A stretch of 64,000 nucleotides of DNA. Source: Thermococcus piezophilus. GTDB lineage: Archaea; Methanobacteriota_B; Thermococci; Thermococcales; Thermococcaceae. Positions 1 through 64,000 of the stretch are shown here, in pieces. The notes under the pieces were generated by a model, which saw only the letters and a list, made by a program, of their open reading frames with translations, was not told the DNA's origin and ran no database searches. Numbering within the stretch: position 1 is the first letter of the stretch; each line of letters opens with the position of its first letter. The stretch is taken from assembly GCF_001647085.1 (NCBI RefSeq), contig NZ_CP015520.1:1818219-1882218 (forward strand), written 5' to 3'. Both the position numbers and the translations under genes were made by a program.

Positions 1-502
1 CCGTTTTTTATTACCTGCAAATCGCTTTCTCTGATGAAGTAAGACCCACTTATCTTAACTTTCCTCAATTTGAAGACGTACCAACTCCAGTCCTTGAAAT
101 CAGGGTCGTGGCTTTCCTCAATTTTCTTCGAGAGAAGATCCGACTCATTCCAGAAAACCGGGAGTGATACACCTCTGGGAAGAAACGTCATTACCGTAAC
201 GTTATTGAGCGTAATGGCGACACGCGAACGGACATAGCTGCCGTTTTCTTCGAGTTCGAACTTTATCATGACATCATTGTATGTTTTTATCGTGTAAAGA
301 ACTCCAGAGTAATTGTAAATCATGATGTGGTTATCCATTCGGGCTTGTCCCCAAGGGAGAGACGATAGTGAATATATGGGTCGTATCTAGAGGCTATATA
401 TGTTAGAGAAGTATAACTACCAAACTCAGAAGCACTAGCAAGGGACGACACCATGAGAATCGCAACCAGCAGGAAAAGATTTACCAATCTATGCTTGACC
501 AT
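1..502 (-). pseudogene. secreted protein gene, frameshifted and cut by the window edge
   Basis: Only the 5' part of this gene is in the window. The start is ATG at 502, seven bases after AGGAGG. The first 25 or so residues form a signal peptide (MVKHR, a hydrophobic run, then ASASEF). The reading frame stops at 320, but a shifted frame starting near 345 (MDNHIMIYNYSG) stays open to base 1 and encodes extracellular-looking sequence with N-x-T/S sites. One indel therefore splits a single gene. The family is not recognised. A sequencing error is possible, but similar damage recurs in accessory genes across the window. Confidence 0.5.
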
Positions 503-689
503 TTCAGACCCTCCTTGTTCAATTTTCAAAACAATACGACCTGCCGGGCGATTGGTGATACTCTCATTATTATATTTAACTTTTACTTCGAAGTTTAATT
601 ATAAATTTCAAAAAATCGGAAACGTCCCTCCAGCCCATTACACTGTACAAACATATAGATAGGTATGTCAAAACTAACAACCCAGTTAT

Positions 690-922
690 ACCAGGATTAA
701 CGAAATAATTTAACAAAAGGTCGCCAAAAATGACCCTGTATTCACCAACGCGGAGGCGGTAAACATTCTTGTAGCCCTGATCTTTTGAACATCGAGATGG
801 GCAGTGGAAAGAAGGCAAGCTTAGATATCCTGTCCTTAATAAGCCTCTCTTTCTTCCTCAGGTATGTCCATGAGTTCCTTCAGAGCTTTTCTGCTGATGA
901 GAACTCTGTTCTCAAAGCCCAT
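690..922 (-). pseudogene. RelE/ParE-family toxin remnant
   Basis: Three frames must be joined to read a RelE-like protein. It begins MGFENRVLISRKALKEL at ATG 922, changes frame near 850 to ERLIKDRISKLAFFPLP, and changes again near 790 to GYKNVYRLRVGEYRVIF, the typical RelE/ParE C-terminal signature. After VIF the sequence no longer resembles the family, so the last strand is probably lost too. The start overlaps the stop of the upstream gene, the usual arrangement of an antitoxin-toxin pair. RelE toxins cleave mRNA on the ribosome; this copy should be inactive. Confidence 0.6.
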
Positions 923-1097
923 CCTTCACCACGTCCCACTCGACGAACTCATCTTCTCCGCGTTCTTTGATTGCCTCTTCCTCCCACTCCTCAGGCTTAA
1001 CCTCCTCGATGAGCTGGAGGTTGACATCTATGAGCTCCTTTAGAAAGCGCTCTGTTTCATCTATCCTGTGGAGGATTTCGCTGAGTGTGACGCTCAT
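912..1097 (-). CDS. probable antitoxin of a decayed RelBE-type pair
   Basis: This is a small acidic protein of 61 residues. The start chosen is ATG at 1097 (MSVTLSEIL) because GGTGATGA lies directly upstream; earlier TTG, GTG and ATG codons in frame are less likely. The N-terminal half is predicted helical, and the C-terminal half is rich in Glu and Asp (EEVKPEEWEEEAIKERGEDE), as expected of a toxin-binding tail. Its stop overlaps the start of the RelE remnant. The antitoxin role is inferred from that position and from composition, not from a recognised family motif. Confidence 0.55.
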   Translation of the reverse strand: MSVTLSEILHRIDETERFLKELIDVNLQLIEEVKPEEWEEEAIKERGEDEFVEWDVVKDGL

Positions 1098-1144
1098 CTT
1101 CATCACCAACTAAAGTTAAAGGGTAAGGACAAAAAAGCTTTTGG

Positions 1145-1951
1145 CTAACTCCACGTCTCCGCTATGACGTCGTGCTTGTGGATGCTCTCGTTGCTGATGA
1201 CCCTCACGTGAATCCTGCCCTTAAAGCGCTCCTTGGCCTTGGCGAAGATTTCTCTCGCAACATCCTCCACGAACTTCGGGTTCCTGTACATGCCCTGAAC
1301 GACGGCGTTCTCGTCCACCGTCTTGAGCAGCGTGTAGGTCGGGTGACTGAAGGAGCTCTCAACGACGTCTATCATGTCCTCAAGTGCTATCTCCTCGTCG
1401 AAGGCAGTCCTGACTTCCAGCTCGCCGACCGCGCGCTGGATGTGGGTTTTCCCCATGTTGTTGGCCATCGCGTGCGGACAGGCGGTGTTTCCGATAACCT
1501 TAACCCTTAGAATCTTCTCAAAGCTTCCGTCCTCATTCTTGAGGACACCGACTTCAACGTCATAGGGCTCGTAGGTGGTCTTTTTGCTCGCCGGAGTCTC
1601 GCGAGGGATTATGAGGTGAGTTCTTATCCAGACCTCAGCCCTCTTGTGTGGGTGCTTGCCTTCGAGCCTATAAATGACTGCCTTCCCAAGCTCTTCGAGC
1701 GAGCTGTGGGCTTCCATTACCTCTTCCTCAACGGCCTCGCTCATCGCTTCCGTTATGCTTTCCACGAGCCTGCTCATGTGTATGCCCTTCTTCTCTTCGG
1801 GAACGTCGATAGTTATCTCAAAAAGCGGGAGGAAAGTGTACACCCTTCCTTTCCAGTTTATCTTTGCCACCGTTCGGAGATTTGTTATTCCGACACGGTG
1901 AAGACGCTCTCTAATCTCGGGAATCTCTTCCTGGGTCTCGAATATCGGCAT
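1145..1951 (-). CDS. mptA: GTP cyclohydrolase MptA (type IV, FolE2-like)
   Basis: This protein belongs to the FolE2/MptA family (COG1469), which converts GTP to a dihydroneopterin cyclic phosphate. In Thermococcales it most likely feeds pterin or 7-deazaguanine (archaeosine) synthesis. The 268-residue length fits the family. Visible family features are the [20 protein letters not shown] segment with a conserved Cys-x-His pair and the [12 protein letters not shown] segment late in the protein. The start is ATG 1951 ([17 protein letters not shown]), placed after GGGTGAT. The gene begins 19 bases after the stop of mcrC on the same strand, so it may be partly read through from the restriction operon. 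Confidence 0.9.
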
Positions 1952-1970
1952 GAGTATCACCCTGAACTTT

Positions 1971-3416
1971 TTAGGGGCATCTATGAGGGGGGCTTTTTAA
2001 ATGTACGCCGTGATGTGCTTCCACATATCTTCCCTCACATAGAGACAGCAGGTGTTCCCTAAGGTTTTTGGCAACCGAATCCCTCAAAACGACACCGTTT
2101 CGGGTTATAAACACGTCCGTCCCAACTCTGGAGAGCTCGTATCCAAAGAGCCCGAAGGGCGTACCGTCGAAGAAGCTGAGAATCTCTTCGCCGGGCCCAA
2201 ACATGTCCGGAATCCAGTGGTTGTACACCCCCTCCAGGCGGGGATAAACGATCGCCGCACTTCCTCCGGCGAGGCGGGAATAGGAGTATATCTGGTAGAG
2301 CTCCTCGCTGTTTCGGACGAGCTTTCTCCGCCACTTCCCCCGCATCTTTACAAGGAGACTGCGGTATTTGACCTCAACCACGCATTTCCCGGAATCTGTT
2401 ACAATTAGTATATCCGGAAGCGGGGGCCCGAAAGTAAAAACAGCCCCCAATTCTGCCTCCACCTTCCGGGAATCTTTAACAAGGTGCGGGAGGAGGTAGT
2501 CCCTGTAGACCCTCCCCCACCCAGTTAGGGCCCTCTTTATTGTGTGATACACCAGGTTCTCAAATAGATGAGCCATATCTATAAAAACTCCCTGCTGCGC
2601 CGTGCCCCTTTGACTTCCTCTGCTGAACCCTCTGAGGATTATTGTTGCGAGGATGTAGACTGGCCTGAACCTCTCGTTCAGGGGGTTGAAGGACACCCTG
2701 CTGAAATCGTTTTGATTGAGCTGTCCAACTCCCCTAAAGTACTCAAGAAGAGAGCCGGCCGCCCTTCTCACCCCGTTCCACTCTGAGTTCTCCGTCACCA
2801 CTTCAAGTGCGGCCCTCAATACCCTGTTCAGCGGGTTGTCGATTCCAAGGACCGAATGCCTGACGGGGATATCCAGCTGTCCGGGTGCTGTCCTGATCAA
2901 ACGCGAAAGGAGCACCCTCCCCCGGATGGTCTTGGTGTTCTCTTCGAGTTCATTGTACTCCTGGTACATCCCGTGGAATATTCTCCTCCCCAGCTGGGAG
3001 ACGTAGAGGTAAAAGAACAGCTCATGGATCAGCTCACCTTCGTCCTGGTAAGCGGAGACAGCAAGCTCTATATCGCGTGGGCTCATACCCAGGCTGCCGC
3101 TCAGGTTGAGCAGACTGAGGAAGAACTTCATGGAACGCCTCTGGTCGGAATCGTGCCTGTAGGGTTTCGGAAGAACCTGTATCATGAACGGCTCATCCCC
3201 AAGGTAGTATGCGAAGCCCACACTCCCATGGGCCTGGATGTAGTAGTCCCCCTTGCTGACGTCGTATCTCAGGCTCAGGACGTCATTTTCATGGCCGTAA
3301 GTCCTGTTGATAAAGTCAAAAAACCTCTGGAGTTCGGAGGGGGATACCTTTATACCCTCAGCCTGGAGACTTTGGAGGTACTTTCTCTGGAACTCGTAAA
3401 GGGTTACCGCCCTCAT
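1971..3416 (-). CDS. mcrC: McrC-family nuclease subunit of a McrBC restriction system
   Basis: McrC is the nuclease partner of the GTP-driven McrB motor in modification-dependent restriction. The 481-residue protein has the family's N-terminal beta-rich region and a C-terminal PD-(D/E)xK nuclease: the helix FENLVYHTI near 286, PDILIVTD (Asp335), VVEVKYR (Glu348, Lys350) and a QIYSYSR helix near 375. All catalytic positions look intact. The start ATG overlaps the McrB stop by four bases (ATGA), behind a G-rich ribosome binding site, so the two are translationally coupled. Intact motifs in both subunits suggest a working system despite the many broken genes elsewhere. Confidence 0.9.
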
Positions 3417-5563
3417 TCCGACCCCCCCAGCCTGCGGAGGGCATCCATGAACTCGTCAAGGTTCATCCGAATTATCCGGCCCCTCTCGTCTATGAACTCA
3501 AAGCCTGGATAGAGGGATCGGAGGTGCTCCCAGTTCCCGTAAAAGTACTCTTGGAAAAGAGGCAGCACCTTGTGGTAGAAGACCAGGTAGAGCGCCTGCC
3601 TTGGGTCGTCCGCGGAGGGAACATCGAGAAAGTATCCGTGCCCTATGGTGTAGTCTTTGCCCTTTTCCTGCTCGATAATGGAGTTTATTCTCATGATGAG
3701 GTGTTCAAGGTCTATCCCATCCACATTTATCCCTCTGAGTTTCTCAGGATCTGGAGACAGTTCCACGAATGCGAACCTCCTTCTGAGTGCGATGTCGAGC
3801 ATCGCTATGCTTCTGTCCGCCGAGTTCATGGTGGCGACTATGTATAAGTTGGGGGGTAGCGCAAAAAGCTCTCCCGAGTATGGAAGGGTCACTATAGTCT
3901 CGTTTGGGGCGCCCAGCCTTTTATCGGGATCGAGGAGGGTTATCAGCTCACCGAGTATTCTGCTTATATTGCCCCTGTTTATTTCATCAATTACCATGTA
4001 GAATTCTCTCTGAGGCTTAATGGCAGTCTTCTTTCCTTTTCTCCTTTTTTCCAGGAACTTCTGGACTGCTAGCTTCATATCCTCATACCCTGCGTTGTTT
4101 TTGTGTTCTCGGAATTCCTCCGGTAGGGAGTCGTATATTGCTCGCACTGCCAGGCGCTTAAATACTCCGTCGAAGACACGGTACACAACGTTCCCGTCTT
4201 TTTCAACAGGTCTAAACCCCTCGACGAAATCCTCATAACTGTAAGACTGGTGGAATGTGACAAACTCCGCGTTTTTGGCGGTTTTAAGCGCCAGGTATGT
4301 TTTACCCGTGCCGGGCGGCCCGTAGATGATGACCTGCTTGAACCTCTGAAGCAGGGGCTCCAGAAACGTCCCCCCAGTTTTTTCGGCCGTTTCCCCTTTT
4401 TTGTTCCCAACAGGTCCAAGCTCGGAAACCCCCACCCTTGATTCACTTTCCCGGTTCGGAGTTTCAGACACCTCGAGCCGGTAAAGGTAGTCCACGTCCC
4501 TGCGGAGAAAGTAATAGAAAGTTCCGCCCGAACTTTTTCCCCCGCTTCTACCTAAGTAAAGAACTCTCCCATCCATTGATATTCCCGCGAACTTTGGATC
4601 AACAACCCCAGGGACATACCTCCCCAGAACCGCATCTCCGCGGAAATCTTCCACTTTTATCTTTTTGGTGGTGTTAATGACATCGAAGGGTACGAGCCAG
4701 GCCTTCAGGTTTCCACCGTATATACCCGTTATGACAAAAAGTCCTCTGGATGTGAATGATAGGAACACCAGCTCCCCGGGAAGCAGTGCCACTTTCGTTC
4801 CGGCGGCGCTCATGAGGTAAATCTCATTTCCCCCCTTGGTGCCGAGAGCTGCAATAAAAGAGCCGTTTTCCAGCCATATGTCCCCCACATGCCTTCCTCC
4901 CCGAGGCACAATGCTGGATTTTGAGAGGGTCTCAACGCCATCCCAGAACTCCAGGGAAGAATAGTAAGGAAACATTGGGAGAGGAACCATTCCCAGCTCC
5001 AGGCGCGGCTTTTGATTCTCTCTGAAGGTATAGAGCAGGTAAAGTGAGTCCTTGGTATCCTTTACTGAATGGAGATACGCAAAACCATTTGATGGCGTTG
5101 GAATCTTGATGACTTCAATCTCCGCAGGTGCAAAGTACTCTACCTTGTAATCACAGAACACCACAAGCCTTCCTAGGGAGGTAAAATTGACGTAAAGGGG
5201 CAGTCTGGTAAACGTTACTGAGAGCGCATCAGATTCCGGATTGTCCGACTGGATAGGGTAAATTTTAACCTCCCCAGTATAGCACTTCGTGAAGACTGCG
5301 AGTTCTCTTTTCCCTGGAAACATCACCACCTCGTCCGCGCAGGGCACAGGAATGCCCTTTTCCCAACCTTCGAGGAGCCGTCCTCCTGTTTCAAAAGCGT
5401 GTATGAACCTTGAGTCGTCATCCAGTCTTACCAGAACTGCCAGATACCTCCCGCTGGGAAACAGCTTCAGGTCTTCAACGACGAAGCCAAAGTCCCCGTA
5501 CTCGCTGTCCAAAAACCTGTTTATAGAATACATTGAACTTTTCATTGGTACCGGACGAATCAT
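3413..5563 (-). CDS. mcrB: McrB-like AAA+ GTPase with beta-propeller-like N-terminal half
   Basis: The protein has 716 residues from ATG 5563 (MIRPVPMKSS), four bases after GGTGAT. Residues about 400-716 form the McrB motor: Walker A GPPGTGKTY (415-423), the segment FHQSYSYEDFVEG, Walker B with the McrB signature VIDEINRGN (524-532), and sensor MNSADRS (579-585) followed by RRRFAF. Residues 15-370 are not a usual McrB targeting domain. They contain repeated strand-rich units such as LKLFPSGRYLAVLV, VVMFPGKRELAVFT, IWLENGSFIAALG and LSFTSRGLFVITG, the look of a WD40-like beta-propeller. A linker rich in Ser, Glu and Lys (about 370-400) separates the halves. The propeller assignment is inference from the repeat pattern. 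Confidence 0.85.
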   Translation of the reverse strand: MIRPVPMKSSMYSINRFLDSEYGDFGFVVEDLKLFPSGRYLAVLVRLDDDSRFIHAFETGGRLLEGWEKGIPVPCADEVVMFPGKRELAVFTKCYTGEVKIYPIQSDNPESDALSVTFTRLPLYVNFTSLGRLVVFCDYKVEYFAPAEIEVIKIPTPSNGFAYLHSVKDTKDSLYLLYTFRENQKPRLELGMVPLPMFPYYSSLEFWDGVETLSKSSIVPRGGRHVGDIWLENGSFIAALGTKGGNEIYLMSAAGTKVALLPGELVFLSFTSRGLFVITGIYGGNLKAWLVPFDVINTTKKIKVEDFRGDAVLGRYVPGVVDPKFAGISMDGRVLYLGRSGGKSSGGTFYYFLRRDVDYLYRLEVSETPNRESESRVGVSELGPVGNKKGETAEKTGGTFLEPLLQRFKQVIIYGPPGTGKTYLALKTAKNAEFVTFHQSYSYEDFVEGFRPVEKDGNVVYRVFDGVFKRLAVRAIYDSLPEEFREHKNNAGYEDMKLAVQKFLEKRRKGKKTAIKPQREFYMVIDEINRGNISRILGELITLLDPDKRLGAPNETIVTLPYSGELFALPPNLYIVATMNSADRSIAMLDIALRRRFAFVELSPDPEKLRGINVDGIDLEHLIMRINSIIEQEKGKDYTIGHGYFLDVPSADDPRQALYLVFYHKVLPLFQEYFYGNWEHLRSLYPGFEFIDERGRIIRMNLDEFMDALRRLGGSE

Positions 5564-5596
5564 TACAATCACCAATAGGAATGGAGGCTGTAAGGG

Positions 5597-5609
5597 TATT
5601 AAATCTTTT
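5597..5609 (-). promoter_or_regulatory. probable promoter of the mcrBC operon
   Basis: On the minus strand the sequence reads AAAAGATTTAATA, an archaeal BRE/TATA-like element centred about 40 bases before the McrB start. Transcription would begin near 5576, leaving a short leader that contains the GGTGAT ribosome binding site. The operon would therefore be transcribed independently of the upstream DUF4129 gene. Confidence 0.5.
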
Positions 5610-5631
5610 CCCTACCCGTCAGAGTCTCTGA

Positions 5632-6402
5632 CTACCTCAGAAAGTCCATCAGCCTCTCATAGCTCTCCCGCGCCACTTCAACGTCCCCATCGCTAAGCCT
5701 CCCGGCGTATTTTGCCTTCTCAAAAATCCGTGTTAGGACGTCGAGGTCATCCAAATCTGGGAAAATCTCCCTGAGCTTCTCCTCGTGCTCCCAGTGGGTC
5801 CAGCTTTTGCGGTAGGGATAGCCTTTCATGACAAGGCCAGCGACGACGTTCTTGTACATCTTGATGACCCTCTCGGCCGGCGTCCCTTTGAGGGCCTCGT
5901 AGCGCATCTCAGGGTTAAAACGCACCTCGAACTCCACTTTCCTTTTCCTTCTCCACAGAGCTGTGCCGGCTATGAGCAGGAAGATAATGAAGGGAAGAAG
6001 ATAGAAGACCGCAGGAAGCTCCCTCAGGACGACCTGAACGCCTCCAGAAGTTATGTAGTCCAAGGCGCCTTCGATGGTTTTCACCGCATCGGGGCCCTCA
6101 AAGAGCTTCTCCGTCCTCTTATCCAGGAGAAGCTTTATCGCCACGAAAAAGGCAAGTATCGTTATTATCGTCGCCAGGACGTTTCTCTTCTTCCTCTTTC
6201 GCTCCTCCCTGTCGAGGCCTTCTGAGAGCATTATTTTAACTACGTAGCCAGCCATCGCGAGGAGCGTCAGGTTCACAAAGAAAAAGAACCACTCGATGTT
6301 GAAGACCGTAACACCGCCGTGCACAGCAGTACTCCCGAGAAGGGTGAAGAGCAGAAGGAGGAAGGAAAACAGGGCCCCGTAAAGGGCCTTCATTCTCTCC
6401 AT
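5632..6402 (-). CDS. DUF4129-domain membrane protein
   Basis: This 256-residue membrane protein has about four predicted membrane segments: residues 5-28, 36-58, 76-92 and 128-150. A cytosolic C-terminal domain (about 155-256) resembles DUF4129, with the TPAERVIKMYKNVVAGL helix, the YRKSWTHWEHEEKLRE segment and a closing FEKAKYAGRLSDGDVEVARESYERL. DUF4129 proteins often accompany MoxR ATPases and transglutaminase-like proteins, but none is present here. The start overlaps the end of the HTH gene upstream, so it is the last gene of the long minus-strand operon. The biochemical role is unknown. Confidence 0.7.
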   Translation of the reverse strand: MERMKALYGALFSFLLLLFTLLGSTAVHGGVTVFNIEWFFFFVNLTLLAMAGYVVKIMLSEGLDREERKRKKRNVLATIITILAFFVAIKLLLDKRTEKLFEGPDAVKTIEGALDYITSGGVQVVLRELPAVFYLLPFIIFLLIAGTALWRRKRKVEFEVRFNPEMRYEALKGTPAERVIKMYKNVVAGLVMKGYPYRKSWTHWEHEEKLREIFPDLDDLDVLTRIFEKAKYAGRLSDGDVEVARESYERLMDFLR

Positions 6403-6800
6403 TGCCGAGCACCCATCTTCTCGATCAGGTAGTAAACCGTCCTGAGCGGAATTCCCATACGTGAGCTTATCTCCTTGGGGGTTACGCCCTTCCGTATAAG
6501 GTCGTAAACCTCACGGATAGTCCGCTCATCGTACTTCCGCGGCCTTCCACGGGGATAGCCCCCGGGAACGAGCTCTATGCCCATCTGCGCGAGGGCGTTT
6601 ATCGCTTTCTTCGAGACCTTCGGATAGAGGCTCGGCGGGCAGGAAATCTTCCTCACGTTGGGGGCCCTTTCAAGGATCCTCACGAGTATCTCCTTGGTCG
6701 GGCGAAGGTTAATGTAGACTTCCGTAACTTCCTCGTTCAGGCTTTCGTTGAGCTTCCTTATGAGCTCGGCGTTGTTCTTGGCCTTTATCTCCACCCTCAC
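6390..6800 (-). CDS. DUF1699-type protein with C-terminal helix-turn-helix
   Basis: The 136-residue protein starts at GTG 6800 after GGTGATG. The N-terminal part (1-80) has short alternating helices and strands with VYINLRPTKEILVRIL and SCPPSLYPKVSKKAI, matching my recollection of the DUF1699 family. The C-terminal part contains GRPRKYDERTIREVYDLI followed by a resolvase-like helix-turn-helix (GVTPKEISSRMGIPLRTVYYLI). That points to a DNA-binding regulator. It sits four bases after the DUF530 gene and overlaps the DUF4129 gene. Target unknown. Confidence 0.7.
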   Translation of the reverse strand: MRVEIKAKNNAELIRKLNESLNEEVTEVYINLRPTKEILVRILERAPNVRKISCPPSLYPKVSKKAINALAQMGIELVPGGYPRGRPRKYDERTIREVYDLIRKGVTPKEISSRMGIPLRTVYYLIEKMGARQWRE

Positions 6801-6804
6801 ACCA

Positions 6805-8052
6805 TCACCCCTGGAGGAGGGCTAAGAACTGCTTCGCCCTGTCGCTCTTTGGCATAAACTTTTCGAACTTCTTGGTGTCTGCAAAGAGCGTCTTGTGAAG
6901 GCCGGATATAACGAACTTTTTTATGGCCTCGATGAGCTCGTCCTTTGGGATGTCCAGCAACTCGGCAACTTTCTCTTCGCTGTAGCCGCTCATTCCGTAG
7001 AGCAGGACTCCTCCAAGAAGATAGTTGGGGATGTTGGTTATATCCTTCCTCCTGCCAACTAGGGCCCTCTCCATCTCACACTTCCTTGTGATGAGTATGC
7101 TACCGTGGCCCGTTTTAAAGCCAGGCTCATCCCTGAAGGGAAGATCGAAGATCGAGTAGTGGCAGTCGATGCAGAGCTTTATGTCCGGATAGAGGCCCAG
7201 CACTTCCCTCTCGGTCTCAGAAGTGAGGAAATAGTAGCGGAACAAGTCCAAGCCGAGCAGTTCGGCACCCTTCTTTGGATCGAGGATAGAGTAGGCCAGC
7301 GCAAGGTTATCCACTGTGTAGTGGTTGTTTATAATGGCGCCCTTTGTCTTAACGAAGCTCAGCACGCGCCAGCGGAAGCGCTTCCCGTAGCGCTGGCGGA
7401 GCTCGCTCTCGATGTCCGCATTGGCCGGAAGGTCTATACGGGCCTTCTTAAGCCTGTTGTTCTCCCAGTATTCCACCTCTATGCGCAGTCCGCGCGTTCT
7501 CACTGTCCCCTTCTCGCGGAGCTTGGCCTTTATGAATTTGAAGGTCTCCCTGACCTCGATGCTTTCTCTTGCCAGAAGGCGGAGTACGTCACCGGAATAT
7601 GCCAAATAAGGAAGCACCTCAATGCGCCCGAGCTGGACAGGCTTTTGGATGGCCTTAACCTTTGGAATATCCTCCCTCTTGAGCTCCCTGATTGAGAGCT
7701 CCCTCTTTCCAAGGGTGAAAGTATAGTTGGCCGCTATCAAAGCGAGGGCCATCTTGTGGGAGGTAATAGCCGAGCGGAGCCTCTCAAGGGCTAAAACACG
7801 GTTGCGCTTCTTCTTGTATATCCACTGGATGTGAGGATCCTTGCTCTTCTTGTCGAAGCCCCCCACCGAGGGAGCAACCTCGCCGACGCGCCTCGATAAA
7901 TTCTCCTCAAGCTCCTGGAGGAGAGACAGGTTCTCCTTCAAACGGTAAGAAATGGACGGGACGTCAAAAGTCTCGAATAACCCATCCATGTCTATCCCGA
8001 TGTCGTCCAGTATCTTGTTCACCTGTGCGACGAGCTCTTCTGTCGTCGTCAT
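6805..8052 (-). CDS. DUF530 family protein
   Basis: This 415-residue protein resembles the DUF530 family (PF04409) of Thermococcales and methanogens. It has a helical N-terminus (residues 1-60) and a central basic region. A C-terminal part contains a Cys/His cluster ([12 protein letters not shown], near 298-307) and a helix-turn-helix-like tail ([22 protein letters not shown]). The Cys/His cluster and HTH-like tail suggest nucleic-acid contact, but no function is established. Its ATG overlaps the Top6A stop (ATGA), so it is translated together with topoisomerase VI, which hints at a link to chromosome topology. Confidence 0.75.
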
Positions 8053-9209
8053 GGCAGGAGCTCACCGTTGTTTATCTTTTCAGGGAGGTACTTCTTCGCC
8101 ACGAACTCGAGGGACTTATTGGCCAGAGCCTGCTGCTCTATCCTAACCCCCATCTTGAGAGCGAGCTGGAGCTGCCTCTGCCACTCCTTGTTCTGGAACC
8201 ATGGATAGTTCATCTCCTCCATGATTCTCTTGTAGTCGCCCGTCGGACCACCCTTCTTGTTGGGCGGTATTCCCTTGAGCTTCTCGGTGACGTTCTTGAG
8301 CCCGTACCTCTCGATGTCGTCCATGGTCATGCCCACGAACTTAGCTTCCGGCGTTGCCAGCTTCTCGCTGAGGTATGCGAGGTTAATGGAGCCCTGCTTT
8401 ATGGTGGAGTAGATGTACCAACCGTAGGGGTCTCCATCGGTGAAGACTATGATGGGCAGCCCCTCCTCGTAGTGGAGCCTGTGGATGAGCCTCCTGACTC
8501 CACGGGAGGCCTGTCCCTGGGTGGCTATTATGAGGGCGTTCTCCTTCTTCGGGAACTTTTCCTCGATGAGACGGTCGGCCATAGCTGCGGTCTCGACGAC
8601 TAGGGCGTAGTCAACATTGACTTCCACGAACTGGAGGTGCTCCACAGTTCCTGGAACGGCCCAGCCACCCATACCGAGCTTGCTCGTGTTGAACTCGTCC
8701 TCCCCGTCGCGTATGACGATGTCACCGTATATGTAGCCGCGCCTGTCCGCTGTGAGGTGCATCTCCTCACGGAGAACGCCGAGCATTCTCTCAAGGTCCT
8801 CGATGATCGGGTCGCTCTCGCGCTGGTCCTCGAAGGTGTTCTCCTTCGTTCCCGGAATGGTGTGCTTGTTGGCGTAGTAGGCTTCACGAAGGCTCGCGTG
8901 CTTGCCTTCGGCCACGAGCCTCTTGACGTAGGACATTGTGAGGAGCGTCTGCATGAACTTTCTCGCGTGAGCGACGTTGAGGAAGTACCTCCTGGAGAGC
9001 TTGTCGCCCATCTTGATGACTTTCCTCTTCTCGTCGAAGTAGACGTTGCCGAGGCCACGCATAGGTATGTCGAAGTAGGGGTTTTTGCCCGACTTTATGT
9101 CCTCAAGAACCCTCCTTCCGTACTCTTCGAGCTTGCTGAGAACCTTCTGGGGATCATAGACAAAGTGCTCTCTCGGTTGGCTTCTCTTGACGGCTTTGGA
9201 TTTAGGCAT
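8049..9209 (-). CDS. top6A: DNA topoisomerase VI subunit A
   Basis: This is the Spo11-like cleavage subunit of the type IIB topoisomerase, which makes two-base-staggered double-strand breaks with an A2B2 complex. The 386-residue length is normal. The winged-helix domain carries the active-site tyrosine in [11 protein letters not shown] (Tyr111/112). The Toprim domain is visible as [17 protein letters not shown] followed by [13 protein letters not shown], with the acidic metal ligands. It overlaps the end of top6B by eight bases and the start of the DUF530 gene by four. B before A is the usual archaeal order. Confidence 0.95.
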
Positions 9210-10911
9210 TCTCGGTCACCTCCGCAGGGACGGCTCTCTCTTCACTCTCGCTCTGGGCGAACTTCATCTCGATGAACCCCAGGAAGTAGTTTTTAATCTC
9301 CTCCTCGGGCTCGCCCGTCAGAATGCTTAGTGCCCTCGCTATCTCAGGCACGTACTTCTCAAAGGTCTTCTTCCTCTTCACCTGGTAGAGCCTGCGGTGC
9401 TTTCCGCTGAGGTATGTCTGAAGCTTCCTCGCGGCGTCCATTATTGCCAGCCTGATCTCGTTGTAGATTTCCTCCACATTGGCTATGCTCTGCTTGCCCG
9501 TTCCAGTGTAGGGCACGTGGACGCTGATGACGTTTATCATGAGAACCACTGGCGCCCTCTCGAGGTCGTCTACTTTGTACCTCTTCCAGTCAATGGAGCG
9601 AGCCGCCAAGGTCGTCACACATGAGCCGGCATCAAAGAGGAGCGGAACGCGGTTGGCGTAGCGGAGAAGGTCGAAACCGTTGCTTATCTCTCCGCCGTAA
9701 GCCAGGCCTACCTCGACCTGGAAAGGAATACCTCCGCTGTAGACCTTCGGCGGCCTCGTAACGGCGGTGACGAACTCTGGCTTGAGGATTCCCATGAGGC
9801 CCTTCTCTATGTTCTCCTCACCTATAGGTCTTAAACCGTGCGTCGGCGGTGCTAGGAACTTCATAAACTTGAAGGCCTCAACGATTTCCTCAGCCTCATG
9901 CCAGGTGAGCTTCTCGGGCGGCTTCTCCATTATCTTCTCGACTTCCTTAACGACCTTGCGCCAATTCCTTCCGAAGGACTTGAGGACTTTCTCCACTTCC
10001 TCGTTCATGAGCCTCTCGTAGAACTGCTCCTGGACGTTCTTGTCTTCCTCAGTCTTGATGAGCCTGAGCGCCGCTATGTACATGACAAGCTCGTCGACCT
10101 TCTTGTCGCTTATCCTGGAGAACTCGCCGATGAGGAAGCGCCTTACTGTGTTCCTCCTAGTCCTCTTCGCCATCCTGTAAACGTCGTCCGTTAGAACACC
10201 CCTCGGGTGAGGCTTCATCTCAACCGGCGGCTTTGGAACCTCCTCGCTCGAGCGCGGGAAGACGATGAGCTTTCCATCGGGTTCAATCAGCTCGATGTGG
10301 GCGTGGGGGTTCGCTATAGCGGTGAGCTTGAGGTACCAGTAGACACCCTGCTTCGAGCGGACGTATTTAACGTTCTTGACCTCAAGCTCGATCCTCGTCC
10401 CGCGCCAGCCCTTAGGATTGGGGTGCTTCTCCTTCTTGACTATCTTGCCCTCGTTCTTGTCGACGTCAATCTTAACCCACGCCTCAACTATCTTGTCGTC
10501 TCCGGTGGAGGTGATAACGCGAGTTGCCTTTCCGCTCGTTATCTGGGCAAACATCACTGCACCGCTTATACCAATACCCTGCTGACCGCGGCTCTGTATG
10601 TTCCTGTGGGCCTTCGTACCGGCCAGCATCTTACCGAAGACGTGGGTTATGAACTTCTCGGGAATGCCTGGGCCGTTGTCCTCAACTGTGACCTTGTAGT
10701 GCTCCCTCCCAAGCTCCTCTATTTCAACACGGACGTAGGGGAGTATTCCAGCTTCCTCACATGCGTCGAGTGAGTTTGTAACGGCCTCGTGGACGACGGT
10801 GGTGAGGGAGCGTATCTTTCCGGTATAGCCCAGCATTGCCGCGTTTCGCCTGAAAAACTCGCTGACGCTCTGAATCTTAAACTCCTTGAACAGCTCCTTG
10901 GCTTCGGCCAT
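9202..10911 (-). CDS. top6B: DNA topoisomerase VI subunit B
   Basis: This is the ATPase subunit of topoisomerase VI. The GHKL fold is clear from the N-box NSLDACE (near 47-53), the G1 motif [12 protein letters not shown] and the G2 motif [16 protein letters not shown] helix-two-turn-helix domain and a transducer domain follow; the lysine-containing switch region [14 protein letters not shown] is near 470. The 569-residue length is typical. It starts two bases after the KH-protein gene and overlaps top6A, consistent with coupled translation of the two subunits. Confidence 0.95.
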
Positions 10912-10913
10912 CT

Positions 10914-11606
10914 TTACTCCTCCTCGAAGTTGTCAACGCCGCCAAGGGCCTCGTAGTAGGAGGAACTCTCCAGCTCGAGGTCTTTCTTCCTCCGCTCGAG
11001 GTACTTGTAAACGGTACCATGCGGTGAGCCCTTGGCAAGCTTCTCGATGGCGGTCTTAGCTATCTCAACCTGGAGGGGATTTCCGATTATGGCAACGGTC
11101 TTACCGTAGACGCTCACATCGGCACCGCTCATCTCCTCTATGATTTCCCTTGTCCTGCCCTTCCGACCGATTATCCTGCCCCTCACGCGGGGAAGGGCGT
11201 TCTTATCGTTTCCGATGATGATGTCGGTGAGGTTGATTACCTCCAGTATTTCACCCTCGTTGAAGAGCCTGAAGGCCCTCTCGGGCGAAAAGCCCCTGCC
11301 TATGGCCGTGACGACATCGCGCGCCTTCCACACGGCCAGGGGGTCGTCGGTCTCCTTCGTGGAGGTTATGAAGACCCCACCCGTCTCGCTGTCGATTTCT
11401 ATCTTTGTCTTCGTTCTCCTCTCTATCTCCCTCTTCGTTTGGCCCTTCTTCCCTATCAGAACGGCGACCCTGTCCTTGGGTATCTTGACGAACTCCTCCT
11501 GCTCCCCAAGGGCAGCGTAGGTTACCTCCTCTTCATCGTCCCTGATCGGGTTGCCCTCCTTATCAACGCGCTCGTACTTCTTAAGTAGTCTCTCAAACTC
11601 GTTCAT
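10914..11606 (-). CDS. KH-domain protein, archaeal Dim2/Pno1-like
   Basis: Two KH domains are visible: VLIGKKGQTKREIERRT near residues 47-63 and GRIIGRKGRTREIIEEM near 140-156, each with a GxxG loop. This matches the archaeal relative of Dim2/Pno1, which binds near the 3' end of 16S rRNA during small-subunit assembly. The start chosen is ATG 11606 (MNEFERLL) after GGTGA. It lies between the genes for RIO1 kinase and Top6B. In eukaryotes Dim2 and RIO kinases act in the same late 40S maturation step, so the neighbourhood supports the role. Confidence 0.9.
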   Translation of the reverse strand: MNEFERLLKKYERVDKEGNPIRDDEEEVTYAALGEQEEFVKIPKDRVAVLIGKKGQTKREIERRTKTKIEIDSETGGVFITSTKETDDPLAVWKARDVVTAIGRGFSPERAFRLFNEGEILEVINLTDIIIGNDKNALPRVRGRIIGRKGRTREIIEEMSGADVSVYGKTVAIIGNPLQVEIAKTAIEKLAKGSPHGTVYKYLERRKKDLELESSSYYEALGGVDNFEEE

Positions 11607-11611
11607 AACTC

Positions 11612-12391
11612 TCACCTGCTCTCAATGAGTTCCCTAAACTTCTCCTCGAAGTCGTCAACTGAGACACCTTTACGGGCGAAGTAGTTGATGACGTTCCTCA
11701 AATCTCTCCTGAGGAGCGAGACAGACATCTTGTTTCTCTTTACCGTTGCCTGGGACCAGTCTATTACGACGGGGGGTTCGTGAATTAAGATGTTGTACTC
11801 GCTCAAATCCCCATGAACCATGTCTCCGCGCTTCCAGAGACGCTCAATAACGCCCATCGTGAAGGCGTAGAGTTCCTCGAAGTCGACCTTAGTTAACTCC
11901 CTCTCGACGTCTTTGAGCCTCGGGGCCGGCAGTTCGTCGCCTATGAACTCCATTACCAAAACGTTGTTGCGGAAGATTATCGGCTCTGGGACCCTAACAG
12001 CATATTTAATAGCCCTCTTGAGGTTTTTATATTCCCTCCTCGTCCAGACGAAGACGAGCTTGCGCATGTCCTTTGGCAGATAGCCAACCCTCGGGTCGGC
12101 AGCTAAGTACTCCCATATCCTGCGGAACTCGGTAGTGTAGGTGCGGTAGATTTTGACTGCTATCCTGTTGCCCTCGCTGTCTATCCCAGCGAAGACGTTG
12201 GCCTCTTTGCCCGTGCTTATCACGCCGTAGAGGCTCTCTATCTTGCCCCTGCGGTGGAGATAGGCAAGGGTCTCCTTGGTCGTCCTGTCGAAGACCTCGT
12301 TAGCTATCTTGTAGAGCTCACTGTCCTTCTCGCGCCTCTCTGTTAAACCGAGCACCTCTTCGATTTCACGTTCGATGAACTCCTCGCGCAT
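11612..12391 (-). CDS. rio1: RIO1-family serine protein kinase
   Basis: RIO1 is an atypical kinase/ATPase needed for small ribosomal subunit maturation. Visible motifs are the nucleotide loop STGKEANVFAG, the invariant lysine in IAVKIYR, the catalytic loop HGDLSEYNIL (Asp and Asn) and the metal-binding VIDWSQA. The flexible hinge is VLVMEFIGD. The start is taken at ATG 12391 (MREEFIEREIEEVLG); GTG 12400 and ATG 12397 are alternatives. It sits between aIF1A and the Dim2-like gene, an archaeal translation and ribosome-assembly cluster. Confidence 0.92.
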   Translation of the reverse strand: MREEFIEREIEEVLGLTERREKDSELYKIANEVFDRTTKETLAYLHRRGKIESLYGVISTGKEANVFAGIDSEGNRIAVKIYRTYTTEFRRIWEYLAADPRVGYLPKDMRKLVFVWTRREYKNLKRAIKYAVRVPEPIIFRNNVLVMEFIGDELPAPRLKDVERELTKVDFEELYAFTMGVIERLWKRGDMVHGDLSEYNILIHEPPVVIDWSQATVKRNKMSVSLLRRDLRNVINYFARKGVSVDDFEEKFRELIESR

Positions 12392-12413
12392 CGTCATCAC
12401 TGGTTAAAGTTGC

Positions 12414-12770
12414 TCAAAAGAGCAGCTCGCTGCCAGTGAGGAACTCCTGGCTTATCTTGCCCTTCCTGAGGAGCCAGTCCACCTGGGTCCTGGTGTAGCG
12501 GTAGACAATGTCGCCTCTCTGGTCGCTCTGCACCGGCCACGGCTGGACTATGACGACGTCGCCGACACGCATCCACATCCTTCTCTTGAGCTTGCCTGGA
12601 ATCCTGCATCTTCTAACCTTTCCGTCAGAGCAGCGGACGTCCATCCATCCCGCTCCGAGGGCCTGCTCTATCACGCCGAAGAGCTGGCCCTCCTTTGGAA
12701 GGGGGACACGAATTACCTCGTCTCCCTCCACCTGCCTGTTGTTTTTCTTCTTACCCTTATGGTATACCAT
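12414..12770 (-). CDS. eif1A: translation initiation factor aIF-1A
   Basis: This OB-fold initiation factor binds the A site of the small subunit. The basic N-terminal tail ([11 protein letters not shown]), the segment [20 protein letters not shown] and the RNA-binding region [20 protein letters not shown] are all typical. The start is ATG 12770 after GGGGGTGAT, giving 118 residues. It is the first gene of the long minus-strand operon that continues to base 5632. A TATA-like element (minus strand GCTTATAAGGG, near 12803-12812) lies about 35 bases upstream. Confidence 0.93.
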
Positions 12771-12818
12771 GAGCATCACCCCCCTCCCCTAGGATTGAGC
12801 CCTTATAAGCTTAAGCCT

Positions 12819-12869
12819 TGCAAAAATTTTCCAACGGAAGTACAGCACCCCACTTTTAAAATTTTTGCA
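12819..12869. promoter_or_regulatory. inverted repeat between divergent aIF1A and ABC transporter promoters
   Basis: TGCAAAAATTTT at 12819-12830 and its exact reverse complement AAAATTTTTGCA at 12858-12869 form two 12-base arms separated by 27 bases. The left arm sits just upstream of the aIF1A TATA-like element (12803-12812). The right arm is about 45 bases upstream of the likely TATA element of the ABC transporter (GTTTAAAAG near 12910). Perfect arms between divergent promoters suggest a regulator-binding pair. Spacing of roughly four helical turns would allow two dimers on one face. No regulator gene is adjacent. Confidence 0.45.
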
Positions 12870-12951
12870 CTGAGACTACCCAAGACTGCCCAGTGAGGGC
12901 ACATTAAAGTTTAAAAGCGCACCCTTCAAAGGCATCTTTTGGATGATGACT

Positions 12952-13740
12952 ATGAAGGTAGTAAAGGCCGAGAACCTCACGATACTCTACGATGGGCAGA
13001 GGGCTGTGGAAGACGTAACCTTCGAGCTGGATGACGGGGAGACACTGCTCCTCCTTGGCCCCAACGGGGCAGGAAAGACCACACTTCTGAGAACCATAGC
13101 GGCGTTCCACAGGGAGTATACCGGAAAGCTCGAAGTATTCGGCAGAAAACCGGAAGAAGCCAAGGAACTTATCTCCTACGTCCCCCAGAGCCACGTCCTC
13201 AACGAGCGCGTTCCATTGACCGCGTTAGAGGTAGTTGCCATGGGCGGCATCTACCGGAAAGGCTTCATCCATTTCAAAATCCCAAAGGAAATCCTCCAGA
13301 AAGCCGAGGAAGCTCTTGGCTTTGTTGGACTCGCCCACGTTAAGGACAAGCTCTTCAGAGAGCTGAGCGGCGGCCAGAAGCAGAGGGTTCTCCTCGCGAG
13401 GGCCTTGGTGTCCGACCCGAAGCTTCTCCTCCTTGATGAACCCCTCTCAGCCCTCGACCCGAGCGCAAGGGTGGAGGTGGCAAATGTCCTCGGAAAGATA
13501 AAGCGCGAGAGCGGAATAACCATGATAATCACCACCCACGACGTCAATCCGCTCATAGACCTTGGGGACAAAGTCATGCTACTTAACAGACGCCTCATAG
13601 CCTTTGGAACGCCGGATGAGGTCCTTCAGGACACCATTATAAAGTCCGTTTACGGCCCACTGGCAAAGGCGGTAAAGATCGAGGACAGGCTATACTGCAT
13701 CATCGGCGACACCCACATCCACGGAGGTGGCGGGCGTTGA
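12952..13740 (+). CDS. ABC transporter ATP-binding protein, metal-ion type
   Basis: All ABC ATPase motifs are present: Walker A GPNGAGKTT, Q-loop SYVPQS, signature LSGGQKQR, Walker B LLLLDEP and the switch histidine in ITTHDVN. The family position is that of zinc/manganese uptake ATPases (ZnuC/MntB-like). The C-terminus ends in a short His/Gly tail (GDTHIHGGGGR) that could bind metal. The start is taken at ATG 12952; ATG 12943 is possible. Its last codons overlap the TTG start of the permease. No substrate-binding protein gene is nearby, so uptake specificity is inferred from family only. Confidence 0.85.
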   Translation: MKVVKAENLTILYDGQRAVEDVTFELDDGETLLLLGPNGAGKTTLLRTIAAFHREYTGKLEVFGRKPEEAKELISYVPQSHVLNERVPLTALEVVAMGGIYRKGFIHFKIPKEILQKAEEALGFVGLAHVKDKLFRELSGGQKQRVLLARALVSDPKLLLLDEPLSALDPSARVEVANVLGKIKRESGITMIITTHDVNPLIDLGDKVMLLNRRLIAFGTPDEVLQDTIIKSVYGPLAKAVKIEDRLYCIIGDTHIHGGGGR

Positions 13741-14558
13741 TTCCGGAGTACCTTATCAGGGCAATCCTTGCGAGCGTTATGGTTAGCGTCCTCCTCGGGA
13801 TGCTCAGCCCACTGATAAACACCAAGGGGCTGGCCTTTCTCACCCACGCGATATTCCACGCCCTCCTATTTGGCGCGGTTCTGGGAATGATACTCGGACT
13901 GATCTTCGGAAATATGAGTCTGGTCATGCTTGTTGCGCTGATTGTAACCGTTGCAATAGTCCTCCTCATCGCCCAGCTTGAAAAGATTGGTTTTTCACCT
14001 GATTCTGCCGTCGGAATAGTGGCGAGCTTCGTGGCCGGCCTAACCGTCCTCGGCTTTGGAGTACTTTACAAGGTGATGGCCAGCAGACCCTACTTCCCCC
14101 TCAGCGAGAACATAGTTTCCTACTTGACGGGCGAGATTTTTCTCATAACGCTCAACGACTTGACGGTTCTCGTCCTCGGCGGCGCGGTTATGTTCTTCGT
14201 CATGCTGCTCCTTTATAGGGACTTCCTCTACCTAAGCTTCGACGCTGAAGGCCTGGAGAGCTACGGCGGCAAAGCTAGGGCTTACCTAATGATTCTCTAC
14301 GTCCTGGTCGGGGCAATAGGCGCTCTCATAGTCCAGACGGTTGGACTTATAACGCTCCAGGTGGTGGCGGTTCTGCCAGGCGCAATAGCGCTCATGGTGA
14401 GCGACAACATCAGGAAGATACTTGCCGTGAGCCTTTTCCTAACCCTTGGGATAGAGCTGTCCTCTGTTGTTTTAGCGTACTTCACGGACATCCCGCCGAG
14501 CGGCATAGCGACGATAATGCTCGGCGTCATTTACGGTGCGCTGCTCTTCAGGGGGTGA
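13737..14558 (+). CDS. ABC transporter permease, metal-ion (ABC-3) type
   Basis: This is a 273-residue membrane protein with eight or so hydrophobic segments, of the ZnuB/MntC ABC-3 family. Typical features are the HAIFHALLFGAVLG segment near the N-terminus and the conserved QTVGLITLQVVAVLPGAIA stretch near residue 200-220. The start is TTG at 13737, overlapping the ATPase stop, and GGAGGTGG is placed seven bases before it, which decides the unusual start. The gene ends just before the rnhB ribosome binding site, so all three genes may be one transcript. Confidence 0.85.
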   Translation: MIPEYLIRAILASVMVSVLLGMLSPLINTKGLAFLTHAIFHALLFGAVLGMILGLIFGNMSLVMLVALIVTVAIVLLIAQLEKIGFSPDSAVGIVASFVAGLTVLGFGVLYKVMASRPYFPLSENIVSYLTGEIFLITLNDLTVLVLGGAVMFFVMLLLYRDFLYLSFDAEGLESYGGKARAYLMILYVLVGAIGALIVQTVGLITLQVVAVLPGAIALMVSDNIRKILAVSLFLTLGIELSSVVLAYFTDIPPSGIATIMLGVIYGALLFRG

Positions 14559-14562
14559 AATC

Positions 14563-15246
14563 TTGAAGCTCGCTGGAATAGACGAAGCCGGCAGGGGTCC
14601 AGTCCTCGGCCCAATGGTCATAGCGGCTGTGGTCGTTGATGAAAAGAACATTCCAAAGCTGGAGGAGCTCGGCGTGAGGGACTCAAAGAAGCTCACTCCA
14701 AAAAGGCGCGAGAGGCTGTTCGACGAGATAATCAGGCTTCTCGACGACTACGTCATCATCGAACTGTGGCCCGAGCAGATAGACTCCCGCGAGGGAACGC
14801 TCAACGAGTTCGAAGTGGATAACTTCGTGAAAGCCCTGAGTTCCCTTAAACTGAAGCCCGACGTGGTATACATAGACGCGGCTGACGTGAAGGAGGTCCG
14901 CTTTGGCGAGGAGATAAAGGCAAAGCTGAACTTCGAGGCAGAGATAATAGCCGAGCACAAGGCCGACGACAAGTTCGTTCCCGTCTCCGCCGCCTCAATA
15001 CTCGCTAAGGTAACACGCGACAGGGAAATTGATAGGCTTAAAGAGGAGTACGGCGAGATAGGCTCTGGATATCCAAGCGATCCGAGAACGAGGAAGTTCC
15101 TTGAGGACTACTACAAGCGGCACGGCGACTTTCCACCGATAGTCAGAAGGAGCTGGAAAACCCTTAGGAAGATCGAGGAGAAGCTCTCGGCAGAGAAAAA
15201 GAAGAGAGGACAGCTCACCCTCGGGGAGTTCCTCGGGAAGGGATAA
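14563..15246 (+). CDS. rnhB: ribonuclease HII
   Basis: RNase HII removes RNA from RNA-DNA hybrids and single ribonucleotides from DNA. The active-site residues are in GIDEAGRGPV (Asp, Glu near the N-terminus), YIDAADV (Asp) and the later SAASILAKVTRDREI segment (Asp). The conserved GSGYPSDPRT motif follows. The start is TTG 14563 (reading MKLAGIDEAG), five bases after GGGGGTGAA; this gives 227 residues, the usual length for Thermococcus. A C-terminal KKRGQLTLGEFL segment resembles a PCNA-interacting peptide, which is common in archaeal RNase HII. Confidence 0.93.
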   Translation: MKLAGIDEAGRGPVLGPMVIAAVVVDEKNIPKLEELGVRDSKKLTPKRRERLFDEIIRLLDDYVIIELWPEQIDSREGTLNEFEVDNFVKALSSLKLKPDVVYIDAADVKEVRFGEEIKAKLNFEAEIIAEHKADDKFVPVSAASILAKVTRDREIDRLKEEYGEIGSGYPSDPRTRKFLEDYYKRHGDFPPIVRRSWKTLRKIEEKLSAEKKKRGQLTLGEFLGKG

Positions 15247-15264
15247 ACCTTAAGTCGCGATTAT

Positions 15265-16737
15265 TCATTTTCTTGAAGTTTCCAGTCCCGGGATCGGCTT
15301 CTCCTCAATGTTCCCCGAGGTGCCCGGGTCATCTCTACCGGTTGGCCTTTCGCCCCTTTTGAGGCGCCCTATAATTCTATTCTTTACCTTAAGGCCCCAC
15401 TTGATGTAGAATTCTCTCGACTCCCTGAAGGCATCCCAGTTGATGAGCTCGTTGAGGGCGACGCCCATGGTTACCGCCGCCGGGGGAACGAGCACCGTTG
15501 CGTAAAAGCTGAACTGAGTGGTTCCGCCGAGGAGATACTGGAGGGCAAAGAAGCCTACCGTGCTCCAGAAGATGCAGAAGGGAACCAGGATTTTCGGCTT
15601 CCTCCAGTAAAGCCAGGGCATGGCGAAGATAAAGACCACCATGGCCAGGAGCAATAAGGGGTCTGTCCGAACGAAGATGTTGGGGTCGTAGTGGAGCGCG
15701 AAGGCCTTCTTGTTTATGAACCACTGCCAAAGCGGAGAAGCCGCTGGGTGGCCACCCTTGGAGCTGAGGTGCCAGCGGAAGCTGCCGAGAAACTCCCTGA
15801 ACCACTTCTCGACCCCGATGGCTATTATCGCGGGGACGTTGGGCAGGATGAAGCCGATGGCAGGAAATATCGCTATGGTGAGGAGGAAGCTCGGGAGATT
15901 GTTCTCCCGTTTGAATGCCCTGACCAAAAGCACCGGCCAGCCGAAGGCACCGCTGAGCTTTGCCGCTGCGGCTAAGCCGACGGCAAAACCCGAGGCACCT
16001 CTCTTCTCAAAGACGAGCAGGGCCATGAAGAGCGCAACAAAGAACGCCACGTGAATGTCGAGCATGGCAGCTACGGCAGTCGCCTGAAGTGTCGGGTCTG
16101 CGGCGGAAAAGAGAAGTGCTATGAGAGCCGCGAGGTAGCTCCTGCTTATTTTATACGCGGTTAGGAGGACGAGGATGTTGAGGATGAAAAATGTTATCAG
16201 CCCGGGAAGGCGCCAGTTGATTGGTTTATCCTCGATGAGCATGCCGAGCATTATGAGGTCCTTTCCGAGGAAGGGATGCTCTGTGTTCAGGTAGTTCTGG
16301 ATGTTCTCCTTGTCAGGATACCAGTAGCTCGTAACAACGTAATAGGCATCGGAAGGAATCTCCCGCTCAAGCTCGTCCAGAAAAGCCCCAAGGTTCTCAA
16401 CGGGAATCTCAAAGTAAACGCCCGGGAACTTGAGGTACTTCTTCTCATAGGTGGCGTTGTATCGGAGGGCTATCTTCTCGACGGAGTACTGGTACTTTAT
16501 CCTCATGCTCGTGTTGGAGAATATTACATTGACCCCTTCGGCGTTCGTGGTTTCGTTGACGTAGTGCAGCTCGACGCCGAGCCTGTGGAGGATGTTCCTT
16601 GAGGCGGGGACGTACCATACTTCATCCCCCACGTAGTCCCTAAGCTTTGGCTGGGAAGCTATACCGTAGAGATACCCAAAAGAACCTATTATTATGAGCC
16701 CAGAGATGATAATGAACGCAACCCTTTTCCAGTTCAT
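15265..16737 (-). CDS. membrane glycosyltransferase, PMT/ArnT-like (GT-C fold)
   Basis: The protein has about 490 residues and ten or more hydrophobic segments. A first extracytoplasmic loop carries acidic residues (YVGDEVWYVPASRNIL), the layout of GT-C enzymes that use lipid-linked sugars. A charged C-terminal tail of about 60 residues is cytoplasmic. The start is ATG 16737 (MNWKRVAF) after GGTGG. It likely transfers a sugar from dolichol phosphate to protein or lipid on the outside of the membrane. AglB and GlmS are encoded a few kilobases downstream. Donor and acceptor cannot be told from sequence. Confidence 0.75.
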   Translation of the reverse strand: MNWKRVAFIIISGLIIIGSFGYLYGIASQPKLRDYVGDEVWYVPASRNILHRLGVELHYVNETTNAEGVNVIFSNTSMRIKYQYSVEKIALRYNATYEKKYLKFPGVYFEIPVENLGAFLDELEREIPSDAYYVVTSYWYPDKENIQNYLNTEHPFLGKDLIMLGMLIEDKPINWRLPGLITFFILNILVLLTAYKISRSYLAALIALLFSAADPTLQATAVAAMLDIHVAFFVALFMALLVFEKRGASGFAVGLAAAAKLSGAFGWPVLLVRAFKRENNLPSFLLTIAIFPAIGFILPNVPAIIAIGVEKWFREFLGSFRWHLSSKGGHPAASPLWQWFINKKAFALHYDPNIFVRTDPLLLLAMVVFIFAMPWLYWRKPKILVPFCIFWSTVGFFALQYLLGGTTQFSFYATVLVPPAAVTMGVALNELINWDAFRESREFYIKWGLKVKNRIIGRLKRGERPTGRDDPGTSGNIEEKPIPGLETSRK

Positions 16738-16797
16738 TATTGCCACCACTCAAAGTAGTTCGGCAACGTTTTTAAGCTTCCCTCCGAGCTTGGGAAC

Positions 16798-17946
16798 ATG
16801 AGCGAGATAAAGGAAGAGCAAATCAACCTCGCCGTTGAGATGCTCAGAAAGGGCCTCGACGAGAAGAAGCTCCGCGCGAAGCTTGGTGAGAACTGGGAGG
16901 AGATAGCAGAAATAGCTCGGGCGAGAATCAGGGCCAGGGACAAGTTCTCCCGCGATGACCTATGGATGGACTTGGAAGGGTTGCGCTACGCCACCCACGA
17001 GGTCGTCGCGAGATATAGGGCCGAGAGGCTGGCAGAGTTTGGAGTTAAGAGCATAGCCGACGTTTCGTGCGGAATAGGCATACAGCTTATCTTCTACGCG
17101 ATGAAGGTAGAGAAGGCCTACGGAGTTGATATAGACCCCAAGAAGATAGAGTTCGCGAGGAAAAACGCCGAGAAGTACGGCGTTAGAAACATCGAGTTCA
17201 TAAACGCCGATTCCCTCGCACCCGAAACGATAGAACACATCGATGCCGACGTAATCTTTTCGGATCCAGCGAGACCCCCCGAGATGCCCGAGAGAAGGCT
17301 TGAAGACTTGCTGCCGAGCCCACTAGAGGTCTACGAAGCCTACAAAGCAAAAACCGATGCGTTCATCTTTGACCTTCCCCCGCAGATAAGGCGCGAGAGG
17401 GTTCCATGGAAAGGAGAGTTCGAGTACATAGACCTTTTCGGCCACCTCAACAGACTGACCTTCTACTTTGAGACGCTGGCAAAGGCAGATAGGAGCGCGG
17501 TAATGCTCCCTAAGGGCGTCCGGCTGGAGAGCGACCCGAACCTCGAAAATATTGTAACATGGACGGAAGAACCAAAGGCCTATCTCCACGAGATTCCGCA
17601 GGCGGTAGACTATGCAGACCTGATAAACGAGCTCTTCCACGCAGTCCATGGAAATCTCAAAATGCTGCTCCGCGAGAAGAGGCGCGTTCTGGCGACGAGC
17701 GATGAGAAAATACAGAGCGACTACTTTAAGCGTTCCTATGTTATCGTTGGGGTCACCAAGTTCCACCCGCTGAGGATAAACGACTTTCTCAGGAAGGAGG
17801 GCTTCGGCAGGGCGACGCTCAGGATAAGCATCCCCGAGAATGAGTACTGGCGCTTCAGGAAGCGCATAGAGGCGAACCTGACGGGAGAAAGAAGGGCCTT
17901 TGTTTTCCAGTTCAAGGACAAGGCGATAATAGCGGAGACGCTATAG
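16798..17946 (+). CDS. class I SAM-dependent methyltransferase with THUMP-like C-terminal domain
   Basis: The 382-residue protein has a helical N-terminus and then a Rossmann methyltransferase core: motif [11 protein letters not shown], acidic loop GVDIDPKK, a NADSL segment and the catalytic region [14 protein letters not shown]. The C-terminal third (about 290-382) fits the small THUMP-like domain seen in a family of predicted RNA methyltransferases. DPAR-type motifs usually act on nucleic-acid bases. Start ATG 16798. Its stop codon overlaps the stop of the convergent small gene within the palindrome CTATAG. The target is unknown. Confidence 0.75.
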
Positions 17947-18135
17947 CTCTTCTATTTTGGCGTTCCTTATCTTCTTCGAGCCTATGCGAAGCTTTCTGAA
18001 GTAAGCCACATGTTCCTCAGGCAGAAAAGATTCCAGGCTCGTGGATTTGAGGCGTTTCTTCTTTTTGCGGGGCGCATCGTCCTGAGAGACCTTTGGACTT
18101 GTGTTGCCTATGAACTCGTCGAGCTTCCTGTCCAT
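17941..18135 (-). CDS. small basic protein of unknown function
   Basis: The 64-residue protein starts at ATG 18135 ([11 protein letters not shown]) after GGGTGGGTCA. It is very basic in the middle ([10 protein letters not shown]) and at the end ([19 protein letters not shown]), suggesting a nucleic-acid or ribosome partner. There are no Cys residues and no membrane segment. It converges on the methyltransferase gene, and the two stop codons overlap. The family is not recognised. Confidence 0.6.
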
Positions 18136-18305
18136 TGACCCACCCAGATGAAATGGATAAGGGGGTATAAAGGCTTTTCTTCCATCGAGGGTTGCACCAA
18201 AGAGCATATTAATGGTCAACACAGGGTGGAAGGTAGTCAGTTGAGAAACGCTTTTAACTTTGGGAATTTATTTGGGAAAAGAGTAACAGAACACGGTGAA
18301 GCAAA

Positions 18306-20114
18306 ATGTGTGGCATAATCGGGTACATCGGCGAAAGACAGGCCTGTCAGGTTATCGTTAAAGGGCTCAAACGCCTCGAATACAGAGGTTACGATTCTGC
18401 TGGAATAGTCACCGAGGAAAATGGAGCGCTTCACATTAAGAAAGGTGCCGGAAAGATAGACGAGCTGGCCGAGAAGCTTGGTCTGCTCGAGATGCCAGGA
18501 AAAAGGGGCATCGGCCACACCCGCTGGGCGACCCATGGTGTTCCGAACGACGTTAACGCTCATCCCCAAACTGACTGCTCCGGCAAAATCGCCCTCGTCC
18601 ACAACGGCATAATTGAGAACTACGGCGAGATAAAAGAGGAGCTCCTCAAAAGGGGACACGTCTTCAAGAGCGACACTGATACTGAGGTCATAGCTCACCT
18701 CATCGAGGATGAGCTCAAGTCGAGCAAGAGCTTTGAAGAAGCCATGAGAAAAGCCCTGCTCAAGCTCAAGGGCTCTTTCGCTCTGGGAATAATCTACACA
18801 GAAGAGCCGGACAGGCTCTACTTCGTGAGGAACGAGAGTCCGCTCGTTCTGGGCATAGGTGAGGGAGAAAACTTCGCGGCAAGCGATGTGCCTGCGTTTT
18901 TGGAGTACACCAACAGGGCCGTTTTCCTTGACGATGGGGAATACGCGGTGATAACGAAGGACTCCTGCGTCGTTAAAAAGCTCTCGACCGGTGAAGTCAT
19001 TGACAAGCCCGTCCAGGAGATAGGTTGGACGCTCGAGATGGCCGAGAAGGCTGGTTATGAGCACTTCATGCTGAAGGAGATCTACGAGCAGCCGAGGGCG
19101 ATAAGGGACGCAATCCACGGCAACGCGGAAGTTATAGAAAATGTCGCCAAGGAGATAGCGAAGTACGATAAAATCTTCTTCGTTGCAATGGGAACCTCCT
19201 ACCACGCCGCCCTGGTCGGGAAATACCTCCTCCAGCGCCTGGCGAAGAAGGTTCCAATCGTTGAAGAGGCCAGCGAATTCCGCTATGAAATGGAAGAGCT
19301 GATAGATGAGGATACGCTCGTCATAGCCATAACCCAGAGCGGCGAGACTGCAGACACTTTAGCGGCCATGAAGCTGGCAAAAGCTAGGGGCGCAAAAGTT
19401 CTGGCAATAGTCAATGTCATTGGCAGTATGGCGACCAGGATAGCCGACTTAACGCTCTACACCCACGCGGGGCCGGAGATAGGCGTAGCCGCGACGAAAA
19501 CCTACACCACCCAGCTTACAGTTCTTACCATGCTCGCGATAGCCCTTGCGAGAACCCTTGGAACTGCCGATAAGGAGTACTTAAGGCAGCTTGAGGAGAA
19601 CCTAAACAGAATCCCAGAGCTTGTTGAGAAAGTTCTCAAGCACGATGGCGCACTCAGGGAGCTCGCCGAAGAACTTAAGGAAAAGAGGGACTTCTTCTAC
19701 ATCGGAAGGAGCATAGGCGTCCCCACCGCCCTGGAAGGAGCTCTCAAGCTCAAGGAGATAAGCTACATCCATGCCGAGGGACTGAGCGCGGGTGAGCTGA
19801 AGCACGGCCCGCTGGCACTGCTCGAAGAAGGCGTTCCAGTGGTTGCAATCGCTCCAAGCGGGAAGACCTTCGACAAGATGCTTTCCAACATAGAGGAGGC
19901 CAAGGCAAGGGGAGCATACATAATAGCCCTAGGCGATAATGAGAGCCTTAAGAAGGTCTCGGACGTGATTATAGAGATGCCTCCAATGGACGAGCTGCTC
20001 ACGCCCATAGTTTACGTCGTCCCTCTCCAGATCCTCGCATATCATCTCGCCGTCCTCAGGGGCAACGACCCCGACAAGCCGAGGAATTTGGCCAAGTCAG
20101 TTACCGTTGAATGA
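18306..20114 (+). CDS. glmS: glutamine-fructose-6-phosphate aminotransferase (isomerizing)
   Basis: GlmS makes glucosamine-6-phosphate, the first step toward UDP-GlcNAc. The class II amidotransferase domain starts MCGIIGYIG with the nucleophilic Cys2 and continues with GHTRWATHG and the HNGII loop. Two SIS isomerase domains follow ([45 protein letters not shown]). The C-terminus ends LAKSVTVE, as expected. The 602-residue length is normal. The gene has GGTGAAG before the ATG. It lies ten bases upstream of aglB, suggesting joint expression of sugar-donor synthesis and N-glycosylation. Confidence 0.95.
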
Positions 20115-20124
20115 GGTGGTTTGA

Positions 20125-22989
20125 ATGGTGAAAACCGACGTTAAGGAAAAACGAAAGAAAAAGGAGGAGAAATCCTCCATTTCCGAGTACTATCAGAAGT
20201 TCAAGGCCTACGGGCTTCCGCTGATAGTTCTCCTGCTGGCATACATCGGCTTCAAGATAAGGGCCGTTACGTCCAACTACAAGACCTTCCTCGATCCGGA
20301 TACCTTCTACCACTACGAGCTCTACAAGCTGGCCATCCAAGAGTGGCTCCCCAAGTACTTCCCCTACGCCAACCCACCGACGGGGTTTAAAATAAGCGGG
20401 TCCCTTGGCCTCTACGCGGTTCAGGCGTTCTTCTACAAGCTGATTAGTCCGCTCGGCTACGACGTGATGGATGCCTTCAAGCTCTGGCCGCCGTTCGTTG
20501 GAGCAATGACCATCATAGCCGTTTATCTCCTCGGAAGGAAGCTCCACTCCAACTGGGCGGGTGTCTGGGCGGCAGCATTCATGATGTTCTCCTACGCTAA
20601 CTTCAGCAAGACCTACTCGGGTAACAACCGTGGTGAAGGTCCGTTCATGATGTTCTTCCTCTACGCGGTGTTCTTCCTCATCGTGTACCTCGACGAGAAG
20701 GAGTGGAACTGGAAGAAAATCCTCTCAGGGTTGCTCTTCCTGATAGCCAGCGTCCTCTACATGGGCGTCTGGCTGGGAAGCCAGTTCGGTGTGGGAATCC
20801 TCCTGCTCTTCGCGGCGGCACACACGATAATCCTCTTCGTATTCGGAAAGATTGAAGAGCTCAAGCGCTTTGTTAAAGAATTTTACCCGATCTACGCGCT
20901 GTCACTACTCATCGGAATAGCACTGTACCCGACGGGCTTCGTCAGAATAAGGGGCTTCCTTATATTCTCCCTTCAGGCATTCATCGGGCTTTCCGTGCTC
21001 GTTGCAATAATGCTGTATGGTGAGCGGGTCGGGCTTAGCTACTCCCACAGAAAGCACCGCTTTGGAACCGTTCTCGCGATCGGCCTGGTTGGCTTTCTCG
21101 GCGCCTACCTCTACCTCGGTCCTGACATGTTGAAGTACATGGGCGCCGCGTACCAGTCCAACCCGCTCTACCAGACTGTTGCTGAACTTGCAAAGACTAA
21201 CTGGAAAACAATAGCCAGCTACTACAGTGTCAAGACCAAAGACGGAATTATCTTCCTGCTCTCACTTGCTGGTTTCATCATAGTGCTTGTCAGGTTCATC
21301 AGAAAGCTCCTCAAAAGTGACCTCACCGGCTATAAGGAAGTCTTCCTCGTGACCTACTACATTGGCTCGGTTTATCTGCTCCTCATGGCGGTTAGATTCG
21401 TGTTCCAGGCTTCGGGCGCTATACTCCTCTTGGCTGGCGTTGCGATTGGCGAAGTGTTCCTGTTTGTTGAAAACATGAAAGATAGCATCAGCACTAGGGT
21501 CCTCTACGCGATGCTCCTCATCCTCCTGTTCCTGCCGCTCCCAATCATAGGTGCCCAGTATATGAACAACGTGGCCATCAACACATCAAAGGCCCAGGGC
21601 TCAGTCCCGGCCGACTGGGTGAATACTCTCAAATGGCTCAGGGAGAACAGCGACCCGCTTGACAGTGCCACCAGCTGGTGGGACTACGGCTACTGGATCG
21701 AGTCAAGCCTCCTCAGCAACAGGCGCTCTGCCACCGACGGCGGTCACGCCTACGACAGGCGCTACATAGTTGCGGACTTCTTCGCCCACTACGGCAACGA
21801 GAGCGAGGTCGACTTCGAGAGCTGGGAGCTCAACTACATGATAGTCTGGCAGCAGGACATCTACAAGTTCAACGCCATAAGCTACCTCGGTGGAGCGATA
21901 ACCTACGAGGAATACAAGAACAATCCCATGTTCCAGGTGATATACCCGAACTACATCCGCTACGTCAACGAGAGCGGCAAAACGGTAGTCTACATCACCA
22001 ACGGCCAGTACGCCTACCAGCCGATAATGACCATCGACCTCACTAAGGGCCAGGTCATCCAGGGAAGGGGAGACATACCCTACGTCCTCTACGTCTTCCA
22101 GGGCTACGGCCTGCTCGCGTACCAGAGCATAGCCTTCAGCAACTTCGTTAGACTCGCCTTCCACATACCGTACTCCTTCAAGCAGTGGGACGCCCAGATG
22201 CTCTTCGCGAACTTCAAGCCGGTCTACACTAACGGTGGAGTTTCGACCTACGAGTTCAGGCCCTTCGCAGTTTACAGGATTGACAAATATGAGAACGGAA
22301 CATGGAAGGCATTTTACAGCACGACCGCCGGCGGAAAGCTCCCACTCGGCGAACAGAGGCTTAGACTCTGGATCTCAGCCTTCGGCAGGGACGTTAAAGA
22401 CGCCACCCTGGTCTTTGAGGCCTACAACGGAACCGAGCTGGTCAAGAGGGAAGTCGTTGCGGAGAATGTTAACATCAACTACCTCAACGAGACCCCCGTC
22501 GAGGTCAGCCTGACGATACCGAACGTCACCAGCTACCGCTTCGTCCTCATCCAGGACGGCCCTGTCGGAGTGCTTAACGGCGCGCCGAAGGTCGATGGAA
22601 AGATTGCCAACCCAAGTTACATCCTTAATGAGGGCCAGAGCGGCCAGCTCGAGCTTACTGCGGCCTTCAGGAAGAACTACACCGCTGACCTCTATCTCAG
22701 GGCCAGCATAGTTTACTACGTCGCACCCAACGGCAAGGACATTAACCAGCCGAACTTCCGCCTGGAGCCCCACATGGACATCATAACCTACATCCCCGTC
22801 AAGAAGGGCATCAGCGTGAAGGCCGGCAACAACACCATAACCGTCCAGGCGAGCATGCCGGAGAACGTCTTTGAGCAGTACCTCCAGGAGCTCTACAAGA
22901 AGTACGGCGAGGACAAGGTCGTCGTAGTGAAGGAGAGGATAGAGCCGATATTCATTGCCAAGAAGGAGTACGTGATCTGGGAGGGCTAA
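20125..22989 (+). CDS. aglB: oligosaccharyltransferase AglB (STT3 family)
   Basis: AglB transfers a lipid-linked oligosaccharide to Asn in N-x-S/T sites on the outer face of the membrane. The 954-residue protein has a charged cytosolic N-terminus, about thirteen hydrophobic segments, and a large extracellular C-terminal half. The first external loop holds the metal-site motif LDPDTFYHYE (near residue 53). The hallmark WWDYG is at 518-522, followed by DGGHAYDRRY. Size fits the long AglB form. It follows glmS by ten bases with GAGGTGG in the gap. Its TAA overlaps the end of the convergent ParB-like gene. Confidence 0.95.
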   Translation: MVKTDVKEKRKKKEEKSSISEYYQKFKAYGLPLIVLLLAYIGFKIRAVTSNYKTFLDPDTFYHYELYKLAIQEWLPKYFPYANPPTGFKISGSLGLYAVQAFFYKLISPLGYDVMDAFKLWPPFVGAMTIIAVYLLGRKLHSNWAGVWAAAFMMFSYANFSKTYSGNNRGEGPFMMFFLYAVFFLIVYLDEKEWNWKKILSGLLFLIASVLYMGVWLGSQFGVGILLLFAAAHTIILFVFGKIEELKRFVKEFYPIYALSLLIGIALYPTGFVRIRGFLIFSLQAFIGLSVLVAIMLYGERVGLSYSHRKHRFGTVLAIGLVGFLGAYLYLGPDMLKYMGAAYQSNPLYQTVAELAKTNWKTIASYYSVKTKDGIIFLLSLAGFIIVLVRFIRKLLKSDLTGYKEVFLVTYYIGSVYLLLMAVRFVFQASGAILLLAGVAIGEVFLFVENMKDSISTRVLYAMLLILLFLPLPIIGAQYMNNVAINTSKAQGSVPADWVNTLKWLRENSDPLDSATSWWDYGYWIESSLLSNRRSATDGGHAYDRRYIVADFFAHYGNESEVDFESWELNYMIVWQQDIYKFNAISYLGGAITYEEYKNNPMFQVIYPNYIRYVNESGKTVVYITNGQYAYQPIMTIDLTKGQVIQGRGDIPYVLYVFQGYGLLAYQSIAFSNFVRLAFHIPYSFKQWDAQMLFANFKPVYTNGGVSTYEFRPFAVYRIDKYENGTWKAFYSTTAGGKLPLGEQRLRLWISAFGRDVKDATLVFEAYNGTELVKREVVAENVNINYLNETPVEVSLTIPNVTSYRFVLIQDGPVGVLNGAPKVDGKIANPSYILNEGQSGQLELTAAFRKNYTADLYLRASIVYYVAPNGKDINQPNFRLEPHMDIITYIPVKKGISVKAGNNTITVQASMPENVFEQYLQELYKKYGEDKVVVVKERIEPIFIAKKEYVIWEG

Positions 22990-23388
22990 TCTCTCACTAT
23001 TTTTACGTCTTCCAGCCTTTCTAACTCTTCTTTTCTTACTGTTCTTACAACGCCAGGAACAAAGCCGTTTTTGGTCTCAGAATGATGGCCTCGACCTCGG
23101 AAAAGCCGAGCTTTTTGAGGGCAAATGCCCTGTGGTGATCATCGAGCATGTAGTATTTCCCACCATGGGGTATGACTACTATAGGCGCGTTGTAGCGTGC
23201 TTGATCTCCTGAAGGATGACCAGCAGCTTGGCCCCGCTGAGCTCCCTCTGGGTGGAAACGACCTGCTCCAGGGGGATGAACTCCCTTTCAAGCTCAAACT
23301 CAATGCCATAAATCACCTCGTATTCCTCCTTTATCCTCTCGGCGCGCCTGAAGGCCTCCTCCCTCGTTATGAGCCTGGTCCCTCTCAA
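22986..23388 (-). pseudogene. ParB-like nuclease-domain protein, two frameshifts
   Basis: Joining three frames yields one ParB/Srx-fold protein of about 134 residues: REFIPLEQVVSTQRELS, then (shift near 23200) YNAPIVVIPHGGKYYMLDDHHRAFALKKLG, then (shift near 23065) GFVPGVVRTVRKEELERL. Each shift equals one missing base: a G before TACAAC and an A in an A-run. The DDHHRA motif is the nucleotide-binding signature of this fold. The TTG start at 23388 overlaps the methyltransferase stop. A sequencing error is plausible for both sites; otherwise the gene is dead. Confidence 0.6.
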
Positions 23389-24056
23389 GTCTTCACGCCC
23401 CTAACGGCTATAAAGGCGGCGAAGTTTTTGCGCTTCCTGTGGCATTTTCTATCAATCCTTTCGGCCAAGCCTAAGAAGGGCCAGAAGGATGGAAAAAAGA
23501 TAACCCCCGCACACTCGACCTCAGTAAAGCCCCCGTTCTTCAGGAGAAGTTTGAGCTCCCTGGGAGTGTAGAACCGGGCATAGCGGTAGGCAGTCTCGAC
23601 GAAGAGGCTCTTTAGGCGCTTGAAGAAGAACCACGAGCTCCTTCCGTTCATGGTGCCGATGATAACCTCACCGCCGGGCTTGAGGACGCGGTGGATCTCG
23701 GCGATTACCTTCTCAGGCTCGTGGATAAACTCAAACATGGTCACGCTCAGGACTAGGTCAAAGCTCTCGTCCGGAAAGGGCAGGGAATATGCATTGCCTT
23801 TGATGCAGTTGAGGCCCTTTGCCCCGGCTATTTCCAGCATCCCCTCGCTCGCGTCGAGGCCGATAACGTCAAAGCCGCGCTTTTTAAGCTCGATAGTGTA
23901 GTTTCCGGTGCCGCAGCCGAGGTCAAGGGCTTTACCGGCCTTAGAGCGTAGCATCGAGAACACGAGCCACTTCTCTGTCCTATCCACGTAGCGACCGGTC
24001 TTTGTCCTGTACCAGTCGTCGTAGCGCTTCGCTATCCTGTCAAAGTATTCAACCAC
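23385..24056 (-). CDS. class I SAM-dependent methyltransferase (UbiE/Methyltransf_11 type)
   Basis: This is a 223-residue small-molecule-type methyltransferase. Motif I is ALDLGCGTGNYT, motif II is VIGLDASEGML, and later motifs are LPFPDESFDLVLSV and VLKPGGEVIIGTMN. A C-terminal lid holds FYTPRELKLLLKNGGF. The start is GTG 24056 after GGGGG. Substrate unknown; the fold is shared by quinone, lipid and tRNA enzymes. It is the middle gene of a tight minus-strand run (MoaD-like, thiamine-binding, methyltransferase, ParB-like). Confidence 0.8.
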   Translation of the reverse strand: MVEYFDRIAKRYDDWYRTKTGRYVDRTEKWLVFSMLRSKAGKALDLGCGTGNYTIELKKRGFDVIGLDASEGMLEIAGAKGLNCIKGNAYSLPFPDESFDLVLSVTMFEFIHEPEKVIAEIHRVLKPGGEVIIGTMNGRSSWFFFKRLKSLFVETAYRYARFYTPRELKLLLKNGGFTEVECAGVIFFPSFWPFLGLAERIDRKCHRKRKNFAAFIAVRGVKT

Positions 24057-24057
24057 G

Positions 24058-24339
24058 TTAAACCCCCATTTTGCCCTCTATGGTGAGCGGTTTATCAACC
24101 CGGTCGTCTATCTTGAGGTTTATCACGACGCGCTTCACACCAGTATTGAGGATTGTCTCGTGGCAGCGCTTGACCAGCTCGAGGATTTCATCAACGGAAC
24201 CTTCAACCACAGTTCCCATCAGGCAGACATGGTACTTCAGGCCGCTCGCCTTTATGACTTTGATGATGGGTTCGAGGTACTTGCCCACACTCGGGCTTTC
24301 TGTTCCAAGTAGAAAAAGGCAAAGCTCCGCTACCGCCAT
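24058..24339 (-). CDS. MTH1187-family thiamine-binding protein
   Basis: This 93-residue protein of the MTH1187/YkoF-like family (formerly DUF77) has the ferredoxin-like fold with SPSVGKYLEPIIKVIKASGL, the MGTVVEG strand and VKRVVINLKIDDR. Family members bind thiamine or related molecules and form tetramers. The ATG overlaps the stop of the MoaD-like gene, so translation is coupled. Confidence 0.85.
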   Translation of the reverse strand: MAVAELCLFLLGTESPSVGKYLEPIIKVIKASGLKYHVCLMGTVVEGSVDEILELVKRCHETILNTGVKRVVINLKIDDRVDKPLTIEGKMGV

Positions 24340-24623
24340 CAGCCACCCCCTGCGGGCGGGAAGATGTGCACCTCATCATCATCCTTCAGCTCGGTGTCGA
24401 GGCCCTTAAGGTGCAGGATGTTGTGGCCGTTCACGAGGATCATTCCGTCTATGGCCTTTCCTGCCTCCTTGGCGTGGGGACTCTCAAGGAGCTGCTTCTT
24501 TATCTCCGGATTGTAGTGCTCGGCCAGATAATCGATAAGCTCACCTACCGTTCTGGAACTGTTCAACTCTATCTCCTTCCTCCCTATCAGCTCCCGGAAC
24601 GTGGCGTAAAATCGCACCTTCAT
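24339..24623 (-). CDS. MoaD/SAMP-family ubiquitin-like protein
   Basis: This 94-residue beta-grasp protein starts MKVRFYATFREL and ends PPAGGG, the C-terminal di-glycine used for thiocarboxylate formation or protein conjugation. MoaD carries sulfur for molybdopterin; archaeal SAMPs also modify proteins and help tRNA thiolation. A molybdopterin-dependent oxidoreductase gene at 56195 shows that the cell needs the cofactor. GGGG lies a few bases before the start. Confidence 0.88.
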   Translation of the reverse strand: MKVRFYATFRELIGRKEIELNSSRTVGELIDYLAEHYNPEIKKQLLESPHAKEAGKAIDGMILVNGHNILHLKGLDTELKDDDEVHIFPPAGGG

Positions 24624-24666
24624 TGAGCCCCACCTAAAAAAGGTTGGAAGAAGGGACTAAAAAACT

Positions 24667-25341
24667 TTATTCGTGTTCTTTCCGTTTCTTTTCGCGGTTG
24701 TGTATGTAGTCGAGGAGCGGTCTCATCCTCTCCCAGACCTCGTTTATACTGCCGTGACCATCAACCCTAACGTAGATGCCCTGCCTCTTGTAGAACTTGA
24801 TTATTGGCTCCATGTTCTTGACGTAGAGGTCGTAGCGTCTCCCGATTATGTCCGGCATATCGTCCTCCCTCTGGACGAGCTGAGAGCCACAGATGTCACA
24901 TTTACCAGGAACCTTTGTGGATCGGTACTGAAGGTGATAAACGGCACCACACTTGGGACATATCCTCCTCCTGGAGATGCGCTCAACGCTCTCCTCCTTA
25001 GAGATGAAAATCTCCATCGCCACGTCTATCCTTATGCCGTGGTCGTAGAGGTAGTTCTCGAGCGCGAGAACCTGTTCTGCCGTTCTGGGGTAGCCGTCGA
25101 TGATGAAGTTGTTCCTGTCGCGCCTTAAGCGAGAAATCACGAGGGTATTGACGACGATGTCCGGGATGAGCTCCCCCTTTGCGAGATACTTCTTCAGCTC
25201 CTTCCCGAGCTCGCTTCCCCTTTCAATCTCCGTCCGTATCATGTCCCCCGAGGAGATATACGTCAGCCCGTAGCGCTCCGTTATCGTCCTTGAGTGGGTT
25301 GATTTGCCGCTCCCAGGTGGCCCAAAGATGAGGATGTTCAT
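24667..25341 (-). CDS. adk: adenylate kinase
   Basis: Adenylate kinase interconverts ATP, AMP and ADP. The P-loop is FGPPGSGKST, the AMP site includes YISSGDMIRTE, and DGYPRTAEQ follows. The lid has a four-cysteine zinc site (CPKCGAVYH...CDICGSQL). The start is ATG 25341 (MNILIFG) after GGTGAG, giving 224 residues. This is the bacterial-type Adk found in Thermococcales. Confidence 0.94.
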   Translation of the reverse strand: MNILIFGPPGSGKSTHSRTITERYGLTYISSGDMIRTEIERGSELGKELKKYLAKGELIPDIVVNTLVISRLRRDRNNFIIDGYPRTAEQVLALENYLYDHGIRIDVAMEIFISKEESVERISRRRICPKCGAVYHLQYRSTKVPGKCDICGSQLVQREDDMPDIIGRRYDLYVKNMEPIIKFYKRQGIYVRVDGHGSINEVWERMRPLLDYIHNREKKRKEHE

Positions 25342-25397
25342 TTTTCTCACCGTTAGTTATTTGTTTCTCAGTTGATAAAACAATTACGGTGGTGGTC

Positions 25398-25844
25398 ATG
25401 AAACTGAGCACAGGCTTTGTTCGGGCATCCGGCTACGCCCACAAGGTGAGGCGCGTCCTCTTTGCAATAACACGCGGGAGGGTGGAGCCGGAAGAAGTTG
25501 TAAAGGCCGCGGCGGAGCTCAACCAGTACGTCTTTGAAAAGCTCCAGGAGATGGGGGTGGACAAGGGGGACGTCGTGAGGATAAGCGTCCCCTTCAGCAT
25601 CGAGGATGGAAAGATAAAGTGGCACTATGAGGGACTCAAGATAGAGGTCTACAAGCGAGAGGATGAAGCAAAGCTCGCCGAAGCTATGGAAGAAATCGAG
25701 GAGCGCGAGAGAGACCTCGAAGAGCAGATAAAGGAGCTTGAAGAGCTCGCCCTTCAGCTCAGGGAGATGAGCGAGAAAATACTGGAGAAGCTGGAGGAGC
25801 TCAAGCAGGAGCATACCTCGCTCAGACTCAAGGCGGAGGAGTGA
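25398..25844 (+). CDS. DUF2258 family protein with C-terminal coiled coil
   Basis: The 148-residue protein starts at ATG 25398 after GGTGGTGGTC. An N-terminal domain ([28 protein letters not shown]) is followed by a long heptad-rich helix from about residue 90 ([20 protein letters not shown]...), a clear coiled coil. It matches the archaeal DUF2258 family of unknown role. It is divergent from adk and overlaps the 3' end of the convergent trmY by 17 bases. Confidence 0.75.
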
Positions 25845-26439
25845 GGGAATCAAGGAAGATGTTGACGTAGGCCACGACATGGGAGGCGAGGTAGCTTTTC
25901 CTTCCGATGCTCACTTTTTCAGCTATGCCCTCAAGAAAGGTCTCGTCCTCAGGGGTTAACCCCTCGTGGTCGCCGAGGATGAAGGCAACATTCTGCGAAA
26001 AGTTCACTCTCCCGATGGGTCTGCCCTCCTCGTGTAGGTAGTAAAGGGTCGAGCTTTTCAGGGTTCTCCTCACGATGTCCTCAAAGGTCATGTTGCTGAC
26101 GTATATTCCTGGGAGAACCTGGACTTCCTTGCTCGGCTCGCGGAGGGTCTCTCCTACCTTCAAAGCTTTGATTATCAGCTTCGCCGTGCTCAGCTCGTCG
26201 GGGTTGAGCGTTTTGGGCTTCATCTCCTGCCCCTCAAACCTTATCGCCTTCGGTGGGTTCGGCGGGCCGTAGAGGCTCAGCCAGACGCGGACGTTCTTCC
26301 TGAAGCTGTAGGAAAGCAGAAAAGCTGAGTTGAGAACCCTACAGAGCAAGTCAATCCTACCGCTCGTTCCAGGTAAGTCCCTGAGCTTGAAATCGGCCTT
26401 GGTGTGAGCCTTGTTAGCCTTGACTATGAACGTCCTCAT
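25828..26439 (-). CDS. trmY: tRNA pseudouridine(54) N1-methyltransferase
   Basis: TrmY is a SPOUT-fold enzyme that methylates pseudouridine-54 in the T-loop of archaeal tRNA. The protein is 203 residues and starts [13 protein letters not shown]. The SPOUT knot region is visible as [16 protein letters not shown] and [16 protein letters not shown] family-typical [17 protein letters not shown] helix is near the N-terminus. No gene follows on this strand; the CRISPR leader lies upstream. Confidence 0.9.
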
Positions 26440-26955
26440 GGGGGGGAGTTTGGAGGGGGACTTATAACCCTTGCCCGAAGAGATTCCGGAGCAGATTCAT
26501 ACTGCGGCATCCCTGGCCTTCTTACTTCATCGTCCGAAACTCTGGAAAATGGGGACGGTGAAGTGTTTGGAAGTCTTTAGTAACACTCGGTAACTATCAG
26601 ACTTTTTGGTACTATCTTTACCTTATAATGTAACGAAATTTTTTCATAACATTGAGAATAGCACGATACGGCTGTTTTTATCCCATTCTCCAGAGGAAAC
26701 TGGTCTTTTTGACTGTTAAATGATTTTGAAGTCTGAAAATTAATTTTTCTCTTTTCTTCGGCCTTTGGAAATCTAGCGAACATTCTTGTTCACAGAATTT
26801 TTGAGCTGTACAGGCCCTGAAATTCCTGAGAGAGGTTCCTAAAAGGCCCCGAATAGAAGATCCTCGTAGCGTTGAAACCACCCTTCTGCAGAAAAACTTA
26901 TAAGATTCAAGGCACTTTATAGCCATATAGAGCAAAAGAAGGAAAAAGCCGCCCT
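26440..26955 (+). promoter_or_regulatory. CRISPR leader and array promoter
   Basis: About 515 bases without a credible gene separate trmY from the first repeat. The stretch is more A/T-rich than its neighbours, with short A and T runs. A TATA-like element, AAAAACTTATAAG (26892-26904), lies about 55 bases before repeat 1 and would start transcription near 26930 on the plus strand. Orientation is supported by the degenerate repeat at the far end of the array. Short open frames here have no ribosome sites or family resemblance. Confidence 0.7.
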
Positions 26956-27707
26956 GTTGCAATAAGACTCTAGGAGAATTGAAAATATCGTTGGTATATT
27001 GCTCGTATTGCGGGGTCAGTGGGTTGCAATAAGACTCTAGGAGAATTGAAAACCACCACCACGTTGCATAAGCCAGCGCCTCCTTTTCAGTTGCAATAAG
27101 ACTCTAGGAGAATTGAAAATATCAGTTGACGCTACAAGCGACCAGGTGTTCCCACCGTTGCAATAAGACTCTAGGAGAATTGAAAAGTGGCGAGATTAGT
27201 GATGGACCACATGAGCTTAGCGAGTTGCAATAAGACTCTAGGAGAATTGAAAACTCCTACTGCAATTTTCACATCAAGCGCGTAACCGTGTTGCAATAAG
27301 ACTCTAGGAGAATTGAAAATTACTGCCCTATCAAGTCCGTAACCTAGAGGATGCCCGTTGCAATAAGACTCTAGGAGAATTGAAAATGCATCTTCGACCT
27401 CCTCAATGACTTCGCTCACGCTCGTTGCAATAAGACTCTAGGAGAATTGAAAAACGGAAGAAGAGAGAAGATACTTCAAAGGGCTTGCAGGTTGCAATAA
27501 GACTCTAGGAGAATTGAAAATAAGAGCCCTCACAAGCATTCCTTTATCTGCAAGTGTTGCAATAAGACTCTAGGAGAATTGAAAGAAAACCCGCCGTCAC
27601 CGCCGCCGTCATTGGGACATCAAGTTGCAATAAGACTCTAGGAGAATTGAAAGAGGGCAAAGACAGCGCCTATCTGTAGTTTCAATAAGACTCCAAGAGA
27701 CCCAGAG
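26956..27707 (+). CRISPR. CRISPR array, 11 perfect repeats plus one degenerate terminal repeat
   Basis: Eleven identical 29-base repeats (beginning GTTGCAATAAGACTC, ending GAGAATTGAAA) start at 26956, 27023, 27090, 27157, 27224, 27290, 27357, 27424, 27491, 27556 and 27624. A decayed copy beginning GTTTCAATAAGACTCC is at 27679-27707. Complete spacers are 36-39 bases; the last before the decayed repeat is 26. The base after the 29-mer is A in repeats 1-9 and G in repeats 10-11, so the classical 30-base Thermococcales form ending GAAAG is kept only in the two leader-distal repeats. No cas gene is in the window. Confidence 0.98.
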
Positions 27708-27740
27708 CCCTTAAAATATACCTATGGAATGCAGAGGGCC

Positions 27741-29180
27741 TCACCCAACGGTGAATATCCTTATCGTGTTCGTTCCAGCGGTCTTCCCTATCGGCGTTCC
27801 TTTCGTCAGCAGAACCGTGTCGTTTTCGTTCACGAGACCAAGGCCCTTGATGAGGTTCAGTATCTCGCGCTCGCTGGTCTCCTCGACGAGGAAGGGGTAG
27901 ACTCCATAGGAGAACATGAGGCTGTTGGCAACCTTCTCGTCGGTGGCAAAAGCCAGAATCCACTGTCTCGGCTTGAAACGGGATATCAGCCTAGCCGTCT
28001 CACCTGTCCTCGTAGGGGTAAGGATGTACTTGATGTCTATCGAGTTGAGGGCCTCTATGATGCTCCTCGCTATGGCGTCTTTTATGGTGCTCTTTTTGGG
28101 CATCTGGCCCTTCCACTCGCTCATCTTCCACTCTACCACGCGCGTTGACCAGAGGGAATCGCGGTAGGCTTCGGTGGTTCTTGCTATCTTAGCCATCATC
28201 TTGATTGCGTCGACAGGATACTTGCCTACAGCAGTCTCTTCCGAGAGCATAACCGCGTCCGTTCCGTCGAGGATGGCGTTGGCCACGTCTGTGACCTCTG
28301 CCCTCGTGGGAAGCTTTTCCTGGGTCATTGATTCGAGCATCTGGGTGGCTGTTATGGCGGGCTTGCCCGCCATGTTGGCCTTTTTTAGGAGCTTTTTCTG
28401 GAGCACCGGGAGCCTCTCAATCGGCATCTCGACTCCCAAATCGCCCCGGGCTATCATTATGCCATCGGCCGCGCTGAGTATCTGGTCGAAGTTCTTTACT
28501 GCATCGGGTCTCTCTATCTTAGCGATTATGAAGATCTTCGCGTTTCTCTCCTCCACGAAGCGCCTGACCTTCAGAACGTCGTAGGCCGAGCCGACGAAGC
28601 TTATTCCTACAGCGTCCATGCCGTGCTCTATTGCGAACTCAAGAAACTGCAAATCCTTCTCCGTCACCGCGTCTATCGCTATCCTTGCATTCGGGACGTT
28701 TATGCCCTTGTGGGAGAAGAGTGTGCCTCCAACGAGAACTTTACAGACCACGTCGATATCGTGAACCTCCTCGACACGGAGCGCTATAAAGCCATCACTC
28801 AGATAGATGACGTCTCCCTTGGATACCATCTTGGGAAAGTCCTTGAACTGCACGGGTATCTCTGCCTCATTGCCAACCACATCCCGCGTGGTGAGGGTTA
28901 TCGTTTGCCAGCGTCTCAGTGTTACTGAACCGTTTTGGATCTCCCCAACGCGTATCTTCACTCCTGGAAGATCGCCGAGAATGGCGATGGGTCTGTTGAG
29001 CCTGTCGGAGACTTTCCTTACCAGTTCCACTGTCTTCGCGTGCTGTTCAAAGTCTCCGTGGGCGAAGTTTATGCGTGCAACGCTCATTCCTGCCTTCACC
29101 ATGGTCTCTACCGTCTTCCTCTTCAGGGAGGCTGGCCCTATTGTGGCTATGATTTTCGTTTTGTGGGATGGCAACCTCAT
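27741..29180 (-). CDS. pyk: pyruvate kinase
   Basis: Pyruvate kinase makes ATP and pyruvate from phosphoenolpyruvate. The A domain shows KIIATIGPAS, ARINFAHG, the lysine in IIAKIERPDA, the metal-site GIMIARGDLGVEM, and the signature ITATQMLESM with PTRAEVTDVANAI. The B domain interrupts after LGDLPGVKIRVG. The C domain ends with FTVG. The start is ATG 29180 (MRLPSHKTK) after GGTGA, giving 479 residues. The 3' end lies about 30 bases beyond the decayed last CRISPR repeat. Confidence 0.95.
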   Translation of the reverse strand: MRLPSHKTKIIATIGPASLKRKTVETMVKAGMSVARINFAHGDFEQHAKTVELVRKVSDRLNRPIAILGDLPGVKIRVGEIQNGSVTLRRWQTITLTTRDVVGNEAEIPVQFKDFPKMVSKGDVIYLSDGFIALRVEEVHDIDVVCKVLVGGTLFSHKGINVPNARIAIDAVTEKDLQFLEFAIEHGMDAVGISFVGSAYDVLKVRRFVEERNAKIFIIAKIERPDAVKNFDQILSAADGIMIARGDLGVEMPIERLPVLQKKLLKKANMAGKPAITATQMLESMTQEKLPTRAEVTDVANAILDGTDAVMLSEETAVGKYPVDAIKMMAKIARTTEAYRDSLWSTRVVEWKMSEWKGQMPKKSTIKDAIARSIIEALNSIDIKYILTPTRTGETARLISRFKPRQWILAFATDEKVANSLMFSYGVYPFLVEETSEREILNLIKGLGLVNENDTVLLTKGTPIGKTAGTNTIRIFTVG

Positions 29181-29275
29181 GTCTTTCACCTAAAATGGCA
29201 TTTCACTTACCCCTAATAATCTTATCCCAACGAAACCTTAATAAGTTAGGAAAGCCTAATTGACCCGGTGATCGG

Positions 29276-29737
29276 ATGAACCACCTCGATGTTGAGGTTT
29301 TTGATGAGAAAGGGAACAAAGCCCCGCTCAGGGACGCCGTTCTTGGAAAGTGGACCATTCTTTACGTCTATCCAAAGGACAACACTCCTGGCTGCACGAC
29401 CGAGGCGAAAGAGTTTACAGAACTCCTTCCCGAGTTCGAGAAGCTCGGTTTTCAGGTGATTGGGGTAAGTAAGGATTCAGTTAACTCTCACCGGAGGTTC
29501 AAAGAGAAGCATGGACTGAGAATAAAACTCCTGAGCGATCCCAACGCAGAGCTTATCAAAGCTCTTGGGGCATGGGGCAAGAAGAAAAGCTACGGAAAGG
29601 AATACGAGGGCGTTATACGGAGCACATTCATCCTGAATCCTGAAGGAGAGATAGTCTGGAAGAAAATTAAGGTCAGGGCAAAGGGGCACGCATCAAAAGT
29701 CTTAGAAGAAGCGAAGAAACTCGTGGAAGAAAATTAA
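29276..29737 (+). CDS. bcp: thioredoxin-dependent peroxiredoxin, Bcp type
   Basis: This 153-residue peroxiredoxin reduces hydroperoxides. The peroxidatic Cys40 is in KDNTPGCTTEAKEF. No second Cys follows five residues later, so it is likely an atypical or 1-Cys Bcp. Other fold features are VIGVSKDSVNSHRRF and RSTFILNPEGEI. Start ATG 29276, after GGTGATC. Divergent from pyk; a TATA-like ACCTTAATAAG stands near 29235-29245. Confidence 0.9.
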   Translation: MNHLDVEVFDEKGNKAPLRDAVLGKWTILYVYPKDNTPGCTTEAKEFTELLPEFEKLGFQVIGVSKDSVNSHRRFKEKHGLRIKLLSDPNAELIKALGAWGKKKSYGKEYEGVIRSTFILNPEGEIVWKKIKVRAKGHASKVLEEAKKLVEEN

Positions 29738-29742
29738 GGCAT

Positions 29743-29853
29743 CTATTTATTTCCTTCTTCCGCCAACAGCGACTCGGATTGAAGAACAGGGTTCTTGTTA
29801 TTTTTAGGTTCAAATCTCAAAAGGAATCTGCCGATAATTTCGACGATTCTCAC
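29743..29853 (-). CDS. 36-residue small protein
   Basis: A short open frame starts at GTG 29853, seven bases after GGGAGGTG, a near-perfect ribosome binding site. It reads MRIVEIIGRFLLRFEP, continues with KNNKNP and ends at TAG 29743. The first half could form a basic amphipathic helix. It lies 43 bases downstream of the secreted-protein gene on the same strand, so the two may share a transcript. No family is recognised. The strong ribosome site is the main evidence. Confidence 0.5.
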   Translation of the reverse strand: MRIVEIIGRFLLRFEPKNNKNPVLQSESLLAEEGNK

Positions 29854-29896
29854 GTTCTCACCTCCCAAAGCTTAAAAATGAAGGAGGCAGAGGTGC

Positions 29897-30346
29897 TCAC
29901 TTCATGAGCACGAAGCCGACTATGTTGCCCTCGTAGGTGAGGAAGACCTTAACACCGTTTAGGGTCTCGTAGGCAGCGTAAACGTCCAGCTCGCTGAGGT
30001 CGTAGTCACCAACGACCTTGCCAACATAGTCACCGTCGTAGACGAGCTTCTGGATGGTTACTCCGCGGGGGTTGGTGAACTCCTCAACTGAGAGCTGACT
30101 CAGATAGTCCTGAACTTCAGCAGGATCGATGCTGACTTCTATCAGGTCAGTCGCTCTAACTCCAAGGCCCATGTACCTGCCCCTATCCTCAGCCATGGCA
30201 CCGTGGCCATGACCGACCATTTGAGGCTCCATGGCCCTCTCAACATCCGGGTTTGGTCCCGGCACACCCTGGTATGCTGCGACTGTTCCAAACACGAGGC
30301 CAAAGAGGCCCAACACCATCAAACCAATTCCCAACCACTTTTTCAT
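29897..30346 (-). CDS. secreted or membrane-tethered small protein
   Basis: The 149-residue protein starts MKKWLGIG with a hydrophobic segment to about residue 24 (signal peptide or anchor). A short Met/His/Gly stretch follows (MVGHGHGAM, residues 43-51), which could bind a metal such as copper. The rest (60-149) is a small mixed alpha/beta domain (DLIEVSIDPAEVQDYL; VTIQKLVYDGDYVGKVVGDY). Function unknown. The upstream region contains TATATCGGGTTTCTTTATAA-like A/T-rich sequence, and a ribosome site (GGGGTGAT) precedes ATG 30346. Confidence 0.7.
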   Translation of the reverse strand: MKKWLGIGLMVLGLFGLVFGTVAAYQGVPGPNPDVERAMEPQMVGHGHGAMAEDRGRYMGLGVRATDLIEVSIDPAEVQDYLSQLSVEEFTNPRGVTIQKLVYDGDYVGKVVGDYDLSELDVYAAYETLNGVKVFLTYEGNIVGFVLMK

Positions 30347-30422
30347 GTCATATCACCCCTCCATGTGTAACTTCAATATTACATATATCGGGTTTCTTTA
30401 TAAAGTTTTCGATGTTGAAAAG

Positions 30423-30430
30423 CTATAAAA
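30423..30430 (+). promoter_or_regulatory. TATA box of a probably leaderless gene
   Basis: CTATAAAA at 30423-30430 is followed by the GTG start at 30456, with no ribosome binding site in between. The spacing puts the transcript start within a few bases of the GTG, the pattern of archaeal leaderless mRNAs. Confidence 0.5.
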
Positions 30431-30455
30431 CCCCAAACCATAGAAGACTAATGCC

Positions 30456-30656
30456 GTGAGGAAGGAGTTAATAACAGCAATCCCGCCAGACGAAATAGAG
30501 CTCATCCTGAAAAAATCTGGAGCAAAGGTTGAGCTGGTCATTTCGGAGGCAGAATCATTCCACGGCATGCCGAGGTACAGAGTGCTTCTGGAAGGGACAG
30601 ACGAAGAGATAGAAAAGTTCATGGATGTCCTCAGACTGGCAAGGGCCGGCGGTTAG
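30456..30656 (+). CDS. small protein, TIGR04140-like
   Basis: The 66-residue protein from GTG 30456 reads MRKELITAIPPDEIELIL and ends RLARAGG. It has a compact alpha/beta pattern with VELVISEAES and YRVLLEGTDEEIEKFMDVL, similar to small Thermococcales proteins I recall under TIGR04140. The role is unknown. The gene appears leaderless. Its 3' end overlaps the convergent radical SAM remnant by four bases. Confidence 0.65.
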   Translation: MRKELITAIPPDEIELILKKSGAKVELVISEAESFHGMPRYRVLLEGTDEEIEKFMDVLRLARAGG

Positions 30657-31698
30657 CCCACCAAGGCGTTCTTGAATCCAAATTCTCTCACGAGCCGTGC
30701 GGCTTTAATCATCTCTTCGTCCTTAAGAGTCCGGCTGATCTCTGGATGTTTCCCTGCTTCGTATTCTGGCCGGTACTGGAACATCACGTTTATTCTAACA
30801 TCCTCTCCAAGGTTCTCGGCTATCCACGTTAGTATCTGCCCTGTGCAGCAGTCGAGGTGACCAGGAATAACGAGATGCCTTATCAGGAACTCGGCTTTGT
30901 AATGCCTTTTGCCAAGGAGGAAGTTTCTGGTAACAACCTCCCAGTAGCGGGGTGCCCGCGAATACTTCAGGGCGCATTTATCATTTTCCCACCCGAAGTC
31001 GGCTAAGTAAACATCGACAACCCCATCGAGAAGCTTCATCGCCTCTTCGCTCATGTACATGTTGGAGTTCCAGACGACAGGAACCGGAACTTTAACTTGC
31101 CTAGGGTCTCGATGATGAAGGAAAGGTTTGAAGTCGGCTCACCGCCGACGAAGTTCACGTTCTTTGCTCCCCGTGCGAAGGCCACGGTTATCTTTTCTGC
31201 CATCTCATTCGGTGAATATTCAACCCCAGCCCGAAACTGACTGATGTCCCAGTTCTGACAGAAGACGCACCAGAAGTTGCAGCCGCTGAACAAGATCGTG
31301 TAAGAGGGAACCAGCTCCGGCTCCTCGCCGTAGTGGAGGAAATCACTCGCAACGAGGCTCTCCTTCACCCTGCAGTAGCCGATTTCCTTTTTTTTCTGTT
31401 CGTTCGGCACTTGAACTCGCAGAGCTCGCAGCTCTTGAGGATCTTATAATCTATAACCGCTTTGAGGTCGAGGAGGCTCTTCTCCGGGCTTTCGCTGAGG
31501 TCGTTCCCCCAATCCACCCATAGCCTCTTTGTGGATCTCCCACAGCTCTTCTAATGGCGCATCTTCGTCAAATTCCACTTCCACCCGCTTTGATAGAAAG
31601 AAGTTCGGCACTTCGTCTCCCCTGAGAACCGCGAAGTAGTGGTGCATTGCTTTTATGGTCCCTTCAATTTCCCTAATCTCTATCCGCCTGAACCACAT
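30653..31698 (-). pseudogene. radical SAM protein with three frameshifts
   Basis: One radical SAM enzyme is recoverable by joining four frames. N-terminal part from ATG 31698 (MWFRRIEIREIEGTIKAM); shift near 31510-31540 into VDWGNDLSESPEKSLLDLK and KSCELCEFKCRTNR; shift in an eight-base A-run near 31390; then the SAM cluster motif SGCNFWCVFCQNW (Cys-x3-Cys-x2-Cys); shift near 31090 in an A-run; then VVWNSNMYMSEEAM to the C-terminus. The architecture resembles PFL-activase-like radical SAM proteins with an extra CxxC-x3-C cluster. Two of the three lesions are single-base homopolymer losses. Confidence 0.65.
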
Positions 31699-31736
31699 GC
31701 CATCTAAGAAGTTCTCATGGTTAAAACACTTGTCGG

Positions 31737-32381
31737 TTACTTTTCTAAGGCTGCCCTCAGATTGAGGAGGCACTCATCGCAGTAGCCCGGGATCCGCGAG
31801 TCCCACTCCTCTATGTTGGCCGGGGGATGCATGACGCACTGGTTGCTGCAGTGCTCAAGGCCAAAGCTGTGCCCGACTTCGTGGAGGATACCCTTGAGGA
31901 GCCTGCTTTTGAACGTCTCAAGCTTCATCCTGCGCTCATGGGCGGAATCGTCGGGGGCTATGGGGACCTCGAAGGGCTTCATCGACAGTATCATAATCCT
32001 GAGACCTGTGATGACCTCGTGAATGCCCAGAAACTTCTCGTAGAAGTCGAAGTAGGGATTCCTAGAAACGAGCGGGAATGTGGTGAGGGCAAATATCTTG
32101 TTCATCTTGACGTCCCCTTTCTCATTGATTTCCTGAAGCAGTCTGGAGTAGAGAACCTCAACGAGGGCCTCAAGCGGATAGACCCTTATCCTGCCCTCAG
32201 GGGTGTTGAGGTTTATCAGGTAACCCGGCTCCAGCTCAAGTTTTCCTATGTAGAGGAACCTCACGGGAATCTCATTCTGCTGGAAGAAGCGGTTCGTATC
32301 GTCGAAAACGTTGAATAGAACATCGGTTATTATTTCTTTGTCCACGAAGTTCCCGACATAGGTGAACGCTATAAACTCCAT
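31737..32381 (-). CDS. amzA: archaemetzincin zinc protease
   Basis: Archaemetzincins are small metzincin proteases. The zinc site HEVGHSFGLEHC is intact, with the Met-turn (CVMHPP) and the family's extra cysteines (CSNQC ... YCDECLL) that bind a second zinc. The start is ATG 32381 (MEFIAFTYVG) after GGTGAAATC, giving 214 residues. It is divergent from the fluoride operon, which starts about 90 bases away. The substrate is unknown. Confidence 0.9.
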   Translation of the reverse strand: MEFIAFTYVGNFVDKEIITDVLFNVFDDTNRFFQQNEIPVRFLYIGKLELEPGYLINLNTPEGRIRVYPLEALVEVLYSRLLQEINEKGDVKMNKIFALTTFPLVSRNPYFDFYEKFLGIHEVITGLRIMILSMKPFEVPIAPDDSAHERRMKLETFKSRLLKGILHEVGHSFGLEHCSNQCVMHPPANIEEWDSRIPGYCDECLLNLRAALEK

Positions 32382-32445
32382 GATTTCACCACAAATTAAA
32401 GGCCGCTCTAAAGTTATTAAATTTTTAGGTGATTGAACCACAAAC

Positions 32446-32454
32446 GTTTTTAAC
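32446..32454 (+). promoter_or_regulatory. TATA box of the fluoride-responsive operon
   Basis: GTTTTTAAC, preceded by the A/C-rich stretch ACCACAAAC as a BRE, lies about 25 bases before the first base of the aptamer at 32474. Transcription should therefore begin at or just before the aptamer, so the riboswitch is at the very 5' end of the mRNA. Confidence 0.55.
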
Positions 32455-32473
32455 CGCCATTCGAAGGGTTTCT

Positions 32474-32560
32474 GGCGATGGCGTCCGCCCGGGCTTCGAG
32501 CCGAACCGCCCGTTTTGGGCTGATGACGCCTGTTCCCTGCCAGAGATAGCGGGAGGCGGT
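32474..32560 (+). ncRNA. fluoride riboswitch (crcB motif) with translational expression platform
   Basis: The core matches the fluoride aptamer. P1 is GGCG (32474-32477) with CGCC (32486-32489); its loop carries AUG and GGCGUC (32480-32485), which pairs with GACGCC (32525-32530) as the pseudoknot. P2 is GCCC (32508-32511) with GGGC (32517-32520), followed by the conserved UGAUGA. An extra hairpin (GGCU-UCG-AGCC) fills the variable loop. Downstream, CCUGC (32536-32540) can pair with GCGGG at the Shine-Dalgarno. ACCGCC (32505-32510), partly in P2, can pair instead with GGCGGU (32555-32560). These pairings suggest ribosome-site control. The operon includes crcB, which supports the assignment. 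Confidence 0.88.
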
Positions 32561-32563
32561 AGA

Positions 32564-33421
32564 ATGGGCTCGAAGCTGAGTGAGATTGGCAGGTTTATTA
32601 ACGCTGATGCGCTCATCCGCTACGTTGAGGATAGGCGCCACGAGGACGGCGGCTACTGCTTCGTGAGCGTTTTGAATGAGACCAATATTAACGACACGTA
32701 CTACGCGGTAAAGATTTACGACCCGCTCGGGCTCGAAATTCCTGAGAGGGAGAAGACAGTGGAGTTCCTTTACACTTCCGCTCAGATGCAGACCGCGGTG
32801 GTGGCCGTTGCAATGGCCATCGAGGCACTGTCATTACTGGGAGCGAGAGACCTGGCAAGAGAAAAGCTGGATCTGCTCTTCTCCAAATACAACCCGCTAG
32901 AAGGGAAGTTCGCCGTCGGCCTCGGAGGAAGTGAGGAGTTCGGAACTGCCACACCCCTGGAGGCTACCTACTGGGCCATGAGGGCGCTGGCGGCCGTGGG
33001 TTACCGTATGGACGGCGAGACTAAAGAAAGGATACGCGAGTTCGTAATGGGGTTCCGCGAGGGAGACGGCTTCGGGGTGAAGGGGGCCACCACAACCATG
33101 ACTTACCAAGCCCTCTTCACCCTCAAAGGCCTTGGCTATGCCGTCCAAGACACTACCCACTTCTACAGATGCGAGGTCTACGGTGGCTTTACCGAGGTGC
33201 CCTACTCGCTGCCCCCCTACCTAGAGCCGACGTTCTATGCTATAAGAGGTCTCAGTCTGCTAGACAAGAGGGCGCGCTATGTAGAGGACCATATCAGGTT
33301 CATCCGGGCACTGCAGAACCCCAACGGAGGCTTCAGGCGCTCGCTGGAGATGGGTATATCTAACTTCCAGAACACTTACAGAGCCGTGAAAGCCCTCGAC
33401 GAACTCCTGAAGTGGTACTGA
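32564..33421 (+). CDS. alpha-toroid repeat protein (prenyltransferase/squalene-cyclase-like fold)
   Basis: The start is ATG 32564 (MGSKLSEIGRF) after GGGAGGCGGTAGA, directly behind the riboswitch; 285 residues. Repeats carry the glycine-rich turn typical of prenyltransferase and terpene-cyclase alpha-toroids: RHEDGGYCF, GKFAVGLGG, REGDGFGVKG and QNPNGGFRR. The inferred fold is an alpha-alpha barrel. No DxDD or DDxD catalytic motif is evident, so it may be a binding or scaffold protein. As first gene of the fluoride operon its role is unexplained. Its stop overlaps the next start (TGATG). Confidence 0.75.
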   Translation: MGSKLSEIGRFINADALIRYVEDRRHEDGGYCFVSVLNETNINDTYYAVKIYDPLGLEIPEREKTVEFLYTSAQMQTAVVAVAMAIEALSLLGARDLAREKLDLLFSKYNPLEGKFAVGLGGSEEFGTATPLEATYWAMRALAAVGYRMDGETKERIREFVMGFREGDGFGVKGATTTMTYQALFTLKGLGYAVQDTTHFYRCEVYGGFTEVPYSLPPYLEPTFYAIRGLSLLDKRARYVEDHIRFIRALQNPNGGFRRSLEMGISNFQNTYRAVKALDELLKWY

Positions 33422-34113
33422 TGGATATCGTGGGAATATACCTCAGGGAGGCTATGAAGGAGGGCTGCCCAATCTGCAGGATACTCAGGGAGTACGAGGA
33501 GTCTGAAATCGATACAATACTCTACGAGCACGTGAACGACCCCGCTGTTAGGACCAAGTTCAAGGAGAGCCTTGGCCTCTGCACCTACCACGCCTGGAAG
33601 ACCCTCAAAAAGGCCTACTCGAACCCGCTGCTCGGCCCGCTGGGAGTGGCGATAATCTACGAGCACATGCTTTCAACGTACATCAAAACCCTCGAAAGCC
33701 GGGAAAAAGTTAAGGAAGGCGAGTGCTTCCTGTGCCTTCTCGTGGAGGAGAAGGAAAAGGACACGGTGGAGGCTATCGCGGAGAGAATTGAGGAGCTCCT
33801 GCCCGTTTACGAGTCATCGGAGGCAATCCTCTGCAAAAGGCACTACGAGATGATAGGCTCAATCCTCAGGGAGAAAAATCCCCAGAGTGCGGAGAGGCTC
33901 AGAAAAGTCCAGCTGGAGAAGCTGAAGAAGCTCAGGGAAAAAATGAACTCTCTCATAGACAAATTCGACTATAGAGCAACCGAAAGGCCCACAAAAGAAG
34001 AGGTCTCATCACTTCCACGGGTTATAGAGGCGCTTAAAGGGCTCAAAAACGGAGCAACCTTAAGGAAGAAGGAGCGAAAAAGGCGGGTGAGGAGCGTTTT
34101 GCTATGGAGATAG
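33421..34113 (+). CDS. DUF6062-like cysteine-rich helical protein
   Basis: This 230-residue, mostly helical protein starts at ATG 33421 inside the previous stop. It has two similar modules, each with a CxxC pair and a later Cys/His: CPICRILREYEES with LCTYHAWK, then CFLCLLVEEKEKD with LCKRHYEMI. This tandem arrangement suggests two zinc or iron-sulfur sites. It resembles the DUF6062 family. The C-terminal 40 residues are very basic (KKERKRRVRS). Function unknown; position 2 in the fluoride operon. Confidence 0.7.
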   Translation: MDIVGIYLREAMKEGCPICRILREYEESEIDTILYEHVNDPAVRTKFKESLGLCTYHAWKTLKKAYSNPLLGPLGVAIIYEHMLSTYIKTLESREKVKEGECFLCLLVEEKEKDTVEAIAERIEELLPVYESSEAILCKRHYEMIGSILREKNPQSAERLRKVQLEKLKKLREKMNSLIDKFDYRATERPTKEEVSSLPRVIEALKGLKNGATLRKKERKRRVRSVLLWR

Positions 34114-34418
34114 AAGTAAGTTCCGAGGAGCTGGCTGAGATACGGAGGAACCGGCGGGAGATAGTGATGCGCTTCAAAGACCTGGAAGGGCTTGAGAAAA
34201 CCCTAAAAGCCCTCAAGTTGCAGTTCCTCCTGGAGCAGAGGGCCAGGCTGGAGAAGAGGCTCAACGAGATGAGGAGAAACTATTGCGAGCTGCTTGAGTT
34301 TGAGGATAAGGCAAAGAGGGATAAGGAGTTTTTGATGGTCTTTAGGAAGGAACTCAGCGAGGAGAACAAAAGTCTTAGAAAAGAGCTGGAGGAAAAGAGG
34401 GATGAAAATAACCGTTAA
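34104..34418 (+). CDS. coiled-coil protein of the fluoride operon
   Basis: The 104-residue protein from ATG 34104 is nearly all heptad-like helix: VSSEELAEIRRNRREIV, LEKTLKALKLQFLLEQ, KELSEENKSLRKELEEK. There is no membrane segment. The start overlaps the end of the previous gene by ten bases and its end overlaps the next start by 17. The tight overlaps imply co-translation with the ribbon-helix-helix protein, perhaps as a partner. No family recognised. Confidence 0.65.
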   Translation: MEIEVSSEELAEIRRNRREIVMRFKDLEGLEKTLKALKLQFLLEQRARLEKRLNEMRRNYCELLEFEDKAKRDKEFLMVFRKELSEENKSLRKELEEKRDENNR

Positions 34419-34827
34419 GCCGCGGAGGGGCTGGCGGAGGGTTACTTTCAGGATTCCAGATGAGACCCTCAAAAGGATAGAGGAACTGTGCGAGCGCTAC
34501 GGCTTCAGGCCGGAGGAGGCCATAAGGATAATACTCCTCCAGGGCTATGTGAATGATGGAGTCGACGCCGACGAGGAGGCCTTTGAAAAGCTTGAGAAGG
34601 ATATAGATGCTCTTGAAAAGGAGCTGTACGAGCTTGAAGGGAAGTGGTCGCCCCTGAAGTTCCGCTCCTATTATATAGCGCTCGACAACCAGAACCTCGG
34701 AATCCAGCTCTCCGGAATGATGGCGGAGAACAAGAGGCTGAGAAAGTTACTCGGGAAGGAGGGGAGAGACTTCTCGGAAGTTGAGGAGCTGATTCACTAC
34801 TACATGGCCTTTGGGGACAAGGATTAA
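34402..34827 (+). CDS. ribbon-helix-helix protein with coiled-coil tail
   Basis: Residues about 1-50 fit a ribbon-helix-helix (CopG/Arc-like) fold: the strand RRVTFRIPDETLKRIEELC and helix YGFRPEEAIRIILLQGYV. A coiled coil follows (FEKLEKDIDALEKELYELEGK) and a second helical part (MMAENKRLRKLL). RHH proteins bind DNA as dimers through the N-terminal strand, so this may be a second, protein-level regulator of the operon. Target unknown. It lies 33 bases before crcB. Confidence 0.7.
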   Translation: MKITVKPRRGWRRVTFRIPDETLKRIEELCERYGFRPEEAIRIILLQGYVNDGVDADEEAFEKLEKDIDALEKELYELEGKWSPLKFRSYYIALDNQNLGIQLSGMMAENKRLRKLLGKEGRDFSEVEELIHYYMAFGDKD

Positions 34828-34860
34828 AAGAGACCCTGCACATGGTTCGGCGGTGATGGA

Positions 34861-35617
<757 letters not shown>

Positions 35618-35681
35618 CTTTGATTCTTAAAACAAAAATTATTAAAACTCATTTTTGCACTATCCACGGGCACCTGGTACG

Positions 35682-36438
35682 ATGTGGGACATCTATAATA
35701 CAATTGAACTCTTGGCAGAGGCAGCGTGCTTTTTGGTGCTGAAGGGGGAACTCTACCTCCTCCGCCATTCCTATTCACTGCTCAGGGAAATTTTGGAAGC
35801 GAGACCCTCAACGGGGTTACCTTGGGTGCGGCGGTGTTCTAGACTGGATATTTTGTGAACATGATAAACGGCATTGCTCCAGCACAGGTTCATGAAGATA
35901 CCCAATAGCGTGCTGCTCGTCTTGGGAAGTGGAGTAGTCTTCACCTATGTGTGGAGAATGCAGCACACCATAGGGATAAGGATAGCCCCCAAGAAAATCA
36001 TGAAAGGTGAGGGTTCCCTTCCTGAAGATGCCTATTTAACCAGCAGGAACATTAGGGATATCCTACCATACTTGAGGGGCAAAGAAGCTCTTGCCATCAC
36101 CAGAAGACCGGAGGTATTGAAAAGCGTGGAATCCCCTACTTATGGATAACCAATGTAGATGGGAAAACCCCATACATCCAACTTCCCTCGCGCCCCTCCT
36201 CCAGAAGCTCGTTGATAGTGCAGACCAAAACACGGTCATTATCTTTGATGGCTTGGAGTACCTCATCCTTGAAAATAGGTTCGAGAGCATTTTCAAGTTC
36301 CTAACCACGCTTAAGGACAAGCGAATACTGATTGGAGCCACCCTCATAGTCATGCTGGATCCAGCAGCTATCAAGGAGAAGCACCTCAAACTGCTTGAAA
36401 GAGAGTTCAAATGGCTCGATACAAAGAATAAAGGATGA
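35682..36438 (+). pseudogene. DUF835 membrane protein, several frameshifts
   Basis: Pieces of one gene lie in three frames: an N-terminal hydrophobic part (MWDIYNTIELLAEAACFLVL), a middle part with a membrane helix and LPEDAYLTSRNIRDIL, then GIPYLWITNVDGKTPY, and finally PTSLAPLLQKLVDSADQNTV with IIFDGLEYLILEN and LLEREFKWLD. The last pieces are the DUF835 signature. Shifts occur near 35860, 36125 and 36175. DUF835 proteins are common, poorly characterised membrane sensors in Thermococcales. This copy cannot make a full product without correction. Confidence 0.65.
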
Positions 36439-36516
36439 CTCCAAAACGTGACCCCTTCTGTCCCCACCGCCACAAAACATTTAGATGTTCGGGTCGTATA
36501 GGGAGTGGTGACTGAG

Positions 36517-37728
36517 ATGCTCCATCACGTTAAGCTTATCTACGCCACGAAAAGTCGGAAGCTGGTTGGCAAAAAAATTGTCCTAGCTATCCCCGGGAGT
36601 ATAGCAGCCGTTGAGTGTGTAAAGCTGGCCAGAGAGCTTATTAGGCATGGCGCGGAAGTTCACGCGGTCATGAGCGAAAGCGCGACGAAGATAGTCCACC
36701 CCTACGCTATGGAGTTCGCAACAGGAAACCCGGTCGTTACTGAAATCACTGGTTTCATAGAGCACGTGGAGCTGGCGGGGGACCACGAGAACAAGGCCGA
36801 CCTGATTTTAGTCTGCCCAGCGACGGCAAACACTATCTCGAAGATAGCCTCCGGGATCGACGATACACCCGTTACGACAGTTGTAACGACAGCCTTTGCC
36901 CACACGTCCATAATGATTGCCCCTGCGATGCATTCGAGCATGTACGACCACCCGATAGTCACAGAGAACATAGAGAAGCTCAAAAAGCTGGGCGTCGAGT
37001 TCATAGGGCCGAGGTTCGAGGAGGGAAAGGCCAAGGTAGCGAGCATCGACGAGATAGTATACCGCGTCATCAAAAAGCTCCATACAAAAGATTTGGCCAG
37101 AAAGCGCGTTCTTGTAACCGCTGGAGCGACAAGGGAGTACATAGATCCGATACGCTACATAACCAACTCAAGCAGCGGAAAAATGGGAGTTGCCATGGCT
37201 GAGGAGGCAGACCTCAGAGGGGCAGAGGTGACACTGATAAGGACCAAGGGAAGCGTGCCGAGCTTTGTCGAGAACCAAATCGAAGTAGAGACCGTGGAGG
37301 AGATGCTAGAGGCGATAGAGAACGAGCTGAAGGCCAAGAAATACGACTTCGTGGTTTTAGCAGCGGCGGTGAGCGACTTCCGCATTAAGAACAAGGCAGA
37401 TGTCAAGATAAAGAGCGAGAAGCCGGTAACCCTCGAACTCGAACCGACTCCCAAGTTAATCGACCGCGTTAAAGAGCTCCAGCCCGATGTTTTCCTCGTT
37501 GGTTTCAAGGCAGAGACCGGCTTGAGTGAAGAAGAACTCGTAAGCGCCGCCAGAAAGCAGATAGAGAGGGTCAAAAGCGACGTGGTAGTTGCCAACACAC
37601 TCAAGGCCTTCGGCAGCGAAGAGAACGAGGTCATCCTCGTAACGGCTGATGCCGTCAAGAAACTGCCTAGGATGGACAAGCGCGCCTTGGCAGAGAGGCT
37701 GTGGGACGGGATTCTTTTGATGGTTTAG
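36517..37728 (+). CDS. coaBC: bifunctional phosphopantothenoylcysteine decarboxylase / phosphopantothenate-cysteine ligase
   Basis: This enzyme carries out two steps of coenzyme A synthesis. The N-terminal flavoprotein CoaC domain has AIPGSIAAVECVKLA, VCPATANTISKIASG and the APAMHSSMYDHP loop. The C-terminal CoaB domain has TAGATREYIDPIRYI, TNSSSGKMGVAMAE, VLAAAVSDFR and VGFKAETG. Total 403 residues. The start chosen is ATG 36517 (MLHHVKLIYA) behind GGTGAC; GTG 36505 and 36508 are alternatives. Confidence 0.93.
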   Translation: MLHHVKLIYATKSRKLVGKKIVLAIPGSIAAVECVKLARELIRHGAEVHAVMSESATKIVHPYAMEFATGNPVVTEITGFIEHVELAGDHENKADLILVCPATANTISKIASGIDDTPVTTVVTTAFAHTSIMIAPAMHSSMYDHPIVTENIEKLKKLGVEFIGPRFEEGKAKVASIDEIVYRVIKKLHTKDLARKRVLVTAGATREYIDPIRYITNSSSGKMGVAMAEEADLRGAEVTLIRTKGSVPSFVENQIEVETVEEMLEAIENELKAKKYDFVVLAAAVSDFRIKNKADVKIKSEKPVTLELEPTPKLIDRVKELQPDVFLVGFKAETGLSEEELVSAARKQIERVKSDVVVANTLKAFGSEENEVILVTADAVKKLPRMDKRALAERLWDGILLMV

Positions 37729-37819
37729 TTCTTTTACTTCTACCCATTTCTTGAGAAAAAATTCATCCAAGCCCCAAAAACCTCATAAAGACTCACTCCA
37801 ACCGCTCTTGGTGGTTCTC

Positions 37820-38500
37820 ATGAAAAGGATAGGTATAATAGGCGGAATGACGCCGGAATCGACCTGCTACTACTACCGCAAATATATCGAGATAAGCCGC
37901 GAGAAATTTGAAAAGCACATCTACCCTGAGCTGATTATATATTCCATAAACTTCCGGAGGTTCTTCGAGAACCCTGAAGGTTGGGAGGGAAGGAAGAAGA
38001 TCCTAATAAACGCCGCCAAAGCCCTCGAGAGGGCAGGGGCGGAGATAATAGTGATGTCCGCAAACACTCCCCACAAAGTCTTCCCCGATGTTCAGAAAGA
38101 AGTAAACGTCCCAATGGTGAGCATAATAGAGGCAGTTGCTGAAGAAATCAAGAGGAGAAGGATAAAGCGCGTTCTCCTCCTCGGAACTAAAACAACCATG
38201 AGCTCCGGCTTCTACGTCAACGCGCTCCGCGAGGAGGGCTTTGAAGTAGTGGTTCCAAGCGAGGAGGAGCAGGAGCGGCTCAACTCGATAATTTTCAACG
38301 AGCTGGCCTTCGAGAACTTCAGGAACAAGCCCTGGATAGTCGAACTAATCGAGAGGTATGCGAGGGAAGAGAAAGTCGAAGGAGTAATCCTTGGCTGCAC
38401 GGAGCTTCCTCTAGCCATAAAGGCTGGAGACGTTAGCATTGAGGTCTTTGATACGGCGGAAATCCACATGAGGAAGCTCATAGAGCTGGCGAGCGAGTGA
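37820..38500 (+). CDS. aspartate/glutamate racemase family protein lacking the first catalytic cysteine
   Basis: The 226-residue protein starts at ATG 37820 (MKRIGIIGGMTPESTCYYY) after GGTGGTTCTC. The fold is the Asp/Glu racemase family (PF01177). Two-base racemases use Cys in an xCNT motif and in GCTE. Here the first motif is MSANTPH, with Ala in place of Cys, while the second, LGCTELPL, keeps Cys. Activity is therefore uncertain: it may be one-sided on a single enantiomer, use another residue, or not be a racemase. Confidence 0.8.
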   Translation: MKRIGIIGGMTPESTCYYYRKYIEISREKFEKHIYPELIIYSINFRRFFENPEGWEGRKKILINAAKALERAGAEIIVMSANTPHKVFPDVQKEVNVPMVSIIEAVAEEIKRRRIKRVLLLGTKTTMSSGFYVNALREEGFEVVVPSEEEQERLNSIIFNELAFENFRNKPWIVELIERYAREEKVEGVILGCTELPLAIKAGDVSIEVFDTAEIHMRKLIELASE

Positions 38501-38540
38501 TTTTTATACCCCTTTCCTATTCTTCACCGAGGGGAAGAAG

Positions 38541-38831
38541 ATGGAGCTTCGCGAGTTCCAGGAAATGATAAGGGAGATTTACTTTCATAAGGACTCGAAG
38601 CGCGGAGTGGATAAAACGTTCCTCTGGTTCGTGGAAGAGATTGGCGAGTTAGCAGAGGCGATAAGGAAGAATGACATGGAGGCAATGGAGGAGGAGTTCG
38701 CCGACGTCTTGGCGTGGCTCTCCAGCCTGGCCAACCTCATCGGAATGGACCTCGAGGAAGCAGCCAAAAAGAAATACCCCGGCGTCTGCCCCTACTGCGG
38801 CAACAGTCCCTGCACCTGCGAAGAGAAGTGA
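38541..38831 (+). CDS. MazG-like nucleotide pyrophosphohydrolase
   Basis: The 96-residue protein has the all-alpha NTP-pyrophosphatase motif: FVEEIGELAEAI (EExxE) and EEFADVLAW (ExxD). It likely hydrolyses non-canonical or excess NTPs. An unusual C-terminal tail, YPGVCPYCGNSPCTCEEK, holds four cysteines that could bind zinc. Start ATG 38541 behind GGGGAAGAAG. A single-gene unit. Confidence 0.85.
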   Translation: MELREFQEMIREIYFHKDSKRGVDKTFLWFVEEIGELAEAIRKNDMEAMEEEFADVLAWLSSLANLIGMDLEEAAKKKYPGVCPYCGNSPCTCEEK

Positions 38832-38964
38832 ACGACATATTCCTCTCTCCGGTTCTGCCTTCCAGATGTGGAAGATTGCAGCCTCTTTTTCGACCATCAT
38901 CTGAGCGAAAAGATTTTTATACTCCTGAACACACCATTCTATGCAGTAAGCTGAGGTGATGTGC

Positions 38965-40386
38965 ATGCATGAACTCGTTGAGTTCGCCGTTGAAAAGGCT
39001 TTAGAGCTTGGGGCGAGCTATGCCGAGGCTCGCTTTGAGGAGAAGAACGGCACTTCTCTGACCATGAAGAATGGCAATCCAGAAGGCCTCGAGGTTATCT
39101 CCGACAGGGGAATTGGCGTGAGGGTTCTGGTCAATGGGGGCATGGGTTTTGCCTCGACGAACGTCCTCACCAGGGAAAGCGTTGCTGAAGCTGTTAAAAA
39201 GGCGGTCAAACTCGCTAAAGCAGCTGCGAAGGTAAGGAATGAGCCTATTCGCTTTAGCGATGAGGACTTCCACAAGGTTTACTACGAGGTCAGGATGAGG
39301 AAGGACTTCCGGGAAGTCTCAGTGGAGGAAAAGCTTGAGCTCCTCAAGAAGGTTGAAGAGGACGTTCTCGACACGGGCATCAACGTGCCCATGAGGTACC
39401 TGGGCTACTCGGACTACGTCTGGCACAAGATATTCGCCAACAGTGAGGGGGCGCTGGTTGAAAGCGTTATCCCAAAGGTCTCGATAATGTATAACCTTGT
39501 CGTCCTCGAGAACGGCCAGATGGAGCAGGCTCCATTCATCCAGAGGGCTTTCTCTGGCGGCTTAGAGCTCATAGAGAAAGATGAGCCCTGGAAGTGGGCA
39601 GTGAAGGACGTTCAGGCCCTGAAGAAGCTCATAGGTGAGGGGCAGAAGCCGCCCGAAGGAAAAGTAGATGTGGTCGTAAGCCCCGAGGTCGCTGGAATAG
39701 CTGTTCACGAGAGCGTTGGACACCCATATGAGGCGGATAGAATATTCGGCAGGGAGGCGGCGCAGGCCGGTGAAAGCTTCGTAAAGCCAGAGATGCTTGG
39801 CGAGAGAATTGGAAGCGAAGTTGTCACAGTCATAGAGGATCCAACGATACCCAACAGCTGGGGCTTCTACCTCTACGACGACGAAGGCGTTAAGGCAAGG
39901 CCGCGCTACCTCATCAAAGACGGAATAATCACCGAGTTCCTCACCAACAGGGAGTATGCCGCAAAGCTCGGGCGGAGGTCGAACGCAGCGGCGAGGGCCA
40001 TAAACTACAACCGCGAGCCGATAGTGAGGATGGCGAACACATACCTCGCGCCGGGCGACTACAGCTTCGAGGAGCTGATTGAGGACATAAAGCTCGGTGT
40101 CTACATGGTCTCCTTCAACGAGTGGAACATAGACGACAGGCGCTACCAGCAGCGCTATATCGGCAGAGAGGCTTATCTCATCGAGAACGGCGAGATTAAG
40201 CACCCCGTGAGGAGACCGATTCTGGAGATAACCACCAAGGCACTGTGGAGCAGCGTCGATGCCGTTGGCAAAGAGGTCGAGTACTTCCCAGGAACCTGTG
40301 GCAAGGGCGAGCCTGGCCAGGGCGTTCCGGTCTGGATGGGAGGTGCCCACGCGAGGCTCAGGGGAATACCGCTGAGGAGGCCGTGA
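38965..40386 (+). CDS. tldD: metalloprotease TldD
   Basis: TldD is the catalytic subunit of the TldD/TldE protease, which degrades unfolded peptides through a narrow pore. The metal motif HESVGHPYEAD (HExxxH, His248/His253) is intact, and so is the later FPGTCGKGEPGQ region with conserved Cys. Start ATG 38965 (MHELVEFAVEK) after GAGGTGAT, giving 473 residues. It is 10 bases upstream of tldE, its usual partner. A promoter (AAAAGATTTTTATACTCC) lies near 38908-38925. Confidence 0.92.
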   Translation: MHELVEFAVEKALELGASYAEARFEEKNGTSLTMKNGNPEGLEVISDRGIGVRVLVNGGMGFASTNVLTRESVAEAVKKAVKLAKAAAKVRNEPIRFSDEDFHKVYYEVRMRKDFREVSVEEKLELLKKVEEDVLDTGINVPMRYLGYSDYVWHKIFANSEGALVESVIPKVSIMYNLVVLENGQMEQAPFIQRAFSGGLELIEKDEPWKWAVKDVQALKKLIGEGQKPPEGKVDVVVSPEVAGIAVHESVGHPYEADRIFGREAAQAGESFVKPEMLGERIGSEVVTVIEDPTIPNSWGFYLYDDEGVKARPRYLIKDGIITEFLTNREYAAKLGRRSNAAARAINYNREPIVRMANTYLAPGDYSFEELIEDIKLGVYMVSFNEWNIDDRRYQQRYIGREAYLIENGEIKHPVRRPILEITTKALWSSVDAVGKEVEYFPGTCGKGEPGQGVPVWMGGAHARLRGIPLRRP

Positions 40387-40396
40387 GGTGGTGGAG

Positions 40397-41719
40397 ATGT
40401 TTGACGTTAACGAATTCATCCTTAAGAAGGCCAAAGAGCTTGGCTTCGGCGATGTTGTCGTCCTCGGCTACGAGATGGACAGACGCCAGGTGCGCTTCGC
40501 CAACAACGAGATAACCGTCGCCAAGAACTGGCACGAGAGGAAGGTGGAGATCTTCGTCGAGCTTGAGAAGAGGGTCGCAGGAACGAGCATCACCGAGCTG
40601 AGCGGGGAGAACATCGAGAGGACGCTCAAGGCCCTACTCTCGACTTTAAAGAACATGTCTCCAAAGGAGGACTACTACAGCATCGCCGAGGGACCCTTCA
40701 AATACAGGGATATACCAGAGACCTTTGATAAGGCCATAGTCGAGCTCGATGAGCCGAACGAGTACGTTGAGACCGCCATAAACGCGGCCCTCGAGGAGGG
40801 GGCTAAGCGTGTCGCCGGTGTTCTTTACACTGACCACAACAGGCTTTATCTAACCACGAGCAACAGCGTCGAGGCCTTTGACGAGGGAACGGGAATAGAG
40901 ATAAGCGTTAGAGCCTTCATCGGCGACCTTGAGAGCGGCCACGGAACTAACTCAGTGAGGATCCTCAAGAAGTTCGATCCCGAAAGTGCGGGAAGAAAGG
41001 CAGGCGAGATAGCTAAGATAGCACAGAAACCGGAGCAGGGGCCTGAGGGTAAGTTCGATGTTATCTTTGATCCGTTAGCCTTTGCCAACCTTCTCAGCTA
41101 TATGAGCTTCATGACGTCGGCCTTCGCTGCCGAGGCGGGCTTCTCCTTCCTCGTTGGCAAGCTCGGGCAGAAGGTAGCAAACGAGAACGTTACCATCAAA
41201 GATGTTGGCAACATACCCAACGCCTACGGCACCAGAAAGTTCGATGACGAGGGCGTTCCGACGAGGGAAACCACCATAATTGAAAGAGGCACCTTCAAGA
41301 CATTCCTCCTCAACACCAGCCTAGCTAAGAAGTACAGAACCGAGACCACAGCCAACGCGGGTTTGACGATGCCCCACGCCTGGAACATACTCCTTGAGCC
41401 TGGCGACTACTCAAAGGACGAGCTCTTCGAGGACGTCAGAAGGGGCATCTACATCACCAACGTCTGGTACACGCGCTTCCAGAACTACGTCAAGGGCGAC
41501 TTCTCGACCATACCTCGCGACGGAATCTTCCTCGTCGAGAGGGGCGAGCTGAAGCCCATAAGGAACATCCGCGTGAGCGACAACTTCCAGAGAATTCTGG
41601 AGAACATCACCGCCCTTGGAAAGCAGCTACACCACATCCACTGGTGGGAGGTCAGGACGCCGGTCTTCACCCCATACGTGCTCGTAAAGGACGTGGGAAT
41701 AACAAGGGCGACGATGTAA
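40397..41719 (+). CDS. tldE: TldE/PmbA, non-catalytic partner of TldD
   Basis: This paralogue of TldD lacks the HExxxH site, as expected for the E subunit. In the matching region it reads FDPLAFANLLSYMSFMTS. Shared fold features are TRFQNYVKGDFSTIPRDG and a C-terminal strand block ending GITRATM. The start chosen is ATG 40397 (MFDVNEFILKKAK) after AGGTGGTGGAG, giving 440 residues. TldD and TldE form a heterodimer. Confidence 0.92.
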   Translation: MFDVNEFILKKAKELGFGDVVVLGYEMDRRQVRFANNEITVAKNWHERKVEIFVELEKRVAGTSITELSGENIERTLKALLSTLKNMSPKEDYYSIAEGPFKYRDIPETFDKAIVELDEPNEYVETAINAALEEGAKRVAGVLYTDHNRLYLTTSNSVEAFDEGTGIEISVRAFIGDLESGHGTNSVRILKKFDPESAGRKAGEIAKIAQKPEQGPEGKFDVIFDPLAFANLLSYMSFMTSAFAAEAGFSFLVGKLGQKVANENVTIKDVGNIPNAYGTRKFDDEGVPTRETTIIERGTFKTFLLNTSLAKKYRTETTANAGLTMPHAWNILLEPGDYSKDELFEDVRRGIYITNVWYTRFQNYVKGDFSTIPRDGIFLVERGELKPIRNIRVSDNFQRILENITALGKQLHHIHWWEVRTPVFTPYVLVKDVGITRATM

Positions 41720-41739
41720 GGTCTTTTCTCTTTCCCCTT

Positions 41740-41956
41740 TCCGCAATTTAATCCACCATCTTAACCGGATGACAATCATTAGGATCGCGAGCAGCGTCAT
41801 CAAAAGTGGCCCTTCCACGGTCTTGTTCATGTAACTCCCGATGTAAACTCCAGGAACGCTCGTGGTGGCCATCAGCACTCCAATTTTAGAAGCCACATCC
41901 CCTTTCTCAGGCATCATGAACCCTATGACCGCGTTATTCCTATGGCAACCAGCCAA
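41740..41956 (-). pseudogene. fragment of a TauE/SafE-type membrane permease
   Basis: About 60 codons encode two hydrophobic segments: MPEKGDVASKIGVLMATTSVP, then VYIGSYMNKTVEGPLLMTLL and AILMIVIRLRWWI. The pattern resembles the C-terminal part of TauE/SafE sulfite-exporter-like permeases. No N-terminal part is present upstream, where the MFS promoter begins, so this is a remnant. The frame after RWWI runs on into tldE antisense without meaning. Confidence 0.4.
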
Positions 41957-42067
41957 GATGAAGTATGAACGACTTTGGGGGTTTCAGTCGGCAAACACTT
42001 AAAAGTACTGTTTCTCTTTCCTTAATAATCTGAAAGGGTCCCGAATACACCGTAGTGGTGGTGAAAA

Positions 42068-43350
42068 ATGGAAGTAATAGAAAATTCAGAGCTTAAAACC
42101 TTCCATTACAAGCTTCTGGCCGTGCTTGGAGCGATATGGGCATTTGTTGCAGTGAACACCATAGCCGCGAGCCTGATCATACCCCTACTGAAAGAGGAAC
42201 CCGCTTTCCAAGGTAGCCTCCCCAAACTCGGTTCGCTCGGCTCGGCGGCCCTCTTTGGAATGCTCTTCGGAGCGTGGCTTTTCGGAATCCTCTCGGATCA
42301 CATAGGGAGGAAAAAGACCTTGACCCTGACCGTCGTCACATTCTCACTCGGATCCATAGCAAGCTCCTTCGCCGGGAGCCTTAACCAGCTGATACTTCTC
42401 AGGTTTATCGTCGGCTGGGACTTGGAGGTTCCCTGCCCGTTGCCAGCTCGTACTTCGCCGAATTCATGCCGAAGTCCATGAGAGGAGCAATGATTTCCAT
42501 CTTGGAGAGCTCCTGGGCAATAGGAACCATAATCATCGGAGTGGTGGCCCTCCTTGTGATGGCAGACTGGAGGAATATCCTGCTATTCGGCGGATCAATC
42601 CTGATTATCCTGCCGCTCTTTCTGACACTCCCAGAGTCTCCGAGGTTCTTACTCGTTAAAGGTAGGGTCTCCGAGGCGAAGGAGACACTGAAGATAATCT
42701 TCGGCGTTGATGTAAAGCTTCAGAAACCCCCGGAGGAACACAAGAAAGCATCCATAGCAGACCTCTGGAAGAAGTACTCACGGAGGACACTAATGCTGAG
42801 CATAGCATGGTTCAGCATAGCGTTTGCCTACTACGGCTTCTTCATATGGCTTCCGAAGTTTTTCTCCTCAACGCTTGGAATAACCGTCTTCAAGAGCTTC
42901 CAGTACTTCATCATAACTGCAGTTGCCCAGTTGCCTGGATACTGGAGTGCTGCCTATCTGATTGAGCACGTTGGGAGGAAGAAAACGCTCTCTTCGTACC
43001 TGTTCCTCTCGGGGATTGCGGGTTTGATGTTCTACTTCGCGGCGAGCTCAGCCAACACATCCATGATACTTGCGAGCGCCATACTGTTCAGTTTCTTCAA
43101 TCTAGGTGCCTGGGGCGCCATCTACGCCTACACGCCCGAACTTTACCCGACCAGTGTAAGGGGAACTGGAACAGGGTGGGCAGGAGCAATGGCTAGGATA
43201 GGCGGTGGGATAGCCCCAATAGTTGCAGGAAGAATCATGGAACTCAGCGACACTGCGCTGGCGGTTCTGACTATAGCAGTGATCTCTATAATAGGTGCCC
43301 TCGACGTTCTGGCCCTTGGAGATGAGACTATGGGGAAGGAGCTGGCCTGA
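42068..43350 (+). pseudogene. MFS transporter (sugar-porter-like), one frameshift
   Basis: Two frames make one twelve-helix MFS protein of about 427 residues. The first ends correctly through SDHIGRKKTL and LRFIVG. A one-base loss near 42418 shifts the frame; the second resumes at GLGGSLPVASSYFAEFMPKS and continues through LPESPRFL, EHVGRKKTL and TPELYPTSVRGTG to a normal C-terminus. These are the usual sugar/organic-ion porter motifs. Everything except one base is intact, so this may be a recent inactivation or a sequencing error. Start ATG 42068 after GGTGGTGAAAA. Confidence 0.75.
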
Positions 43351-43448
43351 TACTGTTTCTATTTTCTATTCATTATCATACTTACCGCTTTATAAAAATT
43401 TATACGATATCTACCTGAAGATTTACAAATAACTTCAGAGGTGATTAT

Positions 43449-44595
43449 TTGAAGAGAGCTATTAGTGTTTTGTTAATAGTAGGTTTTCTTTGGATATATT
43501 ATCGGAAACTTCGTAGTAGCAACCTCCCAAAGCAGTGTCCCCACTGGATGCTGGGAAATTTATAAACATGATATTGATGATTATGTATGGGACAACGGAG
43601 AGGGGTACTGGGCAGGAGTCAGAGGATATGTCTTGGTTTATGATGGAAGGTGCAACTATCGAAACCAACACAGTAGAACACGTTTCCGCAGTGTCTTGGA
43701 GTATGGGAACAAAAATTATCGAAGGTCCCTACAAGGTCCACACATCAAAGATTGCATACACAAAATTCGAATATCAGAGAGTCACCGGAGAAGGAAATCA
43801 TGGACTACTTGAGTAACGATTCCCCCTGGAAAAAAGACAGTTCCCCTTTTATAATCGGAGACTGCACGAGGATTTTCCTGCAGTTTGAGGTTCTTGAGGT
43901 CTGTGGAGGTGAAGCGCTCATCAATGTTAGCATAACTTTCATAAACGCCACGATTGAGGGCAACCACCTGTGCGAATAATTCCCAACCTGACGATATGGA
44001 AGGTGTTAAACCCAAACCTGACCAGTATGACCTACTCTGAGAACGGAACCCTCATAGGGAAGGCCACCTTCTTCATAGATCCCTCCACCCCTCCCAAGCC
44101 CGGAGAACTCTGTCGATGCTGAACACACCCAGCGCCATCAGCTCTGGGGAATGGCTGAACGACCCCGCGATTATGACTCTCGTGAGGAAGTCATAGGTGT
44201 ACTCCTCTCTTCCTCCCCCGGACATCGACCAGTCCCTGCCCGCATCGCTGAAGTAGAACCTTCATGTGGTGATATCTATGCGCGGGGCCTGAAGGGCTGG
44301 TAGTACGTCAGAACAGTGTCATTGCCGTAGGCGCTGTAGGTGACATTCCTCATGGAGATGTTGATCTCTCTGGAAAGGCCCCGCAGGTTGAACAGGCCTG
44401 GACCGCAAGATTCGCGGAAAATCGAGCGAAGGAATCTGGCCGGACGGCATCAAGCTGTACGACACGAACATTGAGTTTCCAAACGAAAATGAAAGCTTCT
44501 TCCCCGATACTCCATGGAAGTACTACATGCACTTCTGGGCCCTGACACTTCTGGTGTCCATAGGGGTAAAGTTGTGGAAGGATGGGCATGCTTAA
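43449..44595 (+). pseudogene. secreted, C-terminally anchored protein, heavily frameshifted
   Basis: The start is TTG 43449 after GAGGTGAT, followed by a signal-like segment (MKRAISVLLIVGFL). Frame changes are needed near 43490, 43630, 43800 and 43975. Recovered pieces include TGCWEIYKHDIDDYVWDNG, ETNTVEHVSAVSWSMG, DYLSNDSPWKKDSSPFI and NLTIWKVLNPNLTSMTYSE. The stretch 44110-44400 holds further stops. The end (WPDGIKLYDTNIEFPNENE, then WALTLLVSIGVKLW) is a C-terminal membrane anchor. The family is not recognised. It opens a decayed exporter cluster. Confidence 0.5.
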
Positions 44596-45361
44596 AACCC
44601 AGATGAAATGGGAGCTAAACGACCCTCTGAGGCTCACCGTTTTCCTGTTCGGGTTTTTGATGGCCGGACTCGCGTTCATGAGAGATGTTTTTGGGATGGG
44701 TGCAGCCAGAATACTCAGTCCGTTCAGCCCCGAATCAGCGTCATACTACGCTACAACCATTCCAAAGCTCGCCCTCCCGACTATCTCGCAGGAAGCCTAC
44801 AGCGTCCTGGCTTTCGTCTCGGTAATGCTTTCAAGCCTTTCAATAAGGGGAGAGATTGATTCCCTCGCTGCCCTCACCGTTTACTCCCTTCAGATGAGGA
44901 AGTGGAAGCTCTTCATTGTAAAGTTCGCTTCGACCTTCTTTCTGGCGCTCATCTCGTTCGTGCTCCCTTATTTTCTGGCCCTTGGATACACCCTCTCCGG
45001 CTCCCCTTCCCTCCTCGCCGGAATCCTAGGAAAGGGGATCTGGATCAACGTTCTCACGTTCTTTCTGATGGCTGTCTTTTACACGGTCTCGGTCTCGCTT
45101 TTCGTGGCAGTGCTGTCCCCGAATTCGTTCGCCGCAATACTAGGGGGGCTGGCAGTACTGTACGTCCCCTTTATCCTTGAAATATCGAACCTCCCGCCCC
45201 TCAGCATCTCCAGCGCCATGTCCTCATATCTAACGGCAGCGGCGTATAGGATGAGATACGCCGGCAGTCCCTACGTGGGCGTCATCCAGGTTGGGTTTTT
45301 TGTCCCGTCGGCACTGCTGGCCGCTTCAACAGTCCTCAGCGAAAGGAGGGACGCGAGATGA
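44588..45361 (+). CDS. ABC-2-type permease, membrane component of an exporter
   Basis: The 257-residue protein has about six hydrophobic helices (residues 12-28, 80-95, 118-140, 150-180, 185-205, 235-250). This is the layout of an ABC-2 permease lacking its own ATPase. Start ATG 44588 after GGAAGG; ATG 44582 is possible. It overlaps the next gene by four bases and the partner ATPase is encoded at 45803. It is the only open gene in a cluster whose other members are all broken, so it probably no longer works. Confidence 0.7.
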   Translation: MLKTQMKWELNDPLRLTVFLFGFLMAGLAFMRDVFGMGAARILSPFSPESASYYATTIPKLALPTISQEAYSVLAFVSVMLSSLSIRGEIDSLAALTVYSLQMRKWKLFIVKFASTFFLALISFVLPYFLALGYTLSGSPSLLAGILGKGIWINVLTFFLMAVFYTVSVSLFVAVLSPNSFAAILGGLAVLYVPFILEISNLPPLSISSAMSSYLTAAAYRMRYAGSPYVGVIQVGFFVPSALLAASTVLSERRDAR

Positions 45362-45806
45362 ATAGATTCACGGTGTTTTTCCTGCTTGCGCTCTTTCTCT
45401 TCACGGTTAGCTCGCTGCTCCTTCCCCACTACCAATCGGTGAATCCAACTGCGTACGGCTTCTTCAGCGGGGATGGCTCGTCCGTGTCGGTCTTTGTCCC
45501 CACTGCCAGGAGGGTCGCGGTTAGCGTTGTGACGGACGGTAAGGAGGAATACAGCATCCTGCTCTTTGATGGGGTGAGGGAAAAATTCCTCGCAAACCTC
45601 CCCGCGATGGGAAACATGTACAGGGAAATCGAACTCCCGGATTCTGGGACTTACTACTTCGTCTACCACGGAAACAGCACGGCCCGGATCGCAATCAGAA
45701 CCGTGTGGCCTATCCATCGGAGCGTGTGCTGAGGGTTGAGTACATGGCCGGAGGAACGGCGGCCTTCCTTCTCGCCACTTTGATTGTGCTGGGAGTGAGA
45801 CGGTGA
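45358..45806 (+). pseudogene. small membrane-anchored surface protein, one frameshift
   Basis: An N-terminal hydrophobic segment (MNRFTVFFLLALFLFTVSS) is followed by a beta-rich domain (SVSVFVPTARRVAVSVV, YREIELPDSGTYYFVYHG). Near 45718 a one-base change leads to early stop; the alternative frame gives SERVLRVEYMAGGTAAFLLATL, a C-terminal membrane helix. It overlaps both neighbours. No family recognised; it resembles the other anchored proteins of this cluster in layout. Confidence 0.55.
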
Positions 45807-46476
45807 TCGTGAAAGCCAAGGAACTCACCAAGCGCTTTGGCAGCGTCGTCGCCCTCGATTCCATGGACCTCACGATTCCTAGGGCCTGACCGTCATAGTA
45901 GGTCCCAACGGCGGCGGGAAGTCAACATTCCTGAAAATTGCAACTGGGGCATACCTGTCCACCAGGGGGAGTATTGAGGTTCTGGGAAAAGACCCCTGGA
46001 GGGACGAGGGGATAAGAAGACGGTTGGGTGTCTCCTTCGATCCGCCGGCGCTTCCCCCGCTGAGAACCGGAAGGGAGTGGCTGGAGTACATATCAGAGGC
46101 CAGAGGAGGGGATGGACGGGATGTCCGGGAGGCTGCGGAGATGTTCGGGGCTGGGGAGTTTATAGACAAGAAGGTCAGGGAGTACTCCGCCGGAATGAGG
46201 AAGATGATCAGCCTAGCCCAGGCATTCGGGGGAAACCCCGAGCCGATTTTCCTTGATGAACCCCTCGCCAACCTCGACCTGGGAGGCATGAAGAATGTCA
46301 TTGATGTTATCAAGCGGGAGCATGAAGACGGCCTTAATCTCGTTGTAATCTCCCACATTTGGCACCCGTTTATTGGAATGGCAGACCCCACCGTCCTGAT
46401 AGCTGCGGGAAAGGTTCAGGCTTCAGGCCATCCAGAGGAAGTTCTTCCACTGCTTGAAGGGGCGTTCCCACTGTGA
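45803..46476 (+). pseudogene. ABC transporter ATPase of the decayed exporter, one frameshift
   Basis: The GTG start at 45803 overlaps the previous stop and reads MIVKAKELTKRFGSVVALDS. One base is missing near 45885, just before Walker A. The second frame contains IVGPNGGGKSTFLKI (Walker A), a degenerate signature EYSAGMRKMISLAQ, Walker B PIFLDEPLANLDL, and a switch ISHIWHP in place of the usual TTH. The partner permease is encoded at 44588. Confidence 0.7.
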
Positions 46477-46487
46477 GGTGGTGAATT

Positions 46488-48121
46488 ATGAAAAGAATCG
46501 TCCCGGCAATCATTGTACTATTGTTGCTCTCACTTTCGGTTCAAAACAATGTTACGGCGTCTCCGGAGGCCGGCCATGGGATATACTCGTTGTCGATTCC
46601 AGCGCGGAAGTTTTAGTTCTGGACGAGAATTTAAGCTTTACCGCACCGGCGTGGGTTGAGCTACCTGCAACAAATGAAGGCAAAGAGTACTTTCTTATCC
46701 TGAAAATCGACGGGTTGGAGGTAAAAATCCCAGTTCTGGTCAAGGAAGGTCTGACGACGATATTGAAGGTGAATGGTGGGAAAATCTGGGAGGCTATTAT
46801 GACTGAGGGCGCCAAACCTATTGAGCTGAAGTTCGAAGCACCGCTTAGACTGCCGCCGAAGCTCCCGGGCTCGGGCCAGCACTGGAATGTGCAGTGACGA
46901 CGTACGGGCCGGTTGAGGGTAACGGGCCTGTATTTGAAGTCATGAAAAACGCCAGCGGAACCGGCTACATCCTGCTGTTCAACAACACGCCGGTTAGAGT
47001 GTGCGATGAGTACTATATAGTAGAAATCACCAGGATTGAAGACGGTTGGGCGTCGGTTGGACACTACCTCAACTGGACCAGCTACGTTCCAGAATACTTG
47101 AGGGTTGATGTAAACTCCGACCCGCAGGGTTCCACGGTTCTCGTCTTTGGAGGGATCCTCAACGTGCCGAGGACGCCTTTAACACGCTCCTGCCTGTCAT
47201 CAATGAAAGCATCCAAGGATACGGACTCGATTTTGCTGAAAGGCGGGTGGAGTTTGAGGTAAGTCCAACCAGAGAGTGCCCCATAACAGTCGCATCGAAT
47301 ATCAACTCATTCAATGGTGTCTCCCCCTACGTGGACTTCCTCGTGAAACCAGGTTCCGGAGAGAGAATCACGATAAACGTCAACTTTACCCGGATTATAA
47401 ATGCCGTGAGCGTCAAAGTCGTTTATGGGATTCCTTCAGAGTACAGGAATCCCCCCAACGGGCTGGAGAGAACTTCAGATAATACCGAGAACACAAGCGG
47501 GAATGCTGGAAACGAGACAGTCAGAATTCCCAAACCGGAGAACGCGACGCTCTTGGTAGAGGCTCACCCGGAAGACGCAGAGGTTTAGGTGGACAGTAAT
47601 CTCATGTGCATAGGCAAATGTACCCTGAACCGGACCCCTGGAGAGCACAAGGTCGCAGGATATACCGAGGGGTTTGTGGAGTGAAGCAGGAAGGTGGTGC
47701 TCTCACCGGGTGAGCGTTTGGCCCTGAACATGACCCTCCTACCGTATCCTAAGTTCCAGGTAGTTTCAGTACCTGGGGGTGCAGGGCTTTACATCGACGG
47801 AAAGACCGCGAACTGCACAACGCCCTGCAACATCACCCTTACTCCCGGAACGCACACGCTGGTCTTTAAGAAGGAGGGCTTCAGGGACTACGAGACGATG
47901 GTTAGAGCGCACGCTGGAGACAGCGGCGTTATCTCGGTAGCACTCACCGACCTGAGCGGCAGAAAGTACTCGTTGGACCCCCGGATAAAAGAAGGGAACC
48001 AGAACAAATGGCCCCAAAGGAGGGAACAAAGAGCAAGCTTCCAGTATCCCCTACCACCGCCTACGTGCTCAGAGGCATTTTAATCGTCGGAATTGGTGTA
48101 CTGATTGCCAAGAAGCTTTGA
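46488..48121 (+). pseudogene. secreted PEGA-repeat surface protein, frameshifts and in-frame stops
   Basis: The start ATG 46488 follows GAGGTGGTGAATT. A signal peptide (MKRIVPAIIVLLLLSLS) begins a long extracellular protein. Frame changes occur near 46605, 46895 and 47170-47240. Later two PEGA units can be read: ATLLVEAHPEDAEV...VDSNLMCIGKCTLNRTPGEHK and FQVVSVPGGAGLYIDG...CTTPCNITLTPGTH. Single-codon stops interrupt them at 47586 (TAG) and 47682 (TGA) with the frame unchanged. The end (AYVLRGILIVGIGVLIAKKL) is a membrane anchor. Nonsense changes plus indels indicate real decay. Confidence 0.65.
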
Positions 48122-48131
48122 CCTTTCTTTT

Positions 48132-48593
48132 TTACCCAAACAGCCCTAGCGCCGGAACGAGTGTTATCGCCATACTTAGGAGTCCTCCGAGGATCAAGGC
48201 GAGAACGGCCATTCTCTTCTCGATGCCAAACAGGTAAGCGGCCAGAGCTCCCGTCCATACGCCCGTTCCAGGGAGGGGTATGGCGACAAAGATAGTCAGC
48301 CCGAGGAAGCCCCATCTCTCAACGTAGGGATGGGCCTTTTTCCTCACGCGCTCCACGTAGTAAAGGTAGAGCCTCGCGATTTTCTCAAGGGGGGTCTTTT
48401 CCAGCCAGAGCATCAGCTTGTCCAGGTAAGGGAGCGTAATCGGAAGAACCAGCGATAGTATCAGGACACCGAGGGAAGCCACTATCAGGGTCTCGTAGAG
48501 GGGATATCCTTTTCCTATACCGTAAACTATGGCATACCTACCTTCAAAGGTCGGGAGGAGTGAGAGGAGAAAAACCCTCAGGAGCTCATTCAA
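48132..48593 (-). CDS. small multidrug-export-family membrane protein (COG2426)
   Basis: The protein has about 153 residues and four hydrophobic segments. The family pattern (PF06695) is visible as LPTFEGRYAIVYGIGKGYPL near the start and FVAIPLPGTGVWTGALAAYLFG in the C-terminal half. The start is taken at TTG 48593, preceded by GGTGCTCCGGG and overlapping the PAP2 gene; an earlier start is possible. The name reflects an old annotation; the true substrate is unknown. Confidence 0.75.
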   Translation of the reverse strand: MNELLRVFLLSLLPTFEGRYAIVYGIGKGYPLYETLIVASLGVLILSLVLPITLPYLDKLMLWLEKTPLEKIARLYLYYVERVRKKAHPYVERWGFLGLTIFVAIPLPGTGVWTGALAAYLFGIEKRMAVLALILGGLLSMAITLVPALGLFG

Positions 48594-49209
48594 CCCGGAG
48601 CACCCCCAGTTTGAGCCTTTCAACGACGGTATTGTAAACTGGAAGCCAGCGGCTCTCGGCGACCCTGGTCAGAATATAAAGCCAGGGAGCGAGGATTAGG
48701 CTGAAGAGAACATCGCTGAGCCAGTGGTAGTGGAGGAGGAGCCTCGTAAAGGTTATGGCTAAGGCGTAGACCCAAAAGAGTGGCTTGAGCCTCTCCCAAC
48801 GGTCGTCTCCATAGGCTGCTATCAATGCAGCCCTGAAGGTGTGGCCGGACGGAAAAGAGCCGGAGCTAAAGGCCCCCGCCACCGGCAGGGGTCTCGGCCT
48901 CGGAACCCCCAGAGTGAACTTCAACAAACCGACCACAGCCAGTCCAGCAAAGGCAGCAATGACGAAGGCGAACGTCTCCCTGGAGAGCCTCTCCCTCTCG
49001 CGCCAGTCGAGAAAAATTGCGAGAAATACAAACGCAAAAAAAGGCATATCATCGCCGAGAAACGTGAACGCGCGAACCAAAGGAGTATCGACGAGAGGGA
49101 TGGCAGAGTTTACAGCCCGGTTTATCCAATCGAACAGGCCCGCCAGCTGGGCAATGAAAACGATTGCAAGGGCAACCGTGAGGATTGTAAGCTTTCTTCT
49201 CTCGTCCAT
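48586..49209 (-). CDS. PAP2-family phosphatase
   Basis: This 207-residue membrane protein has the three PAP2 motifs: KFTLGVPRPRP, SGSFPSGHTF and RLLLHYHWLSDV. It likely hydrolyses a lipid phosphate or lipid pyrophosphate, for example dolichyl pyrophosphate, at the membrane surface; that would support the N-glycosylation machinery. About five hydrophobic helices. Start ATG 49209. Confidence 0.87.
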   Translation of the reverse strand: MDERRKLTILTVALAIVFIAQLAGLFDWINRAVNSAIPLVDTPLVRAFTFLGDDMPFFAFVFLAIFLDWRERERLSRETFAFVIAAFAGLAVVGLLKFTLGVPRPRPLPVAGAFSSGSFPSGHTFRAALIAAYGDDRWERLKPLFWVYALAITFTRLLLHYHWLSDVLFSLILAPWLYILTRVAESRWLPVYNTVVERLKLGVLRVE

Positions 49210-49249
49210 GGCACTCTGAAAAGGAAAACGACACTAAAAAAGCTTTCCA

Positions 49250-49831
49250 TTAGATAACGCCGGCTGCATAGAGCGCATGATATGCCTTGAGCAGCGCCTG
49301 CTGGACTTTTTTTGGCCCGAATGTTCTGACTGCCCTTCCAAGGCCCTCGTTGTATATCCTGCGCAGTATGAAGTCCGTTTCCCGGTTCAGGTTCAGCTTT
49401 TCCTGGTTCTCCAGGTAAAGGCGGGCTATTTCATCGGGCTCGCGGTAGTTGAGCCCCTTAAGCCACTTGAGCGGGATACCGTCGTCGAAGCGCTTTATCA
49501 TTTCAAAGCCTATAATCGTAACCTCGTCGTCGCCGTAGAGCTCGCCGTATATCTTGGAGAGCTCCCTGACCAACTGACCCACGTCGGAAAAGCCGTCAAG
49601 CTTTGCATCTTCGTTAGTGAGCTCCTTGACCTTCTTCCGCTCAACGCGAGTTATCCTGACCTTGGCTATGGCAGTGTCGCTCGGCGTTATGACGAGGTAG
49701 ACCTCGCTCCCCGGCTTGGCCTCGTAGTTTCCGTAGCGTATCGTCGTAACTTTGTCCCCACGCAGGATTCTGGATTTGTATGCGCTGTCAATCAGCATGA
49801 ACTTCCTTATCTGAACGCTTTTCCCCCTCAC
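49250..49831 (-). CDS. ASCH-domain protein
   Basis: The 193-residue protein starts at GTG 49831 within the 3' end of the HAD gene. The N-terminal 110 residues form an ASCH (PUA-like) domain: [28 protein letters not shown], the signature of RNA- or modified-base-binding proteins. The C-terminal half is helical ([21 protein letters not shown]). A later ATG (MLIDSAYK) could be the true start. Probably an RNA-binding regulator. Confidence 0.75.
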
Positions 49832-50516
49832 TCGTCAACCTCCTGACTATGTTGAGAACATCTTCAAGAGAGTTAATGGTAAAGTCAGCGTACTCGAGGT
49901 AGTCCAGCTCGCGGTTGGCGTACTTCCCGTATTTAAACCACACGGTCTTCATGCCTACGTTCTTGGCACCGTATATGTCGGAGTACAGCCTGTCGCCGAC
50001 CATGAGGGCCTCATGGGGCTCGGCGTTGAACCTCCCAAGGGCCTTCTTGAATATCTTTGGATGGGGCTTTTTGACGCCGACGAAGTCCGAGATAAAAACT
50101 GCATCGAAGTAGTCATCGAGCTCAAGGCGGAGTATCTTTTCCCACTGCTTTATCGGATTGCCGTCAGTGATAATACCGAGACTGAGTCCCTCTCTCTTAA
50201 GCTCAAGCAGGACTTTTCTCGTACCCTTAACGCTTGTCAGGTGGGCAAACTTGGTGTTGTGATACGCTATAACTCCAGCCGCCACCCATTTGGGGTCGTA
50301 AGGAAGATCAAGACGGCGCAGAAGGTAATCAAAATGCCTGCCGAAGTTGCTCCCGTACTCGTTTATCAGTTCACGGAGCTCGTGATAGGTAGTGTCGAAA
50401 TCAACTGGAAGACCGTGTCTCACCATGTTCTCTATCGCGTTCCTCCGTGCCATCTCGGCCAGTTTGGACGTGTCCACGATGGTATCGTCAAGGTCAAAAA
50501 ACACGACCTTTATCAT
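49788..50516 (-). CDS. HAD-superfamily hydrolase (subfamily IA, TIGR02253-like)
   Basis: The 242-residue HAD phosphatase starts at ATG 50516 after GGTGGGGAG. The motifs are [11 protein letters not shown] (nucleophile Asp and acid/base Asp), LGIITDG (Thr), KKPHPKIF (Lys) and [13 protein letters not shown] (Asp pair). The helical cap lies between residues 20 and 90. The archaeal subgroup matches TIGR02253/CTE7. Substrate not predictable; small phospho-sugars are common for this class. Confidence 0.85.
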
Positions 50517-50550
50517 CTCCCCACCCGCCATTAGTTGTGCTTTGGGTAAT

Positions 50551-50964
50551 TTAACCTTTCTCCAAATCCAGAAACGGGCCCTTCTTCCTGGCGCCCTGCT
50601 CCCGGGCCCATCTCAGAGCCTGAAAGTACTCGTCCTCGGCCATCAGTTCGTCCAGGAGATCCTCCAGCTTCCACGTCAGGGAAGTCTGAGTGGTAGTGGC
50701 GAATATGATCCTTCCGAGGTCGAGGGATCGGACGGTTTTTATTGCATCTTTGAGGGTCTCGTTATCAACGCCGTGCATTATTACGAACTTCCTCAGATGC
50801 CAGTAGCAGGAACCGCTCAGCGTCCCAGCCTTTTCCACTACATCCCCCACGATCCAGTCCCTGCAGTACTCGGGAACCTCAAAGACGCTGAGTCCATTGA
50901 GGGCTTCCTTTACGACATTTGCTTCTTCCTCGTTAAAACCAATGAGAAAAACCTTCACCTTCAT
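50551..50964 (-). CDS. DUF3783-domain protein
   Basis: This 137-residue protein resembles DUF3783 in its middle part ([21 protein letters not shown], then [25 protein letters not shown]). It has an N-terminal [22 protein letters not shown] strand-helix unit. Two Cys residues (EYCRDW, GSCYW) lie in between. The start overlaps the sirtuin stop by four bases. Function unknown. Confidence 0.7.
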
Positions 50965-51716
50965 CTTACCAGCCCCTCAATCCTCTCCATCAGTTTTTCC
51001 ATCGCCTCGCCAGCGGGACAGCGGAGGAATACGTCGGCTATGGGCGTAATCCCGCTCTCCTCTGGGTTTACCTCAATGACTTTGCCCCCGGTTTCCTTGA
51101 CTATCTGGGGGATGTACGCGGCCGGATACACCACGCCGCTCGTTCCTATGACGAGCACCAAGTCAGCCCTCTCCGCGAGCCTGAAGGCCTCCTCCAGTGC
51201 TTTTCTCGGCAGGGGCTCTCCGAACCAGACCACATCGGGCCGCAGGAGGGAACCACACTCCGGACACTTCGGAAGGTCTTTCTCTTTCAGAAACTCTTCC
51301 AGGCGACCGCTCTCCTTCAGGTTCTCCTTATAGTCGCAGGAGGTGCACCTAACGCGAAAGATGTTGCCGTGGAGCTCGATTAGATTCTTAGTCCCAGCCT
51401 CGCGGTGCAGATCATCAACGTTCTGAGTTATAACCGCCTTGAGGATTCCCATCCTTTCGAGCTCAGCTAAGGCGTAGTGAGCGGGGTTTGGCCTGGCCTT
51501 CCCTATCAGCTCCATCCTCCATTTGTAGAAGCTCCAGACGAGATGGGGATCCCTCCTGAAGGCCTCTGGGGTGGCGAGCTCCTCTGGTCTGTGCGTCTTC
51601 CACAGGCCGTTGGAGCCCCTGAAGGTCGGAACCCTGCTCTCGGCGCTTATCCCGGCCCCGGTAAAAGCAATCGCAAACCTCGAGCGGGCGAGCAGTTTGG
51701 CCGCTTCTTCTATCAT
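50961..51716 (-). CDS. cobB: sirtuin NAD-dependent protein deacylase
   Basis: This is a 251-residue Sir2 protein. NAD-binding motifs are [17 protein letters not shown] and [12 protein letters not shown]; the catalytic His is in ELHGN. The zinc site has four Cys ([16 protein letters not shown]). The segment FYKWRM carries the Tyr-x-x-Arg pair that in Sirt5-like enzymes binds succinyl or malonyl lysine, so it may remove acidic acyl groups as well as acetyl. Start ATG 51716 after GGTGTACTC; the frame extends 54 codons further upstream but without a ribosome site. A known archaeal target is Alba-type chromatin protein. Confidence 0.9.
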
Positions 51717-51932
51717 GAGTACACCTATGTCGGCAGTCCTTAAAAATCCTGCCCGGCTTTGAAATCCTTTCAGCACATGCAGCATACATTGTAAAAAGTT
51801 TACTTTTTTCACCATCTTCCGAAACAGCCCCTGCTTAGTTGCCAACAAAAGGAAAAGAGCACGTGAATAAACCTTCAATTCTGCGGTAAGGTTTATATTT
51901 TATCTGCTCAAACCTCTATCGAGGTGTTTCCC

Positions 51933-53216
51933 ATGGAGAACAGATATAAGATGTACAGGGACAAGGTTATTGAATATCTGGACGCCCACGAGAATTGGAG
52001 GAGCTCGACTATAAACCTCATCGCAAGTGAGAACATCACTTCTCCGAGCGTCAACCGCGCTGTTTCTAGCGGCTTTATGCACAAGTACGCCGAGGGCTGG
52101 CCCAGACAGAGGTATTATCAGGGCTGTAAGTACGTTGATGAGGTCGAGCTCATCGGTGTTGACCTCTTCTGCAAGCTATTTGGAAGCGACTTTGCTGACC
52201 TCAGACCTATATCCGGAACCAACGCCAACCAGGCAGTTTTCTTCGGTCTCACCCAGCCGGGAGACAAGGCTATCGTTCTGCACACATCCCATGGTGGCCA
52301 CATAAGCCACATGCCATTCGGAGCCGCTGGAATGAGGGGCCTTGAAGTCCACACCTGGCCCTTTGACAATGAGGAGTTCAACATCGACGTTGACAAGGCC
52401 GCTCAGCTCATTCGTGAGCTCGAGCCAAGAATAGTCGTCTTCGGTGGTTCGCTCTTCCCGTTCCCACACCCGGTCAAGGAACTTGCTCCGGTGGCCAAGG
52501 AAGTCGGTGCTTATGTCATGTACGACGCAGCCCACGTGCTCGGTCTCATTGCCGGAAAGCAGTTCCAGGACCCACTCAGGGAGGGAGCAGATATAATCAC
52601 CGCCTCGACCCACAAGACCTTCCCAGGACCGCAGGGCGGTATAATCCTCTACAAGAACTTCGGTGAGGACGTCGCCAAGCTCCAGTGGGCCATTTTCCCG
52701 GGTGTCCTCAGCAACCACCACCTCCATCACATGGCCGGAAAGGTCATCACCGCTGCCGAGATGCTCGAGTACGGTGAGAGGTACGCGACCCAGATTGTCA
52801 AAAACGCCAAGGCCCTCGCCGAGGCCCTCGCCGAGGAGGGCTTCAAGGTCATTGGCGAGGACAAGGACTACACCGAGAGCCACCAGGTCATTGTCGATGT
52901 TAGCGATCTCCACGAGGCCGCCGGCGGCTGGGCCGCGCCGCTCCTCGAGGAGGCAGGCATAATCCTCAACAAGAACCTCCTGCCGTGGGACCCGCTTGAG
53001 AAGGTCAACACCCCGAGCGGCCTCAGGATAGGCGTCCAAGAGATGACCAGGGTGGGAATGCTCGAAGACAACATGAAGGACATAGCGGTCTTCATGAGGC
53101 GCGTCCTCATCGACAAAGAGGACCCGAAGAAGGTCATGAAGGAGATCGCCGAGTACAGAAAGGAGTACCAGAAGGTCTACTACTCCTTCGACTACGGCCT
53201 CCCGATGAAGGAGTGA
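51933..53216 (+). CDS. glyA: serine hydroxymethyltransferase
   Basis: GlyA interconverts serine and glycine with a one-carbon carrier. The 427-residue protein starts at ATG 51933 (MENRYKMYRDKVIEYL) after GAGGTGTTT. PLP-site features are the lysine in STHKTFPGPQGG, DAAHVLG and HTSHGGHISH. Length and the archaeal C-terminus (YSFDYGLPMKE) are normal. A promoter (GTAAGGTTTATATTTT) lies near 51886-51902. The gene appears strongly expressed from its codon pattern. Confidence 0.95.
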   Translation: MENRYKMYRDKVIEYLDAHENWRSSTINLIASENITSPSVNRAVSSGFMHKYAEGWPRQRYYQGCKYVDEVELIGVDLFCKLFGSDFADLRPISGTNANQAVFFGLTQPGDKAIVLHTSHGGHISHMPFGAAGMRGLEVHTWPFDNEEFNIDVDKAAQLIRELEPRIVVFGGSLFPFPHPVKELAPVAKEVGAYVMYDAAHVLGLIAGKQFQDPLREGADIITASTHKTFPGPQGGIILYKNFGEDVAKLQWAIFPGVLSNHHLHHMAGKVITAAEMLEYGERYATQIVKNAKALAEALAEEGFKVIGEDKDYTESHQVIVDVSDLHEAAGGWAAPLLEEAGIILNKNLLPWDPLEKVNTPSGLRIGVQEMTRVGMLEDNMKDIAVFMRRVLIDKEDPKKVMKEIAEYRKEYQKVYYSFDYGLPMKE

Positions 53217-53356
53217 TTCCATCTCCTTTTTTAATATCCTCGCGGAGTTAGGGACCAATAAGTGCTCCCTCTGTGCCCAGGCAGTTCACTTTACTCCCCC
53301 TTGAAGTTTTGAAAACCGTTAAGAACTTGGAAGTTAATACTTCTATGGTGGCTCAC

Positions 53357-53791
53357 ATGAGAAAAGCAGTCCCTGTGCTGTTGGCACTCCTGATAATTCC
53401 CGTGGCGTATTTCCTGGCTTCCTCCATGGGGGGAGATATTGGAGGAACTGACGAAATCCCCGCCGTTCCAGACGTCGTTCTGAAACTTGACAAGACGAGC
53501 TATGCCCCGGATGAGACTATGGTTTTAACAGTGGTCAACAACGCCGACTCGGAGGCAACAACCGGCTACGAATTCCAGCTTTACAGACTTGAGAACGGCA
53601 ACTGGAAGGAGGTAAACCTTGACATGGCCTTCATAGAGATAGCTATCATCATTGAACCCGGCAAGAGCTGGGAGCAGATAATAGACCTCTCAAAGCTCAA
53701 CATTGATCCGGGACACTACAAAATAGTCAAGAGCATCTTCGTGGGCAATGTAACTGTAAAGCCCGAGACCGAGTTTGACATCAAAAGATGA
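53357..53791 (+). CDS. secreted protein with immunoglobulin-like domain
   Basis: The 144-residue protein starts at ATG 53357 (MRKAVPVLLALLIIPVAYFL), a signal peptide or anchor, after GGTGGCTCAC. Residues 40-144 form one beta-sandwich domain: VVLKLDKTSYAPDETMVLTVVNN, GYEFQLYRLENGNW, IEPGKSWEQIIDLSKL and PGHYKIVKSIFVG. This is the layout of Ig-like domains found in archaeal surface proteins. A broken paralogue follows directly downstream. Confidence 0.7.
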   Translation: MRKAVPVLLALLIIPVAYFLASSMGGDIGGTDEIPAVPDVVLKLDKTSYAPDETMVLTVVNNADSEATTGYEFQLYRLENGNWKEVNLDMAFIEIAIIIEPGKSWEQIIDLSKLNIDPGHYKIVKSIFVGNVTVKPETEFDIKR

Positions 53792-53806
53792 ATGGAGGAT
53801 AGCCCC

Positions 53807-54235
53807 TTGGAGAAGGCTCTACTGGTCTCGGCCATTATTCTTCTTTGGGGCTTAACCGGCCTCACGTCATCGTCAGCATTGACAAAACAACCTATGCCCA
53901 CTGGGAGAGGCCTGAGCTCACGGTGAGGAACATCGGCTTGATGCCGATCACTTTTGGCCAGGGGTACCTCATTACCGCTGGGAGAACGGGAGCTGGGTAA
54001 AGGCCAGCAGGGGCTCGTCTTCACGCTTCCGATTTATACTGTATTCCCCTTCAGCTCGTGGAAGCAGAAGATTCGCCTTGTTTACCTCCCTACAAATCAG
54101 TCCATAGGAGACCCCCGTTATTAACCCCGTTATTAACCACCACTGCCCCCAGGGAGATACAGGGTCGTTAAAGAGGTGTGCGGCTGGCCGAGGGGTTGCT
54201 AGAACTTCTCCGTCGAGTTTGAGGTAACTGGCTAG
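53807..54235 (+). pseudogene. broken paralogue of the upstream Ig-like secreted protein
   Basis: A TTG start at 53807 behind GGAGGAT begins a signal-like segment (EKALLVSAIILLWGL). Later frames show the same domain as the upstream gene: VIVSIDKTTYAHWERPELTV, a WENGSWVKAS counterpart of LENGNWKEVN, FSSWKQKI for KSWEQII, and RYRVVKEV for HYKIVKSI. At least three frame changes and a small tandem duplication (CCCCGTTATTAA twice near 54113-54138) disrupt it. It looks like a tandem duplicate that decayed. Confidence 0.6.
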
Positions 54236-54336
54236 ATCCGGAAAGACTGGCATTACGATTGGACTGAATGCCCCATTTGTTTGGCAAAACTTTTTATTCC
54301 ATCTCCCACTATTCTACCCTCAGCGGGGGTGAGGAG

Positions 54337-54666
54337 ATGAAGTTCTGTCCAAAGTGCGGCAGCATCATGCTTCCGGACAAGAAGAAGGGGGTTTTCGTCT
54401 GCCGTAAGTGCGGCTACGAGGAGCCCATTAACCCAGAGGACGCCAAGAAATACCGGATTACCCAGAAGGTCGAGCACAAGCCTGACGAAGGCATAATCAT
54501 CGTAGAACAGGACGTGGCGACTCTGCCGAAGGTCAAAATAACCTGTCCAAAGTGCGGCAACGACGAGGCCTACTGGTGGGAGCTCCAGACGAGGGCTGGC
54601 GATGAGCCGAGCACGATATTCTACAAGTGTACCAAGTGCGGCCACGTATGGAGGTCCTACGAGTGA
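54337..54666 (+). CDS. tfs: transcription factor S (TFS)
   Basis: TFS is the archaeal TFIIS-like factor that rescues backtracked RNA polymerase by stimulating transcript cleavage. The N-terminal zinc ribbon is MKFCPKCGSIML...VCRKCGYEE; the C-terminal ribbon is TCPKCGNDEAYWW...YKCTKCGHVWR. The catalytic acidic pair Asp-Glu is present in TRAGDEPST. The start is ATG 54337 after GGGGGTGAGGAG, giving 109 residues. It leads an operon with a small gene, PCNA and GINS. Confidence 0.93.
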   Translation: MKFCPKCGSIMLPDKKKGVFVCRKCGYEEPINPEDAKKYRITQKVEHKPDEGIIIVEQDVATLPKVKITCPKCGNDEAYWWELQTRAGDEPSTIFYKCTKCGHVWRSYE

Positions 54667-54830
54667 ACGAGGAGGAAAAGTTCGAAGTGCTCAGGCGGCT
54701 TGCTGAGAAGGCCCTTAAGGAGCTTGAGGAGGCTTATAAAAGACTGCCCGAAACCGACAACGGAAAAGCTTATTTATTTCGGGGAAAAGAAAGGGTTAGG
54801 CTGATGCTCAATATATTGAAGGAGGGGTAA
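54663..54830 (+). CDS. small helical protein between TFS and PCNA
   Basis: The 55-residue acidic protein starts at GTG 54663, overlapping the TFS stop, with GGAGGTCC six bases upstream. It is mostly one or two helices (EEEKFEVLRRLAEKALKELEEAYKRL) and ends RLMLNILKEG, two bases before the PCNA start. The tight spacing on both sides supports a real coding gene. No family recognised; a role with PCNA or the polymerase is only inference. Confidence 0.65.
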   Translation: MNEEEKFEVLRRLAEKALKELEEAYKRLPETDNGKAYLFRGKERVRLMLNILKEG

Positions 54831-54832
54831 AG

Positions 54833-55582
54833 ATGCCGTTCGAAATAGTTTTTGATGGTGCCAAGGATTTCGCCGATCTTATTGCCACCGCGAGCAACCT
54901 CATAGACGAGGCTGCCTTTAAGGTAACAGAGGATGGAATTTCGATGCGCGCCATGGACCCGAGCAGAGTAGTTCTCATTGACCTCAACCTCCCTGAGAGC
55001 ATATTCAGCAAGTACGAGGTCGATGAAGAGGAAACCATAGGCATCAACATGGATCACTTCAAGAAGATACTCAAGCGCGGAAAGAACAAGGACACCCTTA
55101 TCCTCAGGAAGGGCGACGAGAACTTCCTCGAAGTTACCTTTGAGGGAACCGCCAAGAGGACCTTCCGCCTTCCGCTCATAGAGGTTGAGGAGCTCGAGCT
55201 CGACCTTCCAGATCTGCCGTTTACCGCCAAAGTCGTCGTCCTCGGAGAGGTTCTCAAGGAGGCCGTAAAGGACGCTTCCCTCGTCAGTGACTCCCTAAAG
55301 TTCATCGCCAGGGAGAAAGAGTTTATAATGAAGGCCGAGGGCGAGACCAATGAGGTCGAGATAAAGCTTACCCTCGAGGACGAAGGTTTACTTGACCTTG
55401 AGGTCGAGGAGGAGACCAAGAGTGCCTACGGAATAAGCTACCTCGCCGACATGATCAAAGGCATCGGAAAGGCCGACGAAGTTATAATCCATTTCGGCAA
55501 TGAGATGCCCCTCCAGATGGACTACCCGATAAGGGACGAGGGTAAGCTCACCTTCCTGCTCGCCCCAAGGGTTGAGGACTGA
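54833..55582 (+). CDS. pcn: DNA polymerase sliding clamp (PCNA)
   Basis: PCNA forms the trimeric ring that tethers replication and repair enzymes to DNA. The 249-residue length is standard. Family segments include FKVTEDGISMRAMDPSRVVL, the interdomain loop region FRLPLIEVEELELDLPDLPF and the C-terminal FLLAPRVED. It is preceded by GGAGGGGTAAAG. Downstream is GINS, the helicase-associated factor. Confidence 0.96.
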   Translation: MPFEIVFDGAKDFADLIATASNLIDEAAFKVTEDGISMRAMDPSRVVLIDLNLPESIFSKYEVDEEETIGINMDHFKKILKRGKNKDTLILRKGDENFLEVTFEGTAKRTFRLPLIEVEELELDLPDLPFTAKVVVLGEVLKEAVKDASLVSDSLKFIAREKEFIMKAEGETNEVEIKLTLEDEGLLDLEVEEETKSAYGISYLADMIKGIGKADEVIIHFGNEMPLQMDYPIRDEGKLTFLLAPRVED

Positions 55583-55618
55583 TTTCCTTCCCCTTTCTTC
55601 ATTTGGGCTGGTGGGAGC

Positions 55619-56188
55619 ATGGACATCATCAAGCTCAGGGAACTGCTCGAGAGGGAGCTTTCCTCCAGTGAACTGGCCGAACTGGATGAGGACTTCTACC
55701 GCGAATTCGACAGCCTTATAAAGGCCCTCAAGCTCAGCGCTGAGAGCTCCCACGAGAGGGGCGAGGACATAGAGGAACGGCTTTATCTGGCCCAGCTCAA
55801 CATAGCCGAAAGGCTCATGCGCGAGATAATCAAAATCAGGCTCCACAAAATAGTTGACCTCGCGGTCGAAGGCTTACCCTACGGCATGACCGCCGAGGAG
55901 AAGAGGATTTTCACCATCCTGCGGGCGTTCATCGAGCGCGAGGAGATACCCGTCGAGGTGCCGACCGAAGGCGTTGAAAAGGTGGAAGAGGTCCCCGATG
56001 AGGAACCCCTACCAAGGCGGGAGATCAGAGAAGCATATCTCATCAAGATTGATATTCCCAAGGTTCTGGATCCGGAGCTTAGAGAGTATGGACCTTTTAA
56101 AGCCGGGGACCTGGTGACACTGCCAAGGGCCATAGCCAAAGTACTCCTCGAACGTGACGCGGCTAAGAAAATCAAGATAGCTCCGTGA
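55619..56188 (+). CDS. gins51: GINS complex subunit Gins51 (Gins15)
   Basis: The 189-residue protein matches the archaeal Gins51/15 subunit, which with Gins23 forms the tetrameric GINS of the CMG replicative helicase. The alpha-helical A domain (MDIIKLRELLERELSSSEL to ILRAFIERE) is followed by an acidic linker. A small C-terminal B domain has YLIKIDIPKVLDPELREYGPF and GDLVTLPRAIAKVLLERDAAKKI. Its place after PCNA is the known Thermococcales order. Start ATG 55619 after GGTGGGAGC. Confidence 0.9.
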   Translation: MDIIKLRELLERELSSSELAELDEDFYREFDSLIKALKLSAESSHERGEDIEERLYLAQLNIAERLMREIIKIRLHKIVDLAVEGLPYGMTAEEKRIFTILRAFIEREEIPVEVPTEGVEKVEEVPDEEPLPRREIREAYLIKIDIPKVLDPELREYGPFKAGDLVTLPRAIAKVLLERDAAKKIKIAP

Positions 56189-56194
56189 TGGGAC

Positions 56195-58105
56195 ATGACG
56201 TTCTCAGTGTGCATGCGGGATTGCTACGATACTTGCTCAATAGTGAGCGAGTTCAAAAGCGGTCGCCTAATTGTTAAAGGAAACCCCGAGCATCCTTTAA
56301 CGGCTGGCTTTCTCTGCCCCAAGGGTGCACTTCTGCCGAGGTGGTTCCATTCTAAGGAGAGACTTAGAGAGCCTCTCGTCCGGACTGGGGAAAGGGGAAG
56401 TGGAAACTTCAGGAGGACCAGCTGGGAGGAAGCGATAAACCTCGTTGCCGAGAAGCTCAGGGAAACTATCGAGAAGCACGGAAGCGAGAGCGTTCTGGTT
56501 TATCAGTACGCCGGTGATAGAGGGGTCGTGAACTACGCCTTCCCGCTCAGGCTCTTCCACTATCTCAACATTGCGATGCTTGATTATGGAATCTGCGACA
56601 GGGCCGGCCAGGAAGCTTTGAGGGACATCTATGGAACTGCAGTTGGAATGGATCCCGAGGAGCTAAAAAGGCAGAAGCTCATCGTATACTGGGGCATCAA
56701 CGCCTTCTGGACGAACCTCCACGGATTCCTGCTGGCGAAGCGTTACGACCTTGAAATTTGGACTGTCGATGTAATAAGGACAGAAACTGCCAAGAGGAGC
56801 GAGAAGTTCTTCCAGATATGGCCAGACACGGACGTTCTCTTTGCCCTGGCCGTAGCGAGGCTCATAATCGAGAACGAGCTCCACGATGAAGACTTCGTGA
56901 GGGAGAATGTCTATGGTTTTGAAGAATTCAAGAATTATGTAACTAAATTGAACCTTGACCCCGTCGAGCACGAGACGGGTTTGAGCCGCGAAGAAATCGA
57001 GGAGTTCGCCTTCGGCTTCGCCGAGAAGAGGGGTGTTATACACATCGGCTACGGCTTCCAGCGCTCCTTAAGCGGAGGCGAAGCGGTACGGGCGATAGCG
57101 ATTCTCCCTGCCTTAGTTGGCCACCGCCTTGGCTTCATCTACGACATGAAGACGATAGACAAGAGCTACGCCGAAGGAGGGTTTCTTAGAACCAAACCCA
57201 TTAAGAGGATTCCCCAGATGAAGCTGGCCGAGTACATAGAGCGCGGTGAAATAAAGTTCCTCTACGTCTACAACTCCAACCCCCTGGCGAGTTTGCCCAA
57301 TCAGAACAGACTTAGAAAGGCTCTGATTGAGAACGACGTTTTCATGGTTACCCACGACATATTCCTGACCGACACGGCACTCTTTTCCGATGTCGTTTTG
57401 CCGGCGAACACGTTCTTCGAGCGCCTTGACGTAGCCGATTCATACTACCACCGCCACGTAGCTTTGAACGAGCCAGTAGCAAAGCTTTACGGAAAGAGCA
57501 ACAGCGAGGTAACGAGGCTTTTGGCCAAGGCCCTTGGCATAGAAAATCCATACCTCTACGAGAGCAACGAGGAAGTAATAAGGAAGATCCTCGAAGCCAA
57601 CGGCTTAATCTGGGAGGAGCTGAAGGCTAAGGGTTTCGTAAAGGTTCCAGAAAAGCCGAGGAAGTGGGAAACGCCAAGCGGAAAGATAGAGTTCTACTCC
57701 CAGAGGGCCGTTGGGCGCGGTCTATCACCGTTTCCGGAATACAAACCACCACAGGGCAACTACCCGCTCCGCCTGCTCAGCCCAACGCACAGAATGACGA
57801 TAACGAGCCAGTACCACAACACCTACGGGATGATAGATCCAAACCTTTATATGAATCCCGAGGATGCCGCGGAGAGGGAAATCTGCGACGGAGACACCGT
57901 GGAGGTTTTCAATGACAGGGGGAGGATTAAAACGACCGTGAAACTTAGCGATGACGTTCCTAAAGGCGTCGTCCTGCTCTACAAGGCCTTCTGGCCATCG
58001 TTGCTCGGCTGGAACGTAAATTTCCTGACGAGTGATAAAACCGTCGAAAAATACGGTAATGGCTCTGCATATCATTCAACTTGGGTTGATGTGAGAAAAG
58101 TTTGA
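56195..58105 (+). CDS. molybdopterin (Mo/W) oxidoreductase, DMSO-reductase family
   Basis: The 636-residue catalytic-type protein has an N-terminal 4Fe-4S site: CMRDCYDTC (Cys6, Cys10, Cys14) and FLCPKG (Cys41). The metal ligand is probably Cys134 in DYGICDRAGQE. The body has the cofactor-binding folds (YVYNSNPLASLPNQNR; DIFLTDTALFSDVVLPAN) and the C-terminal cap (LRLLSPTHRMTITSQYHN; LYMNPEDAAERE). In Thermococcales such enzymes often use tungsten. There is no signal peptide, electron-transfer or membrane subunit gene beside it, so it is likely cytosolic. Substrate unknown. It starts seven bases after GINS. Confidence 0.85.
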   Translation: MTFSVCMRDCYDTCSIVSEFKSGRLIVKGNPEHPLTAGFLCPKGALLPRWFHSKERLREPLVRTGERGSGNFRRTSWEEAINLVAEKLRETIEKHGSESVLVYQYAGDRGVVNYAFPLRLFHYLNIAMLDYGICDRAGQEALRDIYGTAVGMDPEELKRQKLIVYWGINAFWTNLHGFLLAKRYDLEIWTVDVIRTETAKRSEKFFQIWPDTDVLFALAVARLIIENELHDEDFVRENVYGFEEFKNYVTKLNLDPVEHETGLSREEIEEFAFGFAEKRGVIHIGYGFQRSLSGGEAVRAIAILPALVGHRLGFIYDMKTIDKSYAEGGFLRTKPIKRIPQMKLAEYIERGEIKFLYVYNSNPLASLPNQNRLRKALIENDVFMVTHDIFLTDTALFSDVVLPANTFFERLDVADSYYHRHVALNEPVAKLYGKSNSEVTRLLAKALGIENPYLYESNEEVIRKILEANGLIWEELKAKGFVKVPEKPRKWETPSGKIEFYSQRAVGRGLSPFPEYKPPQGNYPLRLLSPTHRMTITSQYHNTYGMIDPNLYMNPEDAAEREICDGDTVEVFNDRGRIKTTVKLSDDVPKGVVLLYKAFWPSLLGWNVNFLTSDKTVEKYGNGSAYHSTWVDVRKV

Positions 58106-58265
58106 GGCGAAATCTCGGCCAAGATGTTCTCTTTCTGACAACCTACACCGATATTTTAATAACAAAATGACAGTAAATAGAGAACATTCTTTGCACGAAC
58201 AACTCAGAGCTTATTAAGTAGATTGGATGTTCGTCAATGCAGATGTCGTTAGCCGAACCGAAAGA

Positions 58266-58275
58266 TTTATATAAT
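58266..58275 (+). promoter_or_regulatory. strong promoter of the peroxiredoxin gene
   Basis: CGAAAG followed by TTTATATAAT is a near-ideal BRE/TATA pair. It lies about 65 bases before the ATG at 58332, giving a leader of roughly 35-40 bases that contains GAGGTGATG. The quality of the element and the gene's codon use suggest high expression. The 150 bases upstream contain no gene. Confidence 0.7.
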
Positions 58276-58331
58276 CGAACCAAGCAGGTTTATAGTGAAA
58301 AAAACACACAAAAAGTAAGAGGTGATGAAAG

Positions 58332-58982
58332 ATGGTCGTCATAGGAGAAAAGTTCCCAGAGGTTGAGGTTAAGACTACCCACGGAGTGATAAAGCTCCCG
58401 GACTACTTCGCCGAGAAGGGCAAGTGGTTCATACTCTTCAGTCATCCGGCTGACTTCACCCCGGTCTGTACCACCGAGTTCTATGCAATGCAGAAGAGGG
58501 CTGAGGAGTTCAGGAAGCTTGGCGTCGAGCCCATCGGACTGAGCGTTGACCAGGTCTTCAGCCACATCAAGTGGATGGAGTGGATTAAGGATAACCTCGG
58601 CGTCGAGATCGACTTCCCCATCATAGCCGATGACCGCGGTGAGCTCGCCGACAAGCTCGGCATGATCCCAAGCGGTGCTTCGATAACGGCAAGGGCAGTT
58701 TTCATCGTTGACGACAAGGGCGTTATCAGGGCGATAGTTTACTACCCGGCTGAGGTCGGCAGGGACTGGGATGAGATACTCAGGCTCGTAAAGGCCCTCA
58801 AGATAAGCACCGAGAAAGGCGTCGCACTTCCACACAAGTGGCCGAACAACGAGCTCATCGGTGACAAGGTCATCATCCCGCCGGCTGCCACCATCGAAGA
58901 GAAGAAGGCCCGCGAGGATGCCAAGGCCAAGGGCGAGATCGAGTGCTACGACTGGTGGTTCTGTTACAAGAAGCTTGAGTGA
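58332..58982 (+). CDS. peroxiredoxin (Prx6-like, archaeal ApTPx type)
   Basis: This abundant archaeal peroxiredoxin reduces hydrogen peroxide and alkyl hydroperoxides. The peroxidatic Cys46 is in [10 protein letters not shown]; two C-terminal cysteines in [11 protein letters not shown] (Cys205, Cys211) serve resolution and stability. The 216-residue length equals that of the characterised Thermococcales and Aeropyrum enzymes, which form decameric rings. GAGGTGATGAAAG precedes the ATG. It is a single-gene unit with a strong promoter and a hairpin downstream. Confidence 0.94.
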
Positions 58983-59020
58983 AAATGGACTTTTGGCCTT
59001 CTTTTCTGATTTCTCTTCTG

Positions 59021-59038
59021 TTGGGCTGTAAAGCCCAA
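59021..59038. terminator. hairpin between convergent peroxiredoxin and ABC permease genes
   Basis: TTGGGCT (59021-59027) and AGCCCAA (59032-59038) form a perfect seven-base stem with a GTAA loop, and the plus strand before it is pyrimidine-rich (CTTCTTTTCTGATTTCTC). Archaeal termination mainly needs T-runs, so the pyrimidine tract may matter more than the stem. Placement between convergent genes fits a shared termination zone. Confidence 0.4.
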
Positions 59039-59061
59039 AATAAAAGCTAAAGCAAGGATTT

Positions 59062-59766
59062 TCAAAGCACCCTCTTCTTGAACAGCACTACAAGTGGGAC
59101 AAGCCACGCTAGGTGAACCGCCAGCCCCGGCCAGAAATCGCCGTAGTCGTTGAAAGGAATTCCCTCGAAGAGCCTGTGGATCCAGTAGGTCGGAAGAAAG
59201 GCCGTGAACTTGCTCCAATCAGTTGATATGTTCCTGGCGATCACGATGAACTTTATGGCCGGCGGAAGGATTAGCAGCCAGCCGGCGACTTTTGAAACTG
59301 TCAAAGCCTGCATCCTAGTCTCCGAGAAGTCAGTTATCAACAGCGCATAGGTCCACACTTCAATGATGAAAAGTGCCATGAGCGCCAGGAGGCCTTTCCA
59401 CGGAACCGTTATGTCAAGAATTTTCGGCGCCAGGCCCGTGAGGATACCCGTTACAGCAGATGCCCAGAGGAGTCTGTACGTTAAGAAGGCCTCGCTCGAT
59501 ATCGGAATCACCTGAAGGGCCTCTATAGTTTTCTCTTCCTTTTCGTTGGCCATCATGAAGCCAGGAATCATGCCGAAGATGAGGGGAATGAAGATGATGG
59601 AAAAGATTGCCGCAGGCGGATAGAGAGCCCTCAGCCGGTCCTTGAAGTAGCGGACGACGAAAAGGAGGATTAGGGTAATGGCGATGCTGTAAACGAGCAT
59701 CGGGTCCCTTTTCAGCATCTTCCAGTCAATCCTGTAAATGGCGAGGAACTTCCTCACAAAACTCAT
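59062..59766 (-). CDS. ABC-2-type exporter permease (second copy of pair)
   Basis: The 234-residue membrane protein has about six hydrophobic helices. It starts MSFVRKFLAIYRIDWKMLKRD and includes FGMIPGFMMANEKEEKTIEAL, the usual ABC-2 amphipathic segment followed by helices. Its start overlaps the end of the related permease at 59763, so the two are probably co-made and pair as a heterodimer. The export substrate is unknown. Confidence 0.8.
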   Translation of the reverse strand: MSFVRKFLAIYRIDWKMLKRDPMLVYSIAITLILLFVVRYFKDRLRALYPPAAIFSIIFIPLIFGMIPGFMMANEKEEKTIEALQVIPISSEAFLTYRLLWASAVTGILTGLAPKILDITVPWKGLLALMALFIIEVWTYALLITDFSETRMQALTVSKVAGWLLILPPAIKFIVIARNISTDWSKFTAFLPTYWIHRLFEGIPFNDYGDFWPGLAVHLAWLVPLVVLFKKRVL

Positions 59767-60467
59767 CCCAATCCCTCCACGGCGTATTTGTAAAAGCGGA
59801 TTTTAGCGAGGTAGTATGCTACGATGCCCCAGATTACAAGGGCAATGCCCGACCACATCAGCGTTTCCCTCGCTATCTCCTCGAAGCCCGCGTGGAAGAA
59901 GTAGAGCCCCGGATAGCTCGGTATAACGTAGAGCACCTTTCCCCATGGGCCGCTTATGAGCCCGTGGTATGCCGCAAAGGGCAGGAAGGAAAGCACCATG
60001 ACGGCCAGCAGGGGCACGAAGTAGTCGTCCAGATCCCTGTATTTTGCAGCTATCGCTATGCCGAGGAGGGTGTAGACCACCGAGACCAGCAGAGTTCCGA
60101 TGAGCACGTAGGCGATTTGGACGTTGAAGCCAGCGCCGACGACCACTATCACCAGCGCCCCGATAAGAGCTAGTAAAGCCATGATAACCGTTTTGGAGAG
60201 GTAATAGTCGCGCCACTCCATCGGCGTCACGGAGAGCGCTCCAATAGTGCCGTCCTTCTTGTCGGAGAATATCGAGGTTCCAATGAACATAAAGCCGAGC
60301 AGACCTGGCTCGATAAATATGAAAAGCGGTGCCATCGTCGGGACGTACCCCTCCGGGAAGGGCCTCAGCATAACGCCGTAAGCCAGGGCCGCGAGGAAGT
60401 ATATGGGGCAGGTGTAGTTCCTCATGACCACCTTGAACTCGACCTTCATAAGCTGGGCAAAGCTCAT
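59763..60467 (-). CDS. ABC-2-type exporter permease (first copy of pair)
   Basis: The 234-residue membrane protein starts MSFAQLMKVEFKVVMRNY and has the same topology as its neighbour, including FIGTSIFSDKKDGTIGALSV in the amphipathic region. The four-base overlaps with the ATPase gene upstream and the second permease downstream show a tight operon. With the ATPase frameshifted, the whole exporter may be inactive. Confidence 0.8.
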   Translation of the reverse strand: MSFAQLMKVEFKVVMRNYTCPIYFLAALAYGVMLRPFPEGYVPTMAPLFIFIEPGLLGFMFIGTSIFSDKKDGTIGALSVTPMEWRDYYLSKTVIMALLALIGALVIVVVGAGFNVQIAYVLIGTLLVSVVYTLLGIAIAAKYRDLDDYFVPLLAVMVLSFLPFAAYHGLISGPWGKVLYVIPSYPGLYFFHAGFEEIARETLMWSGIALVIWGIVAYYLAKIRFYKYAVEGLG

Positions 60468-61314
60468 ACGAGCCTCCTCCCCGTCACCTTTAGGAATATC
60501 TCCTCGAGCGTAGGCTCCTCCGTGTTTATCCTTCTTACCTCGTGGTTCCGGAGGATTTCGAGGAACTCCTCGTTCTGACCCAAACCTTCTAGCGGGAATT
60601 CTCTAACCTCAACGTTGCCACTGGCGGCATATTCAACCTTAACAACCCTCTTACCCATCTTGACCTTGAGCTCCTTCGGGCTGTCCACGAGCCTCACAGC
60701 ACCGTCCACTATGAAGGCTACCCTGTCGCAGAGCTCGTCCGCCACGTACATGTTGTGTGTCGTTAGAAAAATCGTCTTTCCGTTCTCCCGCATCTCAAGG
60801 AGCATGTCCTTAATCTTCCTTGCGCTTCCAGGGTCGAGACCCTCTAAAGGCTCATCGAGAAAGAGTATCTCCGGATCAGGGAGGAAGGCCTCGCGAGGTC
60901 GAGCTTCTTCTTCATGCCCTTGGAAAGCTTCCCAACCAACTGGTCTGCTTCCTTGTCAAGGCCCACTATCTTGAGCACATCCATGGGGTCGAGGTGCTTC
61001 TTGTAGAAGGAGGCAAAGAACTCAAGGTTTTCACGGGCCGTGAGCTTCGAGTAAATTGCTGGAAACTCAAAGGAGACGCCTATTTTCTGGTAGTAGTCCT
61101 TGCTCCACTCTCTTAAGTCTTTTCCAAAGACTCTAACCTTGCCGTCGTAGTCCTTGATTATCTTGACCAAGATTTTAACTGTTGTCGTTTTTCCTGCCCC
61201 GTTGGGACCCAAAAAGCCGTAGATTTCCCCTTCCTCAACGGAGAAGCTCAGGTTTTCAACGCCTCTTACTTCGCCGTAGGATTTCCTAACGTTTTCGACC
61301 TCGATAACAGGCAT
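60464..61314 (-). pseudogene. ABC-2 exporter ATPase, one frameshift
   Basis: The ATG at 61314 after GGTGGGAGC starts MPVIEVENVRKSYGEV; Walker A LGPNGAGKTT follows. Near 60893, just after the signature LSKGMKKKLDLAR, one G is missing. Restoring it gives FLPDPEILFLDEPLEGLDPGS (Walker B) joined to MLLEMRENGKTIFLTTHNMYVAD and a normal C-terminus. The product as written stops before Walker B and cannot hydrolyse ATP. Both permeases are intact, so this is a recent lesion or a sequencing error. Confidence 0.8.
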
Positions 61315-61420
61315 GCTCCCACCGGAGTGATTACGGTGGAAAACCACTTAACCTTGACTCCCGCCCTATACGCGGGCGTGATGCGCTCTTTCATTAAAAA
61401 GAAAATGTGAGCTTCGAATT

Positions 61421-61948
61421 TTACCCCTCCCTTCTGGGCTTTTCACCTATAACCATTATCTCAATGTCGTCGAAATCCACCTTTCTCTTTCCCCATCTTC
61501 CAGCAGTGCCTCCCCAACTGGCTTTTACTTCAAACCCCACCATTTTGAACATTAAGTAAAGCTCCGTAGGGACATAAACGCGTTCTCTAATCGGGATTTT
61601 TGTACCATTGGGTGCCTCAATTTCCTCAAAGAACGTCATGGCGTTTGGGTCGAAGGTTTCTTTGGCTATGTCCTCGTTTGATGCTCCTTTAACTCTTGAA
61701 AGGGCAATTAGGGCAGCCAAAATAAATTTCCCGCCGGGCTTTAGGGATTCCTAAATGTTCTTGAGTATCGCCAAGTCGTGCTCTATTGGGTCGTCACTTG
61801 AACCGATTAACGAAAAAGCACCTTCGCAGAGGCATATGGCAGCGTCAAATTCCTCCTCACGCTTAAACTTCGTGGCGTCTGCTTTTATGAACTCCACTTC
61901 AACACCTTCTTTTTGAGCTCGTTTTATTGCTTCTTCAAGCATTCTTGC
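61421..61948 (-). pseudogene. truncated class I methyltransferase with an in-frame stop
   Basis: The reading frame starts in the middle of the fold (MLEEAIKRAQKEGVEVEFI, KADATKFKREEEFDAAICL); the SAM-binding motif I is missing. A TAG at 61751-61753 interrupts the same frame between AILKNI and ESLKPGGKFILAAL. The C-terminal part continues to 61421. The 5' end joins abruptly to a cystathionine synthase tail on the other strand near 61945. A remnant from deletion, not a frameshift error. Confidence 0.65.
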
Positions 61949-62141
61949 ACTGGCTGAAAGCTTGGGATGAGTGGAATCACTAATCGAGCTCCCAGCTTTG
62001 ATGACTCATGCTTCTCTTTCAAAAGAGGAAAGGGAGAAAGTTGGCATAAAAGACTCCCTCATCAGGGCCTCAGTTGGAATAGAAGACGTTGGGGACTTAA
62101 TTGAGAACTTGGAAAAAGGCTTCAGGGTGATAAGGCAATGA
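61941..62141 (+). pseudogene. C-terminal remnant of a cystathionine gamma-synthase/lyase
   Basis: The plus strand reads LALAESLG, a TGA where Gly (GGA) is expected, then VESLIELPALMTHASLSKEE, REKVGIKDSLIRASVGIEDV and GDLIENLEKGF, closing at TGA 62139. This is the unmistakable C-terminal end of Cys/Met-metabolism PLP enzymes. The rest of the gene, including the PLP lysine, is absent. It overlaps the start of the next methyltransferase remnant, so the two once formed an operon. Confidence 0.75.
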
Positions 62142-62875
62142 TACCAAGCATCAGCGAGTTAAAGAATTCTTGAAAAAGCTCGGCTTCGATGAGAGTGCTA
62201 TTAATGAGCTCGTGGAACAGATAGAGTACTTTGAAGGAGAAGCACCCCAAAGGGACGATATCGTGAGGAGCTACTTTAAGGAGGAGTGCATAGAGACAAT
62301 AGTTGACGACATAGTTGAAGAAATCCTAAAGCTAAACAAGGAAAAGCATTAAGCTCTTAGACGTTGCAGCTGGCTCAGGGTTTTTTACATAGAGAATCAA
62401 GAAGAAGCTTGAGGAGAGAGAAGCTAAAGTAGACGTGTATGCTTTAGATATAACGCCAAGCATGCTGAGGAGGCTTAATGAAAAAGGGATAGCACCCATT
62501 TGGGGAGTTGCCGAGAAAATTAGGGAATTCATTGAGATTGCCAACGAGCACTACGGCATAAATGCTCCAAAAGAATTCGACGTCGTGCTCTCCACTCTGG
62601 CATTCCACCGCTCCCTGAAGCCTGAAATAGTACTAAAGAGCATGAAGAGTGTTTTAAAAGAAAGCAGTAAAGTGATAATAGTTGACATCCTCAAACACGA
62701 ACACGAGGAGTTCAAAGAAACTTTGAAAGATACTCACCTCGGGTTCACGCTGGAAGAAATAGAAGGGCTCGCCTCGAGGATATTTCCAAAAGTGATGGCA
62801 CAGTACATAGATGCCTACTGTGAAGTTGATGGCGTCATCGTAGGGCTCTATAATGCCGTGCTCTATAAAAAATAA
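62138..62875 (+). pseudogene. class I methyltransferase with two frameshifts and a stop
   Basis: From ATG 62138 (MIPSISELK) one base is missing near 62166, then the frame reads KKLGFDESAINELVEQIEYF. A second shift near 62351 precedes LLDVAAGSGFFT (motif I), which is followed by a TAG in place of a Tyr codon. Then come RIKKKLEEREAK, VYALDITPSMLRRLNE, FDVVLSTLAFHRSLKPEI and an intact C-terminus. The overlap with the cystathionine synthase tail suggests a former sulfur-amino-acid operon. Confidence 0.7.
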
Positions 62876-62883
62876 AAAAGATA

Positions 62884-63174
62884 TCAGCTTTCCAACAGCC
62901 TTCTCTTCCTTCTTTCGTACTCTTCGTCATCTATTTCTCCCCTTGCATACTTCTCGTCAAGTATCTCAAGTGCGCTCTTTTTTGATGTGCCACTTGAACT
63001 CTGCTCGATTATCCACTTAATGAACCATACTACTCCAACTATTATTGCAACCCAAAACAGGAGCATGAATATTGCTCCAAAGATTCCAAAGTATCCAAAT
63101 CCCATCATATGATGCCACCCCCATTCACCTTCTCCCACATGAAGGAGATAATTTCCAAAACTTTCAAATGTCAT
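62884..63174 (-). CDS. SHOCT-domain membrane protein
   Basis: The start chosen is ATG 63174 (MTFESFGNYLLH) after GAGGCGA, giving 96 residues. One strong membrane helix (GIFGAIFMLLFWVAIIVGVV, about 28-50) is preceded by an aromatic, His-rich stretch (WGWHHMMGFGYFG). The C-terminal SHOCT motif ALEILDEKYARGEIDDEEYERRKRRLLES is typical of short oligomerising tails. It is the only intact gene in the last 2.5 kb. Function unknown. Confidence 0.75.
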   Translation of the reverse strand: MTFESFGNYLLHVGEGEWGWHHMMGFGYFGIFGAIFMLLFWVAIIVGVVWFIKWIIEQSSSGTSKKSALEILDEKYARGEIDDEEYERRKRRLLES

Positions 63175-63349
63175 TTTACTCGCCTCATGTTCTATTATGT
63201 GTAAAAGATTATAGAGATTATTGTTATCGAAATTGAAGAATTTTTCAAGAAATTTTTTCAAAGTGTGAAATAAAACACCCATTAAACCATACAATCTGCA
63301 TGGACAATCTTTAAAATTAAGTTATTAAAATTCATAACTTGATGATAGT

Positions 63350-63884
63350 ATGGCAAAGATACTTGCTAGGGTTAGTGAAAAAGATGTAACCTCAGCTATA
63401 GTTGAAACGTTCTATGAGATGCTTAGGAACCACACAGAATCGGACGTAATAGTGGTGGAAGCGGGACCAAGTGGATTGATGGCAGCAAAAGAACTTGCAA
63501 AAGCGGGCAGGAAAGTTTTGGTTATAGAAAGGAACAGCTATCTTGGAGGAGGCTTTTGGATCGGAGGGTTCTTAATGAACAAGATAACAGTGAGAGCACC
63601 AGCACAGGAGGTGTTAAAGTTGCAGGTGTTGTGGTTAACTGGACTCCAGTTCAGGCTTTACCAAGGTAAATAACCTGTGTTGATCCAATAGCCATTGAAT
63701 CAACGCTTGTAATAGATGCTACTAGACACGATGCCTTTGTTGCTAAGAAGCTTGAAGAAAAAGGCATAAGGCAGTTTCTACAGTCTTTGGACTTCCAAGA
63801 ATGGGACCAACCTTTGGAGCAATGCTCTTAATCGAAAAGAGAGCTGCTGAAGTGGCTTTAGAAAAGCTCAAAGAACTGGAGTGA
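63350..63884 (+). pseudogene. thi4: thi4 remnant (archaeal thiazole synthase) with internal deletions
   Basis: Thi4 makes the thiazole part of thiamine. The N-terminus is present: TSAIVETFYEML, VVEAGPSGLMAAKELAKAG (FAD/NAD-binding), YLGGGFWIGGF. Then roughly 60-70 codons are missing; sequence resumes at VAGVVVNWTPVQALPR and [17 protein letters not shown], with a TAA near 63672. Another block is missing before [18 protein letters not shown] and the C-terminus (ALEKLKELE). The active-site region is lost, so thiamine synthesis cannot run through this copy. Confidence 0.75.
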
Positions 63885-63890
63885 TACAAA

Positions 63891-64000
63891 TGAAGATTCA
63901 CATTGAAGATGCCCCTTGAGAGTTCTTTTCATTTTTTGAGGAGATCAGGAAGGTCTTCAAATTCCCTGTGGAGTTTAGCCCCTATGTATTTAAAAACCCT
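63891..64000 (+). pseudogene. start of a further gene, in-frame stop, cut by the window edge
   Basis: ATG 63891 begins MKIHIEDAP, then TGA, then in the same frame EFFSFFEEIRKVFKFPVEFS to the end of the window. A single base change would open the frame. The family cannot be told from 36 codons. It follows the thi4 remnant and fits the decayed character of the region. Confidence 0.35.

Follow-up and report, generated by a model that had tools for sequence, protein, structure and literature searches.

McrBC is the textbook example of a restriction enzyme that depends on DNA modification. In other conflict systems, namely the STAND/NLR-like and MoxR-vWA-propeller systems, a propeller or repeat domain is joined to or paired with an NTPase and is presumed to be the sensor, the NTPases belonging to clades different from McrB. 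The McrBC of Escherichia coli K-12 unites a GTPase motor with the McrC nuclease and, in the available text of PMC11090510 and PMC7680126, is described as reading methylcytosine through a DUF3578 domain. The latter source assigns to the McrB of Thermococcus gammatolerans (TgMcrB, PDB 6ut5/6ut3; entry 6p0f is a 185-residue construct) an N-terminal domain of YTH fold that targets 6mA DNA. A further variation is LlaJI, whose McrB-like motor with a B3 domain acts on unmodified DNA and is accompanied by two methyltransferases, according to the accessible part of PMC12707154. The CoCoNuT branch of McrBC is distinguished in the accessible part of PMC11090510 by an NxD variant of the GTPase signature and by long coiled coils. 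Finally, McrBC1 of T. kodakarensis (TK0795-TK0794) is called just a 5-methylcytosine restriction system in the printed passages available, which leave its N-terminal domain undescribed.

The locus analysed here lies in a 64,000-nucleotide stretch of the genome of the thermophilic archaeon Thermococcus piezophilus, termed the window (contig NZ_CP015520.1, positions 1,818,219 to 1,882,218), and encodes a McrBC pair that resembles these systems in its motor and nuclease while bearing a different N-terminal domain. Its features are as follows:

1145..1960, minus strand: resident flank, type I GTP cyclohydrolase (folE2/MptA-like), PF02649 E=6e-63
1971..3416, minus strand: McrC nuclease subunit, PF10117 E=2e-50, PD...EVK nuclease motif
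2002..5631, minus strand: additional DNA compared with the closed site in G040, a near relative, by junction alignment with L077
3413..4359, minus strand: McrB AAA+ GTPase domain (residues 402-716) and stop, PF07728 E=4e-14 and motifs
4360..4468, minus strand: variable linker between N-terminal domain and motor (residues 366-401), from alignment A1
4469..5563, minus strand: McrB N-terminal domain (residues 1-365), from the strand pattern of two low-confidence AlphaFold models and propeller matches
8049..9209, minus strand: resident flank, topoisomerase VI subunit A, PF21180 E=4e-55 and conserved order

The mcrB ORF (3413-5563, minus strand) runs from an ATG at 5563 through its stop and specifies 716 residues (translation of 3416-5563). 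An alternative start, a TTG lying four codons further upstream, gives a 720-residue form. Akin to TgMcrB, whose AAA+ domain it matches strongly (phmmer against 6ut3, E=6e-69), the protein is paired with a McrC, the two genes overlapping by 4 bp here and adjoining with the same 4-bp overlap in all 21 loci. A first-pass annotation, made from the sequence alone, had described intact GTPase motifs (GPPGTGKTY, VIDEINRGN, MNSADRS) in the C-terminal 320 or so residues and an intact McrC partner. This description is accurate throughout: all three motifs are present in the translation, the length of the motor is correct because the AAA part starts near residue 402, and the partner has both the PF10117 match and the nuclease motif. 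Among the homologues, Walker A (GPPGTGKT), Walker B (VIDEINRG) and the MNSADRS signature are found in 21 of 21 McrB motors, and the PD...EVK motif is intact in all 20 readable McrCs, that of the window included. An AAA+ GTPase with Walker A/B motifs and an MNxxDRS signature, adjacent to a PD-(D/E)xK McrC, places the pair within McrBC; the NxD signature of the CoCoNuT branch is absent from the window McrB, MNSADRS being of the NxxD form. The motor is preceded by a linker corresponding to poorly conserved, length-variable columns (approximately 392-430) of alignment A1.

It is upstream of this linker that the protein departs from TgMcrB, as blastp aligns the two only in the motor; a protein from another locus of the same genus (L096) is identical in length to TgMcrB and matches 6ut5 over 1-613. 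The first-pass annotation had held that the N-terminal domain is none of the known McrB readers, and the searches agree. A Pfam scan of the window McrB and of 21 N-terminal domains gave no match to DUF3578, EVE/PUA, YTH or B3, and relaxing the threshold to E of up to 10 for the 21 domains yielded scattered weak matches only, among them Aladin, a propeller family, in 2 of 21 (best E 0.36) and one non-propeller family in 1 of 21 (E 0.033). A profile search of the PDB retrieved antibody chains only, at E 0.18 and above, while the positive control, TgMcrB, retrieved its own YTH structure at E=2e-123. The exclusion of a base reader is thus one made at the level of sequence. The domain is no chance reading, since 73 of the 367 alignment columns are invariant over the sequences from 21 genomes, and it diverges more quickly than the motor does (mean distances of 0.463 and 0.298, respectively, at 19 loci), which is the behaviour expected of a specificity module. 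We dropped one argument against DNA binding, the acidity of the domain (D+E exceeds K+R in 21 of 21), as TgMcrB is likewise acidic in its N-terminal part.

Two AlphaFold models of the domain, each built from three sequences and with mean pLDDT of 53 and 50, were used to examine its fold. Confidence is better at residues 11-120 or so than overall; in model 1 it falls below 50 over residues 137-237 and 318-370 (with 245-310 at about 57-71), and in model 2 over nearly all of residues 138-366. The layout consists of an N-terminal helix (about 8-22) followed by short-stranded meanders, which may be divided into seven putative blades at about 27-74, 75-118, 119-157, 158-223, 224-263, 264-310 and 311-361. 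Among the 50 Foldseek entries listed per model, all those with an informative title are propeller proteins; for a few chains, from microtubules, centrioles and the like, the title does not allow a judgement. Global TM-scores were only 0.20-0.33. VIA-align superposed 111 residues with an rmsd of 2.3 A (Z 11.5) in one match and 126 with 3.3 A (Z 12.4) in another, and alignments extending over the entire model had an rmsd of about 7-10 A; no non-propeller family was recognised in its tables, a result that carries no weight against one. Four-stranded meander blades are accordingly seen for residues 1-145 or so, in low-confidence models with matches judged by title and Z up to 12.4. Neither model predicts a closed ring of 4-10 blades, and the stretches of pLDDT below 50 past residue 137 or so make both too weak to speak for or against one. 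On these models, assignment of the domain as beta-propeller-like, with no closed ring predicted, is well supported. The propeller sensor of the first-pass annotation therefore survives in its blade-like structure and in its best fold matches, where titles tell, while the closed six- to eight-bladed ring that was to be its check is neither borne out nor contradicted by the models. Much the same applies to the repeat units it had listed (FPSGRYLAV, FPGKRELAV, ENGSFIAAL, SFTSRGLFV), which are present and fall in strand-rich stretches of the models but are weak as sequence repeats. Self-comparison by hhalign gave two off-diagonal matches (E 0.088 and 0.12), and mean blade-versus-blade similarity (13.9) was higher than in any of 40 column shuffles (mean 12.2, maximum 13.5) but barely higher than in reversed segments (13.2); we dropped internal sequence repeats on account of this last control.

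Of 94 Thermococcales genomes, 21 were found to hold the N-terminal domain. These 21 belong to one genus, and every one of them has the domain fused to a McrB with McrC directly behind, bearing out the constant pairing that the first-pass annotation had proposed as a check. It was not found in the remaining 73, some of them incomplete, which include the very near relative G040. A single chromosomal site is used in all cases, between the topoisomerase VI genes and the GTP cyclohydrolase gene, and this interval is short in 54 genomes that lack the domain. The gene at 9202-10911, after topoisomerase VI subunit A, we take to be top6B, a name also given in print to TK0799. In the window the extra DNA runs from directly past the stop of a DUF4129 gene to TTTAAAA, in front of the cyclohydrolase gene. 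We rejected the neighbouring DUF4129 and HTH genes as parts of the system, as the closed sites that we read carry them as well (HTH in 6 of 6, DUF4129 in 5 of 6). Its placement in trees partly conflicts with that of flanking genes, so the cassette has probably been exchanged. The sole match outside the genus (G109, E 0.0024) was dropped as chance, the frame in which it falls being recognisable as a quinolinate synthase. No relatives were found in 50,697 phage records or 72,556 plasmid records, nor in IMG/VR contigs by a two-pattern scan. A scan of genome contigs retrieved just 2 loci when 21 genomes hold the gene, and therefore has little bearing on wider distribution. A sigma-70 promoter scan, a tool unsuited to an archaeon, returned nothing.

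The syntenic T. kodakarensis orthologue of the window pair (L049) is TK0795-TK0794, and it bears the same N-terminal domain. The identification rests on two McrC genes in the expected order, on top6B four genes on being TK0799, and on the mass of the McrB (79.68 kDa, compared with 79.7 kDa printed for TK0795 in the available part of PMC7325993). Its N-terminal domain is only 44-45% identical to that of the window, and therefore its specificity may differ. The available text of PMC13385129 reports that deletion of TK0794-TK0795 gave the greatest plasmid transformation, that dam+/dcm+ and dam-/dcm- plasmid showed 'relatively similar' trends, and that autonomous plasmids benefited while integrative ones hardly did. 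The same text, whose authors credit methylcytosine, reports that unmethylated plasmid fared better in all strains, that lysate of a strain without both McrBCs still degraded methylated plasmid, and that parental lysate, with both present, spared unmethylated plasmid. Conditions in the parental lysate may not suit McrBC, yet the result opposes methylation-independent cutting. The printed data on modification dependence of the orthologue are thus mixed, the benefit to unmethylated plasmid in cells standing against its sparing in lysate. A remote relative of the domain may be present in the second T. kodakarensis McrBC; the match of TK1009-type proteins to PF20030 has an E of about 0.06 only.

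The interpretation we favour, at a little under an even chance, is a McrBC pair in which a beta-propeller-like specificity module replaces the modified-base reader, the propeller binding a feature of the target so that plasmids are kept out. The arrangement would recall the propeller-NTPase sensors of the MoxR-vWA-propeller systems (compare the Pfam description of PF20030). The domain would select DNA by something other than Dam or Dcm methylation, possibly a protein or nucleoprotein, and, judging by the published knock-outs of the relative, the enzyme may also hinder plasmids that lack the tested bacterial methyl marks. In this scheme, the face of the propeller would bind the feature that marks the target, the likeliest candidates being a DNA-bound protein or nucleoprotein and a particular state of the DNA itself; McrB hexamers would load at the bound feature; and GTP-driven translocation with McrC would lead to cutting of the DNA. 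Its normal role would be exclusion of autonomous plasmids and similar elements, beyond Dam- or Dcm-methylated DNA. Sensing of something other than a base, also suggested by the first-pass annotation, draws on the in-cell trends of the orthologue and is opposed by the lysate result (PMC13385129, available text); its candidate targets, a phage protein, a nucleoprotein or an RNA, receive no particular pointer to any of the three.

A possible alternative, to which we accord a substantial minority chance, is that the domain reads a modified base or a specific DNA sequence through an unfamiliar, perhaps propeller, fold, making the pair an ordinary Type IV or LlaJI-like enzyme. The McrB N-terminal domains DUF3578, YTH and B3 bind DNA (PMC7680126 and PMC12707154, accessible parts), and B3 of LlaJI reads an unmodified site (PMC12707154), a capacity that would also fit methylation-independent restriction; the sparing of unmethylated plasmid by the parental lysate likewise favours this alternative. 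Against it, the domain matches no base-reading family, and no methyltransferase gene is seen in the cassette, the insert being mcrB and mcrC, so that, unlike LlaJI, a plain site reader would need another way to spare host DNA.

An extended form of the propeller hypothesis appears unlikely as a whole: a modification-independent, chromosome-resident surveillance nuclease whose protein-binding propeller detects autonomous plasmids that are then destroyed, both T. kodakarensis McrBCs acting alike. A possible cue for such surveillance is a replication protein or an un-chromatinised DNA state.

We regard as improbable a chromosomal housekeeping factor derived from McrBC, in which the propeller serves to anchor the nuclease on chromatin or on another chromosomal protein, aberrant host DNA is handled and plasmid restriction is a side effect. 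The single fixed site adjoining the topoisomerase VI genes is consistent with such a factor, as is the listing of TK0795 among 26 proteins of isolated chromosomes (PMC7325993, Table 3, in the part available), and the poorer growth printed for T. kodakarensis deletion strains leaves room for a non-defence role. However, patchy presence (the cassette was not found in 73 of 94 genomes, some incomplete, including G040), fast evolution and probable exchange look like defence. Least probable is another all-beta fold, or a degraded structural extension with no sensing role: low-confidence models and weak repeats would suit either, whereas the 73 invariant columns over 21 sequences argue against decay and the best fold matches of both models, propellers where titles tell, against another fold.

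Among the matches listed, as judged by titles and abstract openings, the domain is undescribed in the literature on McrB/McrBC, propeller/WD40 and Thermococcus restriction, and the words 'propeller' and 'WD40' are absent from the main text of PMC11090510 and PMC7641849. A propeller reader could explain why McrBC deletions aid transformation with plasmid free of Dam and Dcm methylation. If the reading is true, recognition of a protein or of a structure could direct the same motor and nuclease, and the question would shift from which mark is read to which partner is bound, a question open to direct test, since deletion strains exist and T. kodakarensis is genetically tractable.

The McrBC system of the window joins a GTPase motor and a nuclease, constantly paired and held at a fixed chromosomal site, to a fast-evolving domain occupying the first ~365 residues of McrB (the N-domain). 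McrBC with this N-domain is a new variant, found in one genus so far in the collections searched. The relevant features of the window, which belongs to a 1.93 Mb genome on one contig, are as follows.

1971-3416, minus strand: McrC, PD...ExK motif intact, 4-bp overlap with mcrB
2002-5631: mcrBC cassette, the exact extra block relative to the near-identical neighbourhood of locus L077 (junction alignment)
3413-5563, minus strand: McrB, 716 residues (from translation)
5632-6402: DUF4129 membrane-protein gene, upstream of mcrB
6390-6800: gene for a small DUF1699/HTH protein, lying between mcrB and the genes of topoisomerase VI

The first-pass annotation had described an McrB motor with an intact McrC partner, and both descriptions hold: the AAA+ GTPase runs from residue ~402 on (PF07728, E=4e-14), and the protein matches McrB of Thermococcus gammatolerans (6ut3) at E=6e-69. 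The McrC of the window has 481 residues, versus 463 in six relatives. The N-domain, which had been set apart from the known base-reading domains, came near the cut-off of no Pfam family and matched no PDB sequence in single-sequence or profile searches, the top profile row being an antibody chain (E 0.18). The T. gammatolerans McrB present in a relative (locus L096), run as a positive control, recovered the structure of its N-domain (6p0f) at E=2e-123.

Among 94 Thermococcales genomes, the N-domain is present in 21, all of the window's genus (19 of 74 where completeness is at least 90%); two homologous loci from named records are Thermococcus MAGs. Profile searching across the phylum (115 genomes) added a single further match, which was taken for chance. 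Homologues of this fusion are always paired with McrC: in 21/21 the N-domain is fused to McrB in a single stop-free frame, the three GTPase motifs are intact and mcrC overlaps mcrB by 4 bp, and all 20 readable mcrC genes retain the nuclease motif (the contig of locus L043 terminates within mcrC). Identity of the N-domain to that of the window falls from 88% to 44%.

All of these loci share one site, with the topoisomerase VI genes, a DUF530 gene and an HTH gene on one side and GTP cyclohydrolase on the other; both flanks lie on one contig in 19 of the 21, and the readable side agrees in the two cut by contig ends. The distance from top6A to cyclohydrolase is 5,210-6,328 bp in the 19 loci with mcrBC versus 1,687-2,609 bp in 54 of the 73 genomes without the N-domain (in the other 19 the genes were missing, far apart, on another contig or strand, or split by contig ends), and this short interval indicates that the 54 measurable genomes carry no other insert of comparable size there. 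Remnants of mcrB or mcrC were absent, at E up to 1e-3, from six closed sites examined whole. The window holds 3,630 bases more than L077, a locus of the close relative G040 (top6A 99% identical); they start directly past the DUF4129 stop codon. At the other end, the 3' end of mcrC extends across the TTTAAAA that precedes the cyclohydrolase gene.

Across the 19 loci, mean between-species distances are 0.40 for McrB, 0.46 for the N-domain and 0.43 for McrC, versus 0.14 for the flanking genes, and some tree placements of mcrBC conflict with the flank tree. Locus L031 groups with the window in McrB (support 0.92) and McrC (0.99), with only 0.32 for the N-domain alone, and with locus L037 in the flank tree (0.99). 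High divergence combined with such conflicts is the pattern expected if a defence gene is swapped between genomes by way of homologous flanks.

In some relatives the DUF4129 gene lies 3' of mcrC, and in others a search at E up to 1e-8 did not find it next to mcrBC; this varying position implies that it moves independently of mcrBC. The DUF1699/HTH gene is retained with and without mcrBC; the HTH part of its product weakly matches mad1 in PADLOC (E=1e-6).

The first-pass annotation had further proposed that the N-domain is a beta-propeller. Two AlphaFold models, each built from three sequences only (the window and two close relatives), have mean pLDDT of 53.4 and 50.4, with 10-residue means of 70-88 at residues 11-70 and 101-110 in both. 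In model 1, pLDDT is below 50 at 137-237 and 318-370 and about 57-71 at 245-310; in model 2 it is below 50 for nearly everything past residue 138. Both place a helix at ~8-22 followed by short strands, which can be grouped as seven meanders, although the count of seven is our own reading of the models. At E up to 0.001, Foldseek found 164 PDB matches for model 1 and 126 for model 2; among the 50 listed per model, all with judgeable titles are propeller proteins, including prolyl oligopeptidases, DPP4, the clathrin terminal domain, WIPI2 and eIF3b, while the fold of a few chains (microtubule, centriole and similar) could not be judged from the title. Structural alignments within the first ~190 residues cover 104-138 residues at 2.3-4.3 A. 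Their Z of about 11-12 compares with the 7-8 usual for models that have no clear match; over the whole model, rmsd rises to about 7-10 A. Sequence comparison did not demonstrate repeats in the N-domain. The propeller proposal thus stands for a blade-like first third, as modelled, and for the propeller matches, whereas a closed ring does not appear in these low-pLDDT, three-sequence models.

McrC matches number 45, in 37 of the 94 Thermococcales genomes, with 21 at the top6A-cyclohydrolase site; we fetched 18 of the 24 elsewhere in the order. Two of the accompanying McrB proteins have N-domains of ~395 residues that look similarly strand-rich and are different from that of the window.

L082 1752-4238, plus strand: TK1009, the second McrB of T. 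kodakarensis
L083 1519-3972, plus strand: McrB of genome G014, a relative

A profile of this pair aligned with the 21 N-domains over 243 collinear columns with a score of 26.4 (E=0.013), which was not reached by 150 column shuffles (maximum 22.4), by the reversed profile (15.5) or, among open frames of the window, by the 26 that yielded a row (maximum 20.3); singly, L082 and L083 reached only 20.7 and 17.4. Distant kinship between these ~395-residue N-domains and that of the window is likely on these profile scores, short of proof. The L083 N-domain occurs in 2 of the 115 genomes, its own and G024. Judged by length, first residues and a Pfam scan of ten, the remaining fetched McrB proteins look unlike the window's N-domain; L096 has a YTH domain and L085 an EVE match within its GTPase part.

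Genome G024, one of the 21, belongs to T. kodakarensis KOD1. The two mcrC genes there are ordered as expected for TK0794-TK0795 and TK1009-TK1010, its McrB from a GTG start is 79.68 kDa versus the 79.7 kDa published for TK0795, and top6B lies four genes beyond mcrB, matching TK0799. According to PMC13385129, both pairs were deleted in a strain already without both Type IIL systems; transformation was greatest after deletion of TK0794-TK0795 (McrBC1), reaching roughly one cell in 1000 when the plasmid was unmodified. The gain concerned autonomous plasmids and was only marginal for integrative ones, and dam+/dcm+ and dam-/dcm- plasmid followed 'relatively similar' trends across the strains. The authors credit the effect of deletion to methylcytosine. 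Unmethylated plasmid fared better in every strain, and methylated plasmid was still degraded by lysate of the strain without both McrBC pairs. From these passages, methylation-dependent plasmid loss looks separate from both McrBCs, and in cells McrBC1 seems also to act on plasmid that lacks Dam/Dcm marks, a reading that departs from the authors' own and is taken from the wording of the source rather than its numbers and for a plasmid on which other E. coli marks are possible. Against methylation-independent action of McrBC1 stands the sparing of unmethylated plasmid by parental lysate, with both McrBCs present; that lysate may lack something McrBC needs. In PMC7325993, TK0795 is among 26 proteins listed from isolated chromosomes, an association that is only suggestive because the list also includes ribosomal and ATP synthase proteins.

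The first-pass observation stands, and its interpretation does so in part, for the motor, the pairing and the blade-like structure. Propellers bind mostly proteins or peptides. The propeller-like domain would bind a target mark, where the hexameric GTPase would assemble and, with McrC, translocate and cut DNA, after the E. coli McrBC as described in PMC7680126. Given the binding habit of propellers, a cassette in which no methyltransferase gene was seen, and knock-outs that in cells also affect plasmid without Dam/Dcm marks, we prefer as ligand a protein, nucleoprotein or DNA state to a base mark, giving this preference about an even chance of being right. The system is of special interest in that it occurs in a genetically tractable organism for which deletion strains already exist.
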